Of a DNA stretch of 64,000 nucleotides, positions 1-64,000 are shown piece by piece. The DNA lies in contig NZ_JAPFGB010000002.1 of assembly GCF_026241095.1 (NCBI RefSeq), forward strand, positions 241,833-305,832, read 5' to 3'. The notes beneath the pieces were generated by a model, which saw only the letters and a program-made list of their open reading frames with translations, was not told where the DNA came from and ran no database searches. A program made the translations under genes and the position numbers. Every line of letters starts with the position of its first letter. The stretch's first letter is position 1. The stretch is from Saccharopolyspora sp. NFXS83. GTDB lineage: Bacteria > Actinomycetota > Actinomycetes > Mycobacteriales > Pseudonocardiaceae.

Positions 1-406
1 ACGAGTAGTGGTGCACGTCGCGGCCCTCGTCGCGCATCCGGACGCCACCGTCCATCAGCGTTCCGCCGAGCAGCGCGGGCGCGCTGACCGCGCACAGCAC
101 CGGCCGCCCGCCCTCGCAGTGCCGGCAACGCCCGCAGCTGGGCATCCAGGACAGGGCGACGTGGTCCCCCGTCGCGACGTGGGTGACCTCGGAGCCGGTG
201 GCCACCACCACGCCCGCTCCTTCGTGGCCGAGCACGACCGCCAGCGGCGACGGGATCCGGTCTGCTCGGGTGTGGGCGTCGCTGGCGCAGACGCCGGTGG
301 CGGCGATCCGAACCAGGACCTCGCGCGGGCCCGGTTCGTCGAGCTCCAGTTCCCGGATTCGCAGTGGGTCGCCGTACTGCTCCAGCACGGCTGCGTTGAC
401 GCGCAT
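1..406 (-). CDS. Zinc-dependent alcohol dehydrogenase, N-terminal part (runs off window start)
   Basis: Medium-chain (GroES-fold) alcohol dehydrogenase, expected to oxidise an alcohol or polyol with NAD(P)+. The 135 visible residues begin at an ATG at 406 (MRVNAAVLEQYGDPLRIREL) and show the catalytic-zinc region GVCASDAHT, the GHEGAG motif and a structural-zinc cluster CGRCRHCEGGRPVLC. The reading frame stays open to base 1, so the Rossmann domain lies outside the window. It is transcribed away from the SDR-oxidase-kinase operon across a 444-bp gap and may share its substrate; that link is inference. Confidence 0.85.
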   Translation of the reverse strand, partial: MRVNAAVLEQYGDPLRIRELELDEPGPREVLVRIAATGVCASDAHTRADRIPSPLAVVLGHEGAGVVVATGSEVTHVATGDHVALSWMPSCGRCRHCEGGRPVLCAVSAPALLGGTLMDGGVRMRDEGRDVHHYS

Positions 407-512
407 GACCGCTCGCTTTCATGCCGAGGGGACGACGGCCCGAATGGGCGCGGAAAGGCCCAGCGACCGTCAGAGCACGAGCGGGGATCGTCCGGAGGCG
501 GAAGGAGTGATT

Positions 513-530
513 CGTTCCAGGTTTGGAACG
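513..530. promoter_or_regulatory. Inverted repeat, candidate operator
   Basis: CGTTCCA (513-519) and TGGAACG (524-530) form a perfect 7-bp inverted repeat with a 4-nt spacer. A second, overlapping GGAA-N4-TTCC palindrome follows (525-536). The site lies about 110 bp upstream of the dehydrogenase start at 406 and 100 bp upstream of the plus-strand promoter at 628, so it could serve either divergent unit. The TGGAA-type half-sites resemble operators of IclR-family regulators; the regulator is not identifiable here. Confidence 0.4.
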
Positions 531-627
531 GATTCCGGCGTGACGCCGGAAGTTTGCGAGGGCCGCAGTGGGAGTGTCAAGAGCGCTCCGGCGAATCGCC
601 CGGAAGGCACAGCGCCGGGCACGGTCC

Positions 628-657
628 TTGACAGCGGCCGAACGCGCTGGTTAGCGT
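628..657 (+). promoter_or_regulatory. Strong sigma70-like promoter for the SDR-oxidase-kinase operon leader
   Basis: A perfect -35 TTGACA (628-633) is followed after 18 nt by TAGCGT (652-657), which fits the actinobacterial -10 pattern TAGnnT. Transcription would start near 664, about 187 nt upstream of the SDR start codon. The long leader carries a terminator-like hairpin at 730-775. The same -35/-10 pair (TTGACA, TAGCGT) recurs at 33212-33240. Confidence 0.6.
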
Positions 658-729
658 GGCGGCACGCCGCTCGGGCGTCCCCAACTTCAGATGTGCCCGC
701 AGTTCCTTGCGGGCGGTTGCTAGAGACCT

Positions 730-775
730 AGAGAACAGCGACCCGTGCTCACGCCGGGGACTGTTCTCTTTTTTT
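730..775 (+). terminator. U-tailed hairpin in operon leader (intrinsic terminator/attenuator) or 3' end of a ~110-nt small RNA
   Basis: AGAGAACAG (730-738) pairs perfectly with CTGTTCTCT (761-769) and a run of seven T (769-775) follows, which is rare in this G+C-rich DNA. The 22-nt loop can pair further (CCCG with CGGG). A smaller hairpin, CCCGCA-N6-TGCGGG, lies just upstream at about 697-714. The structure sits between the promoter at 628 and the SDR start at 851, so it would stop most transcripts unless antitermination occurs. A GlpP-type antiterminator gene is encoded at 5097-5651. A free-standing small RNA of about 664-775 is the alternative. Confidence 0.6.
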
Positions 776-850
776 GCGCTCGGAGCCGGTTTCCCGCCGG
801 ACTCCGGAATCGTCGTGCCCGAATTCGCCCCGGAAAGCGGAAGGAAACGG

Positions 851-1627
851 ATGGACGTTCGAGACTTCTCGCTGGACGCGTTCTCCCTCGCCGGCAAGAA
901 CGCCGTCATCACGGGCGGGAACACCGGCCTGGGGCAGGCGTTCACGCTGGCGCTGGCCAAGGCGGGCGCCGACGTGTTCGTGCCCAGCGTGCTCGACGAC
1001 GGCGGCGCCACGCGGGAACTCGTCGCGGCCACCGGGCGGCGGATGGAGTTCCTGTCCACCGACCTCACCGAGGACGGCGGCCCGCGCGCCGCGATCGAAT
1101 CCTGCGTCTACCGGCTCGGTTCGGTGGACGTCCTGGTCAACTCGGCCGGGATCTGCCGCACCGCTCCAGTCGCGGAGTTCGGGCGGGCCGAGTGGGACCC
1201 GATGCTGGACGTCAACCTCACGGTGCCGTTCGAGCTCAGCCGGGAGGCCGCCCGGTTCATGACCGCGCAGCGCTCCGGCAAGATCATCAACATCGCGTCG
1301 CTGTTCTCGTTCCTGGGCGGGCAGTGGTCCCCCGCCTACGCGGCGACCAAGCACGCGATCGTGGGCTTCACCAAGACCTACTGCGACGAGCTCGCCCAGC
1401 ACGGCATCCAGGTCAACGCGATCGCGCCGGGCTACTTCGCCACCGCCATCACCGAGCAGACCCGGGCCGATCCGGTGGCCAGCCGCCGGGTGCTCGACCA
1501 CATCCCCGCCGGGCGGTGGGGCGAGGTCGCCGACCTGATGGGCGCGACCGTCTTCCTCGCCAGCCCCGCGTCCGACTACGTCAACGGGCAGGTGCTCGCC
1601 GTCGACGGCGGCTACCTGACCCGCTGA
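851..1627 (+). CDS. SDR-family oxidoreductase (KduD-like sugar acid/polyol dehydrogenase)
   Basis: 258-residue classical short-chain dehydrogenase. The nucleotide-binding motif TGGNTGLG is at residues 21-28, the structural NSAG motif is near residue 97, and the catalytic pair is Y163-x3-K167 (YAATK). The C-terminus VDGGYLTR is typical of KduD-like 2-deoxy-D-gluconate 3-dehydrogenases and related sugar dehydrogenases. The ATG at 851 follows a purine-rich GGAAGGAAACGG. An open frame extends upstream to 656, but that part covers the leader hairpin and is unlikely to be coding. First gene of a three-gene operon with an FAD oxidase and a kinase, so it probably acts in carbohydrate or polyol catabolism. 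Exact substrate unknown. Confidence 0.85.
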   Translation: MDVRDFSLDAFSLAGKNAVITGGNTGLGQAFTLALAKAGADVFVPSVLDDGGATRELVAATGRRMEFLSTDLTEDGGPRAAIESCVYRLGSVDVLVNSAGICRTAPVAEFGRAEWDPMLDVNLTVPFELSREAARFMTAQRSGKIINIASLFSFLGGQWSPAYAATKHAIVGFTKTYCDELAQHGIQVNAIAPGYFATAITEQTRADPVASRRVLDHIPAGRWGEVADLMGATVFLASPASDYVNGQVLAVDGGYLTR

Positions 1628-1656
1628 CCGGCACCGAACCGGAACGGAGAACTCCC

Positions 1657-3099
1657 TTGACCGCAACAGCCGCATGGATCGTCGAGCGCCTGCACGACAT
1701 CGCGGGACCGCAGCGCGTGGTGACCGACGAGCAGGAGCTGCGCGAAGCCAGCGTGGACCGCTTCAAGAAGTACACCGCGGTGCACGGCATCTTCGACGGT
1801 CCGCTGCCCTGCGCGATCGTCCGCGCCGCCGACACCGCGCAGGTCGCGGCGGTGCTCGCGTTCGCCGACGAGCACCGGATCAACGTGGTCCCGCGCACCG
1901 GCCGCACCGGCACCGAAGGCGGCCTGGAGACGACCGTCGAGGGCACGATCGTGCTCGACGGCTCCGACATGGACGCGATCGTGCACGTCGACCCGAAGAA
2001 CATGCAGGTCACCGCCCAGTGCGGCGTGCCGCTGCAGGTCCTGGAGGACGCGGTGCGCGAACACGGCCTCACCACCGGCCACTCCCCGCAGTCCAAGCCG
2101 CTGGCACAGCTGGGCGGGCTGGTCGCGACCCGGTCGATCGGCCAGTTCTCCACGCTCTACGGCGGAATCGAGGACATGGTGGTCGGCCTGGAGGCGGTGT
2201 TCCCGGGCGGCGGCACCAGCCGGATCAAGAACGTGCCGCGCCGGGCGGCGGGCCCGGACATCCGCAGCGTCGTGATCGGCAACGAAGGCGCGCTGTGCTT
2301 CGTCACCGAGGTGACGGTGAAGTTGTTCAAGCACCAGCCCGAGAACAACCGCTTCCACGGTTACCTGCTCGACGACGTGCACACCGGGATCTCGATCCTG
2401 CGGGAGGTCGTCACGAACGGGTTCCGCCCGTCGGTCGCGCGGGTGTACTCCGAGCAGGACGCCGACCAGCACTTCGCACACTTCAGCGACGGCCGCTGCG
2501 TGCTGGTGTTCGTCGCCGAAGGGCCCGCGGGCATCGTCGAGGCCACCAGTGCCGAGATCGAGCGGGTCGTCGCCGCGCACCCGAACACGCTGGTGGATCC
2601 GGCGCTGATCCAGTCCTGGTTCGAGAACCTGAACTGGGGGACCGACAAGATCCGCGCCGAGCAGCAGGCGATGCTCGCGGAACGCCGCCTCGGCTACACC
2701 ACCGAGATCTCCGCGGACTGGTCGAGCATCGGCGCGATCTACGACAGCGTCATGCACCGGATCCGCACCGAGTTCCCGCGCTTCGAGGACCTGACGATGC
2801 TCGGCGGGCACTCCTCGCACAGCTACCAGACCGGTACGAACATGTACTTCGTCTACGACTACCGGATCAACTGCGAACCCCGCGAGGAGATCGAGCAGTA
2901 CCACGAGCCGCTGAACGCGATCATCGTCGAGGAGGCGCTGCGGCACGGCGGATCCATGGTGCACCACCACGGCATCGGCAAGTACCGCGCACGGTGGACG
3001 GAGCAGGAGCACGGCAGCGCCTACGAGATGTTGTTGCGGCTCAAGGAGTCCTTCGACCCCAACGGAATCATGAACCGCGGCACGATCTTCCCGGCGTGA
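1657..3099 (+). CDS. FAD-binding oxidase/dehydrogenase (PCMH-type, GlcD/VAO superfamily)
   Basis: 480-residue flavoprotein. The N-terminal half has the PCMH FAD-binding layout (PRTGRTGTEGGLE near residue 85, then GHSPQSKPLAQLGGL around 147-161). The C-terminal half resembles the FAD-oxidase C domain and ends with the family hallmark DPNGIMNRG. Homologues oxidise 2-hydroxy acids, sugars or aryl ethers. I chose the TTG at 1657 because GGAACGGAGA sits 7 nt upstream and no in-frame ATG or GTG is better placed. It lies 29 bp after the SDR stop and 9 bp before the kinase, so all three should be co-transcribed. Substrate is not readable from sequence. Confidence 0.8.
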   Translation: MTATAAWIVERLHDIAGPQRVVTDEQELREASVDRFKKYTAVHGIFDGPLPCAIVRAADTAQVAAVLAFADEHRINVVPRTGRTGTEGGLETTVEGTIVLDGSDMDAIVHVDPKNMQVTAQCGVPLQVLEDAVREHGLTTGHSPQSKPLAQLGGLVATRSIGQFSTLYGGIEDMVVGLEAVFPGGGTSRIKNVPRRAAGPDIRSVVIGNEGALCFVTEVTVKLFKHQPENNRFHGYLLDDVHTGISILREVVTNGFRPSVARVYSEQDADQHFAHFSDGRCVLVFVAEGPAGIVEATSAEIERVVAAHPNTLVDPALIQSWFENLNWGTDKIRAEQQAMLAERRLGYTTEISADWSSIGAIYDSVMHRIRTEFPRFEDLTMLGGHSSHSYQTGTNMYFVYDYRINCEPREEIEQYHEPLNAIIVEEALRHGGSMVHHHGIGKYRARWTEQEHGSAYEMLLRLKESFDPNGIMNRGTIFPA

Positions 3100-3108
3100 G
3101 GAGTTCCC

Positions 3109-4536
3109 GTGACGCGCTACCTGGTCGGCATCGACAACGGTTCGCAGAGCACGAAGGTCACCATCTTCGACGAGCACGGCGCCGTGGTCAGCCACGGGCG
3201 CCAGGCGCTGCGGCCGAGCCGCACGCCGCGGCCCGGTGTGGTCGAGCACCCCGACGACGACCTGTGGTCCTCGATCGGCGCCGCGTGCCGCGCGGCGATG
3301 GCCGGGTTTCCCGGTGACCCGCGGGAGATCGCCGGTGTCGGGCTGTGCACGATCCGCTTCTGCCGCGCGCTGCTGCGCGCCGACGGGAGCCTCGCGCGGC
3401 CGGTGCTGAGCTGGATGGACGAGCGGGTCTCCCGGCCGCACGAGCACGAGGACGACTCGGTGGCCTGGGTGACCACGTCCGCCGGCTACCTCACGCACCG
3501 GCTGACCGGGAAGTTCCGCGACACGGCCGCGAACTACCAGGGCGTCTGGCCGATCGACACCGACACCTGGCAGTGGTCCCAGGACCCGTCGGCGCACCAG
3601 GCGGCCGGGATGCCACCGGACGTGTTGTTCGAGCTGGTCATGCCGGGCGAGGTGTTGGGCCGGATCACCCCGGCCGCCGCCGAGCACACCGGCCTGCCCA
3701 GCGGGTTGCCCGTGGTGGCCACCGCGAACGACAAGGCCGTGGAAGCCCTGGGATGCGGGTTGCGCGACCCCGGCACGCTGCTGATCTCGCTGGGCACCTA
3801 CATCACCAGCATGACCACCGGCGAGCGCAACATCACCGGCGCCGACGGGTTCTGGACGAACTTCGCCTGCGAGCCGCACCGCTACCTCTACGAGAGCGGT
3901 GGCATCCGGCGCGGCATGTGGACGGTCAGCTGGCTGCGGGACCTGCTCGGCGACGAGGTGACCGGGCGGGCGCGGGAAGCCGGGCTCGGCGTCGAGGAGT
4001 ACCTGGACGTCCAGGCCGCGCAGGTCCGGCCGGGCTGCGACGGCCTGATGGCGGTGCTGGACTGGCTCGCGCCGGTCGACGCGCCCCACCGCAAGGGAGC
4101 GTTCCTCGGTTTCGACGGGCGGCAAGGCAGGTTCCACCTGTACCGCGCGGTGCTCGAAGCCATCGCGCTGACCATGCACGAGCACGCCGCGGCGATGGCG
4201 GCCGAACTGGGCACCGGATTCGAGCGAGTGCTGGTCTCCGGTGGCGGCGCGGGGTCCGAGGTGATGATGGGCATCGTCGCCGACGTGTTCGGCGTTCCTG
4301 CCGCTCGGCCCGCGGTGAACAACGCGGCGGGGCTCGGCGCCGCGCTGATCGCGAGCGTCGGCCTCGGCCTGCACTCGGACGTGGACGAGGCTGCGCGCGC
4401 GATGGTCTCGGTCGACACCGAGTTCCGGCCCACGGCGGCCCACCACGAGCTGTACGCGCGCCAACGCGAAGTGCACCGTGACATCACCCGCCACACCGAC
4501 GAGATCTTCCGCCGGTCAGCGCGGATCTTCGGCTGA
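3109..4536 (+). CDS. FGGY-family carbohydrate kinase
   Basis: 475-residue sugar/polyol kinase of the FGGY family, expected to transfer phosphate from ATP to a hydroxyl of a sugar, polyol or sugar acid. The first ATPase-fold motif is GIDNGSQSTKV (residues 7-17), the second nucleotide region includes SLGTYITSM, and the adenosine-binding motif is VSGGGAGSEVMMG near residue 380. The GTG start at 3109 has GAGGAG 5 nt upstream, overlapping the stop of the FAD oxidase. Members of the family act on glycerol, xylulose, ribulose, erythritol and others; the specificity here is unknown. Position beside a GlpP-like gene hints at a polyol whose phosphate resembles glycerol 3-phosphate (inference). Confidence 0.85.
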   Translation: MTRYLVGIDNGSQSTKVTIFDEHGAVVSHGRQALRPSRTPRPGVVEHPDDDLWSSIGAACRAAMAGFPGDPREIAGVGLCTIRFCRALLRADGSLARPVLSWMDERVSRPHEHEDDSVAWVTTSAGYLTHRLTGKFRDTAANYQGVWPIDTDTWQWSQDPSAHQAAGMPPDVLFELVMPGEVLGRITPAAAEHTGLPSGLPVVATANDKAVEALGCGLRDPGTLLISLGTYITSMTTGERNITGADGFWTNFACEPHRYLYESGGIRRGMWTVSWLRDLLGDEVTGRAREAGLGVEEYLDVQAAQVRPGCDGLMAVLDWLAPVDAPHRKGAFLGFDGRQGRFHLYRAVLEAIALTMHEHAAAMAAELGTGFERVLVSGGGAGSEVMMGIVADVFGVPAARPAVNNAAGLGAALIASVGLGLHSDVDEAARAMVSVDTEFRPTAAHHELYARQREVHRDITRHTDEIFRRSARIFG

Positions 4537-4579
4537 GAGGGGAGTTCCGCGGCGCTCTGCCTCCGGCGCTCGGGAAGTT

Positions 4580-4595
4580 CACGCGCGAGCGCGTG
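4580..4595. promoter_or_regulatory. Short palindrome between kinase and SnoaL-like gene
   Basis: CACGCG (4580-4585) and CGCGTG (4590-4595) are separated by CGAG, flanked by TTC and GAA that extend the symmetry imperfectly. It lies in the 121-bp gap after the kinase stop. It could be a weak hairpin ending the kinase message or an operator for the following gene; no T-run follows. Confidence 0.25.
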
Positions 4596-4657
4596 GAACA
4601 CTCGACGCGGAAGCAGGGCGGCGAGCAGGCGCACCCCGTCCGACGATGGGAGCGAAC

Positions 4658-5059
4658 ATGACGATCGAGCAGAACCGGGAGTCGGCCCAGCGCCTCGTCG
4701 AGGGGCTGTCAACAGGCCGGCTCTCCGATGCCTCCGACATCCTCGACGCCGCCGCCGTGTGGACGGTGATGGCCGACCCGAGCTCGTTCCCGGTTTCCGG
4801 GAGCATGTCGAAAGTCGCCTTCATCGAGCACATGGAGCACTTCCACGCATCGCTGCCCGACGCCATCAGCGTGACGGTGACGAACGTGATCGCGGATGAG
4901 GCGGGCGCCGCCGTCGAGGCGGTTTCACGCGCTCGGTTGCACAACGGGAAGCATCTCGACCAGGCATATCATTTCGCGTTCGAGTTCAGGGACGCGAAAG
5001 TGGTGGCGGCCAGGGAGTACATCGACACGGCCCGGGCTCTCGCCGCGTTCTCCGAGTAA
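4658..5059 (+). CDS. SnoaL-like / NTF2-fold protein
   Basis: 133-residue protein of the SnoaL-like NTF2 superfamily. The N-terminal helix pattern (ESAQRLVEGLSTGRLSDASDIL) is followed by a beta-rich body and a closing strand FEFRDAKVVAAREYIDTARA, where an aromatic-rich strand normally ends the cone-shaped fold. Such proteins are small isomerases, hydratases or ligand-binding proteins; the reaction cannot be told from sequence. Start at ATG 4658 has GGGAG 5 nt upstream; an in-frame ATG at 4646 is an alternative. Convergent with the GlpP-like gene 37 bp downstream. Confidence 0.7.
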   Translation: MTIEQNRESAQRLVEGLSTGRLSDASDILDAAAVWTVMADPSSFPVSGSMSKVAFIEHMEHFHASLPDAISVTVTNVIADEAGAAVEAVSRARLHNGKHLDQAYHFAFEFRDAKVVAAREYIDTARALAAFSE

Positions 5060-5096
5060 CGGCCCCGCGCCCTGAAGAACTCCCGACGTCAGCGGC

Positions 5097-5651
5097 TCAC
5101 ATCGCCCAGACGTCGGTGTTGGAGGAGGCGATGGCCGCCGCACCCGCCCCCAAGGCGGCCACCACGTCCTCCTTGTCGCACACCAGTCCCCCGGCGATGA
5201 TCGGCACGTCGATGTCCGCGCGCAGCCAGCTGATCACCCGCGGCACGCATCCCGGGAGGATCTCGACGAAATCGGGCTTGGACAGCTCGATCTGCTTCGC
5301 CAGGTTGTGGTACGAGAACGAGTCGACCAGGAAGAAGCGGTGCACCGCGTGCAATCCGTGGCTCCGGGCCGCCTTGACCACCGCCGCCTTGGAGCTGAGC
5401 AGGCCGTCGGCGCGCGTGTTCTCCCGCAGGTAGCGGACGGCGATCTCCTTGCCGACGAGCCCTTCCACCATGTCGACGTTGACCAGGACCGTCTTGCCCG
5501 CCTGCTTCAACTCCCCGACCAGCCGGGGAACGGTGAGGATCGTCCCGAACAGCAGGAACACCACCGAGCGGTCCGAACGCAGCACGGCCCGCAGCCCCGC
5601 CTCGTCCTTGACGCTCGCGATCACCGGATCGTCGCGCAGAAGTTCGTGCAT
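5097..5651 (-). CDS. glpP: Glycerol-3-phosphate responsive antiterminator (GlpP family)
   Basis: 184-residue TIM-barrel-like protein matching the GlpP antiterminator family (PF04309). Recognisable stretches are VVFLLFGTI, KTVLVNVDMVEGL, DGLLSSK, HRFFLVDSFSY, KPDFVEILPG and PIIAGGLV; these form the phosphate-binding barrel. In Bacillus, GlpP with glycerol 3-phosphate binds the leader of glpD mRNA and prevents termination. Here the gene is convergent with the SDR-oxidase-kinase-SnoaL operon, whose leader contains a U-tailed terminator hairpin (730-775). That makes the leader a natural candidate target, which is inference. Start at ATG 5651; no strong ribosome site is visible. Confidence 0.8.
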   Translation of the reverse strand: MHELLRDDPVIASVKDEAGLRAVLRSDRSVVFLLFGTILTVPRLVGELKQAGKTVLVNVDMVEGLVGKEIAVRYLRENTRADGLLSSKAAVVKAARSHGLHAVHRFFLVDSFSYHNLAKQIELSKPDFVEILPGCVPRVISWLRADIDVPIIAGGLVCDKEDVVAALGAGAAAIASSNTDVWAM

Positions 5652-5874
5652 GGTGCCCGAATCATGCCACGGCGCCGGAACTCCGAGCACCCGGTCCGAT
5701 GCGGAGGTCCACCCTCGCGAGCCGCTGACCACGCGGAATTCGTCATCGGAGCCGGCAGCCGCCGCCAGCCGGGCCCGCTCGCATCCCGCCGGTTGGGACG
5801 GCCACCGCCGCGGGACTACCAGCACGCGCGGTCGTGTTGAGAGCCGTGACCGGAGCGACTGGACGGAGGACACC

Positions 5875-6894
5875 GTGTCCGAGCTGGTGAAACCCCTGCG
5901 CAAGCTGGGATTCCTGACGATCGGGCTGTTCGACGGGGACGACCCCCGCCCGGGCCACGAGTCGACGCTGGAGATCGTGGAGCTGGGCGAGCAGCTGGGG
6001 TTCGACTCGGCGTGGTTGCGCCACCGCCACCTGCAGTACGGCATCTCCTCACCCACCGCGGTGCTAGCCGCGCTCACCCAGCGCACCAGCCGGATCGAGC
6101 TGGGCACCGCGGTGATCCCGCTGGGCTGGGAGAACCCGCTGCGGCTGGCCGAGGACCTGGCGACGGTCGACGTGTTCTCCGGCGGGCGGCTCAACCCCGG
6201 TGTCAGCGCCGGACCTCCGATGCACTTCGACCGGGTCCGCTCGGCGCTGTACCCGGACACCGCCGAGCAGGAGGACCTCGGCTACGGCCGGGCCGAGCGC
6301 TTGATCGACTTCCTGCGCGGTGCACCGGCCGCGGAGTTCCGCGGCACCGAGGGCATCGAGGTGTTCTCCGACCGCGTGCAGCCGCACTCCCCCGGCTTGG
6401 CCGACCGGCTCTGGTACGGCGGCGGCAGCCTCCGCTCGGCTGCCTGGGCGGGACGGCGAGGGCTGAACCTGCTGATCAGCAGCGTGGTCAAGGCCGAACG
6501 CTCCGAGGACTTCGAGCAGATCCAGCTCGGTTTGATCGAGGAGTTCCGCGCCCACCACCCCGCCGGGCAGCGCGCACGGGTCTCACAGGGGCTGGTGGTG
6601 ATCCCCACCGACAGCGCCACTCCAGCGCAGCGCGCCAAGTACGCCGCCTACGCGGCGGACCGGTTGCCGCGCACCACGACCCCGCACGGACCGGCCCGGA
6701 TGATGTACGCCCCCGACCTGGTGGGCGACTCCGCCCAGCTCGCCGAACGGCTGTCCGGGCACGCGGCGTTCCGCGCGGTGGACGAAGTCGCGTTCGCGCT
6801 CCCGTTCGACTTCGACCACGACGACTACGTCCAGATCCTCACCGACATGGCCACGAAGCTGGGCCCCTCCCTGGGCTGGCACCCGGCGGAGTGA
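5875..6894 (+). CDS. LLM-class flavin-dependent oxidoreductase
   Basis: 339-residue luciferase-like monooxygenase (TIM barrel, FMN or F420). Hallmarks include GEQLGFDSAWLRHRHLQ near residue 40, RIELGTAVIPLGWENPLRLAED, and FSGGRLNPGVSAG near residue 105. It lacks an obvious flavin reductase partner nearby, so electrons must come from elsewhere. The GTG at 5875 is preceded by GGAGGA. A 223-bp gap separates it from the divergent GlpP-like gene and should hold promoters for both; I could not assign them. It is convergent with the ferritin-like gene across a perfect hairpin. Substrate unknown. Confidence 0.8.
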   Translation: MSELVKPLRKLGFLTIGLFDGDDPRPGHESTLEIVELGEQLGFDSAWLRHRHLQYGISSPTAVLAALTQRTSRIELGTAVIPLGWENPLRLAEDLATVDVFSGGRLNPGVSAGPPMHFDRVRSALYPDTAEQEDLGYGRAERLIDFLRGAPAAEFRGTEGIEVFSDRVQPHSPGLADRLWYGGGSLRSAAWAGRRGLNLLISSVVKAERSEDFEQIQLGLIEEFRAHHPAGQRARVSQGLVVIPTDSATPAQRAKYAAYAADRLPRTTTPHGPARMMYAPDLVGDSAQLAERLSGHAAFRAVDEVAFALPFDFDHDDYVQILTDMATKLGPSLGWHPAE

Positions 6895-6932
6895 GCGCGA
6901 GCCGGCTCCCGAAGCGCCGGGGGCGCGACGCC

Positions 6933-6965
6933 GAGGGCCGCCCGATGCCGCTGCGGGCGGCCCTC
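6933..6965. terminator. Bidirectional hairpin terminator between convergent genes
   Basis: GAGGGCCGCCCG (6933-6944) pairs perfectly with CGGGCGGCCCTC (6954-6965) around a 9-nt loop. A 12-bp G+C-rich stem between convergent stops (6894 and 6976), without a T-run, is the usual terminator form in this kind of genome and can act in both directions. Confidence 0.65.
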
Positions 6966-6975
6966 CCGCGTCGGA

Positions 6976-8088
6976 TCAGATCCGGGCCGGGGCCTCGGCC
7001 TGCTCCGCGGCGGCGCTCGGTTCCAGGAGGTCCTTGCGGACCTGGTAGGTCGGGTGCAGGTGCAGCCCTTCGTGCAGCGGGTGCGGCGTGCGGTGGATCT
7101 CCTCGGCCAGGTAGCGCAGTTCGAGCATCGCGGGGATGGCGTCCCTGAGGACCTGCGGCTGCCCGTTGAACGCCTGGTTCAGCCCCTTGATCAGCCCGGT
7201 GTACTGCGCGTTGAACCCGTCGATCAGCTTCTTGGCCGAGGCCATCCGCGGGTCCTGCAGATTCATCGCACCGGGTTTGAAGGCGTAGGCCGCGGACCAG
7301 TCCACCTCGATCGGGGCGCCGCTGGGCCGATCGGAAGGAGTGTCGTGCGGCCCGTACCGGCGCGCGTGCCGGATCTGCCGGAACCGGAAGTAGTGCGCTT
7401 CCTGCCGCTGTTCGTCGAACAACCGGTCATCGCGGCTGAAGATCGATTCATCGAGCCCCTCGCCTTCCTCCACGATCACCTCGATGGCCTTCCTGGCCGA
7501 CGCGAGATCGGTGACGGCGAACGCCTCGCCGCCGGAGTTGTAGAAGTCGTCCGGCCCGACCTGCCGTGCGTGTTCGCCCAGGAAGACCGCCTTCTCCCCC
7601 TCGCGTTCGACGAGGTTCCGCAGTCCGCGGTCGATGATCCCGTAGAACTGACCGATCGTGTGCCAGCCGCGATCGTCCCAATGCGGCTTGCCGTACGGCG
7701 GGCTCTCGATGGCGATGAACATGTCCAGCGCCTCGGGCGAGAAGTGCCGCAGCGGGAACGGCGCGACGGATTCCGCGGAGTACGGCGCCTTCGCCGGGTA
7801 GTGCGGGATGTTCCGCACCTTGTCCAAGATCGGCTTTCCGCCCAGGGCGTTGATCAGGTTGGCGGCCAGCGTCATGTGCAGCATCTCTTCGAGCACGACC
7901 GAGCGCATGACGTAGAACGATTCCTCGTTGGCACCTGGCCGGATGCTGTACATCGCGGTCAGGTACAGCGGGATCGTGGTCAGCTCGATCTGCAGCGCCG
8001 CCTGCAGGAAGTGGCGCAGTTGCGGGAGATCCGGGGTTTCGGTCAGGTCCTTGGGGTCGAAGTTCTCGTTGTCGAAGGTGGGTGCCAT
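6976..8088 (-). CDS. Ferritin-like (VioB-type, PF12902-like) protein
   Basis: 370-residue protein with an N-terminal ferritin-like four-helix region: LRHFLQAALQIELTTIPLYL near residues 30-49 and SVVLEEMLHMTLAANLINAL near 70-90. These place the Glu and ExxH di-metal ligand positions seen in the ferritin-like domain of VioB and related enzymes. The C-terminal half (HRTPHPLHEGLHLHPTYQ) is His-rich. Homologues couple or oxidise amino-acid-derived imines in natural-product pathways, but many family members are uncharacterised. I prefer ATG 8088 (GGAG 11 nt upstream); an in-frame TTG at 8130 would add 14 residues. It lies 54 bp downstream of the GMC gene and is probably in the same transcript. Confidence 0.75.
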   Translation of the reverse strand: MAPTFDNENFDPKDLTETPDLPQLRHFLQAALQIELTTIPLYLTAMYSIRPGANEESFYVMRSVVLEEMLHMTLAANLINALGGKPILDKVRNIPHYPAKAPYSAESVAPFPLRHFSPEALDMFIAIESPPYGKPHWDDRGWHTIGQFYGIIDRGLRNLVEREGEKAVFLGEHARQVGPDDFYNSGGEAFAVTDLASARKAIEVIVEEGEGLDESIFSRDDRLFDEQRQEAHYFRFRQIRHARRYGPHDTPSDRPSGAPIEVDWSAAYAFKPGAMNLQDPRMASAKKLIDGFNAQYTGLIKGLNQAFNGQPQVLRDAIPAMLELRYLAEEIHRTPHPLHEGLHLHPTYQVRKDLLEPSAAAEQAEAPARI

Positions 8089-8142
8089 CGGGCGCGCGTC
8101 TCCTACGAGTCGGTTCAGGTGGCCGAGCAAGAACGTGGCGGG

Positions 8143-10098
8143 TCAGCCGACGCGGGCGGCGATGTTCGCCGGCCGGTTCAGTTCCATCAGATCGCGATGC
8201 ATCTGATCGGCGCTACGCAGCGCCAGCATCGCGCCGGTGAGCGTGGGGTTCGAGGTCCCGATCGTGACCATGCTGCCGCAGCCGACCGCGTACAGGTTCT
8301 GGTGCTGGTGGCAGCGCTGGTACTCGTCGACCACGGAGGTCGTGGGTTCGGTGCCCATCAGGTGGGTCCCGGCGCCGTGGCGAGCGCCGAGGACCTCGTA
8401 GTGGTGGCCGTGGTTGCCGGCTTGGAGGATCTCGATGACCGTCTCCTCGCCCTTGCGGTGTTCGGTGCGCTTCCTCGGGGTGAAGTTCCACTCCTTCGCG
8501 CCCAGCTTCGCGTTGATCTGCTCGGAGACCTCGATGGCCTGCCGCACTCCCGCGCGCACGTACTCGTCGATGCCGTAGCTGATCACGGGCCGGAAGTTGC
8601 CGAGGCGATCCCGGTGCGCGCGGTCGATGGTGACCCGGTTGGTCCACTTCGGCGTCTGCTCCAACATGAATTCGAGCTGGAACTGCCGGGGCATGTGCTC
8701 GACGAGCGCTTGGCGCATCTTCCGGCCGATCATCGGGGAGTTCGGCCCGTCGGATCCGTTCGTCGGCGTGAGGGTGCCGTGGTCCGCCAGCGCGCGGACC
8801 TCGCGGGAGAACGACTCCGCCTTGAACCCCCAGCCCCAGTTGAACACTCCAACGCGGAACGCGGCCATCGACTCCCGCCACGGGCCGTCGCGGAACTGGT
8901 CGATGAACGACGTCGCCGCAGGGCCGCGGTGCGGGCCGAGGTTCCGGCTCAGCTCCTCCGGCACGAGCGCCTGGGTGACCACCAGGGGGTGATCCATCAG
9001 GTGCCGCCCGACGGCCTGGTTCCGCACGTCCGAGGCGAGCAGCAGCTTGGCGTTCTCGATCGCGTGCGCGGCCAGCACGACCACCGACCCGGTGACGTAG
9101 TGCGTGGACGCCGCCGTCGAGCGCGGGTCGTCGTAGACCTGGTACTCGACACCGGTGGCACGGCCGTTCTCCCGGAACAGCACCCGGTTGACGACCCGGC
9201 GGGTGGCGATGGCGACCAAGTCCGGGTCGCACTGCGCCTGGGTGCGCAGCGGCGTGTACTTCGCCTGCACGGGGCAGATCGGGATGCAACTGGAATTGCC
9301 CACGCAGCGCTCGCCGTAGTTCGGCATGCCCACCGCGCCGTGCGGCCGGTAACCCCGTCCGTTGTCGTACTCGGCGTTCGGCGTGCCGTTGCGCGCCTGC
9401 GGCGCCGGCGCGAGCCGCGGGCTCACCTTGTGTCCGCCCGCCCGGTCGAGGGTGACCTCCAGGTCCCCGATCCCTTCCGCGAGCTGCTGATCGAGGTAGG
9501 TCTGCGGGATCTCGTGCATCGGGTAGACGTAGTCCGGGATCGTGATGCCGCTGCCTTCGAGCAGCGCCTAGTTGCCGGAGACGCCGAGCTCGAACTCGGC
9601 CTGCTTGTAGTACTTGCGCAGGTCGGCCAGGACTTTCGGGGAGAGCCGCTCGACACCGCCAGGCCCCGTCTCGTGCGCGAACGGCCAATCCCGCCCGTGC
9701 TCGTAGCGGGTGTGCATCAGCAGGTCGGCTTCGTGCATCCGCGGCACCACTCCCTCCCAGTGCAGGGTGGTCCCCCCGCGCGCCCGCAGGTAGTCGCTGC
9801 CGTAGGGGGAGACGACCGGGTTCTGCACGAAGTAGCCGTCGGGATCGGTGGCGTCCGGAGACGGCGCGGCCGGGTTCGGCAGGTACGGCGAGTTGGGGGA
9901 TTTGGTCAGCGCGGCGCGGAAGCCGCGGACCGCTTCGGTGTAGCCCTCCCAGCTGGCCGCCGCGGTGGTCCCCGCTTCCAGCACGAGCACGCGCCAACCG
10001 CGTTCGCCGAGGCGTTTGGCGACGAGGCTGCCGTAGACCCCGGACCCGACGATCACGGCGTCGTAGTGCTGTCCTTCTGCGTAGTTGTCCTGGCTCAT
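8143..10098 (-). pseudogene. GMC-family oxidoreductase interrupted by an in-frame amber codon
   Basis: A 652-codon reading frame for a glucose-methanol-choline oxidoreductase is split by a TAG at 9568-9570 (codon 177). The N-terminal part has the FAD-binding GSGVYG motif at residues 18-23 and RARGGTTLHWEG. After the TAG the same frame continues (ALLEGSGITIPDYV) into a Cys-containing segment CVGNSSCIPICPVQAKY, VLAAHAIENAKLLLAS and the C-terminal GTSNPTLTGAMLALRSADQM. The Cys-rich stretch recalls gluconate/sorbitol dehydrogenase large subunits. Both halves are otherwise intact, so this is a recent nonsense change, a readthrough codon or a sequencing error. ATG at 10098 overlaps the stop of the upstream small-subunit gene by 1 nt. 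Confidence 0.8.
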
Positions 10099-10697
10099 CA
10101 GATGGTCTCCTCGTACGGTCCGGTCGGCGTCGGGGGGATCGGAACCGGTCGTTTCGCCCAGCTGCCGAAGCCCGGCGGTTTCGCACCGGGCACGTGCCCA
10201 CCGGTCAACTGCCACAGCAAGCCGTTGACGTACGCGTCCGGCGAGACCATGTACGGCTCGTTCGGCGCGAGCCGCTCGGCGGTCTTCCCGGCCTCTTCGA
10301 CGAGGACCGCGTAAACCTGCGCGGAGAACCCGTACCAGGCACCCAAGTACCACATCTTCGCGATCGCACACGCCACCGCGCTCACATGCCGGGCCTCGGG
10401 GAGGCGGAAGTCCCGGTTCGGATCCTTCTTCTTCTCCTCCCTCTCCGTCGCGCAATGCCGGTACAGCTGCAACAGGACGGCGGAGCCCGAGTGCTCCAGC
10501 GCGACCCGCAGGTAGAGCTCGGTCATTCCGGTGCCCTGCAGCGCCAGCGGATCGAATCCGCTGAGCGGGACGGACATGTCGATGAAATAGCGCGGATCTT
10601 CACGCAGATCCTTGACTTCGACCTGTTCAGGTTTCTTTTTCGCCGGTCGCTCTCCGACCTGTTCCGGAATGGCATCCGAGGTAGCCGAAGAAGTCAT
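10098..10697 (-). CDS. FAD-dependent sorbitol dehydrogenase-like small subunit (PF12318-like)
   Basis: 199-residue protein resembling the small subunit of membrane FAD-sorbitol/gluconate dehydrogenases: IDMSVPLSGFDPLALQGTGM near the N-terminus, MWYLGAWYG in the middle, and a C-terminal DAYVNGLLWQLTGGH followed by GAKPPGFGSWA. In characterised complexes this subunit partners a GMC flavoprotein; here the GMC gene follows with a TGATG overlap, which supports a complex. A short charged N-terminal tail (KKKPEQVEVKD) precedes the domain and no Tat signal is evident. Start ATG 10697; an in-frame ATG at 10718 is possible. Its function depends on whether the partner with the amber codon is made. Confidence 0.7.
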   Translation of the reverse strand: MTSSATSDAIPEQVGERPAKKKPEQVEVKDLREDPRYFIDMSVPLSGFDPLALQGTGMTELYLRVALEHSGSAVLLQLYRHCATEREEKKKDPNRDFRLPEARHVSAVACAIAKMWYLGAWYGFSAQVYAVLVEEAGKTAERLAPNEPYMVSPDAYVNGLLWQLTGGHVPGAKPPGFGSWAKRPVPIPPTPTGPYEETI

Positions 10698-11136
10698 TCT
10701 TATCACCACCATTCCCATTCTGAGCGCCGGAAGACTAACAGCCGAAGCCAGGCATCGCAGGACATGACGAAACCCTCACCGACAACGGAAACGCCTCGTC
10801 CGTCATATTCCACGAATGCGAAGTATTTTCGCGTGACAATCGCCCCCCTGAAACTCCTGGAGCAACCTTCCGGACACGCACGAACGGGCGCACTACCAGG
10901 ACGAGGACGATCTGCGGTGAATCCGAAAAAGCTTCGACCACCCCGAGTTGCACGCCCTCCTCGGCGACTGCAACATCGGTTCGCCCATTTCTGGACCGCC
11001 ATCGCACTGCCGAATCCTCGTGGAACCACCGGCACGATCGAGCCACTCAAAGCGGCCTGCAACCGGCTTTCCAGATCCCGCTTCCACGGCCCCTATGCAG
11101 AACAGCGCGGGATTAATCGAAATGGAGATCGCAGCA
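10698..11136. other. Divergent intergenic region, lower G+C than its surroundings
   Basis: About 440 bp between the dehydrogenase small subunit (minus) and the receiver-thioredoxin reductase pseudogene (plus). It is noticeably richer in A and T than neighbouring DNA and contains a small palindrome GCGAA-N5-TTCGC at 10818-10832. It should hold both promoters, but I found no convincing -35/-10 pair and no coding sequence. Confidence 0.35.
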
Positions 11137-12892
11137 ATGCGAATCGATGTGAACATGTACGTCGTCGCGGTGGAACCCGACGCCGCGCGAGCAGCGGAAC
11201 TGGCCCGGAGCATGGCGAACTGGGTCGGCGGCGACTGCCGGATCATCCGGGCCGCGGATGCCGCCGAGGCGCGGACGATCCTGAACCGCATGCCGAGCAC
11301 GGCCACCACACGAGTGCTGCTCGCCGCCGAGGACCTGGGCGGCGGAGCGTCCGGGATCGACTTCCTCAAGCAGATCAAGACCGAGCCGGTGGGCACCGGT
11401 CTCCGGCTGCGCGGCCTGCTCACCGCCAAGCCCCAAGAAGCCGGCGACGACGGGATCGTCCGCTTCGTCCCCGAACCGGACGGCGAAGCGCTGATGTACC
11501 ACTTCGTGCACCTGCTCCGCTCCGGCGGCACCGACGTGGCGGCCGTGCAGGTCGAAGGCCCCCCGCACGCCGCGCGGATGCAGCGGGTGAAGCGGTCCTG
11601 CAGCTGAACCGCGTGCCGTTCACGTTGCGGGAGAACAACGGGCAGAACGTCACCGTCCGGGTGGGACCCACTTGGAAGGCCGATCCTTCACCGCTGGAGC
11701 TGGCGAAGCTGCTGAACTTCGTCTCCCCGGACGAGAACATCGCGAACAAGGACTACGACCTCGTCATCGTGGGTGGTGGTCCTGCGGGCATGTCGACGGC
11801 CATCTCGGGCGCCGGGCTGGGCCTCACCACCCTCGTGCTGGAGGACGACGCGGTCGGCGGACAGGCGGGCACCAGCATCAACCGCATCGACAACCACTAC
11901 GGCTTTCCTGGCGGAGTGGCGGCATCCGACCTCGTGCAGCGCGGACTGAACCAGACGTTCAACCTCGACGCCCACGTCCTCCCCGGCCTGAGGGCCACCA
12001 AGATCGAGCAGCTCGCCACTCCGGCATCGCGGCGGTTCCGGGTGCACTGGCACGCCGAAGGTGAGCAGCCCGCAGTGGTGACCGCCGGGATCGTGGTGGT
12101 CGCCAGCGGACGCGTCCCGCGCCGCGTGATCCCGAAGGACGGCAGCGGAGCGAACAACGAGGACAAGTACGCCGACCGGGGCCTCTACTACGACGCAGTT
12201 TTAGCGGACGCCGACGCCACCGTCCGCGGCAAGCGGATCGCGATCGTGGGGGCAGGCGACACCGCCGGGCGCGCGGCCGTGATGTTCGCCCAGCACGGCG
12301 CCGGAGTCACCATGGTGGTCCGGGGCGAGTTCAGCATGGGGACCGCGCTGAAGAAGCAGATCGACGAACTCATGCAGCGGAAGCTCATCGTCCTGAAGCA
12401 GCCCTACGACGTCGTCGACTTCGCAGGTGACGACACCCACCTGACCCAGATCAAGATCAAGCACAAGGACGCGCGACCCGAGTCGCTCGACGTGGACCGG
12501 GTGTACGCCCTGATCGGCGGAGTGCCCAGCACGACCTGGCTCAACGATCTGGACGTGCGGTTCGGCAACAAGCTGCTGGACAAGAAGCGCTTCATCCGCA
12601 CCGAGCAACCCAACGAGGTGTTCGCCACGCCGTTGCCGATGCAGACCGTGGTCCCAGGGCTGTTCGCCATCGGCGACGTGCGCTCGCTGGCGTCGTGCAG
12701 CGCATCGCCCAAGCCGCCGGGCAAGGAGCCGCCGTCGCAGTGTCGATCGACCTGTACTTGAAGAAGTCCCCGGTGTCGACCCTCGCCGACCCGGCCGGTG
12801 CGGCGTTCGCCTACTACACGCCGCGGACGTCCGACCAGGACGTCGAAGTGCCAGGGCAGTCCGCCGCCGTCGACGACACCGCGAAAGCGTGA
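11137..12892 (+). pseudogene. Fused receiver / thioredoxin-reductase-like flavoprotein, broken by two frameshifts
   Basis: Three successive frames spell one protein. Frame A (11137-11607) encodes a receiver-like domain (MYVVAVEPDAARAAELARSM). Near 11596 one base is missing (after the codons for VKR), and the protein continues in another frame with a glutaredoxin-like segment QLNRVPFTLRENNG. An FAD/NAD(P) reductase follows: VIVGGGPAGMSTA, GGQAGTSINRI, then AIVGAGDTAGRAAVMFAQHG. Near 12687-12691 a second shift moves GDVRS into QRIAQAAGQGAAVAVSIDLYL. The reductase lacks the CxxC of classical thioredoxin reductases, as in other fused members of this family. A TTA leucine codon sits at 12201-12203. 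Start ATG 11137 has GGAG 9 nt upstream. Either a decayed gene or local sequence errors. Confidence 0.75.
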
Positions 12893-12956
12893 ACCGCGCG
12901 CGACCAGCGGCAGCCACGACGGGGAAAGCGCCGCGGGCGCCGGTAGCCTCGGCGGA

Positions 12957-13850
12957 ATGCCTGAAATCAACTTCAGTTCTCGTGTCGGCGTCTGGTGGAC
13001 CAGCGACCTGTGGCCGATCAACGACGTGATCGCCCGTGCCCGCGAGATCGAGCAGCTCGGGTACGCGTCGCTGTTCTACGGCGAAGCCGGCGGCAAGGAG
13101 ACCTTCACCCAGGCCGCTGCCCTGCTGGGCGGCACCGAGCGGCTCGTGGTCGGCACCGGCATCGCCAACATCCACGCCCGAAGCGCCCCGGCCAGCGAAA
13201 CCGCCTCCCGCACGCTCGGGGCGCTGCACCCGGGCCGGTTCGTGCTCGGGCTGGGAGTCAGCCACGCGCCGCTGGTGGAGCACAGCTACGCGGGCACCTA
13301 CGCCAAACCGCTGAGCACCATGCGCGACTACCTGCGGACCATGGACGCCGTCTCGGACGAGATCGAACCGAACGACCAGCGCCCGGCCCGGCTGCTGGCC
13401 GCGCTGGGACCGAAGATGATCGAGCTCTCCGGGACCGCCGCCGACGGGGCGCACCCGTACCTGGTGACTCCCGGGCAGACCGCGAGCACTCGGGAACAGC
13501 TCGGCCCGGACAAGTGGGTCGTCAGCGAGCAGGCGGTCGCCCTCACCACCGACCGGGAGACCGGCCTGCGGCGCGCGCACCAGCACCTGCACATGTACTC
13601 GCAGCTGCCGAACTACCAGAACTCCTGGCTGCGCCAGGGGTTCGACGAGTCCGACCTGGTCGTCGGCGGCTCCGAACGGTTGGCCGACGGCATGGTCGCC
13701 ATGGGCGACGCGGAGGCGCTCGCCGCGCACGTCAAGCGGCACCTGGACGCCGGTGCCGACCACGTGCTGGTCCAGGTCCTCGGCGACGACCAATCGGAGG
13801 ACCCGCTGCCCGTCCTCCGCGAACTGGCCCCGGCCCTGGGATTGAGCTGA
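12957..13850 (+). CDS. Probable F420-dependent LLM-class oxidoreductase
   Basis: 297-residue luciferase-fold enzyme. Its layout (GVWWTSDLWPIND near the N-terminus, GIANIHARSAPASE at about 63-76, HPGRFVLGLGVSHAPLVE at about 88-105, and C-terminal ADHVLVQVLGDDQSEDPLPVLRELAPAL) matches the actinobacterial F420-dependent subfamily typified by MSMEG_4141-like proteins (TIGR03620). The ATG at 12957 is 64 bp past the broken reductase. Only 93 bp separate it from the repeat-peptide gene on the same strand, so it may be read together with that locus. Substrate unknown. Confidence 0.75.
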   Translation: MPEINFSSRVGVWWTSDLWPINDVIARAREIEQLGYASLFYGEAGGKETFTQAAALLGGTERLVVGTGIANIHARSAPASETASRTLGALHPGRFVLGLGVSHAPLVEHSYAGTYAKPLSTMRDYLRTMDAVSDEIEPNDQRPARLLAALGPKMIELSGTAADGAHPYLVTPGQTASTREQLGPDKWVVSEQAVALTTDRETGLRRAHQHLHMYSQLPNYQNSWLRQGFDESDLVVGGSERLADGMVAMGDAEALAAHVKRHLDAGADHVLVQVLGDDQSEDPLPVLRELAPALGLS

Positions 13851-13943
13851 CGGTCCCTTTCGGGTCGGCGCGGCATGACGCGCGCCGGACCGGGGTACGC
13901 CGGAGGAACGTTGCTGTGGTCGGTCACAACACGAGGAGGATTC

Positions 13944-14237
13944 GTGGCACTCGACGACGATGACATCAGGACTTCCGACGGCGGCGGTGCCGAAGGCCCG
14001 GCCGACTCGGGCGCGGGCCGCGGCACCCCCGGACAGCACGACGGCGGCGCTGACGGCGGCGCCGATGGCGGCGCCGAAGGCCCGGCCGATTCCGGTGCGG
14101 GACAAGGCACTCCCGGTCAGCACGACGGCGGCGCCGACGGCAGCGCCGAAGGGCCTGCGGACTCCGGCACCGGCCGCGGCACCCCCGGACAGCACGACGG
14201 CGGCGCCGACGGCGGAGCGGACAGCGGTGCCCGCTGA
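13944..14237 (+). CDS. Tandem-repeat Asp/Gly/Ala-rich peptide, candidate RiPP-like precursor
   Basis: 97 residues starting at GTG 13944, with a very strong GAGGAGGA 3 nt upstream. The first 15 residues (ALDDDDIRTSDGGG after Met) look like a short acidic leader. The rest is three near-identical units: residues 16-43, 44-67 and 68-95. Each begins AEGPADSG, continues G(R/Q)GTPGQHDGG and ends in ADGG-type triplets. Every unit has exactly one His, in the context GQHDGG, and there is no Cys. No signal peptide or membrane segment. The 3' end overlaps the oxygenase start by 11 nt, so the two are translationally coupled. I do not recognise a characterised homologue; the precursor role is inferred from repeats and neighbours. 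A structural or metal-binding acidic peptide is the alternative. Confidence 0.65.
   Translation: MALDDDDIRTSDGGGAEGPADSGAGRGTPGQHDGGADGGADGGAEGPADSGAGQGTPGQHDGGADGSAEGPADSGTGRGTPGQHDGGADGGADSGAR
13989..14228 (+). repeat. Three in-frame tandem repeats (84, 72 and 84 bp) inside the peptide gene
   Basis: Units at 13989-14072, 14073-14144 and 14145-14228 are nearly identical at DNA level (for example CCGGACAGCACGACGGCGGC is repeated), and unit 2 lacks 12 bp encoding one ADGG-type quartet. The similarity points to recent duplication, and unit number is likely to vary between strains. Confidence 0.85.
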
Positions 14238-15483
14238 GCTCAGCGAACCAGCGGAGAGCGCCGCCGCTCCCCCGGCGGCGCTGGCGCGGGTGGTCGGCCC
14301 GGACGTGGACGGGTTCGGCGACCGGCACTGGGGACGCGAGCCGTTGCTGGTGCGGGGCGCCGATCCCGACGCCTTCCGTGACGTGCTCGACCTCGACGGG
14401 GTCGATGAACTGCTCTCGCGCCGGGGCCTGCGCACGCCGTTCCTGCGGCTCGCGCGGGAAGGCGCGGTGGTCGGCTCCGAGTGGTTCACCGGCTCCGGCG
14501 GGGTCGGCGCGGAGATCGGCGACCAGGTGCGCGACGACAAGGTGGCCGCGCTCTTCGGCGAAGGCACCACGGTGGTGCTGCAGGCGCTGCACCGGACCTG
14601 GTCCGGCGTCATCGACTTCACCGCGGCGCTCGCCGAGGAGCTCGGGCATCCCGTGCAGGCCAACGCTTACGTGACACCGCCGTCCTCGCGCGGGTTCTCC
14701 GCGCACTACGACGTGCACGACGTGTTCGTGCTCCAGCTCGCCGGGCGCAAGCACTGGACGGTGCACGCTCCCGTGCACGCCGACCCGCTGCGCGATCAGC
14801 CCTGGAACGACCACGCCCGCGCGGTGGCCGACCGCGCCCGCGAGACCCCGCCCGAGATCGACACCGCGCTGGAGCCGGGCGACGCGATGTACGTGCCGCG
14901 CGGCTGGCTGCACGCCGCGACCGCGCTCGGCGACGTCTCGGCGCACCTGACGGTGGGCGTGCACGTGCTCACCCGGTTCGCGCTGGTGGAAGCGCTGACC
15001 GCGCTCTGCGCGCAGGACCAGGACCTGCGCGCCTCGCTGCCGCTGGGCATCGACGTGGCCGACCCGGCGCAACTCGCCCCGCACCTGGATTCGGTGCGCT
15101 CGGCGCTGACCGACGCGCTGCGGGACGTGTCCGCCGACGCCGTCGCACGCCGCGTCCGCGACGCGGTCTGGTCGGGTGGGCGGCCCGAGCCGGTGCGACC
15201 GGTGGCCGGTGCCGCGTTCGCCGAAGGCCTGGCGGCGGGTGACGCCGTGCGACGGCGCACCGGGTTGCACCACCGGCTGCTGGAGCAGGACGACGAGGTG
15301 GTGCTGGAGCTGCCGGACCGACGGCTCGCGCTGCCCGCGGCGACGGCGGTGCCGCTGCGGGCGCTGCTCGCCGGCGGCACGGTCCGCGTGGGAGAGCTGC
15401 CGGGAGCCGACGAGGCCGACCAGGTGGTGCTGGTGCGCCGACTGCTGCGGGAAGGCGTGCTCGTACCGGCCACCACGCCGTGA
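14227..15483 (+). CDS. JmjC-like cupin (Cupin_4) 2-oxoglutarate/Fe(II) oxygenase
   Basis: 418-residue member of the cupin_4/ribosomal-oxygenase family (YcfD, MINA53, NO66 relatives), which hydroxylate Arg or His side chains of proteins. The iron ligands are visible as H160-x-D162 (SAHYDVHD) and H229 (RGWLHAA), with VFVLQLAGRKHW between them. The C-terminal third (ELPDRRLALPAATAVPLRALL, then LVRRLLREGVL) resembles the winged-helix dimer/substrate domain of this family. GTG 14227 has GGAG 9 nt upstream and lies inside the last codons of the repeat-peptide gene; the stop overlaps the next start (GTGA). The tight coupling suggests the repeat peptide is its substrate, possibly at the single His of each repeat. 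That assignment is inference. Confidence 0.8.
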   Translation: MPAELSEPAESAAAPPAALARVVGPDVDGFGDRHWGREPLLVRGADPDAFRDVLDLDGVDELLSRRGLRTPFLRLAREGAVVGSEWFTGSGGVGAEIGDQVRDDKVAALFGEGTTVVLQALHRTWSGVIDFTAALAEELGHPVQANAYVTPPSSRGFSAHYDVHDVFVLQLAGRKHWTVHAPVHADPLRDQPWNDHARAVADRARETPPEIDTALEPGDAMYVPRGWLHAATALGDVSAHLTVGVHVLTRFALVEALTALCAQDQDLRASLPLGIDVADPAQLAPHLDSVRSALTDALRDVSADAVARRVRDAVWSGGRPEPVRPVAGAAFAEGLAAGDAVRRRTGLHHRLLEQDDEVVLELPDRRLALPAATAVPLRALLAGGTVRVGELPGADEADQVVLVRRLLREGVLVPATTP

Positions 15484-16361
15484 CGGGGCCGCCCGCACCG
15501 ATCTGGCCGCGCTGCTCGTTCGTCGCCCAGGCCGCGGGTGATCCGCTGGAGGGCTCCGCGCCGCCCGCCGACCGCTGGTTCCTGATCGAACACCCCGGAC
15601 CGTGGGGGCGCGACGGTCTGACCGAATCAGGTCTCGACCCCGACGTCGTCGCCGCGCTGTCCGAGTGGGGGACCGCGTGGAACGCGCGCTTGGTCCTCGT
15701 GCGCCGACCGGAACGCGCTGCCCGCAGCGGGTCGACCCGCCAGTGGTTCCGCGTGGATTCCCGTCCCGGTCACGAGTCGATCCGCGCCGGGCAGTTCACC
15801 GCGGACGCCGAACTACCGGCCGCCGCGCACTCCCCCGGCGAGATCGTCGAGGGACCGCTGAACCTGGTCTGCGCCCACGGCAGGCACGACACCTGCTGCG
15901 CGGTGCGCGGTCGCCCGGTGGCGGCGGCGCTCGCGGCGACCGCGCCGGGACGCACCTGGGAATGCAGCCACGTCGGTGGCTGCCGGTTCGCGCCCGCGCT
16001 GGTCCTGCTGCCGCACGGCTACCTCCTCGGCGGCGTTCCGGTACCGGACGCGGTCGAGGCCGTGCGGCACTACCGCGCGGGGAGCCTCGATCCGCGTTGG
16101 GTCCGCGGCCGGACCTCGCTCCCGCCCGCGGCGCAGGCCGCGCAGCACCACGCGCGGGCGGTGACCGGGAAAACCGGGATCGACGCGCTGCGCATGATCG
16201 GCGTCGAATCCGACGGGGCGGACGGCTGGCGGGTGGAACTCGCCGAGCCCGCCTGCACGGTGCTGCTGCGCGAGCGGTGGATCGACACCGGACGTCCACT
16301 GACCTGCGCCGCGACCGCACCGGGCCGGATGCGCGTGTTCGACCTCGTGGCGCTCCGGTAG
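15480..16361 (+). CDS. Sucrase/ferredoxin-like (Suc_Fer) thioredoxin-fold protein
   Basis: 293-residue protein of the sucrase/ferredoxin-like family (PF06999), a thioredoxin-fold [2Fe-2S] group. Candidate cluster ligands are in CAHGRHDTCCAVRGRPVA and WECSHVGGCRFAPA; the paired CC and the C-x5-C spacing are typical. The C-terminal part ends with a compact beta domain. Start GTG 15480 overlaps the oxygenase stop by 4 nt, so expression is coupled. A redox partner feeding electrons to, or acting after, the oxygenase is plausible but unproven. No transmembrane segment. Confidence 0.75.
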   Translation: MTGPPAPIWPRCSFVAQAAGDPLEGSAPPADRWFLIEHPGPWGRDGLTESGLDPDVVAALSEWGTAWNARLVLVRRPERAARSGSTRQWFRVDSRPGHESIRAGQFTADAELPAAAHSPGEIVEGPLNLVCAHGRHDTCCAVRGRPVAAALAATAPGRTWECSHVGGCRFAPALVLLPHGYLLGGVPVPDAVEAVRHYRAGSLDPRWVRGRTSLPPAAQAAQHHARAVTGKTGIDALRMIGVESDGADGWRVELAEPACTVLLRERWIDTGRPLTCAATAPGRMRVFDLVALR

Positions 16362-16571
16362 TCCACTGAGGACACCGGTCGCCCAGCCGCGCACCCTCCC
16401 CGCCTGATCGCGCCACATCCGCTTCGCACCCTCGCATCTCCGCGAGATGCCGAGCCACCGACCACCAGGTGTCAGCGGCTATCACCCCAGCTCGTACCGC
16501 TTCTCCCGGCGGCCGATGTCGGCGGCGGCGGAGCGGGTTCTCGCGGAATCGCCGACGCGATCCCCAGGTAA

Positions 16572-16595
16572 GGCGGGTCGTGGCGGTTACCCGCC
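16572..16595. promoter_or_regulatory. Inverted repeat upstream of snapalysin
   Basis: GGCGGGT (16572-16578) and ACCCGCC (16589-16595) form a perfect 7-bp inverted repeat with 10 nt between the arms, about 88 bp upstream of the snapalysin start. It may be an operator. The remainder of the 321-bp gap 16362-16682 shows no gene, and no snpR-like LysR regulator is adjacent as in Streptomyces. Confidence 0.3.
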
Positions 16596-16682
16596 AAGGC
16601 CCGGATCGGGGCACATCGCGGGCCTAGCCTCCGGGCGTGTCCATCTAGGCCATCGGAACACGGCCGAAGCGGAGGAGCCCAC

Positions 16683-17231
16683 ATGCCCAGGTATTCGATG
16701 ACGACCGCGCTCGCGGGTGCGGCGACCGCGGTTCTGCTGGTGGCGGGTGCGCCGCTGGCCGGCGCCGTCTCCAGCGACTACGCCGAACCCCGCGTCGTCA
16801 CCTACGACGCCAGCCAGGCCGAGGAGTTCCAGGCCGCCATCGACGAGGCCGCCGAGGTGTGGAACGGCCAGCTCACCAACGTCAAACTGGAGAAGTCCAC
16901 CGGCGGCGAAGCCGACCTCACCGTGCTCGCCGACGACGAATGGCCGCGCGCGCAAACCGAATCCCTCGGCGTCGGCACGGTGTGGATGGGACGTCAGGCC
17001 GTCAACGAAGGTCACCACATCCCGCGCATCGCCACCCACGAGATCGGGCACATCTTCGGGCTGCCCGACGACCGGACCGGTGTCTGCGAAGACCTGATGT
17101 CCGGGGCGAGCGCCGGGACCGGCTGCAAGAACAACCTCGCCAACCCCGAGGAGAAGGCCCAGATCGAGGAGAACTTCGCGCAGGGAGCGGAAATCGAACC
17201 CCGCCTGTTCACCGAAGCCCCTGCTCGTTGA
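16683..17231 (+). CDS. snpA: Snapalysin-family secreted zinc metalloprotease
   Basis: 182-residue secreted protease of family M7. A signal peptide covers about residues 1-28 (hydrophobic core TALAGAATAVLLVAGAPLAG, cleavage after an Ala near GAVS). The active site HExxHxxGxxD is H119-E120-x2-H123-x2-G126-x2-D129 (HEIGHIFGLPD). The first two His and the Asp bind zinc and Glu is the catalytic base in characterised snapalysins. Two Cys (VCEDLMSG and GCKNN) can form the conserved disulfide. GGAGGAG lies 4 nt before the ATG. Extends with a short acidic tail EEKAQIEENFAQGAEIEP. Monocistronic by appearance. Confidence 0.9.
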   Translation: MPRYSMTTALAGAATAVLLVAGAPLAGAVSSDYAEPRVVTYDASQAEEFQAAIDEAAEVWNGQLTNVKLEKSTGGEADLTVLADDEWPRAQTESLGVGTVWMGRQAVNEGHHIPRIATHEIGHIFGLPDDRTGVCEDLMSGASAGTGCKNNLANPEEKAQIEENFAQGAEIEPRLFTEAPAR

Positions 17232-17269
17232 TCCCCTCGGGGGCAGCGTGAAGGTCGGCTAGGGGAAGC

Positions 17270-17352
17270 TCGGCGTTCTTCTCGCTGCGGGGTCGATCTC
17301 GCGAGTGGCGCCGCCGCGCGCGAAATCGCCGCCCTCGCGAGGAGAACGCCGA
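17270..17352. repeat. Long imperfect inverted repeat, intergenic (related to copy at 51221)
   Basis: Arm TCGGCGTTCTTCTCGC (17270-17285) pairs with GCGAGGAGAACGCCGA (17337-17352) with a single G-T wobble, around 51 nt. The sequence GCTGCGGG-TC-GAT and CGAGTGGC after the first arm, and GCCGAGAAC after the second, recur at 51223-51306. It sits in the 238-bp gap between convergent snapalysin and methionine aminopeptidase and may double as a terminator. More palindromic G+C-rich sequence follows to 17460. Confidence 0.6.
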
Positions 17353-17469
17353 GAACCCGCCGGTGGTCGAGTTCTCGACGTGGGCCATGCGCTAGGCGCA
17401 TCCAGGCACGGCCTTCGGCCGCGAGGCACGGCTCCGCCGCCGGCAGGCGCACGATGCCATGCCGGGCTC

Positions 17470-18249
17470 CTAGTGGTGTTCGCCTTCCCTGCGGGTGAGG
17501 ACGAGCGGGGCGTCTTCGGTGATGGCGATCGTGTGCTCGGAGTGGGCGGTGCGGGAACCGTCGGCCGAGCGGATGGTCCAGCCATCGGCGTCGTAGACGA
17601 TCTGGTCGGTCGTGGCGGCGAACCACGGTTCCAGCGCGAGGGTCAGGCCACGCCGGAGCTTCAGGCCGCGCCCCGCTTTGCCCTTGTTGGGCACGTGCGG
17701 CTCCCCGTGCATGGTGCGGCCGATGCCGTGCCCGCCGAACTCGGTGTTGACCGGGTAGCCGTAGTCGCGGGCCACCGCCCAGATCGCAGCCGAGATGTCG
17801 CCCAGGCGGTTGCCCGGGCGGGCCACCTCGATCGCCGCTTCCAGCGCTTCTTCGGTGGCGCGGATGATCCGCAGGTCCTCCTCGGCGGGGGTGCCGACGA
17901 TGACCGTGCGCGCCGAGTCGGCCACCCAGCCGTCGATGCCGAGCGCGAGGTCCGCGGTGAGCACGTCCCCGTCGCGCAGGGTGTAGTCGTGCGGCAGCCC
18001 GTGCAGGACGGCGTCGTTGACGGCCAGGCAGATGACGTTGCGGAACGGTCCCCTGCCGAACGACGGCGAGTAGTCCCAGTAGCACGACTCCGCACCGCGT
18101 CGTTCGATCATGCCGCGCGCGTGGTGTTCCAGGTCCATCAGGTTGACGCCCACGTCTGCGATCCGGCCCACCTCGGAGAGCACCTCGGCGACGAAGCGCC
18201 CGGCCACGTGCATGCGTTCGATCTCCGCAGCCGTCTTCAGTTCGATCAC
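17470..18249 (-). CDS. map: Type I methionine aminopeptidase
   Basis: 259-residue pita-bread metallopeptidase that removes the initiator Met. Metal ligands are recognisable in order: the Asp residues in ADLALGIDGWVADSART, His in GGHGIGRTMH, Glu in LALEPWF and Glu in HSEHTIAIT. Substrate-binding His is in LHGLPHD. No N-terminal zinc-finger extension, so it is the short bacterial class. Start GTG 18249. Actinomycetes usually carry several map copies; this one is isolated from ribosomal genes and lies downstream of two tandem palindromes at 18273-18319 that may control it. Confidence 0.9.
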   Translation of the reverse strand: MIELKTAAEIERMHVAGRFVAEVLSEVGRIADVGVNLMDLEHHARGMIERRGAESCYWDYSPSFGRGPFRNVICLAVNDAVLHGLPHDYTLRDGDVLTADLALGIDGWVADSARTVIVGTPAEEDLRIIRATEEALEAAIEVARPGNRLGDISAAIWAVARDYGYPVNTEFGGHGIGRTMHGEPHVPNKGKAGRGLKLRRGLTLALEPWFAATTDQIVYDADGWTIRSADGSRTAHSEHTIAITEDAPLVLTRREGEHH

Positions 18250-18272
18250 GAGTACCTCAAGCCCTCCGCGTC

Positions 18273-18319
18273 GGTATAGTTATACCGATACCGTAGCAGG
18301 TTCGCGGTATAGAAATACC
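18273..18319. promoter_or_regulatory. Twin palindromes GGTATAGTTATACC / GGTATAGAAATACC, candidate operators
   Basis: The perfect palindrome GGTATAGTTATACC (18273-18286) and the near copy GGTATAGAAATACC (18306-18319) are centred 33 bp apart, three helical turns, with an additional GATACCGTA half-site between them. They are A+T-rich islands in very G+C-rich DNA, 24 bp upstream of the methionine aminopeptidase start and 84 bp upstream of the small membrane protein gene. This is the layout expected for cooperative binding of a dimeric repressor. The regulator is not identifiable in the window. Confidence 0.55.
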
Positions 18320-18402
18320 ATCCACCCGACGCCCGAAGTGGCGCGGTGGCGCTCGTGCCGTCGGTGAGGTCGGGCGGTCGGTCGTCGGTCCGGGAGGTGC
18401 GC

Positions 18403-18672
18403 GTGCGAGGTGATCGGCCGCTGACCGCCCGCCGGGGCGCGAGCTGCGCGGAGCGGTTCTGGATCGCCGTGGCGCTGGTCGTGGTCTCGCTGCTGTGGAG
18501 CACGCGCGACATGACCCCGTGGGCGGTGATCGTGAGCTGGGCCGGTGTGGTGGTCGGCGCGGCGGGCGCGCTGCACTTCGGCTGGCGCTACGCGTGCCGT
18601 GATCGGCGCTGGCCACCTCGCCCTCACCGGGCGCTCCTGGACGGGATCCCTCGTGGACGACAGTCTTGGTGA
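18403..18672 (+). CDS. Small membrane protein, two predicted transmembrane segments
   Basis: 89 residues from GTG 18403, chosen because GGGAGG lies 5 nt upstream. After a basic N-terminus (RGDRPLTARRG) come two hydrophobic stretches, WIAVALVVVSLLW (about 22-34) and WAVIVSWAGVVVGAAGALHF (about 42-61), then a basic tail. I do not recognise the family. It lies between the twin palindromes and the luciferase-like gene (36 bp on), and may share their control. A longer start at 18346 is possible but has no ribosome site. Confidence 0.45.
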   Translation: MRGDRPLTARRGASCAERFWIAVALVVVSLLWSTRDMTPWAVIVSWAGVVVGAAGALHFGWRYACRDRRWPPRPHRALLDGIPRGRQSW

Positions 18673-18707
18673 CGCAGACGAAGATCCACGAGGGGTAGGA
18701 GCCAAGG

Positions 18708-19598
18708 GTGCGATTCGGCGTCAACGTACTCAACTTCGGGCCGGGCACGGACCCGTCGACCCTGCTGGGCTGGGCCCGGTACGCGGAGGATCGCGGGTTC
18801 GGCTTCGCGATGATCTCCGACCACGTCGCGGTCACGCCGGACGCGGCCGAGCCGTACCCGGCGCCGTTCTACGACCCGTTCACCACGCTCGCCTGGCTCG
18901 CCGGGCAGACCGAGCGGATCGAGCTCGGCACGACGGTCGCGATCATGCCGTACCGCCACCCGCTGCACACCGCACGCGTCACCGCCAACCTCGACCGGTT
19001 CAGCGGCGGGCGGCTCCTGTTCGGGGCCGGGATCGGCTGGGCGCGCCAGGAGTACGAGGCGCTGGGCCTGCCCTTCGAACGCCGCGGCCGGATGACCGAC
19101 GAGTACCTGGAGGTCCTGACGCGGGCCTGGACCGAGGAGACGCTGTCCTTCCACGGCGAGTTCGTCTCCTTCGACGACGTGTCCACCGGCCCGCTCCCGA
19201 CTCGCCGTCCCCCGCTGTGGGTGGGCGGCAACGGGCACGCGGCGATCCGCCGGGCGGTGCGGTTCGGCGACGCGTGGCACCCGTACAACCAGCGGGTCCC
19301 GTGGCTGCGCGACGAAGGCGTGCCCGCGCTGCGGCGCGCCGCCGAGGACGCCGGTCGCGCGGCACCCGACTTCGCGCCGCGGCTTCCCCTGCTGCTCACC
19401 GACACCGAGCTCGACGATGACGCGCGCCTGGCCGGTCAGGGCACGCTCGACCAGGTCCGCCGGGACCTCGACGGGCTCGCGGAGCTCGGGGCGACGCACG
19501 TCCTGTTCGACACCTACCCCGGCACTCCGGACGAGATGCGCTCGCAGGCGGCGGACCACCGGATGCTCGACGCCCTCGCCACGCACGTCCTCGACTGA
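18708..19598 (+). CDS. LLM-class F420-dependent oxidoreductase
   Basis: 296-residue luciferase-fold protein resembling the TIGR03619-type F420 subfamily. Features: MISDHVAVTP near residue 35, the FYDPFTTLAWLAGQT stretch at about 54-68, RIELGTTVAIMPYRHPLHTA at about 70-89, and FSGGRLLFGAGIGWARQEYEALG near 98-120. The GTG start at 18708 is preceded by AGGGGTAGGAG. It is the third luciferase-like enzyme in this window and none of the four are close paralogues. Substrate unknown. Confidence 0.75.
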   Translation: MRFGVNVLNFGPGTDPSTLLGWARYAEDRGFGFAMISDHVAVTPDAAEPYPAPFYDPFTTLAWLAGQTERIELGTTVAIMPYRHPLHTARVTANLDRFSGGRLLFGAGIGWARQEYEALGLPFERRGRMTDEYLEVLTRAWTEETLSFHGEFVSFDDVSTGPLPTRRPPLWVGGNGHAAIRRAVRFGDAWHPYNQRVPWLRDEGVPALRRAAEDAGRAAPDFAPRLPLLLTDTELDDDARLAGQGTLDQVRRDLDGLAELGATHVLFDTYPGTPDEMRSQAADHRMLDALATHVLD

Positions 19599-19602
19599 TC
19601 GC

Positions 19603-19637
19603 GCCCGGCGGGGCGGCAGGCGGCCGTCCCGCCGGGC
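19603..19637. terminator. Hairpin between convergent genes
   Basis: GCCCGGCGGG (19603-19612) pairs perfectly with CCCGCCGGGC (19628-19637), with further pairing inside the loop. It starts 5 bp after the stop of the luciferase-like gene and precedes the convergent regulator. No T-run; typical G+C-rich actinobacterial terminator. Confidence 0.55.
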
Positions 19638-19708
19638 TCCGGGCCAGGGCCGCGAAGGATCGCGGTGGCCCGGCCGGGAGATCGGCGCGGCGAACCGCGC
19701 GATCGGCG

Positions 19709-20911
19709 TCAGGGAGTCGGGTCGGTCGTGCGGATCTTCCGCCAGCGGATCGCGAGGGAGAACTCCAGGACGTCCGGGAAGCGCAGCGGGTCGAGGCCGC
19801 TGATCTCGCGGATCCGCTGCAGGCGGTGGCCGATCGTGTTCAGGTGCACGAACAACCGCCGCGCCGTCGCCGCCTGCGACAAGTGGTTGTCCGACAACGC
19901 TTCCAGCGTCTCGATCAAGTAAGGGTGCGGTTCGAGCGGCGCGATCCGGCTCGCGTACAGGGCCTCCGCGGCGAGCGGGTCGGCGAGCAGCATGGTCTCG
20001 ACGACGACGTCCCGGTAGTCGACGACCGGGACGCCCGTCCACGTCGGCGAAGCCGACACCCGCAGCGACGCGAGCGCCTGCCGGCACGACTGGGCGGCCG
20101 TGCGCAGCGACGTGGTGGCCGTCCCGAGACCGCAGGCCAACGGCGTGCCCTGGCCGATCCCGGTCATCGCGGAAGCCAGGACCTGCTCCACCTGATCCCG
20201 GCGATCCCACGTGCGGAGCAGGAGCACGAGCGTGTTGTTGAGCTCGCCGCAGATGACGTCGTCGACGTCAGGTCCCAGCTGCCGCAGCAGGACCTGGCGC
20301 TGCGGCGCGGTCGGCTCCCCGGAATCGCTCGGCCGCCCGCGCAGGGCCGCGGCGGTCCAGAACCCGTTCTCGTCGACGTCGAGCAGCCGGATCCACCGGT
20401 CGAACCGGGTCGAGTCGCTGTCGATCCCGTCCGCCAACGCCGCGACGACCTCGTCCTCCACCTGCCGTCGCGCCGCCTCGCGGGCGCTGGAGGTGTCCCG
20501 GTAGGAACCGATCATCGCGTCGGTCAGCTCGTCGAACACCGAGATGAGCAGCGCCGTTGCCCGGTTCGCCTCCTCGTGCGGCCACTCCCGCGACCGCTGG
20601 AGGAAGTCGAGGACGATCACGCGTTCGGTCTGCCGGTAGGCCTGGATGATCGATTCGAGCGGCACCGACTGATCGGCTCGAGTCGCGCCGAGAGCCCGCG
20701 CCGGTTCGAGTTCGGCGAGGGTCGGGCCCCGGCCCTGGCCGAGCGCGACCACCGCGAGTTCGATGTTGGCGCGGATCGCGGGATCGAGCTCCGACCGGTC
20801 GAACCGCTCCGGCTGGTAGCCCGGGTAGACGCCCCACATGCGCTCGGCGGCCTGCTCGACGAGCTCGTCCACGACTGGGTCGTAGCGCCGAGGAGATTGG
20901 GAGGTCTTCAC
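19709..20911 (-). CDS. PucR/CdaR-type transcriptional regulator
   Basis: 400-residue regulator of the PucR family. The C-terminal HTH_30 domain is clear: ETLEALSDNHLSQAATARRL then FVHLNTIGHRLQRIREISGL. The central part holds a GGDEF-like remnant domain (GIGQGTPLACGLGTATTSL) and the N-terminus an all-helical RsbRD-like region (AYRQTERVIVLDFLQ). I chose GTG 20911 because GGAG lies 7 nt upstream; an in-frame GTG at 20962 is possible. It is transcribed divergently from a six-gene catabolic operon and is its likely ligand-responsive activator, as is usual for this family. Confidence 0.8.
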   Translation of the reverse strand: MKTSQSPRRYDPVVDELVEQAAERMWGVYPGYQPERFDRSELDPAIRANIELAVVALGQGRGPTLAELEPARALGATRADQSVPLESIIQAYRQTERVIVLDFLQRSREWPHEEANRATALLISVFDELTDAMIGSYRDTSSAREAARRQVEDEVVAALADGIDSDSTRFDRWIRLLDVDENGFWTAAALRGRPSDSGEPTAPQRQVLLRQLGPDVDDVICGELNNTLVLLLRTWDRRDQVEQVLASAMTGIGQGTPLACGLGTATTSLRTAAQSCRQALASLRVSASPTWTGVPVVDYRDVVVETMLLADPLAAEALYASRIAPLEPHPYLIETLEALSDNHLSQAATARRLFVHLNTIGHRLQRIREISGLDPLRFPDVLEFSLAIRWRKIRTTDPTP

Positions 20912-20959
20912 AACACGGCTCCGCTCACGTTGGGTCCTTCTAGGATGGCCTGCGATGTT

Positions 20960-20978
20960 CACACAATGCGAGTGTGTG
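20960..20978. promoter_or_regulatory. Inverted repeat CACACA-N7-TGTGTG in divergent promoter region
   Basis: CACACA (20960-20965) and TGTGTG (20973-20978) are a perfect 6-bp inverted repeat with a 7-nt spacer in the 125-bp gap between the PucR-type gene and the catabolic operon. Placement fits an operator for the divergent regulator; direct proof is lacking. Confidence 0.4.
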
Positions 20979-21036
20979 CTGAATCCCGGCGGCAGTCATG
21001 TCGCCGTCGATGCAGCCCACACCACGGAGGTCATCG

Positions 21037-22053
21037 ATGACCGACATCGCCGTCTTGGAAGACTCGCTCACCACCCCCACCGCCGAGGTCGTCGAGGCGA
21101 TCGCTCGCTTGGACGGTGACATCGCCGTGCTGGGCGTGGGTGGGAAGGTCGGCCCCAGCGTCGCGGTGATGGCCGCCCGCGCGGTGGCCGAAGCGGGCGT
21201 GGACAAGACGGTGTTCGGCGTCGCGCGCTTCTCCGACCCGTCGGCCCGCGCCACCTTGGAGAAGTACGGCGTGCGGCCCGTCACCGCGGACCTCACCGAC
21301 GACGACCACCTGGCCGGACTGCCCGACGCCGCCAACGTCGTGTTCATGGCCGGGAACAAGTTCGGCACCGCCGGCAACGAGCACTTCACCTGGATGATGA
21401 ACGCCTACTTGCCCGGACGGGTCGCGCAACGCTTCCCGGACTCCCGGATCGTCGCGTTCTCCACGCTGGTGACCTATCCGCTCGTCGACGTCGCGACCGG
21501 CGGTTCCCGCGAGGCGGAATGGCCCGGCCCGCTCGGCGAGTACGCCGCGTCCTGCGTCGGGCGCGAACGGATCTTCGAGCACTTCTCCCGCAAGAACGGG
21601 ACGCCGCTGCTGCAGTTCCGCCTCGGGTACTCCATCGAGACCCGGTACGGCGTGCTGCACGAGATCGCGCAGGCCGTGCACGACGGCGAGCCGATCCCGC
21701 TGGAGATGGGTCATGCGAGCGTGATCTGGCAGCGGGACGTGGCCGCCTACGCCCTGCGTTCGCTGCACCTGGCGACCTCCCCGCCCCGGCGGCTCAACAT
21801 CACCGGGCCGGAGATCGTCTCGATCCGCCGGTTGGCGGAGCGCTTCGGCGAGATCTTCGGGCGCGAGCCCCGGTTCGACGGCGTCGAATCGGGTAGCGCC
21901 TACGTGATGGACGGGTCGGAGTTGCAGCGGGAGTTCGGATTCCCCGGCACGACGCTGGCCGAGATGGTCGACGAGGTCGCCGCGTGGGTCGCCGAAGCGG
22001 GCCCCACGATCGGCAAGCCCACCAAGTTCCAGCAGCGCGACGGGTTGTTCTGA
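21037..22053 (+). CDS. NAD-dependent epimerase/dehydratase-like protein
   Basis: 338-residue extended-SDR-like protein. The N-terminal Rossmann motif is GVGGKVGPSVAVMAARAVAE (residues 29-48), a variant of GxxGxxG. Later come VVFMAGNKFGTAGNE and the TYPLV region where the Tyr of the YxxxK motif would normally sit; the classical YxxxK is not evident, so catalysis may differ. C-terminal RLNITGPEIVSIRRLAERFG is typical of NAD-dependent epimerase homologues that bind sugar or acyl substrates. ATG 21037 has GGAGG 8 nt upstream. First gene of a six-gene operon; stop overlaps the next start (TGATG). Confidence 0.7.
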   Translation: MTDIAVLEDSLTTPTAEVVEAIARLDGDIAVLGVGGKVGPSVAVMAARAVAEAGVDKTVFGVARFSDPSARATLEKYGVRPVTADLTDDDHLAGLPDAANVVFMAGNKFGTAGNEHFTWMMNAYLPGRVAQRFPDSRIVAFSTLVTYPLVDVATGGSREAEWPGPLGEYAASCVGRERIFEHFSRKNGTPLLQFRLGYSIETRYGVLHEIAQAVHDGEPIPLEMGHASVIWQRDVAAYALRSLHLATSPPRRLNITGPEIVSIRRLAERFGEIFGREPRFDGVESGSAYVMDGSELQREFGFPGTTLAEMVDEVAAWVAEAGPTIGKPTKFQQRDGLF

Positions 22054-22754
22054 TGGGCGGCGGCGGCTTCACCTCGGTCGCGGGCGCCGGGGCGATGCTC
22101 AACTGGATCACGATCGCCGATGGCGACCGCGAGGTCTTCGAGGACTGGTACAACTTCGAGCACCTGCCCGAGCGGGTCGAGATCCCCGGTTTCCGGCGCG
22201 CGCGACGGTACGTCGCTCCCGGCGGCTCGCGGGACGGGCACACCGATTTCCTGACGATCTACGAGACCGACGACGTCGAGGTGCTCGCCTCCCCCGCGTA
22301 CCTGCGAGCGCTCGACGCCCCGACCGAGCTCACCCGCCGCGTCGTACCGCTGTTCACGCGGTTCCGCCGCTCGACGTGCCGGATCACCGTCGCGCACGGC
22401 GCGGGATCGACGGGCCGGTGCGTCGCCGTGGAGCTCGCGCCGGAACGCCTCGACGCGGTCCGCGACGAGCTGGCCGGAACCGTCCTGCCCGCGATGCGCG
22501 CCGCGCACCTCCTGCACGCCGCCTCGGTCTACGAGCCCGACGCCGCGGTCGGGGCGGCCAAGGCCGCGACGAGCGAGGGGAAGGCGACGACGCAGCAGCA
22601 GGCGGCCCAATCCGCGCTGCTGCTGCTCGAACCCCAGCCGGAGGTTCCTGCGGCCCGGCTGCTCGCCGAGCTCGGGCAGGTCCTCGGTGACGCGTCGACT
22701 CCGCCCACCGCTCGCGAGTTCACCTTGCTGTTCGAGCTCCGCCGCGCACCCTGA
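22053..22754 (+). CDS. EthD-like dimeric alpha/beta-barrel protein, function unknown
   Basis: 233 residues. The first half carries the dimeric ferredoxin-like barrel pattern of EthD/DUF4286-type proteins: LNWITIADGDREVFEDWYNF, EHLPERVEIPGFRRARRYV and DFLTIYETDDVEVLASPAYL. The second half (VAVELAPERLDAVRDELAG, then ALLLLEPQ) looks like a second, weaker barrel unit. Such proteins are small accessory or isomerase-like factors in degradation pathways. Starts 1 nt inside the stop of the preceding gene, so translation is coupled. Confidence 0.6.
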   Translation: MGGGGFTSVAGAGAMLNWITIADGDREVFEDWYNFEHLPERVEIPGFRRARRYVAPGGSRDGHTDFLTIYETDDVEVLASPAYLRALDAPTELTRRVVPLFTRFRRSTCRITVAHGAGSTGRCVAVELAPERLDAVRDELAGTVLPAMRAAHLLHAASVYEPDAAVGAAKAATSEGKATTQQQAAQSALLLLEPQPEVPAARLLAELGQVLGDASTPPTAREFTLLFELRRAP

Positions 22755-22773
22755 TCTCCGAGGAGGAGAAGCC

Positions 22774-23610
22774 ATGAAGTTCGCATCCGTTCGAGGCCGC
22801 TCGGCCCTGATCACCGACGCCGGTCCGATCGACGTCGAGACGAGCAGCGGGGGCCGGTTCGGGTCCGACCCGCAGCGCGCGTTCGACGATTGGGACGCGT
22901 TCCGGGCGTGGGCGGCCGAGGCTTCGGGCGACGTGCTCGACCACCGGCCGGAAGACTTCGGCGCGCCCGTCCCCCGGCCGCGCCAGATCTTCGGGGTCGG
23001 CCTGAACTACCGCCGCCACGCCGAGGAATCCGGACTGCCCGTCCCCACCACCCCGCTGGTGTTCACCAAGTTCCCGAGCGCCGTCACCGGCCCGCGCGGC
23101 GAGATCGCCCTCAGCGGCGACACCGTCGACTGGGAGGTGGAGCTGGTCGTCGTCATCGGGCGGGAGGCGCACCGGGTGCCGCAGGAGGACGCGTGGTCCT
23201 ACGTCGCGGGGTTGACCGCCGGTCAGGACATCTCCGACCGCACCGTGCAGCAGGCCGGGTCGCCGCCGCAGTTCAGCCTGGGCAAGTCCTTCCCCGGCTA
23301 CGCCCCGATCGGGCCGGTGCTGGTCACAGCGGACGAGGTGGCCGATCCCGACGACCTGCGCGTGGCGACCACCGTCGACGGCGAGGTCCGCCAGGACTCC
23401 CGCACCTCCGACCTCGTGTTCTCCGTCGCCGAGCTGATCGAGCGCCTCTCCGCGATCGTCACGCTGCTGCCCGGCGACCTGATCTTCACCGGGACCCCGG
23501 AAGGGGTCGGCCTCGGCCACCGCCCGCCGGTCTACCTGCGCGCGGGCCAGGTCCTCGGGACGGAGATCGAGGGGATCGGCGCCATGCGGCACGTGCTCGT
23601 GCCCAAATGA
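22774..23610 (+). CDS. Fumarylacetoacetate hydrolase-family protein
   Basis: 278-residue FAH-fold enzyme. The metal site is visible as DWEVELVVVIG (E-x-E) followed by GQDISDR (Asp). The oxyanion/substrate loop IFGVGLNYRRHAEE and the family signature FTGTPEGVGLG are present, plus the C-terminal EIEGIGAMRHVLV. Family members hydrolyse or decarboxylate beta-diketones and 2-oxo acids, including 2-hydroxyhepta-2,4-diene-1,7-dioate and acylpyruvates. GGAGGAG precedes ATG 22774. Within a catabolic operon it probably cleaves a ring-opening product; the substrate is not determined. Confidence 0.85.
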   Translation: MKFASVRGRSALITDAGPIDVETSSGGRFGSDPQRAFDDWDAFRAWAAEASGDVLDHRPEDFGAPVPRPRQIFGVGLNYRRHAEESGLPVPTTPLVFTKFPSAVTGPRGEIALSGDTVDWEVELVVVIGREAHRVPQEDAWSYVAGLTAGQDISDRTVQQAGSPPQFSLGKSFPGYAPIGPVLVTADEVADPDDLRVATTVDGEVRQDSRTSDLVFSVAELIERLSAIVTLLPGDLIFTGTPEGVGLGHRPPVYLRAGQVLGTEIEGIGAMRHVLVPK

Positions 23611-23662
23611 TCCCCGCGACCCGCTCGTGCTCACCCTCCAATGACGAAGGGCCACACCGACC

Positions 23663-24952
23663 ATGGGATTCCAATCGGGAGCCGCTCCCGGGCACCCCGC
23701 CGCGGTCACCGCCGCCACCGCCTACACCTCCCGCGAACGGAGCCTGATCCTCACGTTCGCGATCGTCGGGGCGCTGATCGAGAGCATGGAGCTGAACCTG
23801 CTCAGCTTCCCGCTCACCGACCTCGCCGCCTCGTTCGCGGTGTCGACGCAATCGGTCGTCGGCGTGATCACCTTGCAGAGCCTCGCCTCGATCGCGGGCG
23901 GGTTCCTGTTCGGCTGGATCGCCGACCGGTGGGGCCGCAAGGCCAGCTACGTGATCTTCACGGCGATGTACTCGATCGCCGCCGTCGTCGGCGGTTTCGC
24001 GCAGGACTACACGACCTTCACGCTGACCCGCGCCATCGCCGGGCTGGCGATGGGCGGCGCGTTCGGCGTCATCTTCGCGATGTTCGCCGAGAGCTGGAAG
24101 TCGCGGAAGCGCGGGTTCATGGGCGCCGTCCTCCAGGGGATGTTCATCGCCGGGACGCTCATCACCCAGGTCGTGCTCTACACGACGATCTCCGCGCTCG
24201 GCTCCGACACCGGCTGGCACACCGGGTTCATCGCCATCGGCTTCGGGTGCCTGATCATCGCGGGCACGGCCGCGCTGTGGCTGCCCGAGTCGAAGGTGTG
24301 GCTGGCGGCCAAGGACGAAGCGGGCGCGACCGGCGAGACCGCGGCGGCACCCGTCCGAGCGAGGCCGGACAAGGGCGTGATCCGGGGCGCGGTCTTCTTG
24401 ACCCTCACCACCACCGGCGTGTTCGCCGCCAGCTACTCCTACATCACGTTCGCACCGACCTACTTGCGCGAAACCGCGGGAGTCTCGCTGACGGCGTCCA
24501 CGATCATCCTCACCGTCGGCACCCTGCTGGGCATCGCGTCCTACGTCGTCGCGGGCACGCTGTCCGACCGGATCGGGCGGCGGCGGGCCACCCTCTACGC
24601 CTCGGTGGTCGGTGTGGTCGCGTTCGGGGCGTTCGCCTTCGCCGACACCGGCAGTCCCACGGTGGCGGTCATCGCGCTCATGGGCCCGGCGATCGGCTAC
24701 GCCGGTTTCGGGGTGCTGGGGACGTGGATCTCGGAGTTCTACCCCACCCGGTACCGGGCCTTCGGCAGCAACGCGACCTACTACGTCGCCCGCGGGATCG
24801 GCTCGGGGCTGTTCCCCCTCGGCGCCGTGGCCCTCGCCGGAGGTGACCTGCACATCGCCCTGGCGCTCGGCGGGGTGGGGGCGCTGGTCGGGCTCGTCGG
24901 CTGCCTGTTCGTCCAGGACACCGCCGACCGGGTCATCAGCGCCGGTTCCTGA
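23663..24952 (+). CDS. MFS transporter (aromatic acid/sugar-like symporter)
   Basis: 429-residue major-facilitator permease with 12 predicted helices. Loop 2-3 motif GWIADRWGRKASYV (near 91-104) and its repeat SDRIGRRRATLYA in the second half are diagnostic. A cytoplasmic middle loop rich in Ala and charged residues (AAKDEAGATGETAAAP) separates the halves. ESMELNLLS in helix 1 resembles the D/E-containing motif of aromatic acid:H+ symporters. It sits between the FAH hydrolase and two dehydrogenases, so it likely imports the operon's growth substrate. Confidence 0.8.
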   Translation: MGFQSGAAPGHPAAVTAATAYTSRERSLILTFAIVGALIESMELNLLSFPLTDLAASFAVSTQSVVGVITLQSLASIAGGFLFGWIADRWGRKASYVIFTAMYSIAAVVGGFAQDYTTFTLTRAIAGLAMGGAFGVIFAMFAESWKSRKRGFMGAVLQGMFIAGTLITQVVLYTTISALGSDTGWHTGFIAIGFGCLIIAGTAALWLPESKVWLAAKDEAGATGETAAAPVRARPDKGVIRGAVFLTLTTTGVFAASYSYITFAPTYLRETAGVSLTASTIILTVGTLLGIASYVVAGTLSDRIGRRRATLYASVVGVVAFGAFAFADTGSPTVAVIALMGPAIGYAGFGVLGTWISEFYPTRYRAFGSNATYYVARGIGSGLFPLGAVALAGGDLHIALALGGVGALVGLVGCLFVQDTADRVISAGS

Positions 24953-24989
24953 TCGCGACGGCCTCCTCCCACCTCCGAAAGGACTCAGC

Positions 24990-26120
24990 ATGCAGACCAT
25001 GACCGCCGCCGTCTGGAACGGCCCCACCGAGCCGTTGCGCCTGGAAGAGATCGCGCGCCCCTCGCCTCGCAGCGGCGAAGCCCTGGTGCGGGTCGTGGCC
25101 TGCGGGGTGTGCCACACGGACCTGCACGTCATGAAGGGCGAAGTCACCTTCCCCGCACCGGCCGTCCTCGGCCACGAGATCTCCGGCCACGTCGTCGAGG
25201 CCGGGCCCGGCACCGAGCTCCCCGCCGGGGTGGAGGTCGGCGGCGCGGTGGTGGGCGCGTTCATCATGCCCTGCGGCGAGTGCGCGGCGTGCCGCGCGGG
25301 CCGGGACGACCTGTGCGGCCCGTTCTTCGCGAAGAACAGGGGGAAGGGCCAGCTGTTCGACGGCACGACCCGGCTGCGGCGGCGCGACGGCGAGGACCTG
25401 GCCATGTACTCGATGGCGGGCCTGGCCGAGTACTGCGTCGTGCCGGTGACGGCGCTCGTGGCACTGCCGGACGCGGTTCCCGCCGCGCAGGCCGCCATCC
25501 TCGGCTGCGCCGCCTTCACCGCGCACGGCGCCGTCGTCAACGCCGGTGGTGTCGCCGAAGGCGAAGCCGTCGCCGTCGTCGCCGTCGGAGGTGTCGGGTC
25601 GAGCATCGTGCAACTGGTCAAGTCGCACGGCGCGGGTCCGGTCATCGCCGTCGACGTCGACGACGCCAAGCTCGCCGCGGTCCGGGAACTGGGCGCCGAT
25701 CACGTGGTGAACTCCGCCGAGGAGGACGCCGTGGCGAAGGTGCGCGAGCTCACCGGCGGCGAGGGCGTCAGCGTGGTGTTCGAGGCGCTGGGCCTGCCGC
25801 GGACCTTCGAGCAGTCCGTGCGGATGCTCGCCGACGGCGGCCGGATGGTCGCCGTCGGCATCGGCTCGGGCGCCGCGAGCGCCCAGGTGGAGATCACTCC
25901 GCTGGTCCGCCGCGGGCTGCGCATCATCGGTTCCTTCGGCGCTCGAACGCGGGAGGCGCTGCCCGCCGTCGTGGCCGAAGCCGTCGGCGGTGCCCTGTCG
26001 CTGGAGCGCACCGTCAGCCGCACCTATCCGCTGGAGCGCGTCAACGAGGCGTTCGACGACCTGGCCGGCGGTCGCATCCCAGGCCGCGCCGTGATCACGA
26101 TGGACGCCTCGCACAGCTGA
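24990..26120 (+). CDS. Zinc-dependent alcohol dehydrogenase
   Basis: 376-residue medium-chain dehydrogenase. Catalytic zinc ligands: Cys in CGVCHTDLH (near 37) and His-Glu in LGHEISGHV. Structural zinc cluster: CGECAACRAGRDDLC. NAD-binding VAVVAVGGVGSSIVQLVK (near 196-213) with an Asp (VIAVDVDDAKL) that favours NAD+. ATG 24990 follows GAAAGGACTC. The next gene is an aldehyde dehydrogenase 28 bp on, so an alcohol-aldehyde-acid sequence is likely. An insertion FFAKNRGKGQLFDGTTRL after the zinc loop is typical of aryl-alcohol/NDMA-type relatives. Confidence 0.85.
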   Translation: MQTMTAAVWNGPTEPLRLEEIARPSPRSGEALVRVVACGVCHTDLHVMKGEVTFPAPAVLGHEISGHVVEAGPGTELPAGVEVGGAVVGAFIMPCGECAACRAGRDDLCGPFFAKNRGKGQLFDGTTRLRRRDGEDLAMYSMAGLAEYCVVPVTALVALPDAVPAAQAAILGCAAFTAHGAVVNAGGVAEGEAVAVVAVGGVGSSIVQLVKSHGAGPVIAVDVDDAKLAAVRELGADHVVNSAEEDAVAKVRELTGGEGVSVVFEALGLPRTFEQSVRMLADGGRMVAVGIGSGAASAQVEITPLVRRGLRIIGSFGARTREALPAVVAEAVGGALSLERTVSRTYPLERVNEAFDDLAGGRIPGRAVITMDASHS

Positions 26121-26148
26121 TCCGCAGACCACCCATCGAGAGGTTCCC

Positions 26149-27681
26149 ATGGTCACCGCATCACCCCGCCGGGAGGACTCGGCCGGCACCGCCCGCACGC
26201 TGCACCACTGGTCCGGCGGGCAACGACTCGAAGGCGCCTCGGGGCGTTTCTCCGAGGTCACGAACCCGGCGACGGGCGCCGTCACCGCGCACCTCCCGCT
26301 GGCCACCGAGGACGAGGCCGCCGCCGTCATCGCGGCGGCGAAGGCGGCGTTCCCCGGCTGGCGGGACACCTCGCTGGCCAAGCGGGTGCAGGTCCTGTTC
26401 CGCTTCCGCGAGCTGCTCAACGCCCGCTCCGGGGAGCTGGCCGAGCTCATCACCGCCGAGCACGGCAAGGTCCTGTCCGACGCCGCGGGCGAGGTGGCCC
26501 GCGGTCAGGAGGTCGTCGAGTTCGCCTGCGGAATGCCGCACCTGCTCAAGGGTTCCGCCACCGAGAACGCCTCCACGGGGGTCGACGTCCACTCGGTGCG
26601 CCAGCCCCTGGGCGTGATCGGGATCGTCAGCCCGTTCAACTTCCCGGCCATGGTGCCGATGTGGTTCTTCCCGATCGCGATCGCGGCCGGGAACGCGGTG
26701 GTGCTCAAGCCGTCGGAGAAGGTGCCCTCGGCCGCGCTGTGGCTGGCCGAGCTGTGGCGCGAGGCAGGTCTTCCCGACGGGGTGTTCAACGTCCTCAACG
26801 GGGACAAGACCGCTGTCGACGCGCTGCTGACCAGCCCGGACGTCAAGTCGATCTCGTTCGTGGGGTCGACGCCGATCGCCCGCTACGTCTACGAGACCGC
26901 CACCGCGCACGGCAAGCGCGTGCAGGCCTTGGGCGGTGCGAAGAACCACATGGTCGTGCTCCCGGACGCCGACCTCGACCTCGCCGCCGACCAGGCGGTC
27001 AACGCCGGGTTCGGTTCCGCCGGGGAGCGCTGCATGGCGATCTCCGCGCTCGTCGCGGTCGGCGACATCGCCGACGACCTGGTCGCGAAGATCGCCGAGC
27101 GGACGCGCGGGCTGCGCACCGGCGACGGCCGCCGCTCGTGCGACATGGGCCCGCTGATCACCCGGGCGTCCCGAGACCGGGTGTCGGGCTACGTCGACGG
27201 CGGCGAGGCCGACGGAGCCACCGTGGTCGTCGACGGCCGCGCGGGCGAGTTCGACGCCGACGGCGAGGGCTTCTTCGTCGGGCCCACGTTGCTCGACCAC
27301 GTCCGCACCGACATGGGCGTCTACACCGACGAGATCTTCGGCCCGGTGCTCTCGGTGGTGCGGGTGGAGACCTACGAGCAGGCCGTCGACCTGATCAACG
27401 CCAACCCCTACGGCAACGGCACCGCGCTGTTCACCCACGACGGCGGTGCCGCCCGCAGGTTCCAGAACGAGGTCGAGGTCGGCATGATCGGCGTCAACGT
27501 GCCGGTCCCGGTGCCGATGGCCTACTACAGCTTCGGCGGCTGGAAGAACTCGCTGTTCGGCGACACCCACGCGCACGGCACCGAGGGCGTGCACTTCTTC
27601 ACCCGCGGCAAGGTCGTCACGACCCGCTGGCTCGACCCGAGCCACGCCGGTCTGAACCTGGGCTTCCCGCAGAACGGCTGA
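26149..27681 (+). CDS. mmsA: CoA-acylating (methyl)malonate-semialdehyde dehydrogenase, MmsA-like
   Basis: 510-residue aldehyde dehydrogenase of the MmsA branch. Signs are IGIVSPFNFPAMVPMWFFPI, GGAKNHMVVLPDADLDLA and the catalytic Cys in GSAGERCMAISA, where most ALDHs have GQxC. MmsA enzymes convert methylmalonate semialdehyde to propionyl-CoA (or malonate semialdehyde to acetyl-CoA). The usual general-base Glu of hydrolytic ALDHs is replaced by the GGAKNH context. Last gene of the PucR-divergent operon and followed 9 bp later by a perfect hairpin. The pathway substrate is not established. Confidence 0.8.
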   Translation: MVTASPRREDSAGTARTLHHWSGGQRLEGASGRFSEVTNPATGAVTAHLPLATEDEAAAVIAAAKAAFPGWRDTSLAKRVQVLFRFRELLNARSGELAELITAEHGKVLSDAAGEVARGQEVVEFACGMPHLLKGSATENASTGVDVHSVRQPLGVIGIVSPFNFPAMVPMWFFPIAIAAGNAVVLKPSEKVPSAALWLAELWREAGLPDGVFNVLNGDKTAVDALLTSPDVKSISFVGSTPIARYVYETATAHGKRVQALGGAKNHMVVLPDADLDLAADQAVNAGFGSAGERCMAISALVAVGDIADDLVAKIAERTRGLRTGDGRRSCDMGPLITRASRDRVSGYVDGGEADGATVVVDGRAGEFDADGEGFFVGPTLLDHVRTDMGVYTDEIFGPVLSVVRVETYEQAVDLINANPYGNGTALFTHDGGAARRFQNEVEVGMIGVNVPVPVPMAYYSFGGWKNSLFGDTHAHGTEGVHFFTRGKVVTTRWLDPSHAGLNLGFPQNG

Positions 27682-27690
27682 GCACGCCAC

Positions 27691-27727
27691 GAGCCAGGCG
27701 GTCCCGTGCTCCGGAACCGCCTGGCTC
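27691..27727. terminator. Bidirectional hairpin terminator
   Basis: GAGCCAGGCGGT (27691-27702) pairs perfectly with ACCGCCTGGCTC (27716-27727) around a 13-nt loop. It separates convergent genes whose stops lie at 27681 and 27731, so it should end transcription from both sides. Confidence 0.75.
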
Positions 27728-27730
27728 GGC

Positions 27731-29962
27731 TCAGGACCCCAGGACGAAGGGGTCGCGGGCGGGGCTTTCGTCGGTGTTGATCCAGACGCTCTTGAGCCTG
27801 GTGTACTCGCGGATCACCTCGGTGCCGTGCTCGATGCCGACGCCGCTCTGCTTGAAGCCGGAGCGCGGGGACATCGGCGACATCGCCCGGTAGGTGTTCA
27901 CCCACACCGTTCCGGCCTCCAGCACCGAGGACAACCGGTGCGCGCGGGCGAGGTCCCGCGTCCACACCCCGGCGGCCAGGCCGTAGGAGGTGTCGTTGGC
28001 CAGCGCCACCACTTCCTCCTCGGTGTCGAACGGCATCACCGAGAGCACCGGGCCGAAGATCTCCTCCTGGCAGATCCGCATGGTGTTGTCGGTGTCGACG
28101 AACACCGTGGGGCTGTAGAAGTAGCCGTCCAGGCCCAGGTCCGGCCGCTCGCCGCCGGTCAGCACCCGGCCGCCTTCCTCTCGACCCAGCCGCACGTACT
28201 CCTCGATCTTGTCGCGCTGGTCGCCGAACGCGACGGGGCCCAGTTCGGTGTCCTCGTCCAGCGGATCGCCGATCTTGATGGTGGCGGCGCGCGCGGCGAC
28301 CTTCTCCAGCACCTCCTCGTAGACGCCGCGCTGCAGGAAGGCGCGGCTGCCCGCGATGCAGGTCTGACCGGCGGCGGCGAAGATCCCGGCGACGATGCCC
28401 ATCGCCGCGCCGTCGGTGTCGGCGTCGTCGAAGACGATGTTCGGCGACTTGCCGCCGAGCTCCAGCGTCACCGGCACGAACCGCGACCCGCAGCTCGCCG
28501 CGATGCGCGAACCGGTCGCGGTGCTGCCGGTGAAGCTGAGCTTCGCGACCTGCGGGTGGCGCACCAGCGCGTCCCCGGCGTCGGCGCCGAACCCGGTGAC
28601 GACGTTGACCACGCCCGGCGGGAAACCGGCCTGCTCGAACAGCGGCACCAGCTTCAGCAGCGAGGCCGAAGTGTGCTCCGAGGGCTTGATGACCACGGTG
28701 TTGCCCGCCGCCAGCGCGGGGGCGATCTTGGCCGTGGTCAGCATCAGCGGCGAGTTCCACGGGGTGATCGCCCCGACCACGCCCACCGGCTCGCGCTGGG
28801 TGTAGTTGAGCAGCTTGGTGCTGTTGGCGGGGATGACCTCGCCGTGGATCTTGTCGGCGCAACCCGCGTAGTAGTAGAAGTACTCCGGGATCCCGGCCAA
28901 CTGGGACCGCATCTCCCGCAGCAGCTTGCCGTTGTCGAGGGTCTCGGTGCGGGCCAGCTCCTCGGCGTTCTCGGCGATGAGGTCGCCGAGCCTGCGCAGC
29001 AGCCTGCCGCGCGCGGTCTGCGACATGTCCCGCCACGACGGCGATTCGAACGCCTCCCGCGCGGCGCGCACCGCGCGGTCCACGTCCGCCTCGGTGCCCA
29101 GCGCCGCTTCGTACCAGGGCGCCGCGGTGGTCGGGTTGGTGCTGCTGAAGTAGCGGCCTTCGGCCGGCGTGGTCCACTCACCGGCGATGTAGTGCTCGTA
29201 GCGGGGCAGATCGGTGCTCATGGTCCAGCGCTCCACGGTCGTGCGGGTGAGGTGGGTGCGGATCTCGGCGACCAGCCGGTCCGGCCGTTCCAGCGGCAGC
29301 AGGTGCCGCGTGCCGGGAACCACCACGGCGCGGGCGTCCGGCAGGAGCTCCGCGAGTCGTTCGGCCATCGCGGGCGTCGATCCGGTGTCGTCGGCGCCGG
29401 TGATGGCCAGCGTCGGCGCGGTGATCCCGGGCAGCAGGGGTTCCAGTTCGCGGTCGGCCGTCGCGAAGATCCGATAGCAGGCGAGGTAGGAGTCGAGGTC
29501 GTTGCCCAGCAGCGTGGCGCGCAGCCGTTCGGCCAGTTCCGGTTCGCGCGCCCGCCACTGCGGGCTCATCCACCGCTGCACGGCGGCTTCGGTGGTCCCG
29601 GCGAAGTCCTGGGTCACGCCGCGCAGCCGGTCGCCGACCCCGGCGGCCTGCTCCGGGCTGCGGGCGGCCACCGAACTCACCAGGACCAGCGACCGCACCA
29701 GCTCCGGCCGGCGCACCGCGAGGCACTGCGCCACCAGCGCCCCGAGGGAGAACCCGACCAGGTGCACGGGTCCGGGCAGCTCGCGTGCGACCGCGTCGGC
29801 GAGGTCGCCGAGCTCCGCGTCCGGCGCGACGGGCCCGCCGTCGCCGTGGCCCGGCAGGTCCGGGGCGAGCACCCGGTGGTCCCGGGCGAGCTCCGGCGCG
29901 CAGCGGTCCCACATGCGGTGGTCCAGTCCGACTCCGTGCAGCAGGACCAGATCCGCGGTCAT
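27731..29962 (-). CDS. Alpha/beta hydrolase - aldehyde dehydrogenase fusion
   Basis: One uninterrupted 743-residue frame. Residues 1-247 are an alpha/beta hydrolase: LLHGVGLDHRMW (oxyanion), nucleophile Ser in VGFSLGALVAQ, acid in GADDTGSTPAM, His in PGTRHLLPLERP. With no stop it runs through TTVERWT into an aldehyde dehydrogenase beginning MSTDLPRYEHYIAGEW (internal ATG at 29221, GGAG 8 nt upstream). The ALDH part has VGAITPWNSPL, SFTGSTATG, LELGGKSPNIVF and catalytic Cys in AAGQTCIAGSR. Both domains are complete. It may be made as a fusion, as a separate ALDH from the internal start, or both. The start ATG 29962 overlaps the upstream DUF1185 stop by 4 nt (ATGA). Confidence 0.8.
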   Translation of the reverse strand: MTADLVLLHGVGLDHRMWDRCAPELARDHRVLAPDLPGHGDGGPVAPDAELGDLADAVARELPGPVHLVGFSLGALVAQCLAVRRPELVRSLVLVSSVAARSPEQAAGVGDRLRGVTQDFAGTTEAAVQRWMSPQWRAREPELAERLRATLLGNDLDSYLACYRIFATADRELEPLLPGITAPTLAITGADDTGSTPAMAERLAELLPDARAVVVPGTRHLLPLERPDRLVAEIRTHLTRTTVERWTMSTDLPRYEHYIAGEWTTPAEGRYFSSTNPTTAAPWYEAALGTEADVDRAVRAAREAFESPSWRDMSQTARGRLLRRLGDLIAENAEELARTETLDNGKLLREMRSQLAGIPEYFYYYAGCADKIHGEVIPANSTKLLNYTQREPVGVVGAITPWNSPLMLTTAKIAPALAAGNTVVIKPSEHTSASLLKLVPLFEQAGFPPGVVNVVTGFGADAGDALVRHPQVAKLSFTGSTATGSRIAASCGSRFVPVTLELGGKSPNIVFDDADTDGAAMGIVAGIFAAAGQTCIAGSRAFLQRGVYEEVLEKVAARAATIKIGDPLDEDTELGPVAFGDQRDKIEEYVRLGREEGGRVLTGGERPDLGLDGYFYSPTVFVDTDNTMRICQEEIFGPVLSVMPFDTEEEVVALANDTSYGLAAGVWTRDLARAHRLSSVLEAGTVWVNTYRAMSPMSPRSGFKQSGVGIEHGTEVIREYTRLKSVWINTDESPARDPFVLGS

Positions 29963-30510
29963 CGTTCGGTCGACAGCGGGGCGAGTCGCGCCTGCGGGCG
30001 GCCCTGTGCCGCAGCGGCGAGCCCGACGACGATCTCGTCCGCGCGCGGCGCGTCGGCCAGCCGCACCTCGATGCTCTGGTGGTGCGAGCGGATCGTCGCG
30101 TCGGTGATGTGCTTGAGCGGGATGTCGAAGGCGGTCCCGGCCGCCGCCCGCTTCTCCACCGCGGGCAGCAGCGTCGTGGCGTTCGCGGCGGTGCGGAAGT
30201 GGTCGCCGAACTTCAACGTGTGGATCAGCGCCGAACCGTGCTCGATCTCCCCGCCGAGGCCGACGATGGCGGCCTTGCCGTAGGCCTCGATCGGCTCGCC
30301 CAGCGCCTCCACCACGCGCGGGGCCAGCAGCGCGCCCAGCGGCGAGGCGAACTCCTCGATGCCGGGGGCGAGGTCCTCCACGAATCCCTCGCCCGCCCAC
30401 GGGTTCTGCACCACGGCCAGCACCACCGCGGTGCGCGCCCGCGGGTCGACGGGACGCCCGCCTTCGGTGAGCACGTCCTCGGTGCAGGTCACGATCTTGC
30501 GGACGTTCAT
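29959..30510 (-). CDS. DUF1185 (amino acid synthesis family) protein, copy 2
   Basis: 183-residue protein of the PF06684/DUF1185 family. Motifs: RKIVTCTEDVLTEGGRPVDP, VVQNPWAGEGFVEDLAP, AYGKAAIVGLGGEIEHGSAL and ALIHTLKFG. It is a diverged tandem paralogue of the upstream gene (about half the residues match by eye). The biochemical role of the family is not established, but genes of this family often sit with luciferase-like monooxygenases. Starts with a 4-nt overlap to the preceding stop and its own stop overlaps the hydrolase start, so the operon is fully coupled. Confidence 0.75.
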   Translation of the reverse strand: MNVRKIVTCTEDVLTEGGRPVDPRARTAVVLAVVQNPWAGEGFVEDLAPGIEEFASPLGALLAPRVVEALGEPIEAYGKAAIVGLGGEIEHGSALIHTLKFGDHFRTAANATTLLPAVEKRAAAGTAFDIPLKHITDATIRSHHQSIEVRLADAPRADEIVVGLAAAAQGRPQARLAPLSTER

Positions 30511-31097
30511 CGGTCCTCCAGGTCTGCCAGCCGCACGACCGGGTCCGTCGTGCGGTCGCCGATGCGGGCGTTGGGGCGCGGGCCGGTCGAGGCCGCCGCG
30601 ATGACGACGATCTCGTCGTCGGCGGGCGCGTCCGGGATCCGCACGGGAATGGTCTGGTACTGCGAGCGGGTGGCGCTGTCGGTCTTGTGCCAGATCGGGA
30701 CGGTCAACGTCGTTCCCGCCGGGCCGCGCTCGTCGGAGAACACGATGATCGAGGTCCCGTCCAGCAGTTCCCGCAGCACGTTGCCGAAGTACGGCGTGTG
30801 GATCAGCGCCGCGGCGTGTTCGAGCTCGCCGTCGAGCCCCACGATCGCCGCCTTGCCGAACGCCGTGATCTCGGCGGAACCGCCGAGCGCGGCGGCCAGT
30901 TCGCGGTGCAGCGTGCGGGCCAGGCCGGGGGCGATGCGCTCGACCTCGACCGAGAGGTCCTCGACGTGGCCGCGGCCCGCCCACGGGTTGGGGATCACCG
31001 CCGCCGCGGCGGCGCGGTGCGCGGTGCAATCGACCGGGCGGCCGAGCTCGCGCAGCAGCGTCTCCGTCGTCGTGACGACCTTGCGCGGCCCGGTCAT
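30507..31097 (-). CDS. DUF1185 (amino acid synthesis family) protein, copy 1
   Basis: 196-residue PF06684/DUF1185 protein: PRKVVTTTETLLRELGRPVD, AVIPNPWAGRGHVEDLS, AFGKAAIVGLDGELEHAAAL and LIHTPYFGNVLRELLDG. Conserved His and acidic residues in GELEHAAALIH align with GEIEHGSALIH of the neighbouring copy, so both could be active, perhaps as a hetero-oligomer. Overlaps the monooxygenase stop and the next start by 4 nt each. Function within the operon is probably hydrolytic or isomerising processing of a nitrogenous ring-cleavage product (inference). Confidence 0.75.
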   Translation of the reverse strand: MTGPRKVVTTTETLLRELGRPVDCTAHRAAAAAVIPNPWAGRGHVEDLSVEVERIAPGLARTLHRELAAALGGSAEITAFGKAAIVGLDGELEHAAALIHTPYFGNVLRELLDGTSIIVFSDERGPAGTTLTVPIWHKTDSATRSQYQTIPVRIPDAPADDEIVVIAAASTGPRPNARIGDRTTDPVVRLADLEDR

Positions 31098-32224
31098 GCG
31101 CCGGAACCCGCGAACCGCGGCATGACCTTCTCGGTGAACAGCTCCAGGCTGCGCATCGCGTGCTCGTGGCGCAGGCCGGGGTGCGTGGTCCACAGCAGCA
31201 GGTGCTCCAGGTTCAGCTCCTCCTGCAACTCCTCGATCTTGCCCGCGACGTGCTCCGGGGTGCCGACGAGCAGGTTGCGCTGGTCGAGGAACTCGTAGGA
31301 CAGCTCGTGGGCGGCGGTGAGCTCCTCGCCCGCCTCCATCAGGTTGCCCAGGCCGCGCCAGTGGGTGATCCAGCGGTAGGAGGTCAGCAGCGCCTCCTCG
31401 AACTGCTGCCGGGCCTGCTCCATGGTGTCGGCGACGAACACGTCGCGGACCAGGCCGATGCCCTCCCCCAGCTCCAGCGATCGGCCCGCCGCCTGCGCGG
31501 AGTCCTTGTACAGCTGGAAGCGGTCCTTGAGCGCCGAGATCGGCGGCAGCCAGAACAGCCCCTGCACGCCTTGCTCGGCGGCGGTCTGGATGGAGCGCGG
31601 GCTGTCGATCACCTGCCATAGCGGCGGGTGCGGGCGCTGGTGGGGACGCGGCGTGACGGCGAGCTTGGTGATCACGCCGTCCTCGGTGAACTCCGGGGTC
31701 GCGGGCGAGAGCGGGTGCTCCCAGGTCACGCCCGGCGCCGGGAAGGTGTAGAAGCGCCCGTCGTGCGAGAAGAACTCGTTCGACCACGCCTTCTGCAGGA
31801 TCTCGACGGTCTCGTCGAACAGCGCCCGGTTCTGCTCCTGGTCGCGCGGGTCGGCGAGCGTGTTGAGGTTCAGCGCCTCCCGGCCGTAGAGCCCGCGGCC
31901 CAGACCGACCTCGACGCGCCCGCCGGAGAGCTGGTCGAGCTGCGCGATGTCCTCCGCCAGCCGCAGCGGGTGCCAGAACGTGGCGATGTTCGCGGCCTGG
32001 CCGATGCGGATGTTCTCGGTGCGCGCGGCGATGTCCGCGCCCATCAGCACCGGGTTGGCGATCAGCTCGTAGCCCTCGTGGCCGAAGTGGTGCTCGGTGT
32101 ACCAGATGGACCAGAAGCCGGCCTGGTCGGCGAACCGGGCGAACTCCCGAGTCTCGTTCATGACCTGGTCGTACTCCCCGAGCCGTCCGGGCGCGCCGAG
32201 GTTGTGGAAGATCGAAAAACGCAT
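31094..32224 (-). CDS. LLM-class flavin-dependent monooxygenase (ring-cleavage type candidate)
   Basis: 376-residue bacterial-luciferase family protein: MRFSIFHNLGAPGR at the N-terminus, WSIWYTEHHFGHEGYELIANP (about 39-59), IRIGQAANIATFWHPLRLAED and LSGGRVEVGLGRGLYGREALN. The EHH-F stretch is typical of FMNH2-dependent monooxygenases. It opens a minus-strand operon with two DUF1185 genes and the hydrolase-ALDH fusion. A flavin reductase for FMNH2 supply is encoded on the other arm (34340-34849). The set resembles those for oxidative cleavage of pyridine-like N-heterocycles; the substrate is inferred, not shown. An AGGCG-type ribosome site precedes ATG 32224. Confidence 0.8.
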   Translation of the reverse strand: MRFSIFHNLGAPGRLGEYDQVMNETREFARFADQAGFWSIWYTEHHFGHEGYELIANPVLMGADIAARTENIRIGQAANIATFWHPLRLAEDIAQLDQLSGGRVEVGLGRGLYGREALNLNTLADPRDQEQNRALFDETVEILQKAWSNEFFSHDGRFYTFPAPGVTWEHPLSPATPEFTEDGVITKLAVTPRPHQRPHPPLWQVIDSPRSIQTAAEQGVQGLFWLPPISALKDRFQLYKDSAQAAGRSLELGEGIGLVRDVFVADTMEQARQQFEEALLTSYRWITHWRGLGNLMEAGEELTAAHELSYEFLDQRNLLVGTPEHVAGKIEELQEELNLEHLLLWTTHPGLRHEHAMRSLELFTEKVMPRFAGSGA

Positions 32225-32414
32225 GTTCGCCTCCTCGTTGAGGATCTGTGGTGCGCACCGGTCGCCGCCGGACGGTGCGCGTGCGTAGCGGGAGACCCGA
32301 CGGCGGAGCCGCCGATCTCCCCTTCACGAGCCCGAATCGAGACCGGATCAGCGGGCCCTCGCGGGATGTTCCGGGCGCAGCCCCGGGGACCCGCCACCCG
32401 GCCACCGCGCCGGC
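32225..32414. other. Intergenic gap with small palindrome
   Basis: 190 bp upstream of the monooxygenase operon and downstream of the GntR gene, both on the minus strand. It must contain the operon promoter, which I could not pin down. CGGCGG-AG-CCGCCG at 32301-32314 resembles the core of the dispersed palindromic repeat described at 39611 and 45618. Confidence 0.3.
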
Positions 32415-33122
32415 TCACTCCGGAGCAGGCTCTTCCCGGTGGGTCATGGCCTCGCGTTCGCTGCAGCGGACGTGGTCGCGCATCGCCTGTTCGGCGCCGA
32501 AGGCGTCCTTGTCCACGATGCGTTCGAACACCGTGCGGTGTTCGTGCAGCGATGCGCCCAGCCGCCCCGGATGCCGCAGCGTGTTCATCACGACCCGGTG
32601 GTAGGCGAGCTGGTTCATCAGCATCTGGTAGTGCTCGGAGAGCCTCGTGTTGTCCGCGCCCTGGATGACCAGGCTGTGGAAGTCGTGCACCAGCTGGGCG
32701 TAGCGCTCCACGTCCCCGTCGGCGACGGCGCGTTCGGACTCCGCCAGGTTGTCGCGCAGCAGATCGGTCTCCGCGACCCGGCCGCGCTGCGCGAGCAGCT
32801 GCACGCCGAGCCCTTCCAGCACCGCTTTGAGCTGGAAGAGTTCGCCGAGCTCGCGCCGGGAGGGTTCGCGCACGAAGCTGCCGACCCGCGGGCGGACCTC
32901 GACGAGTCCTTCGATCTGGAGCTGCTGGAGGGCTTCCCTGATGGGAGTCCGGCTCGTGCCGTAGGTCTGGGCGAGCGTTCCTTCCGACAGCAGCGCACCG
33001 GGCTGGTGCTCGCCTCGGATGATCGCCTCGCGCAAGCCGTCCAGCACCCGAGCCCGACTACCCCGAGCTTGTATGCCAGTGGCCTTCGATCCGGTCTCTT
33101 GCATGGCAGGGACGCTAGCCAT
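32415..33122 (-). CDS. GntR-family regulator (FadR subfamily)
   Basis: 235-residue repressor. The N-terminal winged helix is LDGLREAIIRGEHQPGALLS, then EGTLAQTYGTSRTPIREALQ and GLVEVRPRVGSFV; the C-terminal all-helical FCD domain carries likely metal-ligand His residues (HDFHSLV and HEHRTVFERIVD, then DHVRCSE). It lies between the two arms of the flavin-monooxygenase region and is divergent from the plus arm, whose promoter at 33212 is overlapped by an inverted repeat. It probably controls both arms and responds to a pathway intermediate. ATG 33122; an in-frame ATG at 33104 is less well placed. Confidence 0.8.
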   Translation of the reverse strand: MASVPAMQETGSKATGIQARGSRARVLDGLREAIIRGEHQPGALLSEGTLAQTYGTSRTPIREALQQLQIEGLVEVRPRVGSFVREPSRRELGELFQLKAVLEGLGVQLLAQRGRVAETDLLRDNLAESERAVADGDVERYAQLVHDFHSLVIQGADNTRLSEHYQMLMNQLAYHRVVMNTLRHPGRLGASLHEHRTVFERIVDKDAFGAEQAMRDHVRCSEREAMTHREEPAPE

Positions 33123-33198
33123 CGCCGGCCGCCCAGGTCAATGAAGAACCAGGAGTTTTTGCCATATTTCCAGGTGAACGGTGATCTCGGCAAACCAC

Positions 33199-33240
33199 TC
33201 AAGGTGAATCCTTGACAGTGACCCACCGCACCCATAGCGT
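33199..33240 (+). promoter_or_regulatory. Promoter TTGACA-N17-TAGCGT overlapped by inverted repeat TCAAGG-N5-CCTTGA
   Basis: The -35 TTGACA (33212-33217) and -10 TAGCGT (33235-33240) are 17 nt apart, giving a start near 33247. TCAAGG (33199-33204) and CCTTGA (33210-33215) form a perfect inverted repeat that overlaps the -35 element, a position suited to repression by the divergent GntR protein. The promoter drives the unknown gene, SnoaL, flavin reductase, permease and RibBA-like genes. Confidence 0.6.
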
Positions 33241-33304
33241 CCCGCTGACATACAAGCAGGGGCTCGTTCGGACGAGCGCTCGATCCGGGCAGAGGACGAC
33301 GACG

Positions 33305-33874
33305 GTGGACGAATCGGAATCCGGCGACCTCGCCGGGGCGATCGACGTGCTGGCCGCGGAGCTGGAACTGCTCACCGGCCACCGGCCGATGCGGCGGCGG
33401 CTCGTTCCCGGTCAGGCGCACGTGCACCGGATCGCCTTGACCTGGTGCGGACGCCGGGACGAACCCGAGGTCTGCCTCCAGGTCCTCGCGCAGCGGGCCG
33501 CCGCGGGCAACGACCCCGGCTGGCTGCCGGCGGAGGCGGGCGCGCTGGCCGAGGCGGTCGACATCAAGGCCCGGACCGAGCGGTTCAAGGACCGCGACGC
33601 CGGGATCGGAGCCCGGTCCGCACGGACCGGGCCGGACTACCACCTGGTGCTGCGCGACATCGCGGGCGATCGCACTCGCACCGAGCTCGACGGCCGGTGC
33701 GCAGCGCTGGAAGCCGGCTACCTCGACGGCGCGGGCTGGATGCGCTTGTACACCGGCGGCCGGTTCGGCGAGGGGTCGTTCACCCGCGTCGTGCAGCGCG
33801 TGCGCAACGACGTGCGGACCCGGCTGGGCGACCCGGTCGAACGGCAGCCGAACCGGAACCAGGGTCTGTGCTGA
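33305..33874 (+). CDS. Hypothetical protein at head of the flavin reductase/permease operon
   Basis: 189 residues from GTG 33305. I prefer this start because GAGGAC lies about 7 nt upstream and the mapped promoter would begin transcription near 33247, downstream of the longer open frame. I do not recognise the family. The protein is soluble and charged. Its N-terminal half repeats a VLAAELELLTGHRP / RIALTWCGRR pattern, and the C-terminal half has KARTERFKDRDAG and YLDGAGWMRLYTGGRFGEGS. No signal peptide or membrane segment. A SnoaL-like gene follows 28 bp later in the same operon. Confidence 0.55.
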   Translation: MDESESGDLAGAIDVLAAELELLTGHRPMRRRLVPGQAHVHRIALTWCGRRDEPEVCLQVLAQRAAAGNDPGWLPAEAGALAEAVDIKARTERFKDRDAGIGARSARTGPDYHLVLRDIAGDRTRTELDGRCAALEAGYLDGAGWMRLYTGGRFGEGSFTRVVQRVRNDVRTRLGDPVERQPNRNQGLC

Positions 33875-33902
33875 CCCTGGCCAGGCATCGAAGGAGTGGA
33901 AC

Positions 33903-34343
33903 ATGGCCGCAGAACCCGACTCGTCGCGCAAGCGGCGGATCCGCGCAGCGTGGACCGCGTGCTGGGACCGCGGCGACGTCGACGCGCTCGACGAGCTGCT
34001 GGCCCCGGACTACGCGCGGTCCTCGGCCACCGGCGGCGCGGTCCAGGACCGCGCCGGCTTCAAGGAATCGATCCTCGCCACCCGCGACGCCTTCCCCGAC
34101 CTCACCACCGAGGTCGAGGAACTCGTGGAGGAAGGCGACCGGGTGGTGATCCGCTGGCGCAGCCGCGGCACGCACACCGCGACGTTCTTCGACGTCCCGC
34201 CCACCGGGCGCGCCGTCGAGGTCGTCGGCGTCACCTTCGCGACGTTCGCGGGCGACGTGGTGGCCGAGGAATGGGTGACGTGGGATCCGCGCCAGCTGCT
34301 GCGGGCGCTGGGCATCATCTCGATCGGGGAAGGAGTCCGATGA
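33903..34343 (+). CDS. SnoaL-like ester cyclase/NTF2-fold protein
   Basis: 146-residue SnoaL-type protein: RAAWTACWDRGDVDALDELL, a GFKESILATRDAFPDLTTEV helix-strand pair, VVIRWRSRGTHTATFFDVPP and a closing VAEEWVTWDPRQLLRALGII. This is the polyketide-cyclase-like branch in which Asp and His/Trp residues line a cone. In degradation operons such proteins often act as hydratases or isomerases; the role here is open. Its stop overlaps the flavin reductase start by 4 nt (ATGA). Confidence 0.75.
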   Translation: MAAEPDSSRKRRIRAAWTACWDRGDVDALDELLAPDYARSSATGGAVQDRAGFKESILATRDAFPDLTTEVEELVEEGDRVVIRWRSRGTHTATFFDVPPTGRAVEVVGVTFATFAGDVVAEEWVTWDPRQLLRALGIISIGEGVR

Positions 34344-34849
34344 GCACGCCGACGGACCGGGAAGTCGACCCCGCCGCGGTGCGCGAAGTGCACCGCCGCT
34401 TCGTCACCGGGGTCACCGTGGTGACCGCGATGGACGGCGACGTGCCGCGCGGGCTGGCGGTGAACGCGTTCTGCAGCGTCTCGCTGGAACCACCGGTGGT
34501 CATGGTCTGCGTGCAGACCACGTCGAGCACGTACCCGGCGCTGGTGCGCGCCGACCACCTCGGGATCAACATCCTCGCCGCCGACCAGCTCGCCGTGGCC
34601 GGGGTGTTCGCCTCCAAGAGCACCGACAAGTTCGCCCAGGTCGACTGGACGCCCGGTGCGCACGGATCGCCGCTGCTGGCGGGGTCGGCGGCGCGCGTCG
34701 AAGTGGAGATCGGCGAGCGGCTGCGCGCCGCGACCCACACGGTGTTCGTCGGCCGCATCGTCCAAGCCGAGCACCGCGACGTGGACCCGATGGTCTACCG
34801 GGCGGGGAAGTTCTTCGCGCCCACCGACATGACCCCGCTCAGTTCCTGA
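34340..34849 (+). CDS. Flavin reductase (RutF/HpaC-like)
   Basis: 169-residue flavin reductase domain protein. Motifs: RRFVTGVTVVTAMDGDVPRG, GLAVNAFCSVSLEPPVVMVC and LGINILAADQ, with HTVFVGRIVQAEHRDVDPMV and a C-terminal YRAGKFFAP. These proteins reduce FMN or FAD with NAD(P)H and hand it to a partner monooxygenase. The natural partner here is the luciferase-like monooxygenase at 31094-32224, encoded divergently under the same GntR-type regulator. ATG 34340 has GGAG 6 nt upstream. Confidence 0.85.
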   Translation: MSTPTDREVDPAAVREVHRRFVTGVTVVTAMDGDVPRGLAVNAFCSVSLEPPVVMVCVQTTSSTYPALVRADHLGINILAADQLAVAGVFASKSTDKFAQVDWTPGAHGSPLLAGSAARVEVEIGERLRAATHTVFVGRIVQAEHRDVDPMVYRAGKFFAPTDMTPLSS

Positions 34850-34865
34850 CCGCACTGGAGAGACC

Positions 34866-36296
34866 ATGACGCACGAGTCAGCGCCGACTCCGCAGCCCGC
34901 CTACGGCGAATCGGTCACGACGGTCGAGCCCTTCGGGGTCGACCACATCCCCGACGCCGAACGCCACGGCAAGCCGAGTTCCCAGTTCTTCGTCTGGTTC
35001 GCGGCGAACCTCAACTTCCCGATCATGATGCTCGGGTTCAACGCCATCGCCCTCGGGCTCAGCTTCACCGCCGCGGTCACCGCGGTCGCCGCCGGTGCCG
35101 CCGCGGGGTCGCTGCTGATGGCCACGATGTCCCGGATGGGCGTGCGGCTGGGCGTGCCGCAGCAGATCCAGGCTCGCGGTCCGCTCGGGTTCCTCGGCAA
35201 CTTCATCCCGGTCGCCTACATCAACGTCTTCGCCGGGGTCGGGTGGGCGTCGGTCACCGTGATCCTCGGCGGCAAGGCCATCGCCGAGCTGCTTCCCGTC
35301 CCGTTCTGGGTGGGATCGCTGCTGCTGACCCTGGTCCAGCTGGTCGTGGCGATCTACGGCTACAACATGATCCACTACCTGGAGCGGATCCTCGCGTTCG
35401 TGCTGCTCGCGCTGTTCCTGCTCATCACGGTGGTCGCGCTGGCGCGCGGCGCGGGCACGTTCCAGGCCGACACCGCCGCGGACGGCTACGTCGGCGGCTG
35501 GGGCGGGTGGATCACCTTCGCCGGGGCGTTCTTCGCGTTCCTGGTCGCCTGGTCGCCGTTCGCCTCCGACTACTCCCGCTACCTGCCTGACACCCGGCGC
35601 AGCGGCAAGCTCACCGCGCTGTTCACCGGGCTCGGCACGTTCATCACCGTGTTCTGGCTGGGCGTGGTCGGCGCGCTGCTGGCCAACAGCGCGACCACGA
35701 GCGACTCGATCGCCGCGCTGCACCAGCTGACCGGGCCGTTCGCGGTGCCCGCGCTGGCGGCGGTGATCCTCTCCGCGCTGTCGCAGAACTTCCTCAACGT
35801 CTACGGCGGCGCGATCTCGCTGCAGACGCTCCGGGTGCCGCTGACCCGGCCGCAGGGCGTGGCGCTGATCTGCGTGCTCGGCTTCCTGATCAGCCTGTGG
35901 GGCGAGACCGGGATCGAAGCGAAGTTCGAGGTCTTCCTGAGCTTGACCGCGTACTTCATCGCGCCGTTCGCGGCGGTGCTGCTGCTGGACTACTACGTGG
36001 GCGGCCGGTCCGACCGCACCCGCATCGGCGAGCTCTACGACCGCACCCGCGTCGTGGGCTGGGGCTTCGTGGCCTGGGCCGCCGGTGTCGTGGTCTCGGT
36101 GCCGTTCTGGCACTCGCACCTCTACACCGGTCCGGTGGCCGCCGCGCACCCGGAGTGGGGCGACCTGGGCAACTTCGTCGGGGCCGCGGTGGCCGCCGCC
36201 GCGTACCTGGCCACCTACCGCCTGCCGTACCTGTGGGTCCGGCCGTCGGCGCCGCGCACCGGCGACGAGGTGGACGTCTCGCTCGGCCGCGAGTAG
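34866..36296 (+). CDS. NCS1-family purine/cytosine permease-like transporter
   Basis: 476-residue integral membrane protein of the nucleobase:cation symporter-1 family with about 12 hydrophobic segments. Recognisable pieces: a soluble N-terminus GVDHIPDAERHGKPSSQFFV, ANLNFPIMMLGFNAIALGL, QARGPLGFLGNFIPVAYINV and AWSPFASDYSRYLPD, the last being the family hallmark. Family substrates are cytosine, purines, hydantoins, allantoin and thiamine precursors, so a nitrogen heterocycle is the likely cargo. It lies 16 bp after the flavin reductase. Confidence 0.85.
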   Translation: MTHESAPTPQPAYGESVTTVEPFGVDHIPDAERHGKPSSQFFVWFAANLNFPIMMLGFNAIALGLSFTAAVTAVAAGAAAGSLLMATMSRMGVRLGVPQQIQARGPLGFLGNFIPVAYINVFAGVGWASVTVILGGKAIAELLPVPFWVGSLLLTLVQLVVAIYGYNMIHYLERILAFVLLALFLLITVVALARGAGTFQADTAADGYVGGWGGWITFAGAFFAFLVAWSPFASDYSRYLPDTRRSGKLTALFTGLGTFITVFWLGVVGALLANSATTSDSIAALHQLTGPFAVPALAAVILSALSQNFLNVYGGAISLQTLRVPLTRPQGVALICVLGFLISLWGETGIEAKFEVFLSLTAYFIAPFAAVLLLDYYVGGRSDRTRIGELYDRTRVVGWGFVAWAAGVVVSVPFWHSHLYTGPVAAAHPEWGDLGNFVGAAVAAAAYLATYRLPYLWVRPSAPRTGDEVDVSLGRE

Positions 36297-36432
36297 CAGA
36301 GTGGCGGGCCGGTCCATCGGATCGACCCGCTCCGACGGCCGGATTCGGCCGCACGACGGGGAATTCGTTCCTCTCGCGGATCCGGCCGCACGATCGGGAA
36401 TCCCGCACGACCGCAGGGAAGAGGAGCTCCGC

Positions 36433-37482
36433 TTGACCACCATCGAGGCCCCGGCGCGCACCGGCACCGCCGAACCGGTGCCCGCGGCGCTCGCCGAGCT
36501 GGCCGCCGGACGACCGGTCGTCGTGCTCGACGACCGGGAGGCGCACCTGGTGTTCGCCGCCGCGCACGCCACCGCCCGGCTCGTCGCGTTCGCGGTCCGG
36601 CACACCTCGGGCCTGCTGCGCGCGGCGATCAGCGCCGAGCGCGCCGACGAACTCCGCCTGCCCCCGATGACGAGCGCCGACGACCGGCGGGGCGGCGCGG
36701 TGCACGCGGTCGCGGTCGACGCGGTCGCGGGCGTCACCACCGGGATCTCCGCGGCCGACCGGGCGCGCACGATCACCGCGCTGGCCGAGCCGCGGACCGC
36801 GCCGGACGACCTCGCCCGCCCCGGCCACGTGGTCCCGCTGCGGGTGGGCTCCCACGGGGTGCTCGCCCACCGGGGTCCCGCGGAGGCCGCCGCGGATCTG
36901 GCCGCGCTGGCCGGGCTGTCCCGCGCAGGAGCGTTCGACCAGCTCATCGGCCTCGACGACCCGACCCTCTTGGCCCCGGCCGCCGAAGCCCGGGCGTTCG
37001 CGCGGGAGCACGGGCTCGCGGTGCTCTCGATCGACGACGTCGTGGCGCACCGGATGCGGCGGGACGGCGTGGTGCGGCGGTGCGCCGAAGCGCGGCTGCC
37101 GCTGGCAGCGGGCACCTTCCGCGCCGTCGGCTACCGCAGCCTGCTCGACGAGCACGAGCACCTCGCCCTCGTGCAGGGCTGGCCCGAGGGGAGCTCACCG
37201 GTCCACGTGCACCGCGAATGCGCGCTCAGCGCCGTGCCGGGCGCGGCGCACTGCGGCTGCCGCCGCCGTCTGGACATCGCGCTGGAGGACTGCGCCCGGC
37301 GAGGGGAAGGGATCGTGGTGCTCGTCCGAGGCGACATGACCTCCGGAACCTGCCCGGCCACCGACCCGCGCGGGCAGCACCTGGCGGACCTCCTCGCGGA
37401 GGCGATCACCACCGACCTGCGCTCCTCCGACCGCCCTACGTCCGCAGGCCGGACGGGCGTCTACGCTCGTGGGCATGCTTGA
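36433..37482 (+). CDS. Degenerate RibB-RibA-like protein (DHBP synthase with truncated GTP cyclohydrolase II)
   Basis: 349 residues from TTG 36433 (GAGGAG 6 nt upstream). Residues about 15-215 match 3,4-dihydroxy-2-butanone-4-phosphate synthase: [39 protein letters not shown] and [11 protein letters not shown]. The conserved acidic loop (normally DRENEGDL) is reduced to DDREAHLVF. The rest begins as GTP cyclohydrolase [39 protein letters not shown] with the three zinc Cys, and [15 protein letters not shown]. It stops about 80 residues early, without the GTP-binding C-terminal part. Probably not a full riboflavin enzyme; perhaps a specialised flavin-related paralogue serving the adjacent monooxygenase. 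Overlaps thyA by 8 nt. Confidence 0.75.
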
Positions 37483-38272
37483 TGCGCAGTACGAAGACCT
37501 GCTCCGCCACGTGCTCGACACGGGTTCCCGCAAGGACGACCGGACCGGCACCGGAACGCGATCGATCTTCGGTCACCAGCTGCGCTACCGGCTCTCCGAC
37601 GGCTTCCCGCTGATCACGACGAAGAAGGTCCACTTCCGCTCCGTCGGCTACGAGCTCCTGTGGTTCCTGCGCGGCGACTCGAACGTCGGCTGGCTGCGGG
37701 AGAACGGCGTCACGATCTGGGACGAGTGGGCCGCGCCCGACGGCGACCTCGGCCCGATCTACGGCGTGCAGTGGCGGTCGTGGCCGACCCCGGACGGCGA
37801 GCACATCGACCAGCTCAGCGAGGTGCTGCGCACCCTGCGCGAGAATCCCGACTCCCGGCGGATCATCGTGTCCGCGTGGAACGTCGCGGACATCCCGCGG
37901 ATGGCGCTGCCGCCGTGCCACGCCTTCTTCCAGTTCTACGTCGCCGACGGCAAGCTGTCCTGCCAGCTCTACCAGCGCAGCGCGGACCTGTTCCTCGGCG
38001 TGCCGTTCAACATCGCCAGCTACGCGCTGCTGACGCACATGATGGCCGCGCAGGCGGGCCTGGAGGTCGGCGACTTCATCTGGACCGGCGGCGACTGCCA
38101 CATCTACGACAACCACGAGGAGCAGGTCCGCAAGCAGCTCTCCCGCGAGCCGCGGCCGTTCCCCGAGCTGACCTTGCGGCCCGCGGACAGCCTTTTCGAC
38201 TACACCTACGAGCACTTCCTGGTCGACGGCTACGACCCGCACCCCGGCATCAAGGCGCCGGTGGCGGTGTGA
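37475..38272 (+). CDS. thyA: Thymidylate synthase
   Basis: 265-residue ThyA. It converts dUMP to dTMP with methylenetetrahydrofolate. Hallmarks: [18 protein letters not shown], the catalytic Cys in [14 protein letters not shown], dUMP-binding [20 protein letters not shown], and [11 protein letters not shown]. Full length for the family. ATG 37475 is preferred; GTG 37469 would add two residues. The start lies within the last codons of the RibBA-like gene and its stop overlaps folA, so the three are translationally coupled. Confidence 0.95.
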
Positions 38273-38727
38273 TCGGGCTCGTCTGGGCCCAGTCGGCCAA
38301 CGGCGTCATCGGCCGCGACGGCACGATGCCGTGGCACCTGCCCGAGGACCTCAAGCACTTCCGCTCGGTGACCTCGGGCGCGACCGTGCTGATGGGCCGC
38401 CGCACGTGGGAGTCGCTGCCGCCGCGGTTCCGGCCGCTGCCGGGCAGGCGCAACCTCGTGCTCTCGCGCACGCCGCAGGACGGCGCCGAGACCTACCCCG
38501 ACCTGCGGCAGGCCCTCGACGCGGCCGACGGAGACGTGTGGATCATCGGCGGTGCGGCCGTGTACCAGGCGGCGCTGCCGTTCGCGGACCGCATCGTCGT
38601 CACCGAGATCCGGGAACTCTTCGACGGCGACACCCGGGCCCCCGAGGTGGACCGCGCCCCGGACTCCACCGGCGAGTGGCAGGAATCCTCCACCGGCCTC
38701 CACTACCGCTTCCTGACCTGGGGCTGA
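38269..38727 (+). CDS. folA: Dihydrofolate reductase
   Basis: 152-residue DHFR that regenerates tetrahydrofolate after ThyA. Family pattern: [34 protein letters not shown] (acidic active-site residue in LPEDL), [21 protein letters not shown] and the NADPH-binding [17 protein letters not shown] 38269 overlaps the thyA stop (GTGTGA), the usual thyA-folA arrangement in actinomycetes. Convergent with the IclR gene 23 bp on. Confidence 0.95.
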
Positions 38728-38750
38728 CGCGGAGGCCGCCCGGTGAACGC

Positions 38751-39545
38751 CTAGATCCGGGCCGCGTTCAGGGTGGCGCTGAGGCGCCGGGCCGCGGCGC
38801 GGACCGCTTCGGCCCGGTCGTCCCCGGCCTCGCCCGCGAAGTCGTCGCTGTGGCCGCCGAGGCTGATCGTGCCGATCAGGGATTCGCCGGAGCCGAGCAC
38901 GGGGGCGGCCACGGCTGAGACGCCGTGCAGGTAGTCGTTGCGGCTGCGGGCGATCCCTTCGGCTCGCGCCCGGTCCAGGTGCTCGGCGAACTCCGCAGGG
39001 TCGACCACGGTCGCACCGGTGAAGGCGGGCAGCGGTTCCCGCAGGACTCGCCGCCGCAGTTCGGGGTCGAACGCGACCATCGCCACCGGTGCCGCCGCGG
39101 CGTGGAAGGGCAGGACCGACCCGATGGCGACGGCGGCCAGCACCATCGGCTTGCCGCCCTCGACCCGGTCGATGCACACGGCCCCGGCGCCGGAGGGGAC
39201 CATCAGGAACGCCGTGTCGCCGAACCGCCCGGCCAGCGCCTCCAGCTCCGGCCGCGCCTCGGTGCGCAGGTCGAACCCGGCGAGCGCGGCGGCGCCGATG
39301 GTGAACACCGGCATCCGGACGCGGTAGGCGCCGCTGTGGTCCCGGTGCATCCAGCCGGCTTCGACGAACGAGCTCATCAGCCGGTGCACGGTCGGCTTGT
39401 TCAGCCCGCTGGCGACCGTGAGCTCGGCCAGCGTGATCACCGGCCGTTGCGCGCTGAAGTGGCCGAGCAGCTGGCAGGCGCGCAGCACCGAGCCGACCGT
39501 CTCCCGCCCGGCGCCGTCTTCGGCAGCCTCGTGTCCCACCGTCAC
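38751..39545 (-). CDS. IclR-family transcriptional regulator
   Basis: 264-residue regulator. The N-terminal winged helix reads GSVLRACQLLGHFSAQRPVI, LAELTVASGLNKPTVHRLMS, followed by the effector domain with MVPSGAGAVCIDRVEGGKPM, LPFHAAAAPVAMVAF and a C-terminal GVSAVAAPVLGSGESLIGTI. Start is GTG 39545. It diverges from the lyase/dehydratase/transport operon and is its probable regulator; candidate operator sequence lies at 39721-39737. Confidence 0.85.
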   Translation of the reverse strand: MTVGHEAAEDGAGRETVGSVLRACQLLGHFSAQRPVITLAELTVASGLNKPTVHRLMSSFVEAGWMHRDHSGAYRVRMPVFTIGAAALAGFDLRTEARPELEALAGRFGDTAFLMVPSGAGAVCIDRVEGGKPMVLAAVAIGSVLPFHAAAAPVAMVAFDPELRRRVLREPLPAFTGATVVDPAEFAEHLDRARAEGIARSRNDYLHGVSAVAAPVLGSGESLIGTISLGGHSDDFAGEAGDDRAEAVRAAARRLSATLNAARI

Positions 39546-39610
39546 CTCACCCGTCGCGTCTGTGGCACGACCAGGCTAACGAGTCCTCGCAGCCTGATCC
39601 TTCGATCAAC

Positions 39611-39633
39611 GTCTCGTCAGCGGCGGAGCCGCC
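39611..39633. repeat. Dispersed palindromic repeat, copy A
   Basis: GTCTCGTCAGCGGCGGAGCC followed by GCC shares the core of the copies at 45618-45653, 51332-51367 and 54255-54290. The hairpin core is GGCGG-AG-CCGCC (39622-39633). It lies between the IclR gene and the lyase promoter. Confidence 0.5.
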
Positions 39634-39691
39634 ACCTCGCCCGACGCGCGAGCCGTGGACGGGCCGCCAGCGACCTCGTGGCGCCGATTGC

Positions 39692-39737
39692 TTGACATGT
39701 CCCGACCCCCTCGCGCAAAGTTTCGTAACGCGTTTCG
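39692..39737 (+). promoter_or_regulatory. Promoter/operator region of the lyase operon
   Basis: TTGACA (39692-39697) is a perfect -35 element; the -10 about 18 nt on (near 39716) is weak, as expected for an activated promoter. Immediately downstream the palindrome AACGCGTT (39727-39734) is embedded between direct repeats TTTCG (39721-39725 and 39733-39737). This is a candidate binding site for the divergent IclR regulator. Confidence 0.45.
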
Positions 39738-39763
39738 GATCACGATACACAAGGGAGTGGTCA

Positions 39764-40627
39764 GTGGATCTGCGCGAGATGATCAACGAAGGACTCGTCC
39801 AGGCACCCGGTGTCTGGGACGGGCTCACCGCACGGTTGGCGGAGCAGGCGGGCTTCCCGGCGCTGTGCGCGTCCGGGTTCGCGATCTCCGCGGCGCTGGG
39901 CTATCCGGACGCCGAGCTCTACACGATGTCGGAGAACCTGCAGGCGGTCCGCACGATCCGCGAGGCCAGCCCGCTGCCCGTCATCGCCGACATCGACACC
40001 GGCTACGGCAACGCCGTCAACGCCGCCCGGACCGCGCGCCGGTTCGCGGACGCCGGGGTCGCCGCCGTCTTCATGGAGGACCAGCGCTCGCCGAAGCGCT
40101 GCCCGCTCATCCCCGGTGCCGAGCTCGAACTGCTCGACCTGCCCGAGGCCACCGGCAAGATCCGCGCCGTGCGCGACGCGGCGCGCGCCACGGGGATGCT
40201 CGTCATCGCCCGCACCGACGCCAAGGGTGACGAGGCGCTGCGCCGCGCCGAGGCCTACGCGGCGGCGGGCGCGGACCTGATCATGCCGGTCACCAAGACG
40301 TTCTCCAGCACCGAGGAATGGCGGCGCTGCCACGAGGTCGCGGGCGTCCCGCTGATGGCGACGCTGACCGCCTCGGCGTGGACCGAGCGGGAGTTCACCC
40401 CCGAGGTGATGGAGCAGATCGGCGTCCGGATCGCCCTGCTGCCCACCCAGGTGCTGATGGCGGTGACCGGTGCCGCGCAGGAATCCCTGCGCAGGCTGGC
40501 CTCCGGTGAACCCCCGGCGCAGGTCAGCGCCGACGCCACCGCGCACCACGAATTCGTCGAGCTCATCGGCATGCCGGAGATCGAGCGGCAGCAGCGCTCG
40601 TACCTGCCCGCCGCCGAAACGGCCTGA
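39764..40627 (+). CDS. Isocitrate lyase/PEP mutase-superfamily C-C lyase (methylisocitrate/dimethylmalate lyase-like)
   Basis: 287-residue TIM-barrel lyase. Motifs: QAPGVWDGLTARLAEQAGFP, SGFAISAALGYPD, VIADIDTGYGNAVNAARTAR (metal-binding Asp residues) and AVFMEDQRSPKRCPLIPG. The catalytic loop reads KRCP where methylisocitrate and dimethylmalate lyases have KRCGH, so the His is missing and specificity may differ. The family cleaves 2-hydroxy-dicarboxylates or -tricarboxylates to pyruvate (or glyoxylate) plus a second acid. GTG 39764 has GGGAG 6 nt upstream. Next come aconitase-type dehydratase subunits, which would feed it hydroxy acids. Confidence 0.75.
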   Translation: MDLREMINEGLVQAPGVWDGLTARLAEQAGFPALCASGFAISAALGYPDAELYTMSENLQAVRTIREASPLPVIADIDTGYGNAVNAARTARRFADAGVAAVFMEDQRSPKRCPLIPGAELELLDLPEATGKIRAVRDAARATGMLVIARTDAKGDEALRRAEAYAAAGADLIMPVTKTFSSTEEWRRCHEVAGVPLMATLTASAWTEREFTPEVMEQIGVRIALLPTQVLMAVTGAAQESLRRLASGEPPAQVSADATAHHEFVELIGMPEIERQQRSYLPAAETA

Positions 40628-40636
40628 AGGAGCGCC

Positions 40637-41905
40637 ATGCCGAGCACGATCACCGAGAAGATCCTGGCCAGGGCCGCGGGCGTCGCCTCCGTTGAGGCGG
40701 GCGAGAACCTGCCGGTGCGGCCGGACTACATGATCGCCTACGACTTCCCCGGCTACACCGACGTGATGTTCCGGCAGATGCACGACGACTTCGGCATCCG
40801 CGAGCTCGCCGAGCCGGAGCGCTACCTCGTGTTCATCGACCACATGCTCACCAAGGGCACCGACAAGGAGCAGGAGGTCCACCAGGTCACCCGCGACTGG
40901 TGCGAGTTCTACGGCATCCCGCTGCACGAGGCCCAGGGCATCGGGCACCAGGTGATGGCCGAGCTGGGCTATGCGCTGCCGGGCAACTTCCTGATCCACT
41001 TCGACGGTCACATCTCCGGCGCGGGCGCGTTCGGCGCGCTGGGCTGGGGCGTGCGCCGGGACCTGCTGGAGGCGTGGGTATCCGGGCGGATCCACCTCGA
41101 CGTTCCCCGCACCACCCGCTTCGAGCTGACCGGCGAGTTCGCGCCCGGCGTCGACAGCAGGGACCTGGTGCACCACATCATCGGCGAGTTCGGCGCCGAC
41201 GGGTGCGCGCACCAGGTGATGGAGTTCGCCGGGCCGGGCGCGCGGTCGATGTCCATCGACCGCAGGCAGGGCTTGTGCGGGATGGCGATGTTCACCGGGG
41301 CGGTGTCGGCGGTGTTCGAGCCCGACGAGGCCGCGCTGTCCTACGCGCGCCGGGTCGCGGCGGCGGACTTCACCCCGCAGCTGCCCGACCCCGGCGCCGA
41401 CTACGCGGCCGTGCACACCATCGACCTGTCGGCGCTGCGACCACAGGTGGTGCTGCCCGGTTCGGCCCGCTCGGCCAACACCCGCGGCGCCGCCGAGCTG
41501 TCCGGCACTCCCGTCACCAAGGCCTTCATCGGTTCCTGCGCCAGCGGGCGGATCGAGGACATCCGGGCCGCGGCCCTGGTGCTGGACGGGCGGCAGGTCG
41601 GGCCGGGGGTGGAGCTCAACGTCGTGCCGACCTCCGACGCCGTGCACCGCCAGGCCGAGGACGAGGGGCTGCTCGACGTGCTGCGGGCCGCGGGCGCGCA
41701 GATCGCCCGCTCCAGCTGCGACTTCTGCTTCGGCTACCAGAAACCGCTGCAACCGGACGAGAACTGCATCTCCACCGGCGTCCTCAACATCTCCGGCCGG
41801 ATGGGCAGCACCGAGGCGAACATCTACATGGGCTCGGCGTACACGGTGGCGGCTAGCGCCGTCGCGGGCACCATCACCTCGGCGGAGGAGGTGACGCGGT
41901 CATGA
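40637..41905 (+). CDS. Aconitase-superfamily dehydratase, large subunit (LeuC/DmdA-like)
   Basis: 422-residue LeuC-type subunit. N-terminal TITEKILARAAG is typical. The 4Fe-4S cysteines are visible in IGSCASGRIEDIR and in SSCDFCFGYQKP, giving the three-Cys pattern. DHMLTKGTDKE, GIPLHEAQGIGHQVMAE and GHISGAGAFGALGWG are active-site regions; KGTDKE replaces the TPD-type motif of true isopropylmalate isomerases. That suggests another substrate, such as citraconate or dimethylmaleate. Its stop overlaps the small subunit start by 4 nt. Confidence 0.8.
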   Translation: MPSTITEKILARAAGVASVEAGENLPVRPDYMIAYDFPGYTDVMFRQMHDDFGIRELAEPERYLVFIDHMLTKGTDKEQEVHQVTRDWCEFYGIPLHEAQGIGHQVMAELGYALPGNFLIHFDGHISGAGAFGALGWGVRRDLLEAWVSGRIHLDVPRTTRFELTGEFAPGVDSRDLVHHIIGEFGADGCAHQVMEFAGPGARSMSIDRRQGLCGMAMFTGAVSAVFEPDEAALSYARRVAAADFTPQLPDPGADYAAVHTIDLSALRPQVVLPGSARSANTRGAAELSGTPVTKAFIGSCASGRIEDIRAAALVLDGRQVGPGVELNVVPTSDAVHRQAEDEGLLDVLRAAGAQIARSSCDFCFGYQKPLQPDENCISTGVLNISGRMGSTEANIYMGSAYTVAASAVAGTITSAEEVTRS

Positions 41906-42441
41906 GCGCCGTGCGCGACTACCCGCCGCCACCGGACGTCATCCGCGGCCGGGTGGCCTGGGTGTTCGGCGACGACTTCGACATCGACCTGGTGATCGGC
42001 GTCGAGAACATCAAGTCCTACGACGCGGATTTCCTGCGTGGCAAGGTGATGCGGGCCTACGACCCGGAGTTCGCCGACCGCGTGCGGCCGGGCGACGTGA
42101 TCGTGGGCGGCCGGAACTTCGGCTACGGGCACCCGCACTACCCGCCGATGGTCGCGCTGCGCGACCTGGGCATCGCGGCGGTCCTGGCGGAGTCCTTCTC
42201 CCCCGGCTTCTGGCGCGGCGAGACCTACAACGGCATGCCGCTGCTGACGGTGCCGGGCATCAGCACGGCGGTCGGCACCGGCGACGACGTGGCGGTCGAC
42301 TGGCGGCGGGCGGTGGTCCGCTCCGGCGGCACCGAGCTGCGCGGGGAGCCGCCCAGCGAGCGCGCCCGGCGGGTGATCGAGGCGGGCGGATCGTTGAAGC
42401 TCCTGCTCGCCGAGCACGCCGCCGATTCCCGTCCGCGCTGA
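41902..42441 (+). CDS. Aconitase-superfamily dehydratase, small subunit (LeuD/DmdB-like)
   Basis: 179-residue swivel-domain subunit: GRVAWVFGDDFDIDLVIGVE, PGDVIVGGRNFGYGHPHYPP (the substrate-recognition loop, where LeuD has GxNFGxGSSRE) and LAESFSPGFWRGETYNGMPL. GYGHPHYPP in place of GSSREH shows a specificity different from isopropylmalate isomerase. ATG overlaps the large-subunit stop. It forms a heterodimer with the preceding protein. Confidence 0.8.
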   Translation: MSAVRDYPPPPDVIRGRVAWVFGDDFDIDLVIGVENIKSYDADFLRGKVMRAYDPEFADRVRPGDVIVGGRNFGYGHPHYPPMVALRDLGIAAVLAESFSPGFWRGETYNGMPLLTVPGISTAVGTGDDVAVDWRRAVVRSGGTELRGEPPSERARRVIEAGGSLKLLLAEHAADSRPR

Positions 42442-42524
42442 GCGGTCCCGTCCGCTCGACCGGTTCCGCAGACCACCTCACCGGCGTTCCGCCGACCCGA
42501 TCAACGATGATCAGGAGCTCCACC

Positions 42525-43844
42525 ATGTCCGACACGACCTCACCCGCCGGTGCGGCGACCACGCCCGGGACCAACCCGGCGATGGCCCGGCGAGCCGCCA
42601 TGGCGGGAGGCGTCGGCACGCTGATCGAGTACTACGACTTCAGCGTCTACGCCTTCCTCGCCGTGACGATCGGCCCGCTGTTCTTCCCCAGCGGCCAGCC
42701 CGCCGTGTCCCTGCTGCTCACGCTGGCGGTGTTCGGTTCCGCGTACGTGATGCGGCCGATCGGCGGCTGGTTCTTCGGGCGGCTCGGCGACCGCCGCGGC
42801 CGGCGGCACGCGCTGGTCGTGACGGTCGTGGCGATGGGCGTCTGCTGCGGGCTGCTGGGCCTCCTGCCGACGTATTCCGCGGTCGGGGTGCTCGCACCCG
42901 TGCTGCTGGTGCTGATCCGGCTGGCGCAGGGCTTCTCGGCGGGCGGCGAGATCGGCGGTGCCGCGACCTACGTCGCGGAGTCCGCTCCGCCCCGGCGGCG
43001 CGGGCTGTACGGCTCGGTCACGGCGCTCGGGTCGACCTTCGGCTTCGCCCTGTCGGCGGCGGTCGTGGGCCTGGTCACCACGATGACCACCGACGAGCAG
43101 ATGGCCGCGTGGGGGTGGCGGATCCCGTTCCTGATCTCCATCCCGCTGGCGGTGCTGTGCCTGTGGGTGCGGGTCCGGTTGGAGGACACCGCGGAGTTCG
43201 CGGAGATGGCCGACAAGCAGGAAGTGGTGCGCAGCCCGCTGCTGCAGGTCGTCAAGGAGCGCCCGGGTTCCGTGCTGCGGGTCATCGGCATCGCGATCGC
43301 GATGAACGGCAGCGGCTACATCGGCCTGACCTACTTCAACGTCTACCTGATCAACGACCTCGGGTTCGAGGAGCAGGCGGTGTACTGGACCTCGGCGATC
43401 GGCATCGCGCTCGCCTGCGTGACGTACCCGATCGCCGGTGCGCTCTCGGACCGGTTCGGGCGTCGGCCGGTGCTGATCACCGCCTACGTCGGGTACCTGG
43501 TCATCGCCTGGCCCGCCTTCGCCGTGCTCGGGGCGACGTCGAGCATCGTCGTCGTCGGGCTCGTCTACGTCGTCTACATGTCGTTCAACGGCTTCGCGCA
43601 GGTTCCGGCGTTCCCCCAGTTCACCGAGCTGTTCCCGCGACGCGTGCGCTACACCGGCGTGGCGCTGGGCTTCAACGTCGGCACGATCATCGCCGGGGGC
43701 AGCGCGCCCTACATCGCCGCGCAGCTCGTGCAGAGCACGGGCGACCCGATGGCTCCCGCGTTCTGGGTCATGGGCGTCGCGGTAATCGGTCTCGTGACGG
43801 TGCTGACCATGCGGGAGACCAGCCGCGAACGGCTTCCCGTGTGA
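42525..43844 (+). CDS. MHS-family MFS symporter (dicarboxylate/ketoglutarate-permease-like)
   Basis: 439-residue metabolite:H+ symporter. Helix 1 has GTLIEYYDFSVYAFLAVTIG, the MHS hallmark, followed by VMRPIGGWFFGRLGDRRGRR and GFSAGGEIGGAATYVAESAP. The second-half loop is LSDRFGRRPVL. Relatives import citrate, 2-oxoglutarate, shikimate or proline betaine. Start ATG 42525 has AGGAG 7 nt upstream; an in-frame ATG at 42507 is less likely. Its place in the operon suggests uptake of the di- or tricarboxylic acid degraded by the lyase and dehydratase. Confidence 0.85.
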   Translation: MSDTTSPAGAATTPGTNPAMARRAAMAGGVGTLIEYYDFSVYAFLAVTIGPLFFPSGQPAVSLLLTLAVFGSAYVMRPIGGWFFGRLGDRRGRRHALVVTVVAMGVCCGLLGLLPTYSAVGVLAPVLLVLIRLAQGFSAGGEIGGAATYVAESAPPRRRGLYGSVTALGSTFGFALSAAVVGLVTTMTTDEQMAAWGWRIPFLISIPLAVLCLWVRVRLEDTAEFAEMADKQEVVRSPLLQVVKERPGSVLRVIGIAIAMNGSGYIGLTYFNVYLINDLGFEEQAVYWTSAIGIALACVTYPIAGALSDRFGRRPVLITAYVGYLVIAWPAFAVLGATSSIVVVGLVYVVYMSFNGFAQVPAFPQFTELFPRRVRYTGVALGFNVGTIIAGGSAPYIAAQLVQSTGDPMAPAFWVMGVAVIGLVTVLTMRETSRERLPV

Positions 43845-43899
43845 CCGCGCTTCGGTTGCCGTGGAGGAATTCGGCCGCAGTCCCGAGAGGAGATCGACC

Positions 43900-43983
43900 G
43901 TGCTCGATTCGCGCTGCTCCGCACCTGCGGAGGTCACGTCCGGCCGTCCCGGCGATGTGGTGAACGTTCCGGCAGGGGGCTGA
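43900..43983 (+). CDS. Candidate 27-residue small protein or leader peptide
   Basis: Short frame GTG 43900 to TGA 43983, preceded by GAGAGGAG 7 nt upstream, a better ribosome site than many real genes here. Product begins MLDSRCSAPAEVTSG and ends VVNVPAGG. It fills most of the gap between the symporter and the FAD dehydrogenase, whose GTG at 43985 lies 1 nt after this stop with no ribosome site of its own. Translation of the small frame would therefore carry ribosomes onto the FAD gene. No homologue recognised. Confidence 0.4.
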   Translation: MLDSRCSAPAEVTSGRPGDVVNVPAGG

Positions 43984-43984
43984 C

Positions 43985-45577
43985 GTGGCGGCTGACCGGG
44001 AGGTGGACTTCCTCTGCATCGGTGGTGGGCTCGGCGGTCTCGCCGCGGCGGTGCGGGCGCACGAGCTCGGCGGCGACGTCCTCGTCGTCGAGCGGTCCGA
44101 CGTCGTCGGCGGGGTCGCGGCCTACAGCGGCGGCTTCGTCTGGGTCGGCGGGAATCCGCTGGAGTCACCGCAGGACGACCCGATCGGCGCGGTCGAGTCC
44201 TATTTGGACCACGTCCAAGGCGACCGCCCCGTGGATCGCGCGGCCCGGCGCGACTACCTCCACGACGCCCGGGAGGCGACCGCGTGGTTCGCGGCGGCGG
44301 GCGTGCCGCTGCGGACCATCCCGGGAGCTCCGGACCTCTACTACCCCGCCCCCGGTTCGACGGCTGAGGGGCGGTTGTTCGAGTGCGTCGTGGACGGCCG
44401 GGGGCTCGGCGCCTGGCGAGGGCGCCTGCGGCCGGGGCCGTACTACGACGTGGGCGTCAGCCGCACCGAGCAGTACGCGGATTCGCCGCAGGACGTGCGG
44501 GAGGCGGATCGCCTGACCCACGGGGTCGGGCTCGCCGCCGCCTTCGTCCGGGAGGCGCTGGTGCACCGTGGCGTCGAGTGCCTGCTGGAGTCCAGGGCGT
44601 GCGAGCTGCTGCTCGACGGTGCGACCGTCGTCGGTGCCGTGCTCGACGGGCCGAGCGGGCGAGTCCGGGTCCGGGCCCGCGGCGGCGTGCTGATCGCGGC
44701 GGGCGGGTACGGCGGATCCCCGCAGGGCGCGGAGCTGGAGGACCTGCCGGAACTCGTCGAGAGCGCGCCCCCGGTCGTCGACGGCGACTCGATCGCGCTC
44801 GCCGAGCAGGCGGGGGCGGGCCTGGTCCGGGGCGCCGACCCGTTCTTCAGCGTCGGGCACGGGTTCCCCGGCGAGGTCCACCCCGGCACGGACGTTCCGC
44901 TGGTGCGACCGCTGCTGACGCACCTCGGCTCACCGCATTCGCTGATCGTCAACCGGGACGGGCGCAGGTTCGGCGACGAGAGCTACTACGGCGCGTTGAT
45001 CAGCGCGCTGCGCCGCTTCGACGCCCGGCACCGCCGGTGGGCGAACGTGCCGTGCTGGTTCGTCGTCGACGACGAGTTCCGCTGCCGCTACGGCGTCGGC
45101 CCGCACGCGCCGGGCGAACCGTGGCCGAGCTCGATCCCGCGCGCCCACGACCTCCGCGAGCTGGCCGGACTGATCGGCGTCGATCGAGCGGGGCTGGAGC
45201 GGACCGTCACCGAGTTCAACCGGGCCGCCGACTTCGGGGAGGATCCCGAGTTCGGCCGGGGTTCCCTGCCGTTCGTGCGGCGCACGTACGGCGACGCCGC
45301 CCACGGGCCCAACCCGTGCCTGGGCGCGCTGCGGACACCGCCGTTCCACGCCCTCGAACTGTCCCTGGTCGGGTTCGGCATGGGCACGCTCGGCCTGCGG
45401 ATCGATCGGGACGCCCGCGTGCTCCGGCGCGACGGTTCTCCGGTCGACGGGCTCTACGCGACGGGCAACGCCGCGGCCACCCGCGAACTGCGCGGGTACG
45501 TCACCGGGTTGGCCAACGCCCGCAACTACACCTACGCCTACCGCGCGGCCGGACACGCCTCCGGCCGCCGCGCCTGA
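43985..45577 (+). CDS. FAD-dependent dehydrogenase (fumarate reductase/3-ketosteroid dehydrogenase-like)
   Basis: 530-residue flavoprotein. N-terminal FAD motif FLCIGGGLGGLAAAVRAHEL (residues 9-28), VGGVAAYSGGFVWVGGN, then VLIAAGGYGGSP in the middle. At the C-terminus LDRDARVLRRDGSPVDGLY-type sequence and ATGNAAATRELRGYVTGLAN complete the fold. This group introduces or reduces C=C bonds next to a carbonyl. GTG 43985 depends on the preceding 27-codon frame for ribosomes. Probably the desaturating or reducing step for the organic acid handled by this operon. Confidence 0.75.
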   Translation: MAADREVDFLCIGGGLGGLAAAVRAHELGGDVLVVERSDVVGGVAAYSGGFVWVGGNPLESPQDDPIGAVESYLDHVQGDRPVDRAARRDYLHDAREATAWFAAAGVPLRTIPGAPDLYYPAPGSTAEGRLFECVVDGRGLGAWRGRLRPGPYYDVGVSRTEQYADSPQDVREADRLTHGVGLAAAFVREALVHRGVECLLESRACELLLDGATVVGAVLDGPSGRVRVRARGGVLIAAGGYGGSPQGAELEDLPELVESAPPVVDGDSIALAEQAGAGLVRGADPFFSVGHGFPGEVHPGTDVPLVRPLLTHLGSPHSLIVNRDGRRFGDESYYGALISALRRFDARHRRWANVPCWFVVDDEFRCRYGVGPHAPGEPWPSSIPRAHDLRELAGLIGVDRAGLERTVTEFNRAADFGEDPEFGRGSLPFVRRTYGDAAHGPNPCLGALRTPPFHALELSLVGFGMGTLGLRIDRDARVLRRDGSPVDGLYATGNAAATRELRGYVTGLANARNYTYAYRAAGHASGRRA

Positions 45578-45617
45578 TCCTGAGAGCCTCTATTTGATCT
45601 TGTTTCCCGAGTGAGCT

Positions 45618-45653
45618 GCGTCTTGTCAGCGGCGGAGCCGCTGAGCAGTGACC
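45618..45653. repeat. Dispersed palindromic repeat, copy B
   Basis: TCAGCGGC (45626-45633) and GCCGCTGA (45637-45644) form a perfect 8-bp stem with loop GGA. The surrounding 36 nt match the reverse complement of 51332-51367 with about four differences, including the flanks GTCTTG and GCAGTGACC. The rest of the 262-bp gap before the CoA ligase shows no gene. Confidence 0.6.
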
Positions 45654-45839
45654 AGCCCGAGCAAGAAGACCACCGGCGGGTGCTCAGCGGCTTCCCTCGC
45701 GAGGACGGCGATGCCGCCGTGCACGGCGTACATCAGAAGTCGCGGCCACATCGGATCAGGGGCAGCGAGCAAGCCGCTGAGGTTCCGCCACCCGACCCGC
45801 TACGCGCACCAAGCTCAAAGACAGGATTCGAGGAGCCCC

Positions 45840-47414
45840 ATGGCGATCCGCAGCCCGTACCCCGACGTCGACGTGCCGGACGTCTCGCTGACCGAGTTCT
45901 TGTTCGGAGCGGGACCCGGCCACCACGCCGACGCGACAGCCCTCGTCGACGGTGCGACCGGAACCGCGACGACCTTCGGCGAACTCCACTCCTCGGTGCG
46001 GAACGTCGCGGCCGGGCTGCACGCTCGTGGTGCCCGCGCCGGGGACGTGGTCGGGCTGGTCGGGGCGAACTCGCCGGAATGGGTGCTGGCCTTCCACGCC
46101 GCGCTGCGCGCCAACGCCACCGTGACGACGGCGAACCCGCTCTACACGGCAGGGGAACTGGCGAACCAGTTCGCCGACTCGGGCGCCCGGTTCGTCATCA
46201 CGGCGGCGGCGCTGCGGGACAAGGTGGTGGAGGCCGCGGCGAAAGCCGGGCTCGGCCCGGACTCGGTGTTCACCTTCGAACCCGTCGACGGCCACTCCTG
46301 CCTCGCCGATCTCGCGGCGGAGCGGAGCGCGCCACCCGCGCCGGTCACCGGCGCCGGCGACACGGCGGTGCTGCCGTACTCCTCGGGCACGACCGGCCGG
46401 GCCAAGGGCGTGGTGCTGACCCACCGCAACCTCGTCGCCAACGTCCTGCAGTTCGACCGGATGGTGCCGTCGACCAGGGGCAGCGCTCAGCTGGCCGTGC
46501 TGCCGCTGTTCCACATCTACGGCATGACCGTGCTGATGAACCACTGCCTGCACGCCCGCGCGCCGCTGACCACGATGCCGCGGTTCGACCTCGCCGAGAT
46601 GCTGCGCCTGGTGCGCGAGCACCGGGTCCGCAAGCTCTACGTCGCGCCGCCCACGGTGCTCGCGCTGGCGAAGGACGAGCTCGTCGACTCCTACGACCTG
46701 TCCAGCCTGGAGATCGTCTTCTCCGGCGCCGCGCCGCTGGACGGCGAGCTCGGCAAGGCGCTCACCGACCGGCTGGGGTGCGCCGTCGTGCAGGGCTACG
46801 GGATGACCGAGATGTCCCCGGTGTCGCACGCGGTCCCCGAGGACCGGCTGGACCTCGACCCGGCGAGCTGCGGTTTCCCGCTGCCCGGAGTCGAGTGCCG
46901 CTTGGTGGACTCGGCGACGGGCGCGGACGTCGGCCCCGGCGAGCGCGGTGAGCTGTGGGTGCGGGGCCCGAACGTCATGTCCGGGTACCTGAACAACGCC
47001 GCGGCCACCGCGGACACCCTCGACTCGGACGGCTACCTGCACACCGGGGACGTCGCGACGGTGACCGCCGAAGGCGTGCTCACGATCGTCGACCGGGTCA
47101 AAGAACTGATCAAGTACAAGGGCTACCAGGTTCCTCCCGCCGAACTGGAGGCGTTGCTGCTCACCAACCCGTCCATCGACGACGCGGCGGTGATCGGCAT
47201 CCGCGACGAACACGGCGAGGAGGTGCCGAAGGCCTTCGTCGTCCGGCGTGCCGGGAGCACGTTGACGGTCGACGAGGTGATCGCTTACGTGGCCGAGCGG
47301 ATCGCGCCGCACAAGAAGGTCCGCGCGGTCGAATTCACCGGCACCATCCCCAAATCGGCGTCCGGGAAGATCCTCCGCAACCAGCTGCGCCGTCCGCCCC
47401 AGGAGCAGGCGTGA
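45840..47414 (+). CDS. Acyl/aryl-CoA ligase (4-coumarate-CoA-ligase-like)
   Basis: 524-residue ANL-superfamily adenylating enzyme. Core motifs: PYSSGTTGRAKGVVLTHRNL (P-loop A3), QGYGMTEMSP (A5), GYLHTGDVATV (A7), VDRVKELIKYKGYQVPPAEL (A8) and the catalytic Lys in PKSASGKILRNQL (A10). The overall resemblance is to plant/actinobacterial 4-coumarate-CoA ligases. GAGGAG precedes ATG 45840. It is read in the same direction as the FAD dehydrogenase, but a 262-bp gap with a palindromic repeat lies between, so it may be a separate transcript. Confidence 0.85.
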   Translation: MAIRSPYPDVDVPDVSLTEFLFGAGPGHHADATALVDGATGTATTFGELHSSVRNVAAGLHARGARAGDVVGLVGANSPEWVLAFHAALRANATVTTANPLYTAGELANQFADSGARFVITAAALRDKVVEAAAKAGLGPDSVFTFEPVDGHSCLADLAAERSAPPAPVTGAGDTAVLPYSSGTTGRAKGVVLTHRNLVANVLQFDRMVPSTRGSAQLAVLPLFHIYGMTVLMNHCLHARAPLTTMPRFDLAEMLRLVREHRVRKLYVAPPTVLALAKDELVDSYDLSSLEIVFSGAAPLDGELGKALTDRLGCAVVQGYGMTEMSPVSHAVPEDRLDLDPASCGFPLPGVECRLVDSATGADVGPGERGELWVRGPNVMSGYLNNAAATADTLDSDGYLHTGDVATVTAEGVLTIVDRVKELIKYKGYQVPPAELEALLLTNPSIDDAAVIGIRDEHGEEVPKAFVVRRAGSTLTVDEVIAYVAERIAPHKKVRAVEFTGTIPKSASGKILRNQLRRPPQEQA

Positions 47415-47451
47415 GCGGGTTCCACGCGCGAGTGTCCTGACCGCTCGGCGG

Positions 47452-47482
47452 CCCGGCCGATCGCGGGAGGCGACCGGCCGGG
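47452..47482. terminator. Hairpin between convergent genes
   Basis: CCCGGCCG (47452-47459) pairs with CGGCCGGG (47475-47482) around 15 nt, 37 bp after the CoA ligase stop and 15 bp before the convergent peptidase stop. Confidence 0.5.
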
Positions 47483-47497
47483 TGCGTTCGGTGGTGC

Positions 47498-48967
47498 TCA
47501 GCGTGATTCCGGCGCGCAAGAGGAGTCCCGCTCCGGTCGCGCGCCCGTGGTCAGGAAGTCCGTCACCGCGTCGTTGGCGCACTGGTTCGCGCCGACCACG
47601 TAGACGCCGTGACCGCCCTCGTCCACCGAGACCATCCGGGCGCGGTCGCCGAGCGCCGAACGCAGCTCTCGGGCGCCCGCCATCGGAGTGCCCGGATCGC
47701 GTTCGTTCTGCACCAGGAGGACGTTCGACGGGCCGCGGTCTGTGATCCGCACCTTCGGCTCCGCCGGGTCCGCCCAGAACGCGCAGGGCGAGATGTTCGC
47801 CGAGGCCGCGCCGAGCTTCGGGTACCGCTCCCGGTCGGCCTCGACGTCCCGCTGGTAGCTCTCCACCGAGCGCGGCCAGGCCGAGTCGCCGCAGATGACG
47901 GCGAACCGGGACGCGGGGACGTTGTCGCTCGCGGGCGGCTCGCTGCCCGGCAGTTCCGGGTCCTCTCCCTCGTCCAGCGCCTGCCACGCCTTCGCCAAGG
48001 GCTCCAGGTCCGCGCTGTAGAGCAGGCTGAACGTCAGACCGCGGAAGACCGTCCCGTTGTAGGCCGCGACCGGTTCCCGGTCCAGCCGGTCGGCGAGCTC
48101 GTCGAACTTCGCCGTCACCTCGTCCGGAGTCGTGCCCAGGCCGTAATCCGGGCGCGCCGCCGCGAACCTCGCGAAGTCCGGGAAACGTTCCTCCATGCCG
48201 CGGCCGAAGGCGCGCATCGCCCCGATGTCGTAGCCGTTCGGCCCGAGGTTGCTGTCGAGGACGACCCGGTCGCTGCGCTCCGGGAACATCGTGGTGTAAA
48301 CCGCACCCAGGTAGCTCCCGTAGGAAGCGCCGAGGTACGACGCCGTGGACTCGCCGAGCGCCTCGCGGATCGCGTCCATGTCGCGCGCGGTGTTCGCCGT
48401 GGTGATGAACGGCAGGGTCGATCCGGTCGCGGAGTTCGCGCACTGCTCGGCTTCCGCCTTCGAGACCTCGGCCTGCCGCACCACGTCGGCCGAGTCGTGC
48501 GCGTACGGCAGGTTGCCGATCGCGATTTGCTCCGGTGTCAGATCGCACGTCACCGGCGCGCTGTGGCCGACGCCGCGCGGGTCGAACCCGATCACGTCGT
48601 ACTGGTCCCGCACGCTCGGCGGCAGCGGCTTCGGCAGCACGGACTCGGTCAGCAGCTGCGGGTAGTCCAGTCCCCCGCCGCCGGGACCGCCCGGGTTCGT
48701 CAGCAGGACGCCGCGCCGCTGCTCCGGGTTCTTGCTCGGCAGGCGCGACACCGCGATCTCGACCTTGCGACCGCCGGGGTCCTGGTAGTCCAGGGGCACC
48801 CGCAGCGTCGTGCACTCCAGGTCCGGCGTGGGCACCGGAGTCGTCGGGCACGGCCCCCAGTTCAGCTCGTCGGTGGCCGTCGAGGCCGCGGACACCGTCG
48901 GCACCACCGCAGTGGCGGCAGCGGCGACGGCGGCCCCGGACGCCATCCACAGCAGGAACTTCCGCAT
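47498..48967 (-). CDS. Secreted TAP-like alpha/beta-hydrolase (tripeptidyl aminopeptidase family)
   Basis: 489-residue exported serine hydrolase of the S33/TAP family. Signal peptide about residues 1-27 (KFLLWMASGAAVAAAATAVV). Catalytic Ser in YLGASYGSYLGAVY, Asp in QNERDPGTPMAG, His in DEGGHGVYVVG. LLTNPGGPGGGGLDY forms the oxyanion-hole loop, and the TAP C-terminal domain carries paired Cys. Expected to release N-terminal tripeptides or process secreted propeptides outside the cell. ATG 48967 has GAGGAAG 5 nt upstream; longer frames upstream lack a signal peptide start. Confidence 0.85.
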   Translation of the reverse strand: MRKFLLWMASGAAVAAAATAVVPTVSAASTATDELNWGPCPTTPVPTPDLECTTLRVPLDYQDPGGRKVEIAVSRLPSKNPEQRRGVLLTNPGGPGGGGLDYPQLLTESVLPKPLPPSVRDQYDVIGFDPRGVGHSAPVTCDLTPEQIAIGNLPYAHDSADVVRQAEVSKAEAEQCANSATGSTLPFITTANTARDMDAIREALGESTASYLGASYGSYLGAVYTTMFPERSDRVVLDSNLGPNGYDIGAMRAFGRGMEERFPDFARFAAARPDYGLGTTPDEVTAKFDELADRLDREPVAAYNGTVFRGLTFSLLYSADLEPLAKAWQALDEGEDPELPGSEPPASDNVPASRFAVICGDSAWPRSVESYQRDVEADRERYPKLGAASANISPCAFWADPAEPKVRITDRGPSNVLLVQNERDPGTPMAGARELRSALGDRARMVSVDEGGHGVYVVGANQCANDAVTDFLTTGARPERDSSCAPESR

Positions 48968-49429
48968 CGGGCTTCCTCTTCTCCGCGTTCGTCCGGCCGC
49001 CGGTCGGCGGCGGATCCGGTGGACCGGGCGGGTCGTCACGGCGACGACGCCCACTGCGGTTCGGGCGAACCCGCCGGCTGGACCCCCGCCGCGCCGGGCC
49101 GCTCGGTCCTGCGCTGAGCCGCCGGGGAACCGGTGTTCGGGCGAGGCGAGTCGCTCGCTCCCGGAGGTCGCGTTCCGGGCGGCGAAGACCGGCGGAGCGG
49201 CGACCGGGTTTCGGGAAGATCACCGCGAGCGATGCCCGTGCAGGCGGCGACGACGATCGGAATCGTTGGCATGCACCGATTCCAGCGGGATCGGTGCTCG
49301 TCCGGTAGTGCGGTCGCGTCACCAGTGGACCGTGACGTTCCCGACCCCGAGACCTGACGTGGTGTCACTGGTGGCCGCCGGATCAGTGCGGCATGCTCGG
49401 GAAGAACCGCTGCCCGAACCCGGAGGACC
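48968..49429. promoter_or_regulatory. Divergent intergenic region with inverted repeat
   Basis: 462 bp between the secreted peptidase and the sensor kinase. CACCAGTG (49320-49327) and CACTGGTG (49366-49373) are a perfect 8-bp inverted repeat with a 38-nt spacer, 57 bp before the kinase start; it may bind the response regulator encoded next to it. No gene is supportable in the rest. Confidence 0.3.
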
Positions 49430-50575
49430 GTGACGGACATCTGGCCCGTGGCCCGCCCGAGATGGTCCGGCGGCGCCCTGCAGGAGCGGCTGCGCACGCT
49501 CAACCTGATCACGACGGTCCCGCCCGTCGCCCTCGCCGGCGTGGCGTCGCTGGTGCTCACCTCGGACTCGTGGGTGCACGTCGTCATCCAGGCCGTGGGG
49601 GTCGCGGCGGCGGTCGCGACCGCCGAACGCTGGACGGCGGGCGACTTCCTCCGCGTGGCCCGGCCCTGCCTGGTCGTGACCGCGGTGATGTGGCTGGCCG
49701 GGGCGTTGACCGACGCCAAGGGCGCGGCCTTCGGAGTGTGCATCGTCGCGGCATTCCTGATCCCGCCGCTGCAGCGACACCGGTTCGCGGCACTGACCGG
49801 GTTGACCGTCTTCGTCGCCGCGCTGGGCGCCGCGAACCTGCTCGTCTTCGGCGACGACACGCCGTACCGGCTCTTCCAGTACGTCGCTGTGCCCGCGCTG
49901 ACCCTGCCGGTGGGGACCGCTTTCGTGTTCCTCAACCAGCGGTTCTACGACCTGATCGCCGAGCTGGAGCGGTCGCGGGAGCGCGACGCCGAACTGGCCG
50001 TGATGCGGGAGCGCATGCGGTTCGCCGGGGACCTGCACGACATCCAGGGCCACACCCTGCACGTGGTGAAGCTGAAGGTCGCGCTCGCCGAGAAGTTGCT
50101 GGACGCCGACACCGGCCGGGCGCGGGAGGAACTGCGGGAGGTGCACGCACTGGTCGGCGACACCATCGTGCAGACCAAGGAACTAGCCCACGCCCAGCGG
50201 CGGCTGAACCTGTCCGCGGAGCTGGAGAACGCGAAGAACCTCTTCGAGGCGGCGGGGATCCGGGTGCGCGTCGATCGCGAAGGCGACGCGCACCCGCGCA
50301 CCGGCGAACTGCTCGGCCAGGTCCTGCGCGAGACCACGACGAACATCCTGCGCCACGCCCAGGCAGGCCGGGTCGAGATCACGCTGGCGGCCTCCGGGAT
50401 CACCATCGTCAACGACGGCGCGCCGGAGTCGGGGCCGCCGGAGCTGAGCGGGCTCGCCGCGCTGCGGGAGCGCTTGGCCGACCACGGCGGCGAGCTGGAG
50501 GTGTCGCGGCGGGGCGGCCGTTTCCGCACCGCGGCGACCTTCCGCGACCTGCCGGACCGGGAGGAGAGCCGATGA
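49430..50575 (+). CDS. Sensor histidine kinase, DesK/NarX-type (HisKA_3)
   Basis: 381-residue membrane sensor. About five hydrophobic segments fill residues 25-170 (for example TVPPVALAGVASLVLT, LVVTAVMWLAGALT and VAVPALTLPVGTAFVF). A coiled-coil linker ELERSRERDAELAVMRERMR leads to the dimerisation domain with phosphoacceptor H203 in GDLHDIQGHTLHVV, then an ATPase domain with N-box ETTTNILRHAQA and LSGLAALRERLADHGGEL. The DLHDxxGHxL box identifies the DesK-like class. GTG 49430 has GGAGGA. Its stop overlaps the response regulator start. Signal unknown. Confidence 0.9.
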   Translation: MTDIWPVARPRWSGGALQERLRTLNLITTVPPVALAGVASLVLTSDSWVHVVIQAVGVAAAVATAERWTAGDFLRVARPCLVVTAVMWLAGALTDAKGAAFGVCIVAAFLIPPLQRHRFAALTGLTVFVAALGAANLLVFGDDTPYRLFQYVAVPALTLPVGTAFVFLNQRFYDLIAELERSRERDAELAVMRERMRFAGDLHDIQGHTLHVVKLKVALAEKLLDADTGRAREELREVHALVGDTIVQTKELAHAQRRLNLSAELENAKNLFEAAGIRVRVDREGDAHPRTGELLGQVLRETTTNILRHAQAGRVEITLAASGITIVNDGAPESGPPELSGLAALRERLADHGGELEVSRRGGRFRTAATFRDLPDREESR

Positions 50576-51174
50576 CCACGGTGGTGCTCGCCGACGACGA
50601 GGCGCTGCTGCGCAAGGCGCTCGCCGCTCTGCTCCCCCTGGAAGGCGAGATCACCGTGCTCGCCGAAGCCGAGGACGGCGCGGCAGCGGTCGCGGCCACC
50701 CTGCGGCACGAGCCGGACGTGCTCGTGATCGACCTGGAGATGCCGCGGGTCGACGGCCTCGGCGCCGTCGCCGAGATCCGCCGAGAGCGGCCGGGGCAGG
50801 TGATCCTCATGCTCACCCGGCACGCGCGGCCCGGCGTGCTGCGCCGGGCGTTGCAGCTCGGAGTCCAGGGCTTCGTCAGCAAATCCGCGGAACCCGCGCA
50901 CATCACGTCGGTGATCAGAACGCTGCACGCGGGCAAGCGCTGGATCGACCCGGACGTCTCCGCGCTCGCGGTCGTGGACGACTGCCCGCTCACCGAACGC
51001 GAACTCGACGTCCTGCGCGCGACCCGCGACGGCTTCTCGGCCTCCGAGATCGCCGGTCGGCTGCACCTCGCGGAAGGCACCGTCCGCAACTACCTGTCGA
51101 GCGCCATGCAGAAGACCCAGACCCGCACCCGCCACGAAGCCGCCCGCTACGCCCGCGAGCACGACTGGCTGTGA
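50572..51174 (+). CDS. NarL/FixJ-family response regulator
   Basis: 200-residue regulator. Receiver domain: D8-D9, phosphoacceptor D54 (VLVIDLEMPRVDG), Thr in MLTRHARPG and Lys in FVSKSAEP. LuxR-type DNA-binding domain: LTERELDVLRATRDGFSASE, then IAGRLHLAEGTVRNYLSSAM. ATG overlaps the kinase stop by 4 nt, a cognate DesK/DesR-like pair. Targets may include the adjacent P450 or peptidase; not demonstrable here. Confidence 0.9.
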   Translation: MTTVVLADDEALLRKALAALLPLEGEITVLAEAEDGAAAVAATLRHEPDVLVIDLEMPRVDGLGAVAEIRRERPGQVILMLTRHARPGVLRRALQLGVQGFVSKSAEPAHITSVIRTLHAGKRWIDPDVSALAVVDDCPLTERELDVLRATRDGFSASEIAGRLHLAEGTVRNYLSSAMQKTQTRTRHEAARYAREHDWL

Positions 51175-51220
51175 GGGCTCTCGCGGGAGCGGTTGCGCGG
51201 CGGGGCGGGTGGCGCAACCT

Positions 51221-51367
51221 CAGCGTTCTCCTCGCTGCGGGATCATTTTCCCAGAGTGGCTCCAGCACGGGGACATCGCTGTGTTCGGGGGAAGAACGCC
51301 GAGAACTCGCGGCGGTGCCGGTCGCGAGGGCGGTCACTGCGCAGCGGCTTCACCGCTGACAAGACGA
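51221..51367. repeat. Composite dispersed repeat, copy C
   Basis: The left part (GCGTTCTCCTCGCTGCGG at 51223-51240, and GAAGAACGCCGAGAAC at 51291-51306) matches the inverted repeat at 17270-17360. The right part (51332-51367) is the reverse complement of the palindromic element at 45618-45653, with core AGCGG-CTTCA-CCGCT (51343-51357). It occupies the gap between convergent response regulator and P450 genes, where it could also terminate transcription. Confidence 0.6.
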
Positions 51368-51417
51368 CGATCACAAGATCTTACCGCGAGCATGCCCGAT
51401 CTCCCCGCCGCTGGAGT

Positions 51418-52638
51418 TCAACGTCCTAAGTGGACGGGGAGTTCGCGGTGGCCGTTGGAGATGAACGACGGGACTGGGCGCAGTTCCGCCGCCGGGACCG
51501 CCAGTGCCAGGTCCGGGTAGCGGGCGAACAAGGCCGGTAGTGCGAGCGCCGATTCCAAGCGGGCCAGCGACGAACCGAGGCAGAAGTGCGTGCCGTGCCC
51601 GAAGGTCAGGTGCTCCTTGTCGGCGCGGGTGATGTCGAAGCGGTCGACGTCCTGGTCCGGTCGCGGGCACCGGTTGGCGCTCCCGAAAGCAGCCAGGATC
51701 GGTTCGCCCGCGCGGATCGTCACGTCGCCGACGGTGATGTCCTCGACGGCGTAGCGCAGCGGCATCACCGAGATCGGCGGCTGCCAGCGCAGCGCTTCCT
51801 CGATCACGTCGTCCCAGCAGCACTCCCCGGACCGCACCTGCGCGAGCTGGCCGGGGTGGGTGAGCAGGGCGGTGATCGCGTGGTCGAGGTGGTTGGCGGT
51901 CGTCTCGTGCCCGGCTCCGAGCAGCAGGAGCAGCGTGTGGATCAGCTCTTCCTCGGAGAGCCGGGAGTGGTTCTCGTCGCGGTTGGTGAGCAGCGCGCTG
52001 GTGAGGTCGTCGCCGGGGTCGCGGCGCCTCGCGGCGATGAGGTCCAGGAACAGGTTCCGACCGGCGTCGAAGGCGGCGGCGGCAGCACCGGGTTCGGCCG
52101 TGGTGGACACGAGGACGTCGGTGATGCGCCGCAGCTCCGCGCGAGGACCGCCCTCTGGGAACCCCATCAGCTGGCAGATCACCTCGATGGGCAGCGGGTA
52201 GCAGAACCGCGCGCGGAGATCGACCACGTCCGCACCGTCCTCGGCGATCTCGTCGAGGAGTTCCTCGACGAGCCGCTCGATCCACGGGCGCAGGGCCTCG
52301 ACGCGGCGAGCGGTGAAGACCTTCGACACCAGCGAACGCAACCGCCGGTGGTCCGGACCGTAGGCGTTGAGCATGTCCTGCCGGGCGACCCAGGCCATCA
52401 GCGGCCAATCCGCGGAGACCTCACCGTCGATCCAGGCAGGCCAGTGCCGGTTCGGGTCCTTCGACACCCTCGGGTCGGTCAACAACCGCCGCAACGCGGC
52501 CGGATCGGACACGGACCAAGCGACGACCTCTCCCGGTAGCAGCACCGGCGTGACCGGGCCCCGTTCTCGCACGCGCGCGGCCTCGGCGTGGACGTCGGTC
52601 GCGTCCGGATCGAGGACGTACGGCTCGGGCGTCTGCAT
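51418..52638 (-). CDS. Cytochrome P450
   Basis: 406-residue soluble bacterial P450. I-helix oxygen-binding motif LLGAGHETTANH, K-helix ExxR in EEALRWQPP, and the heme-binding loop FGHGTHFCLGSSLAR with the thiolate Cys. The N-terminal VSKDPNRHWPAW and MLNAYGPDHRRLRSLVSKVF are typical of CYP107-like families that act on secondary metabolites or xenobiotics. No ferredoxin gene is adjacent. ATG 52638. Followed at its 3' side by the composite repeat. The 254-bp upstream gap (52639-52892) shows no gene. Confidence 0.9.
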   Translation of the reverse strand: MQTPEPYVLDPDATDVHAEAARVRERGPVTPVLLPGEVVAWSVSDPAALRRLLTDPRVSKDPNRHWPAWIDGEVSADWPLMAWVARQDMLNAYGPDHRRLRSLVSKVFTARRVEALRPWIERLVEELLDEIAEDGADVVDLRARFCYPLPIEVICQLMGFPEGGPRAELRRITDVLVSTTAEPGAAAAAFDAGRNLFLDLIAARRRDPGDDLTSALLTNRDENHSRLSEEELIHTLLLLLGAGHETTANHLDHAITALLTHPGQLAQVRSGECCWDDVIEEALRWQPPISVMPLRYAVEDITVGDVTIRAGEPILAAFGSANRCPRPDQDVDRFDITRADKEHLTFGHGTHFCLGSSLARLESALALPALFARYPDLALAVPAAELRPVPSFISNGHRELPVHLGR

Positions 52639-52892
52639 CGGCGGGCCCCTCTCGTCACGGCGGTGATCGGCGGTGCTCCCCACTGTCTTGCGGTTCGCAC
52701 CCGGCCGTCAGCCGCCGAACAGGTCGGCTCGACGCGTCACGCGGACGGCGGGCCTCGCTGGGGGCGCGGCCTCCGCACCGGCGGACCGGGCGTCGAGGGC
52801 GAGCGCTTCGGGACACGGACAACCTCGCGCCGTGCGATTTCGGCTGATGTGCACGTGTTGCTCGGCGCGCCGGTTCGCTCGCCCGGGTGTGG

Positions 52893-53888
52893 TCAGCCGT
52901 GCCGGACGCCTTCGACGGCGCCGGGAGCGAGGGTCGAGGTGGTCACCGGGGCGTCGCCGAGCGCGTCGCCGACGGATGCGAGCAGTTCCGGGGAGAGCTC
53001 GATACCCGAGGCCGCGACGTTCGCCCGGACCTGCTCCGGGCGGGACGCGCCGACGATGGCGGCGGCCACCTCGCCGCGGCGCAGCACCCACGCCAAGGCC
53101 AACGTCGTGAGGTCCAGTCCGGACCGTTCGGCGACGGGCGCCAAGCGTTCGACGGCGGCCAGCGCCACGGGTTCGTCGAAGATCGCCGTCATCGCCCGCG
53201 AGGCCTGCGCATCGGCGCGGCGGCTGCCCTCTGGCGGCGGCGCGCCAGGACGGTACTTGCCGGTGAGCATGCCCTGCGCCAGCGGGGACCAAACGATCTG
53301 CGAGATGTCGTTCTCGGCGCACAGGCCGAAGATCTCGGCTTCCGGTGCCTGCCACAGCATCGAGTACTGCGGCTGAGAGGAGACGAACAGCTCCGGACCG
53401 GCTATGTCGATCGCCGCCCGGATCTGCTCCGGCGTCCACTCGCTGAAACCGAGGTAACGGGCCTTGCCCTGTTCGACGACGCGCTGCAGCGCCGTGATCG
53501 TCTCCTCGATCGGGACTTCCGGGTCGAACCGGTGGGCCTGGTAGAGGTCCACGTGGTCGGTGCGCAGGCGGGTCAGCGAGGCGTCGATCTGTTGGGCGAT
53601 CTTGGCCGCGGACAAGCCCCGCGCGGTCTCCGGCATGGCGCCCCACACCTTGGTGGCCAGCACGTAGGAGTTCCTCTGGTGGCGCGAGAGGATCTCGCCC
53701 CAGGCCAGTTCCGCGGCGCCGTGACCGTAGATGTTGGCGGTGTCGAACAGCGTGATCCCCGTGTCGAGCGCGCCTTCGGTGACTGCGCGGTTCTCCTCGA
53801 GATCGGTGCTGTCGTCGAAGAACATCCAGGAACCGAGGGCGATCTCCGAGACCTCTAGATCCGACGAACCGAGCTTGCGGTACCGCAT
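52893..53888 (-). CDS. Aldo/keto reductase
   Basis: 331-residue AKR with a TIM barrel and NADPH use. Catalytic tetrad: Asp in LFDTANIYGHG, Tyr in the same stretch, Lys in VLATKVWGAM and His in DLYQAHRFDPE. SPLAQGMLTGKYRPG is characteristic of the potassium-channel-beta/YghZ-like branch. It reduces aldehydes or ketones; substrate unknown. ATG 53888. The 514-bp upstream region to 54402 holds palindromic copy D and no supportable gene. Confidence 0.85.
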   Translation of the reverse strand: MRYRKLGSSDLEVSEIALGSWMFFDDSTDLEENRAVTEGALDTGITLFDTANIYGHGAAELAWGEILSRHQRNSYVLATKVWGAMPETARGLSAAKIAQQIDASLTRLRTDHVDLYQAHRFDPEVPIEETITALQRVVEQGKARYLGFSEWTPEQIRAAIDIAGPELFVSSQPQYSMLWQAPEAEIFGLCAENDISQIVWSPLAQGMLTGKYRPGAPPPEGSRRADAQASRAMTAIFDEPVALAAVERLAPVAERSGLDLTTLALAWVLRRGEVAAAIVGASRPEQVRANVAASGIELSPELLASVGDALGDAPVTTSTLAPGAVEGVRHG

Positions 53889-54254
53889 GTCCGTGTTCCT
53901 CTCCGGTGGCGATCGAACGGTTCGCGCTCCCCTGTCGGGAGATGAGGTCAGCGGTCCGGTTCGGCCGGGTTTCAGCGGGCCTTCGGCGGTCACCGACCGC
54001 GCCTGCTGCTCGCTGAGCGCACCGTTCCGGTCCAGGCCGTCGGGTCGGGTGTGCGCGACGAGCACGATAGCCGCCAAACACGTCGCGGCGCGGAGTCCGC
54101 GCAGACGTGGCCACCGGGCGTGCGCTTCGTGCGGCACCGCGCCGTCCACCGGGCCAGGCCGCGGTGAGCACGAGGAAGACCCCTCCGGACGCGCGGAGCG
54201 AAAGCGCCGTCTTCGTGCGGGGAGGCCGTCCCGCCGAGGGCGACCGGCAGAGGT

Positions 54255-54290
54255 GGTCGCTGCTCAACGGCTTCACCGCTGACGAGAAGC
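54255..54290. repeat. Dispersed palindromic repeat, copy D
   Basis: GCTGCTCAACGGCTTCACCG with CTGACGAGAAGCAG following is the same element as 51332-51367, on the same strand, with core CGG-CTTCA-CCG and a one-base change that weakens the stem. It lies in the 514-bp gap 53889-54402 between two minus-strand genes. Confidence 0.5.
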
Positions 54291-54402
54291 AGTGCGGCTG
54301 GCGGGCGCGGGGTCCGCATCCGGAGGACGTCCGGTCGGTTGCTGGTTCGCGCCCGGTGGTGGGGGGCACCGGGCGCGCGTCAGTTGCCGGTGTGCTTCTG
54401 GA

Positions 54403-54915
54403 TCACTCGGCCGCGGGCCAGGAGGGGACTGCTGCCTCGAGGGCTCGCTGGGACAGGGCGCAGGGGTCCGCGGTGGCTCCGCTGGGGATCTTGGCCTTGG
54501 CCGAGACGGACTGCTCGGCGTTGGCGGCCACGACCAGTTCGCACTTGCCGTCGGCCTTCGGGTCGCCGGAGTTGGCGCGGACCGCCGGGTGCCCGCCGAC
54601 GGTCAGCTCGCCGAAGTCGGAGTACTTCGTGGACTCGTCGCGGAAGTCCTGCACGGAGCGCTCCGGCTCCACGCCGATCGCGAGCTCCACACCTCCGCCC
54701 GCGGACTTCCAGGTGCAGCCGTCGGCGGTCTCCTCGCCCTCCTCGTGGAAGCCCAGCTCGTGGATCGTCTGGGAAGGCACCAGGTCGCACGGGGACTCGT
54801 TGCTCGGGTCCTTCGGGGACGCCACCTGCTCGCCCTGGCCGCAACCGGCCAGCGATACCGCGGCGGCGACGGCGAGACCGACCAACCCGAGCCGAACCGC
54901 TCCGAAGCGGGTCAT
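54403..54915 (-). CDS. DUF3558-like lipoprotein
   Basis: 170-residue exported lipoprotein. Signal peptide with hydrophobic core GLVGLAVAAAVSLAGC and lipobox LAGC, so the mature protein is anchored at the outer face of the membrane. The body has paired Cys (SPCDLVPSQTIHELGF, DGCTWKSA, GKCELVVAANA and DPCALSQRALE) as in the DUF3558 family common in Pseudonocardiaceae and mycobacteria. Function of the family is unknown. ATG 54915 has GAGAAGG 5 nt upstream; ATG 54939 is an alternative. Confidence 0.75.
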   Translation of the reverse strand: MTRFGAVRLGLVGLAVAAAVSLAGCGQGEQVASPKDPSNESPCDLVPSQTIHELGFHEEGEETADGCTWKSAGGGVELAIGVEPERSVQDFRDESTKYSDFGELTVGGHPAVRANSGDPKADGKCELVVAANAEQSVSAKAKIPSGATADPCALSQRALEAAVPSWPAAE

Positions 54916-55361
54916 CGCAACCTTCTCGTTCACACTCATCACGCCTGCCGTTGATCCGGTCCGGATCGGGACGATCCGGAGAACTCGCGCCCTCCCCGTT
55001 GGACGCGCTGCATGATGCCCCGCCCGAGCGGGCACCGGAAGTGGCAGCAACGTCGATTCAGCCGTCCTGCGCAGGCGCTCCCGGACCGAACCGGTGCACG
55101 CGCTGCACCGGACGGCCCAGGGCTGGGGCCGCCGGACCCGCCGGGAAGCCGCCTCCGTGGCGAGAACCCGCCGACTTCTCCGGCCCACGACGACCGGCCG
55201 CCTCGGCGGGAGGGTTTGTGCACCCGTCCGCACCGGGCACCCGAAGTGACGAGGTCAGTTCGAGGCGACCGCCCGCTGAGGCCAGGCGCTCGCGCAACAG
55301 GCCCTGCCGTCGGCCCGCCCGGCGATCAACAGGGATCCACGAGAAGCGAAAGAGATTCGCC
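54916..55361. other. Divergent gap, no gene recognised
   Basis: 446 bp between the DUF3558-like lipoprotein and the DUF4190-like membrane protein. It is proline/arginine-rich in every frame, with no codon pattern or ribosome site supporting a gene. It should hold two promoters, which I could not place. Confidence 0.3.
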
Positions 55362-55886
55362 ATGACGCATTCGCGCAGCTCCCACGGATCAGACCGCTCG
55401 CGCAAGTCCGAGCACCGGCCCGACGAGGCCGAGACGAACGAGAGGACCTCCTGGACCACCGGCTCCCCCGGCGGCGCCTCCGCCGCCGGGGCGGGCACCG
55501 GCGCCACCTCCGTCGGCGGCGCACCTGCCGGGGACGAGTCCACCAGCGGCACGACCACGTCCGCGGAGCCGGCCAAGACCAGTCCCGTGGCCGTGTTCGG
55601 TCTCGTGTTCGGGCTGCTGGCCCTGTTCTGCGTCCTGATCGGCGTGCTCGCGCCGCTGGCGATCGTGTTCGGGATCGTCGGCATCGTGCTCGGCATCATG
55701 GGCCGCAAGCAGGGTTCCCAGCCGCGGCGAACCGGCAAGGGCGTCGCCACCGCCGGGCTGACCATGGCCATCATCGCGCTGGTCCTCGGCATCCTCGCGG
55801 GCATCGCCATCGTCATGGGCTTGACGAACCCCGACATCATCGGCCCGATCCAGGAGCAGGTGACCAACGTGATGCCCCCCGGCTGA
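55362..55886 (+). CDS. DUF4190-like small membrane protein
   Basis: 174 residues. A hydrophilic, Ser/Thr/Gly-rich, low-complexity cytoplasmic part (residues 1-75, GGASAAGAGTGATSVGGAPA) precedes two hydrophobic hairpin segments, VFGLVFGLLALFCVLIGVLA and LTMAIIALVLGILAGIAIVM. Between them lies GIMGRKQGSQPRRTGKGVAT, the pattern of DUF4190 proteins, whose role is unknown. ATG 55362 with AGAGA upstream. Convergent with the flavin monooxygenase 34 bp on. Confidence 0.65.
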   Translation: MTHSRSSHGSDRSRKSEHRPDEAETNERTSWTTGSPGGASAAGAGTGATSVGGAPAGDESTSGTTTSAEPAKTSPVAVFGLVFGLLALFCVLIGVLAPLAIVFGIVGIVLGIMGRKQGSQPRRTGKGVATAGLTMAIIALVLGILAGIAIVMGLTNPDIIGPIQEQVTNVMPPG

Positions 55887-55920
55887 CGGCCGAGCCGAGC
55901 CCTGACTCCTCCGGACGGCC

Positions 55921-57108
55921 CTAGGCCCCTTCGCGGAGGTCGAGGAACACCCAGGTGGAGTCGGGGGCCAAGCCGCTGAGCGACTTGCCGCAGTTCTGCA
56001 GGACCACCGGTCCCGAGGTGACGTGCTGGGTACCGGCGTGCAGGTCGCGGAAGAACCGCTGCAGCGCTCCCCGGCGCAACGCCGCCGTGGCAGCCCACTT
56101 GTAGACGGTCTGGCCGACGGCTTGCGCCGACCAGGTGGCGTTGTTCAGCGCCAGCCGGGTCAGGGTCTCCTGCTCGGCGGTGAGGAGCTCACCGCGGCGC
56201 AGGGCTGCCTCGTTGTCCGCCCAGACCTCCCGGGACCAGGCGCGGGCCGACCGCAACTTGCTCTCCGCCTCGGCGTACTCGGCGTAGAACTGGCCGGTGT
56301 CCACCGAGGCACGGGGCCTGCCGCTCTTCTCGGCGGCCAGCGCCTTCATCTCGTCGAGCATGCGGCGGCCCACGCCGAGCGCCCAGCCGGTGTGGAAGAG
56401 GGAGGACATGTTCACCAGGCCCACCCGGTAGAGGGCGCCTCCGTGGGGGTTGTCCGTGGTGGCCGCCTCGTAGACGTGGGAGTCGGGCACGAAGACGTCC
56501 GCGCAGCGGTAGTCGATGCTGCTGGTCGCGCGCAGCCCCATCACGTCCCAGTCGTCGATCTGCTCGACCTGCTCCTTGGGCAGGGTGCAGACGAGCGCCG
56601 CGCCGGTCTGCTCGCACAGCACGGCCGTGTGGACGTGGCTGGCGATCGGCAGGCCCGAAGCGAAGTGCCAGCGGCCGGTGATGCGGTAGCCCCCGTCGAC
56701 CTTCACCGCGGCGCCGGGTTTGGTCCCCTGGCCCGCGATCAACGCGTGGTCGCCGTTGCGGACGTCGGGGAACAGGTCCCGCGCCGCCTCCGCGCCGACG
56801 TACGCGGCGGTCGTGCCGGTCACCATCTGCAGGGCCATCACCGACCAGCTCGCGGCGGAGTCGGCGTGCGCGAGGCGGGCGACGGTGTCGATGATCTGGT
56901 GCGGCGCGAACTCGTAGCCGCCCAGCTCGCGGGGGATGCAGACCCGGAAGACCCCTGTGTGGCGCAGTGCCTCGACGATCACGTCGGTGAGGCGGCCCAG
57001 TTCCTCGGACCGCTCGGCGCTCTCGTCCAGCAGCGGGGCGATGTCGTCCAGCCGCCGCATGAGGGGTTCGTACTCGTCGCTGACGTTGATCCCGGCTTCG
57101 GCTGCCAT
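55921..57108 (-). CDS. Acyl-CoA-dehydrogenase-fold flavin monooxygenase (HsaA/HpaB-type)
   Basis: 395-residue protein with acyl-CoA dehydrogenase topology. N-terminal helices include VFRVCIPRELGGYEFAPHQI, a middle beta region ITGRWHFASGLPIASHVHTA and MGLRATSSIDYRCADVFVPD, and a C-terminal helical bundle ALQRFFRDLHAGTQHVTSGP. The SG and W/R contacts fit group D two-component monooxygenases and related hydroxylases rather than true CoA dehydrogenases, since the catalytic Glu is not evident. It would need reduced flavin from a separate reductase; none is adjacent. Next upstream gene is a self-sufficient P450. Confidence 0.7.
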   Translation of the reverse strand: MAAEAGINVSDEYEPLMRRLDDIAPLLDESAERSEELGRLTDVIVEALRHTGVFRVCIPRELGGYEFAPHQIIDTVARLAHADSAASWSVMALQMVTGTTAAYVGAEAARDLFPDVRNGDHALIAGQGTKPGAAVKVDGGYRITGRWHFASGLPIASHVHTAVLCEQTGAALVCTLPKEQVEQIDDWDVMGLRATSSIDYRCADVFVPDSHVYEAATTDNPHGGALYRVGLVNMSSLFHTGWALGVGRRMLDEMKALAAEKSGRPRASVDTGQFYAEYAEAESKLRSARAWSREVWADNEAALRRGELLTAEQETLTRLALNNATWSAQAVGQTVYKWAATAALRRGALQRFFRDLHAGTQHVTSGPVVLQNCGKSLSGLAPDSTWVFLDLREGA

Positions 57109-57273
57109 GCTCGTCCTCCCGGAGGGGGCCTGGTCGATCCGTTGCGCCTCGGATCAGCCTAGGAGGCGGGAGCGCGGCGCGCAGGCAAAACGGCGGGTTC
57201 GCTCCGCATTCCCGGATGCGGCGAAGCCGATTCGATCAGTCCACAAAGGACCTGACGACGTGTGCCCGCCCGC

Positions 57274-59547
57274 TCACAGGCCGAGTCTCAGCGTGGTTCC
57301 GCGGGCGCGGGAGCAGCAGGTCAGCATGCTGCGACCGGCGGCGCGCTCGGCCTTGGTCAGCACCCCGTCGCGGTGGTCGATCGCGCCGTCGAGCACCGCG
57401 ACCTCGCAAGAGCCGCACAGGCCTTCCTCGCAGTCGCTGGGGACGTCGACGCCGGCCGCGCGCAGCGCGGACAGCAGCGTCCCGTCGGCCGGGACGGCGA
57501 CGGTACCGCCGGAGTCGGCGAGCTCGGCGTCGAACGCGTGCTCGCGGGCGGGATCGAGGAGCGCCTGCGCCGCGCCGAAGTGCTCGACGTGCAGGGAATC
57601 CTCCGGCCAGTGCCGCATCGCCTCGTCCAGCGCGTCGAGCAGCACCCGCGGTCCGCACGCGTAGACCTGCCTGCCCGGGACGGGTTCGGCGAGCAGCGCT
57701 GCGACGTCGAGCCGGGCGCCGCGCGCGTGCACGGTCAGCGCGTCGCCGTGCTCCCGGCGGAGCCGGTCGAGGAACGCCATCGTCGAGTCGTCGCGCCCGC
57801 AGTAGTGGATCTCGTAGTCGGCACCCGCCGCGCGGGCGTGGTCGGCCATCGCGATGATCGGAGTGATGCCGATGCCACCGGCGACGAACACGTAGCCGCC
57901 GGTGTCCGGGGCGAGCCGGAAGTGGTTGCGCGGCCCCCGGATCCGCACCACCTGCCCGGCTTCGAGCCGGTCGTGCACGAACCGCGAGCCGCCCCTGCTC
58001 TCCGGTTCGCGCAGCACCGCGATCCGGTACCGGTCCGGGTCGGCGGGGTCGCCGCACAGCGAGTACTGCCGCGACAGCTCGCCCAGCTCCACGTCGATGT
58101 GCGCGCCGGGAGTCCACCGCGGCAGGCCGGAACCGGCCAGCGCCACCGACACGACCCCTTCGGCGACCGGCTCGACGGCTTCGACCACCACCGCTCGCGC
58201 GAGGGCTCGGCGGACCGGTTCCCCGATGCGCACCGGGTGCTCGCGGCCCAGCAAGCCCGGCTCGCGGCGTTCCGGGTTGGCCGCCGGATCCCAGCGCACC
58301 CACAGGTGCTCCGGCCCGCGGAAGGAAGTGTTGGGCAGGTACGTCAGCTTCCGGCCGGGCACCCGTTCCATGTGCGGGAGCCTGCTGGTGAGCTCTTCCA
58401 GGAACACCTGCAGTTCCATCCGGGCGAGGTTCTTGCCGAGGCACTGGTGGCTGCCGTAGCCGAAGGTGAGGTGGTCCGCAGCGTTGTCGCGCCGGATGTC
58501 GAACCCGTCCGGGTCATCGAAGTGCCGCTCGTCGTGGTTGGCCGAGGAGTTGACGATGAGCAGCTTCGCGCCGCGCGGGATCCGCACTCCCCCGATCTCC
58601 GCGTCGGCGGTCGCGAGGCGGCGCCAGGCGGCGACGGATCCGTTGTGCCGCAGGCATTCCTCGACGGCGTTGGAGATGAGCGACGGGTCGGCGCACAGCT
58701 CGTCCCACGCGGAACGGTTCTCCAGCAACGACTTCACCGCGTTGGCCGCGGCGTTGGCCGTCGTCTCGTGCGCGGCGACGATGCCGGCCATCATCATCGA
58801 GTGCAGGTAGGAATCCGTGATGATCTCGGGCATCTCGCGCTGCAACCGGATGCTGCACGGCATCCAGCCCGGCCCGGACGGGTCCGCGCGCAGCTTCGCC
58901 ACGACCTCGCCCGCGAACCGCCAGAAGTGGCCGACCGCGTCCGCGACCGCCACCTGCTGCTCCGGTGATGGACGTCCCCACGTGTTGACGGTGTGGGCGA
59001 TCGAGTACTTCCGCAGCGTCGGCATGTCCTCCTCCGGCACGCCCAGGAAGTGCAGCGCGACGGTGAGGGTGACCTCCCAGAACATCTCGTCGACCAGGTC
59101 CGCCTCGCCCGCGTCGACGAAGCGGTCGACGTAGTCGCGGGCGAGCCCGCGCACCATCGGTTCGTGCTCCGCGAGCGCCTCGGGCGCGAAGGAGCCCATC
59201 AGCGCCCTGCGCCGCGGCTGGTGGGCGGGCTCGTCCTCGTTGACCAGCGTGCGATCCATGGCGTAGCCGTGCTCGGCGAGCTTGCGGGTGGCCGCCGCCG
59301 AGACCGGGGTGATCTTCTCCAGCGCGATCGACGGCGAGAACAGGACGTTGTCCCGGAACACCGCCTGGACGTCGGCGTAGCGGGTGACCACCCAATAGCC
59401 GATCTCCGGGCTGTAGAAGACCGGTTCCTCGTCGCGCGACCAGCGCAGCGAGGCCGGCGGATCGGCCTGGTACCGCTCGCCGAACGGGTCGAACGCCGCC
59501 GCACCGGCCGAGATCGAGTGGGCAACGGGGCACGATCCTGCGCTCAT
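57274..59547 (-). CDS. Self-sufficient cytochrome P450-reductase-ferredoxin fusion (CYP116B-like)
   Basis: 757-residue natural fusion. Residues 1-about 430: P450 with I-helix GIVAAHETTANA, ExxR in EECLRHN, and heme loop FGYGSHQCLGKNLAR. Residues about 450-660: phthalate-dioxygenase-reductase-type module with flavin-binding RQYSLCGD and nucleotide-binding VAGGIGITPIIAM. Residues about 670-757: plant-type [2Fe-2S] ferredoxin with DCEEGLCGSCEV and the fourth ligand in MLTCCSRA. NAD(P)H electrons thus reach the heme within one chain. Enzymes of this class hydroxylate or dealkylate small aromatics, alkanes and herbicides. ATG 59547 has GGAGG 6 nt upstream. Confidence 0.92.
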   Translation of the reverse strand: MSAGSCPVAHSISAGAAAFDPFGERYQADPPASLRWSRDEEPVFYSPEIGYWVVTRYADVQAVFRDNVLFSPSIALEKITPVSAAATRKLAEHGYAMDRTLVNEDEPAHQPRRRALMGSFAPEALAEHEPMVRGLARDYVDRFVDAGEADLVDEMFWEVTLTVALHFLGVPEEDMPTLRKYSIAHTVNTWGRPSPEQQVAVADAVGHFWRFAGEVVAKLRADPSGPGWMPCSIRLQREMPEIITDSYLHSMMMAGIVAAHETTANAAANAVKSLLENRSAWDELCADPSLISNAVEECLRHNGSVAAWRRLATADAEIGGVRIPRGAKLLIVNSSANHDERHFDDPDGFDIRRDNAADHLTFGYGSHQCLGKNLARMELQVFLEELTSRLPHMERVPGRKLTYLPNTSFRGPEHLWVRWDPAANPERREPGLLGREHPVRIGEPVRRALARAVVVEAVEPVAEGVVSVALAGSGLPRWTPGAHIDVELGELSRQYSLCGDPADPDRYRIAVLREPESRGGSRFVHDRLEAGQVVRIRGPRNHFRLAPDTGGYVFVAGGIGITPIIAMADHARAAGADYEIHYCGRDDSTMAFLDRLRREHGDALTVHARGARLDVAALLAEPVPGRQVYACGPRVLLDALDEAMRHWPEDSLHVEHFGAAQALLDPAREHAFDAELADSGGTVAVPADGTLLSALRAAGVDVPSDCEEGLCGSCEVAVLDGAIDHRDGVLTKAERAAGRSMLTCCSRARGTTLRLGL

Positions 59548-60094
59548 GGTCGCCTCCGGAAATCCGCGCCGGTGGCCCGTGCGCGCTTCGGATCCGTTAT
59601 CGCACACCTCGAAGACTAGAGCGGCCCGCGAGAGCAGCCAAGGTCCGACCGGGGTCGCGGCGGGGAGCCGGGCAGGGTGATCGCCGACCGCTCCTCCGCC
59701 CTCGAAGAATCTCACGGCGAAACTGCTTCCAGAATTCGAATCAGGAGAGAGTCTTCCTTGCCCACGAAATCATAATGCGCCGCAAATTCAGCAGAAATGC
59801 ATTCCATTGGACCGGCAGAACCAACATTCATTGCACCGAACAGGCGTGATCATCGTCCGATCGCACGCAAAATTCGAACAAACCCGGACACTCCAGCGAA
59901 AAGATTCAAGAAGTCCGTTTCCGTCACGTTTTCCCATTTCAAAGACACTCCGAAGAAGACACTCCCCACGCCGGAATAATCGTGCTAACGTCCCGTATCG
60001 TCATCTCCGCACATCTGGAATGTGATCGAACGCGGGCGGCCGGAAAATCGATCCGGACGCAGCGAGACCACGTCCGCTATCTCAGCTCAGGTAC
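59548..60094. other. Long A+T-rich intergenic region
   Basis: 547 bp; from about 59700 to 60050 it is strikingly richer in A and T than the rest of the window, with runs such as AAATTCAGCAGAAATG. Two short plus-strand frames (59797-59979 and 59807-60025) overlap each other and lack ribosome sites, so I do not call them genes. It must carry the promoters for the divergent P450 fusion and chorismate lyase genes. A silencer or nucleoid-protein site is possible. Confidence 0.4.
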
Positions 60095-60688
60095 ATGAAA
60101 CTTCTGGACAACGCAGCTCCGGGCACGACCGAGAGCCCCTTCCAAATCCGTCGCGCCTCGACGGTTCCACCCGACACGGCGATGTTCTCCTCGCCGATCA
60201 CGAGAATGCTGCTCAGCAGCGACGGGCTGACCACGACCCTGCTGGAGTCGTGCACAGGGCGTCGAGTGCGCCTGCAGCACGCCGCCCACGCCACGGTCCC
60301 CGCCCGCTCCGCGCCGTCCGGGGCCGCCGGCCTGCTGGGCCTGGGGCCGGGCGACGAGCTGGTGGTCCGGCGTTCGACGCTGGTCACCGACGATGGCCGG
60401 GAGGTGTCGGCCAACCACGTGGTGGCGCGGATCGACCTCCCCGGCGCCGAATGCCTCACCGACCCGGCGACGCTGCTCGGCTCCGCGTTGCACGCCGCCG
60501 GAACCGGATTCCGGCGCACCGTGCTCGACGTGGGCCTGCGCGACTGGGACGGCTCGCCGGTGCGGCCCGCCGCGTTCAAGACCTACCTGCTCTGGCACCA
60601 CGACATCCCGGCCGTGGCCATCAGCGAACTGTTCAACCCGGAGATCATCCCCGCCGACCGCACCGCCGACCACGAGGCGATCCGGTGA
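60095..60688 (+). CDS. Chorismate pyruvate-lyase-like protein
   Basis: 197-residue protein of the chorismate lyase/DUF98 fold: ITRMLLSSDGLTTTLLES near the N-terminus, ELVVRRSTLVTDDGREVSAN in the middle, HVVARIDLPG and a C-terminal ISELFNPEII. These match UbiC-like enzymes that split chorismate into 4-hydroxybenzoate and pyruvate. Actinomycetes make menaquinone, so ubiquinone synthesis is not the purpose. The next gene, overlapping by 4 nt, hydroxylates 4-hydroxybenzoate. A UTRA-fold ligand-binding role is the alternative, but no DNA-binding domain is present. ATG 60095. Confidence 0.75.
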   Translation: MKLLDNAAPGTTESPFQIRRASTVPPDTAMFSSPITRMLLSSDGLTTTLLESCTGRRVRLQHAAHATVPARSAPSGAAGLLGLGPGDELVVRRSTLVTDDGREVSANHVVARIDLPGAECLTDPATLLGSALHAAGTGFRRTVLDVGLRDWDGSPVRPAAFKTYLLWHHDIPAVAISELFNPEIIPADRTADHEAIR

Positions 60689-61848
60689 GCCGCGTGCTGC
60701 GCACCACGGTCGCCATCGTCGGCGCGGGCCCGGCGGGGCTGGTGCTCGCGAACGTCCTGCACCGGGCCGGAATCGACGCCCTCGTGATCGAGCAGCGCTC
60801 CCGGGAAGAAGTGCGCGACCAGGCTCGCGCGGGGATGGTGGAGCACCGGGTCGTGGAGTACCTGCGGCGGTGGGGGCTGGCCGACCGGCTGCTCACCGAC
60901 GGCACCTGGCACGGCTGGTGCGACGTCGTGGTCTCCGGCGAACGGATCCGGCTGGACTACGCGGCGCACTCCGGGGGCGATCACCACTGCGTCTACCCCC
61001 AGCAGTTCCTGCTCCGCGACCTGCTCGCCGCGCTCGACGACGCCGATCGCACCCCGCGCTTCGACAGCGCCGTGCTGGACGTGGACCTCACGTCCGCGAC
61101 GCGGGCGCGACTGCGCTGCGCGGAGTTCGAAGTGGACGCCGACCGCGTGGTGGGGTGCGACGGCGCGCGCGGAGTCGTGTCCCGTTCGTTCCCGGGGAAT
61201 TCCGGCGTCCAGCGCCGGTACCCCTACGACTGGCTGACGATGCTCGCCGACCTCACCGCACCCGTCGGAGGAATCCGCTACGCCGTCCACGAACGCGGCT
61301 TCGCGGGCATGATGCCGAGAGCGGGCAGGCAGGGACGCCTGTACCTGGAGGTCCCCGCCGACGAGGACATGGCGCGCTGGCCGGCCGCGCGGGTGCGCGA
61401 AGAACTCGAGGTCCGGTTGGGCGAGGACGCCGGCATCGTCGACATCGGCGAACCCGGCGTCCTGCGGATGCGCAGCAGCATCGCGCGAACCTCCCGGCAC
61501 AAGCGGGCTTTCCTGGCCGGGGACGCGGCGCACGTCCTGACCCCGTCCGGTGCGAAGGGCATGAACCTCGCCATCGCCGACGCCGCGGACCTCGCCGACT
61601 CACTCATGCGGCTCTACCTGGACGACGACGCGACGGCCCTGGCCGGGTACGCCGACCGGAGGCGAACACAAGCACGGCACGCGCTCGGGTTCTCCGAAGA
61701 CCTCCTGCACCTGCTCCACCTCCCGCCGGACACCACCGACCCGGCGGCCGAGCTCCGCTCCCGCCGAGCCCGCGCCCACCGCCTCAGCTCCCCGACCCCG
61801 GAAGCGGAACGCTTCGCCCGCACCTACGTCGGCTCCGGAAAGCTGTGA
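60685..61848 (+). CDS. pobA: 4-hydroxybenzoate 3-monooxygenase
   Basis: 387-residue class A flavin hydroxylase. FAD motif VAIVGAGPAGLVLANVLHRA, VIEQRSREEVRDQARAG with GMVEHRVVEYL as in PobA, the DG motif DRVVGCDGARGVVSR and the second FAD motif FLAGDAAHVLTPSGAKGMNL. It converts 4-hydroxybenzoate to protocatechuate with NAD(P)H and O2. GTG 60685 overlaps the chorismate lyase stop (GTGA), so the pair should channel chorismate to protocatechuate. No beta-ketoadipate genes are nearby, so the product may be a building block rather than a catabolite. Confidence 0.85.
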   Translation: MSRVLRTTVAIVGAGPAGLVLANVLHRAGIDALVIEQRSREEVRDQARAGMVEHRVVEYLRRWGLADRLLTDGTWHGWCDVVVSGERIRLDYAAHSGGDHHCVYPQQFLLRDLLAALDDADRTPRFDSAVLDVDLTSATRARLRCAEFEVDADRVVGCDGARGVVSRSFPGNSGVQRRYPYDWLTMLADLTAPVGGIRYAVHERGFAGMMPRAGRQGRLYLEVPADEDMARWPAARVREELEVRLGEDAGIVDIGEPGVLRMRSSIARTSRHKRAFLAGDAAHVLTPSGAKGMNLAIADAADLADSLMRLYLDDDATALAGYADRRRTQARHALGFSEDLLHLLHLPPDTTDPAAELRSRRARAHRLSSPTPEAERFARTYVGSGKL

Positions 61849-61879
61849 ACCCGGGCATGGCGACCGGAATCGGCACCGG

Positions 61880-63163
61880 TCACCCACCGCAGGCGCGGTC
61901 CGTCCACTGGTGCCGAGGCAGTCCCGAGCGGATCCGGTCGAGGGAGCCCAGCAGCGAGTCCAGCTTGCTCGGGTCGCTCAGGTGCTCCAGCACCGCGCGC
62001 TGGAAGGCGTCCCGCATCGGCGACGGCATCAGGTCGGAACCGTCCAGGCACAACCGGTCCCCGCCGTCGGTGAGCACGGCGGCGATGCGGCGCCCGGACG
62101 GCGTGCGGTAGGCCGAGGCGGGCACGGCGGAGTTGGCCGAGAAGGAGTCGCCCGCGGCCCAGATCTCCTGCGCCCGCCTGGAAACCAGGAATCGGATCAG
62201 CTCGCGGGCCTGCGGGGTGTCGCGGAACATCCCGGCCACGTCGGCCGACACCTCCCAGGTCCCGGCGGAGCCGGGATGCTCGGGCGTGAAACCGGGGAAC
62301 CGGGCGAAGTCCGCCGCGGGCACGCCGCGCGCCGCGTACACCCCGCCCATGAACGAACCCTGGTGTTCCAACAGGCATTGCGGCGGGTCGGCGGACATCG
62401 GGCGCGACGCGTCCTGGAATTCCGTGAGCAGCGCGGCGATCCGCCCACCGCGCACCTGGCCGGAGTCGGCGAACTCCTGCCAGGTCTGCCAGGCCCGCCG
62501 GACCTGCGGCGAGGTCCACGGCAGTTCGCCCGCGATCCACTGGCGGTAGACCTCCGGGCCCGATTGCCGCAGCAGCAGGTCCTCGATCCAGTCCGTGCCG
62601 GGCCAGCCGGACGTGGCGGACGCGGACATGCCGACGCACCACGGCGCGGTGCCGGACTCGCGCAGCGAACGGCTCAGCTCGTCCAGGTCCGCGGCGTCGC
62701 GCGGCGGCGGGACACCAGGCGGGAACCAGACCATACTCTTGAGGCTCACGTGCACCGGCACCGCGCGGATCGGGCCGCCGCCGACGCGCGCCAGGTCCTG
62801 CCACTGGCGGCTGTGCTCCGCGGTCCAGCCTCGGTCCAGCACGTCGTCGAGCGGTTCGAGCCGGTCGCCGTAGCGCGGCAGGTCGCCGATGCTGGGCAGC
62901 ACCGCCACGTCCGGCGGCGTGCCGTCGCGCAACCCCGAGGACAGCACCTGCCCGAGCGCGCGGGTGCCCTGGAAGTCCACCCGGATCCCGGTCTGCGCGG
63001 TGAACTCGTCGAGCGCCCTGGTGAACTCGGTCTGCTCCCGGCCGGTCCACGGGCCGAGCACGGTCACGCTGCCCGCCGTGCCGGGAATCCGGCATCCGCT
63101 CAGCCCGGCCAGCAGCATCGCCAGGACCGAGCAGCAGACCGCCGCACGCGCTGTTCGCCTCAT
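61880..63163 (-). CDS. ABC-type extracellular solute-binding lipoprotein
   Basis: 427-residue family 1 solute-binding protein. Signal peptide CCSVLAMLLAGLSGC with lipobox LSGC. Body: VTVLGPWTGREQTEFTRALD, FTAQTGIRVDFQGTRALGQV, PPDVAVLPSIGDLPRY and LEHQGSFMGGVYAARG, as in sugar-binding ABC proteins. No ABC permease or ATPase genes are adjacent. Instead the ATG at 63163 overlaps the stop of an upstream membrane-protein gene by 4 nt. That pairing suggests a sensory or signalling role rather than simple transport (inference). Convergent with pobA. Confidence 0.8.
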   Translation of the reverse strand: MRRTARAAVCCSVLAMLLAGLSGCRIPGTAGSVTVLGPWTGREQTEFTRALDEFTAQTGIRVDFQGTRALGQVLSSGLRDGTPPDVAVLPSIGDLPRYGDRLEPLDDVLDRGWTAEHSRQWQDLARVGGGPIRAVPVHVSLKSMVWFPPGVPPPRDAADLDELSRSLRESGTAPWCVGMSASATSGWPGTDWIEDLLLRQSGPEVYRQWIAGELPWTSPQVRRAWQTWQEFADSGQVRGGRIAALLTEFQDASRPMSADPPQCLLEHQGSFMGGVYAARGVPAADFARFPGFTPEHPGSAGTWEVSADVAGMFRDTPQARELIRFLVSRRAQEIWAAGDSFSANSAVPASAYRTPSGRRIAAVLTDGGDRLCLDGSDLMPSPMRDAFQRAVLEHLSDPSKLDSLLGSLDRIRSGLPRHQWTDRACGG

Positions 63164-64000
63164 CGGGACCGGTACCTGTACTCGTCGATGCGGGCGGAGA
63201 AGCCGAGCTGCACCAGCAGCGCCGTCGCCACCGCCAGCACCGGGATGGTCCACAGCAGCGCGGCGTCCGCTCCGACCTCCACCGCGCCCGCGCCGGTGTC
63301 GACGGGGCCGGGGAACCGCGCCGCCCAGCGCTGCGCGGTGACCCCGCACGCGGCGAGATCGCGCGGGCACTGCTCGGTCAGCACGCGCAGCACCGCGTCC
63401 CGGTAGCCGAGGTCGTCGTGCCAAGTCCGCGTCGTCCACTGCTCGGCCAGCGGTTCCAAGCGGGCCCGCGTCACCAGGATCCGGGAGGCGACCTCGGCGA
63501 GTCCGGCCGCGCACGCCGTGGCCAGCACCAGCGGCGGGTTCAGCACCCGCCGGAACCGCCGCGCCAGCCGCACCTGCACGACCACCAGCAGCACCAGCAG
63601 CAACACCGCGGGCACCAGCCACAGCACGATCGTCGCCACCCGCGCTTCGGCGGCCCGCAGGTACTCGGCGCGCAGCACGTCGAGCTGGAACAGCACTCCC
63701 TCGCCGGGCCGGTCCAGCAGCAGCGTCGCGTTCCACAGGTAGGTGGTGCCCAGCGGGGAAGCCGGGTTCTCCCGGAAACCGGTGGCGGCCAGGTCCATCT
63801 CCGCCCCGTAGGAGGCGAGCAGGCCCTGCGCGACCTCCAGCCGGGACGGATCCACGTCCGGCAACCCGGTCTGGGCGACCTCGGTGAGGTGCCGTTGCGC
63901 GATGGCCAGCTGGGTGCGGTACTCCTCGCCCGGCCCGGCCAGCAGCACCTCGCCGGAGCGGATCCCGTCCACCGCTCCCCGGTGCGCGTCCACCAGCGCC
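63160..64000 (-). CDS. Membrane protein with extracytoplasmic domain, 5' part outside window
   Basis: 280 residues visible, open to the window edge (codons continue beyond 63993). A helical, probably extracytoplasmic segment (QLAIAQRHLTEVAQTGLPDV, then LDVLRAEYLRAAEARVA) is followed by TM ATIVLWLVPAVLLLVLLVVV, a basic loop RLARRFRRVLNP, and a second hydrophobic region VLATACAAGLAEVASRIL. A third, ALLWTIPVLAVATALLVQLG, ends in a basic tail. The Cys pair EQCPRDLAACG suggests a disulfide outside the cell. Coupled to the solute-binding lipoprotein, with which it may form a sensor. Family not recognised. Confidence 0.6.
   Translation of the reverse strand, partial: ALVDAHRGAVDGIRSGEVLLAGPGEEYRTQLAIAQRHLTEVAQTGLPDVDPSRLEVAQGLLASYGAEMDLAATGFRENPASPLGTTYLWNATLLLDRPGEGVLFQLDVLRAEYLRAAEARVATIVLWLVPAVLLLVLLVVVQVRLARRFRRVLNPPLVLATACAAGLAEVASRILVTRARLEPLAEQWTTRTWHDDLGYRDAVLRVLTEQCPRDLAACGVTAQRWAARFPGPVDTGAGAVEVGADAALLWTIPVLAVATALLVQLGFSARIDEYRYRSR

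Follow-up and report, generated by a model that had tools for sequence, protein, structure and literature searches.

A conserved actinobacterial trio of Asp-rich repeat peptide, JmjC oxygenase and Suc_Fer protein looks like a system for modifying an acidic peptide

The 64,000-nucleotide stretch of Saccharopolyspora sp. NFXS83 DNA that was analysed (the window) contains three genes in a row on the plus strand, which encode an Asp-rich repeat peptide, a JmjC oxygenase and a Suc_Fer protein (Table 1). Direct reading of the sequence agreed with an earlier note on this DNA in the coordinates of the trio and in the overlaps of its genes, which are 11 nt between the peptide and JmjC genes and 4 nt between the JmjC and Suc_Fer genes. 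It also agreed in the make-up of the peptide, where an acidic leader (ALDDDDIRT) is followed by three near-identical units with one GQHDGG each. The repeat array was detected by Tandem Repeats Finder with periods of 72 and 84. Neighbours scanned in the window include an LLM oxidoreductase, an M7 protease and a methionine aminopeptidase, and a promoter and terminator scan found nothing.

Table 1. Features of the peptide, JmjC and Suc_Fer genes in the window
Feature	Position	Strand	Remarks
Shine-Dalgarno-like GAGGAGG	13933..13939	+	4 nt before GTG of the peptide gene; read from sequence
Asp/Gly/Ala repeat precursor (putative), 97 residues	13944..14237	+	GTG 13944 to TGA 14237, stop included
Leader MALDDDDIRTSDGGGA	13944..13991	+	DDDDIRT part fits the family leader motif
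Core unit 1, 28 residues, EGPADSGAGRGTPGQHDGGADGGADGGA	13992..14075	+	
Core unit 2, 24 residues	14076..14147	+	
Core unit 3, 29 residues	14148..14234	+	
JmjC_2 (PF08007) Fe(II)/2-oxoglutarate oxygenase, 418 aa, ribosomal-oxygenase-like architecture	14227..15483	+	GTG to TGA
HxD iron-ligand motif (H160, D162) of JmjC protein	14704..14712	+	both in 114/114
K175 of JmjC protein, presumed 2-oxoglutarate-binding Lys position	14749..14751	+	Lys in 113/114
H229, third iron ligand of JmjC protein	14911..14913	+	His in 113/114, one gap
C-terminal winged-helix region of JmjC protein, candidate leader-binding (RRE-like) domain	15244..15468	+	AlphaFold2 secondary structure; alignment to the ends of NO66/MINA53/YcfD
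Suc_Fer-like (PF06999) protein, thioredoxin-like [2Fe-2S] ferredoxin by model, 293 aa	15480..16361	+	GTG 15480 to stop 16361
Predicted cluster-binding region C131-x8-C140-x23-H164-x-G-G-C168 of Suc_Fer protein	15870..15983	+	

The codons of the window peptide differ from those of its nearest relative (locus L003) by 20 synonymous and 2 non-synonymous changes, whereas the possible single changes split 230:634. Codon position 3 holds 20 of the 23 substitutions, and the counts in the two alternative frames are 0:22 and 2:19. Synonymous changes outnumber non-synonymous ones in all nine equal-length precursor pairs of at least 80% identity (this pair included; the weakest is 11:6); the pairs have members in common, and not every one is independent. 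Judged from its codon substitutions, the peptide gene is a true gene under purifying selection. The window peptide has no Pfam or NCBIfam match, and eight precursors gave no NCBIfam model above its cut-off. The precursors are short and of low complexity, which together with the want of a Pfam or NCBIfam match may explain their being passed over.

The earlier note had proposed to look for the three genes together elsewhere, and such co-occurrence was found. An Asp-rich ORF lies just upstream in 93 of the 114 distinct JmjC loci (one counted precursor, at L094, is doubtful) and upstream of none of 481 control ORFs; the latest permitted ORF end was 130 nt beyond the HMM start in the test loci and 40 nt beyond the ORF start in the controls, which were at least 250 aa long, came from the window and from loci longer than 5 kb and include spurious frames. 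The Asp-rich threshold had been relaxed after looking at the data, since a stricter test (63/117 loci and 0/432 controls, with duplicates less well removed) missed plain precursors including that of the window itself; the control count was zero both ways. In the remaining 21 loci no ORF passed the test; two of them (L009 and L100) are cut by a contig end and several have other short Asp-bearing ORFs. A Suc_Fer gene lies just downstream in 86 of the 114 loci, and within 400 bp downstream in 82 of the 93 that bear a precursor. By that rule 11 of the 93 are without Suc_Fer, or at most 9 once L096 and L083 (matches of 296.9 and 25.0 bits) are allowed for. The loci examined were, for the family and phylum searches each, 30 that were returned and 20 further stretches that were fetched, with weaker matches left out. 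A JmjC relative was found in 58 of 396 phylum genomes (E <= 1e-20) and in 72 of 150 family genomes (E <= 0.001, distant relatives included). Among plasmids, 140 records hold a JmjC relative, none of which covers 80% of the query and all of which are below 60% identity. The trio recurs across the actinobacteria searched, and the operon is well supported.

Within this set the peptides have the organisation of RiPP precursors. A ribosomally encoded precursor gene under coding selection adjoins the gene of a putative modifying enzyme, and a conserved leader stands before variable cores that differ in repeat type and in unit number (2 to 7 per precursor). A leader motif of the type L-[DNST]-[DE]-[DE]-[DE]-[IM]-x-T was found in 84 of 93 precursor ORFs. 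The precursor type tracks the oxygenase tree, DGGA repeats falling in one clade and DxD repeats in another, as is expected of an enzyme and its substrate; the tree was made by a quick method and has long outer branches, L096 was dropped from it as too short, and the types were taken from a regex count. Asp is present in all 84 delimited cores and Arg in 49; Cys is present in none, Tyr in 5, Trp in 12 and Phe in 4. In the two main types Gly and Ala are no less constant than Asp, each occurring in 52/52 DGGA-type and 35/35 DxD-type precursors. The position of the His in HDGG varies. By regex it holds His in 89 of 167 DGGA-type blocks and S, A, T, Q, G, E or other residues in the other 78. His is lacking from the proposed site in 16 of 52 DGGA-type precursors, and 30 of the 35 DxD-type cores contain none.

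The JmjC protein matches JmjC_2 (PF08007; E 4.8e-26, 91.2 bits against a cut-off of 22) and is the only such match in this genome; the family also matches 23 of 23 members of the JmjC alignment. The iron ligands that the earlier note had read as H160, D162 and H229 are indeed present. In the conservation count, where numbers are one higher, H161 and D163 are found in 114/114 sequences, K176 in 113 and H230 in 113 with one gap. The lysine (K175 in the protein) presumably binds 2-oxoglutarate, after MINA53/NO66. The protein models as a full ribosomal oxygenase of the NO66/MINA53/YcfD kind with the Fe and 2-oxoglutarate residues kept; its best fold matches are His hydroxylases, and the closest folds overall are His and Arg hydroxylases. 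It has a JmjC domain followed by a C-terminal winged helix, which aligns to the end of NO66/MINA53/YcfD. The predicted C-terminal strands and helices (AlphaFold2 secondary structure) resemble RRE topology. PqqD (RRE) is absent from the Pfam families matched by the 23 alignment members, among which one weak ROXA-like_wH match (E 0.045) was seen. The winged helix may be an RRE-like leader binder, for which the RRE-like folds mentioned in the accessible part of PMC12710340 offer a comparison.

To our knowledge, the role of bacterial Suc_Fer proteins is largely unknown. The protein of the window matches PF06999 (E 2.4e-15, 57.5 bits against a cut-off of 34.9), and its model resembles thioredoxin-like [2Fe-2S] ferredoxins. 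The six best Foldseek rows are Aquifex ferredoxin chains of this type (probability 1.00, target TM up to 0.74), with a best E of 4.7e-3, none at E <= 0.001, and coverage of about 100 of the 293 residues. A sequence profile matches the same Aquifex ferredoxin at E 0.0021. C131, C139, C140 and H164 are present in 86/86 Suc_Fer proteins, and position 168 carries Asp in 69 of them and Cys in the other 17. Of the bis-His ligand motif of Apd1/Aim32, C-x8-C-xn-H-x-G-G-H (PMC11138216, in the portion of the text available), the first three ligand positions are kept in every protein, whereas the fourth is Asp or Cys in all of them and never His.

A larger cluster was sought in 18 loci of named genomes and in 20 loci with flanks of about 8 kb, and no widely recurring further family came up. 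In the 20 flanked loci JmjC was present in 20 and Suc_Fer in 18, and the next family reached at most 5, at scattered places; among these loci no family of proteases or exporters is common to the majority. Absence of a recurrent protease or exporter is unusual for a secreted RiPP, and housekeeping enzymes could be the source of maturation and export. In the 18 named-genome loci, the neighbours shared beyond the trio and its overlapping frames are for the most part confined to Pseudonocardia or Kribbella-type loci.

The trio looks like a little-noticed route by which an acidic peptide encoded in the genome is modified, its aspartates being the most likely sites. The reading that we favour, with somewhat better than even confidence, is a RiPP-like operon whose JmjC enzyme hydroxylates core Asp at the beta position, helped by the ferredoxin. 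The 97-residue peptide would be the precursor, with its short acidic leader and tandem Asp-rich core units. The JmjC protein would bind the leader, probably through the C-terminal winged helix, and hydroxylate core Asp in a reaction that depends on Fe(II), 2-oxoglutarate and O2. The beta carbon would be the most likely site, with one or more hydroxylations in each unit. Help from the Suc_Fer protein could consist, for example, in returning oxidised oxygenase iron to Fe(II), and the product may be a hydroxyaspartate-rich, metal-binding acidic peptide. A multi-core precursor with its own oxygenase had been proposed earlier as the simplest reading; co-occurrence supports it, while the His target proposed along with it is not supported. 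The proposed redox partner accompanies most precursor loci, its obligatory role being weakened by those without Suc_Fer. It should be noted that several points speak against the favoured reading. Conserved Asp would also be shown by an unmodified acidic peptide; Gly and Ala are equally constant; the closest folds are His/Arg hydroxylases; and 2OG oxygenases need no ferredoxin, which some precursor loci lack. The fold match of Suc_Fer, with no hit at E <= 0.001 and limited coverage, the missing recurrent protease and exporter, and the 21 loci without an Asp-rich ORF also count against it.

It is rather unlikely, although it would make a dedicated redox protein easier to explain, that the JmjC enzyme carries out another reaction at or beside Asp, such as oxidative backbone cleavage, desaturation, cross-linking or macrocyclisation, with electrons given by the ferredoxin. 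Xia et al. are said to have described 2OG-dependent macrocyclisation in RiPPs in 2025, which may bear on the trio. Oxidative backbone cleavage in RiPP biosynthesis by another type of alpha-ketoglutarate enzyme (HEXXH) is on record in the accessible part of PMC12636437, and 2OG-enzyme macrocyclisation in RiPPs is cited in that of PMC12710340. Against this, the nearest folds and known relatives of the enzyme are hydroxylases, and the cores are devoid of Cys and scarce in aromatic residues.

NO66, MINA53 and YcfD hydroxylate His or Arg of ribosomal proteins. The JmjC protein shares with NO66 (RIOX1), MINA53 (RIOX2) and YcfD the JmjC_2 domain, the Fe/2OG residues and the full-length architecture with its C-terminal winged helix, and no second JmjC_2 protein was matched in this genome. 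It could therefore be the ribosomal oxygenase of these bacteria, with the acidic peptide as a regulator or inhibitor and not a substrate; we consider this improbable. Unlike those enzymes, the protein is encoded beside genes for an Asp-repeat peptide and a ferredoxin-like protein, and its distribution among genomes is patchy. Further, the agreement of precursor type with enzyme clade speaks against this role, and a unit number varying from 2 to 7 fits a substrate better than a regulator or inhibitor. An equally low probability is given to the peptide being an unmodified disordered acidic protein, for instance one that buffers metals or cations, with no link to the oxygenase beyond the shared operon. 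Its composition and low complexity would suit such a role, but the conserved leader is distinct from the repeats, the gene is tightly coupled to that of the oxygenase across the set, and precursor type follows enzyme clade. Hydroxylation of the His in each GQHDGG, as in NO66/MINA53, is very unlikely in spite of the best folds being His hydroxylases and of His occupying its place in about half of the DGGA-type blocks, for this residue is missing from many precursors of both types while the active-site residues of the enzyme are unchanged; the conservation counts rule it out as a general target. That the repeat ORF is an artefact of high GC content, in DNA that does hold long spurious frames, can be dismissed on the 20:2 ratio, the synonymous majority in eight more pairs and the upstream control.

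Returning to Asp hydroxylation, a bolder extension is offered tentatively. The trio might represent a widespread RiPP-like class of Actinomycetota in which Asp repeats become a poly-(beta-hydroxyaspartyl) metal-binding polymer, while a [2Fe-2S] protein of unusual Cys2-His-Asp or Cys3-His ligation drives or protects the JmjC enzyme. The enzyme would share ancestry with ribosomal oxygenases and its winged helix would read the leaders. If Asp hydroxylation is true, one oxygenase family would be linked to many simple substrates that are easy to test, namely Asp repeats of differing spacing. Target selection by JmjC enzymes, leader recognition by winged helices and the use of Suc_Fer proteins by bacteria would become accessible to experiment, and a genetically encoded source of hydroxyaspartate-rich peptides would be gained.

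The earlier statement that no characterised counterpart exists holds for the trio, of which no description was found in the literature searched (subscription papers lay mostly outside that search), and not for JmjC hydroxylases of RiPP precursors, which are known (BipG, PbsQ). Five repeat strings searched inside papers returned 0 papers, and the accessible parts of PMC7794033 and PMC6006756 hold nothing on the trio. In the available part of PMC12710340, a passing remark assigns RRE-like folds to fish and algal JmjC (PF08007) proteins and places their closest bacterial homologues in RiPP-like contexts; that part describes no precursor, ferredoxin partner or system. The Suc_Fer protein shares its family and the C-x8-C and H-x-G-G spacing with Apd1/Aim32 and Aquifex-type ferredoxins (PMC8482512 and PMC11138216, as far as their accessible text goes), as well as the fold match to the Aquifex structure 1m2a, and differs from Apd1/Aim32 in the last His of H-x-G-G-H. 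BipG, BpmG and PbsQ, the JmjC or cupin-type ornithine hydroxylases of biphenomycin-type RiPPs, are similar in being JmjC-type 2OG oxygenases that hydroxylate a residue within a ribosomal precursor. They differ in that their clusters are larger (with MNIO, arginase activity and B12 radical SAM) and their target is a single Orn within a short aromatic motif, with no Asp repeats or Suc_Fer in the sections available (PMC12707348, PMC12257519). Asp beta-hydroxylation in a RiPP precursor is known from PesHI of nitrilobacillin, an MNIO with its partner; by the accessible text of PMC13060819, this is another enzyme class, which acts on a single Asp that then undergoes nitrile formation.

It was found that the three genes described in the earlier note stand at the coordinates given there, with both of their overlaps. 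In Pfam the second product is a JmjC_2 protein (PF08007, E 4.8e-26) and the third is Suc_Fer-like (PF06999, E 2.4e-15). The peptide, which reads ALDDDDIRTSDGGGA after the start codon and contains three units of 28, 24 and 29 residues, has no match in Pfam or NCBIfam. It should be noted here that residue numbers of the JmjC protein are those of the earlier note plus one, the translation having been started one codon 5' of the GTG.

Genes of the trio and its neighbours in the window
Feature	Position	Strand	Remarks
Thioredoxin-reductase-like gene with response-regulator-like N-terminal part	10948-12892	+	Read from translation
F420-dependent LLM oxidoreductase	12798-13850	+	TIGR03620, 323.8 bits vs cut-off 219.8; directly upstream of trio
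Repeat peptide	GTG 13944 to TGA 14237	+	Read from sequence
JmjC	GTG 14227 to TGA 15483	+	11-nt overlap with peptide gene
Suc_Fer	GTG 15480 to 16361	+	4-nt overlap with JmjC gene
Small snapalysin-like M7 metalloprotease	16683-17231	+	PF02031, E 6.7e-20; downstream of trio

In the peptide, 20 codons differ synonymously and 2 non-synonymously from the closest relative, locus L003, and 20 of the 23 base changes fall at codon position 3. Random single changes would be expected at 230 synonymous to 634 non-synonymous. The remaining two frames gave ratios of 0:22 and 2:19. A synonymous majority was observed in all 9 comparable equal-length precursor pairs (the L003 pair counted, the weakest at 11:6), not all of which are independent. 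The peptide frame is thus translated and is under selection at the protein level.

The oxygenase is present in 6/6 genomes of the genus, and matches were found in 72/150 genomes of the family (E <= 0.001, distant relatives counted) and in 58/396 of the phylum (E <= 1e-20). Loci from these searches, from a scan of named genomes (18 loci) and from further fetched stretches numbered 119, or 114 once near-copies were removed. An Asp-rich ORF ends within 500 bp upstream of JmjC in 93/114 loci, as against 0/481 control ORFs drawn from the window and from flanks; two of the 21 loci negative by this test (L009, L100) start near a contig end. A Suc_Fer gene lies within 400 bp downstream of JmjC in 86/114. 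The co-occurrence of the three genes elsewhere, which the earlier note had proposed as a check, was borne out: of the 93 loci that carry a precursor, 82 also have Suc_Fer downstream. The other 11, among them two named Pseudonocardia (L034, L035), lack Suc_Fer by the 400-bp rule, but L096 and L083 show a match in another search, which leaves no more than 9 without a Suc_Fer gene close by. Among 20 loci with about 8 kb of flanks, JmjC recurs in 20 and Suc_Fer in 18, the next family in 5 and at scattered places.

In 84/93 precursors a leader with the pattern L-[DNST]-[DE]-[DE]-[DE]-[IM]-x-T was located by means of a looser regular expression, and the cores behind it contain Asp in 84/84 and Cys in 0/84. 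Two main core types exist in the tree set, DGGA repeats as in the window (n=52) and DxD repeats such as DADGTDADGTDA (n=35). The DGGA type fills 52 of the 54 rows of one enzyme clade (SH-aLRT 99) and the DxD type 35 of the 38 rows of another (SH-aLRT 98). Core labels require 9 changes on the enzyme tree against a shuffled mean of 51.3; the tree was built by a quick method from 113 enzymes, after removal of one row that was too short, and has long branches among the outer rows. The kind of precursor thus follows the kind of enzyme. Within the DxD clade L089 has an odd core, a SADGTDQGVxGGTYGPRDA-repeat precursor upstream of JmjC, with no Suc_Fer in the DNA stretch examined.

The earlier note pointed out one His in the GQHDGG of each unit and listed His, Asp and Arg as possible sites. 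His does precede the DGGAD block in 89/167 blocks, the others having Ser, Ala, Thr, Gln, Gly, Glu or further residues, but it is missing before the block in 16/52 DGGA-type precursors and from 30/35 DxD-type cores, which argues against His. In DGGA-type precursors the G[P]AD motif retains its Asp in 179/182 units. Across the 84 delimited cores of all types, the residue after Asp is mostly Gly, Ala or Ser. Gly and Ala match Asp in constancy within both types; they are unlikely targets for the JmjC hydroxylase class. Asp alone of the plausible targets is present in every delimited core, and conservation thus points to the core Asp as the likely modified residue.

The Suc_Fer protein was modelled with a mean pLDDT of 90.7. 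Its best fold match, above the E <= 0.001 at which none was found, is to thioredoxin-like [2Fe-2S] ferredoxins (1m2a, E 4.7e-3, probability 1.00, about 100 residues), and a profile search also leads to the 1m2a protein (E 0.0021). Cluster ligands of the bis-His prototypes Apd1/Aim32 follow C-x8-C-xn-H-x-G-G-H (PMC11138216, PMC8482512). C131-x8-C140 and H164-x-G-G are kept in 86/86 proteins at the columns counted, whereas the fourth ligand position, 168 (window 15981-15983), is Asp in 69/86, Cys in 17/86 and His in 0/86. Should position 168 be a cluster ligand, the alignment predicts a Cys2-His-Asp set in some proteins and a Cys3-His set in others, the window protein being of the latter kind.

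From the order of the genes and their translational overlap, joint production of precursor, enzyme and helper seems likely. The JmjC enzyme would most likely hold the leader and, with 2OG and O2, hydroxylate the Asp residues of successive repeats, while the ferredoxin would keep it at Fe(II) or bring the iron back to Fe(II). No exporter or protease recurred in the 20 loci with about 8 kb of flanks; the product may therefore remain intracellular, or general enzymes may mature it. Hydroxyaspartate is a good metal binder, and for this reason metal handling is our preferred guess for the role of the product. The analysis thus demonstrates the operon, the selection on it, its conservation, the co-variation of precursor and enzyme, the kept residues and the predicted folds, whereas the substrate, target, reaction, helper function and biological role are inferred. 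JmjC-type hydroxylation of RiPP precursors is already known from BipG and PbsQ, where the target is Orn (PMC12707348, PMC12257519). Asp beta-hydroxylation in a RiPP is also known, there by an MNIO (PMC13060819). In a literature search with most subscription papers outside its range, no account was found that combines Asp-repeat precursors, a JmjC enzyme of the ribosomal-oxygenase type and a Suc_Fer partner.

JmjC proteins beyond the two clades pair with different short peptides. Peptides of 40-44 residues of the AVDRGKANGAxxDNDGND kind, found with JmjC and Suc_Fer at L060, L061, L062, L064 and L065, are a third precursor type. GDSGENKDG-like peptides occur at L066 and L069. FVIADNDPSDP repeats lie upstream of JmjC at L057, and a related short peptide is found on Streptomyces clavuligerus plasmids (L142, 3757-3903); both directly precede JmjC genes, have a similar acidic leader and are probably another type. 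A LanM gene lies about 3 kb from one cyanobacterial relative, and the ORF preceding the actinobacterial relative L029 is presumably thiopeptide-type/SpaB-like. These contexts are in keeping with a broader group of JmjC enzymes associated with RiPPs.

In the window, the thioredoxin-reductase-like gene is apparently not confined to a single frame around 11.6 kb and 12.7 kb, which may reflect either real decay or an assembly error. The LLM oxidoreductase gene is separated from the peptide GTG by 93 nt. The M7 metalloprotease was also found in 2/5 other Saccharopolyspora loci within the DNA stretches examined.
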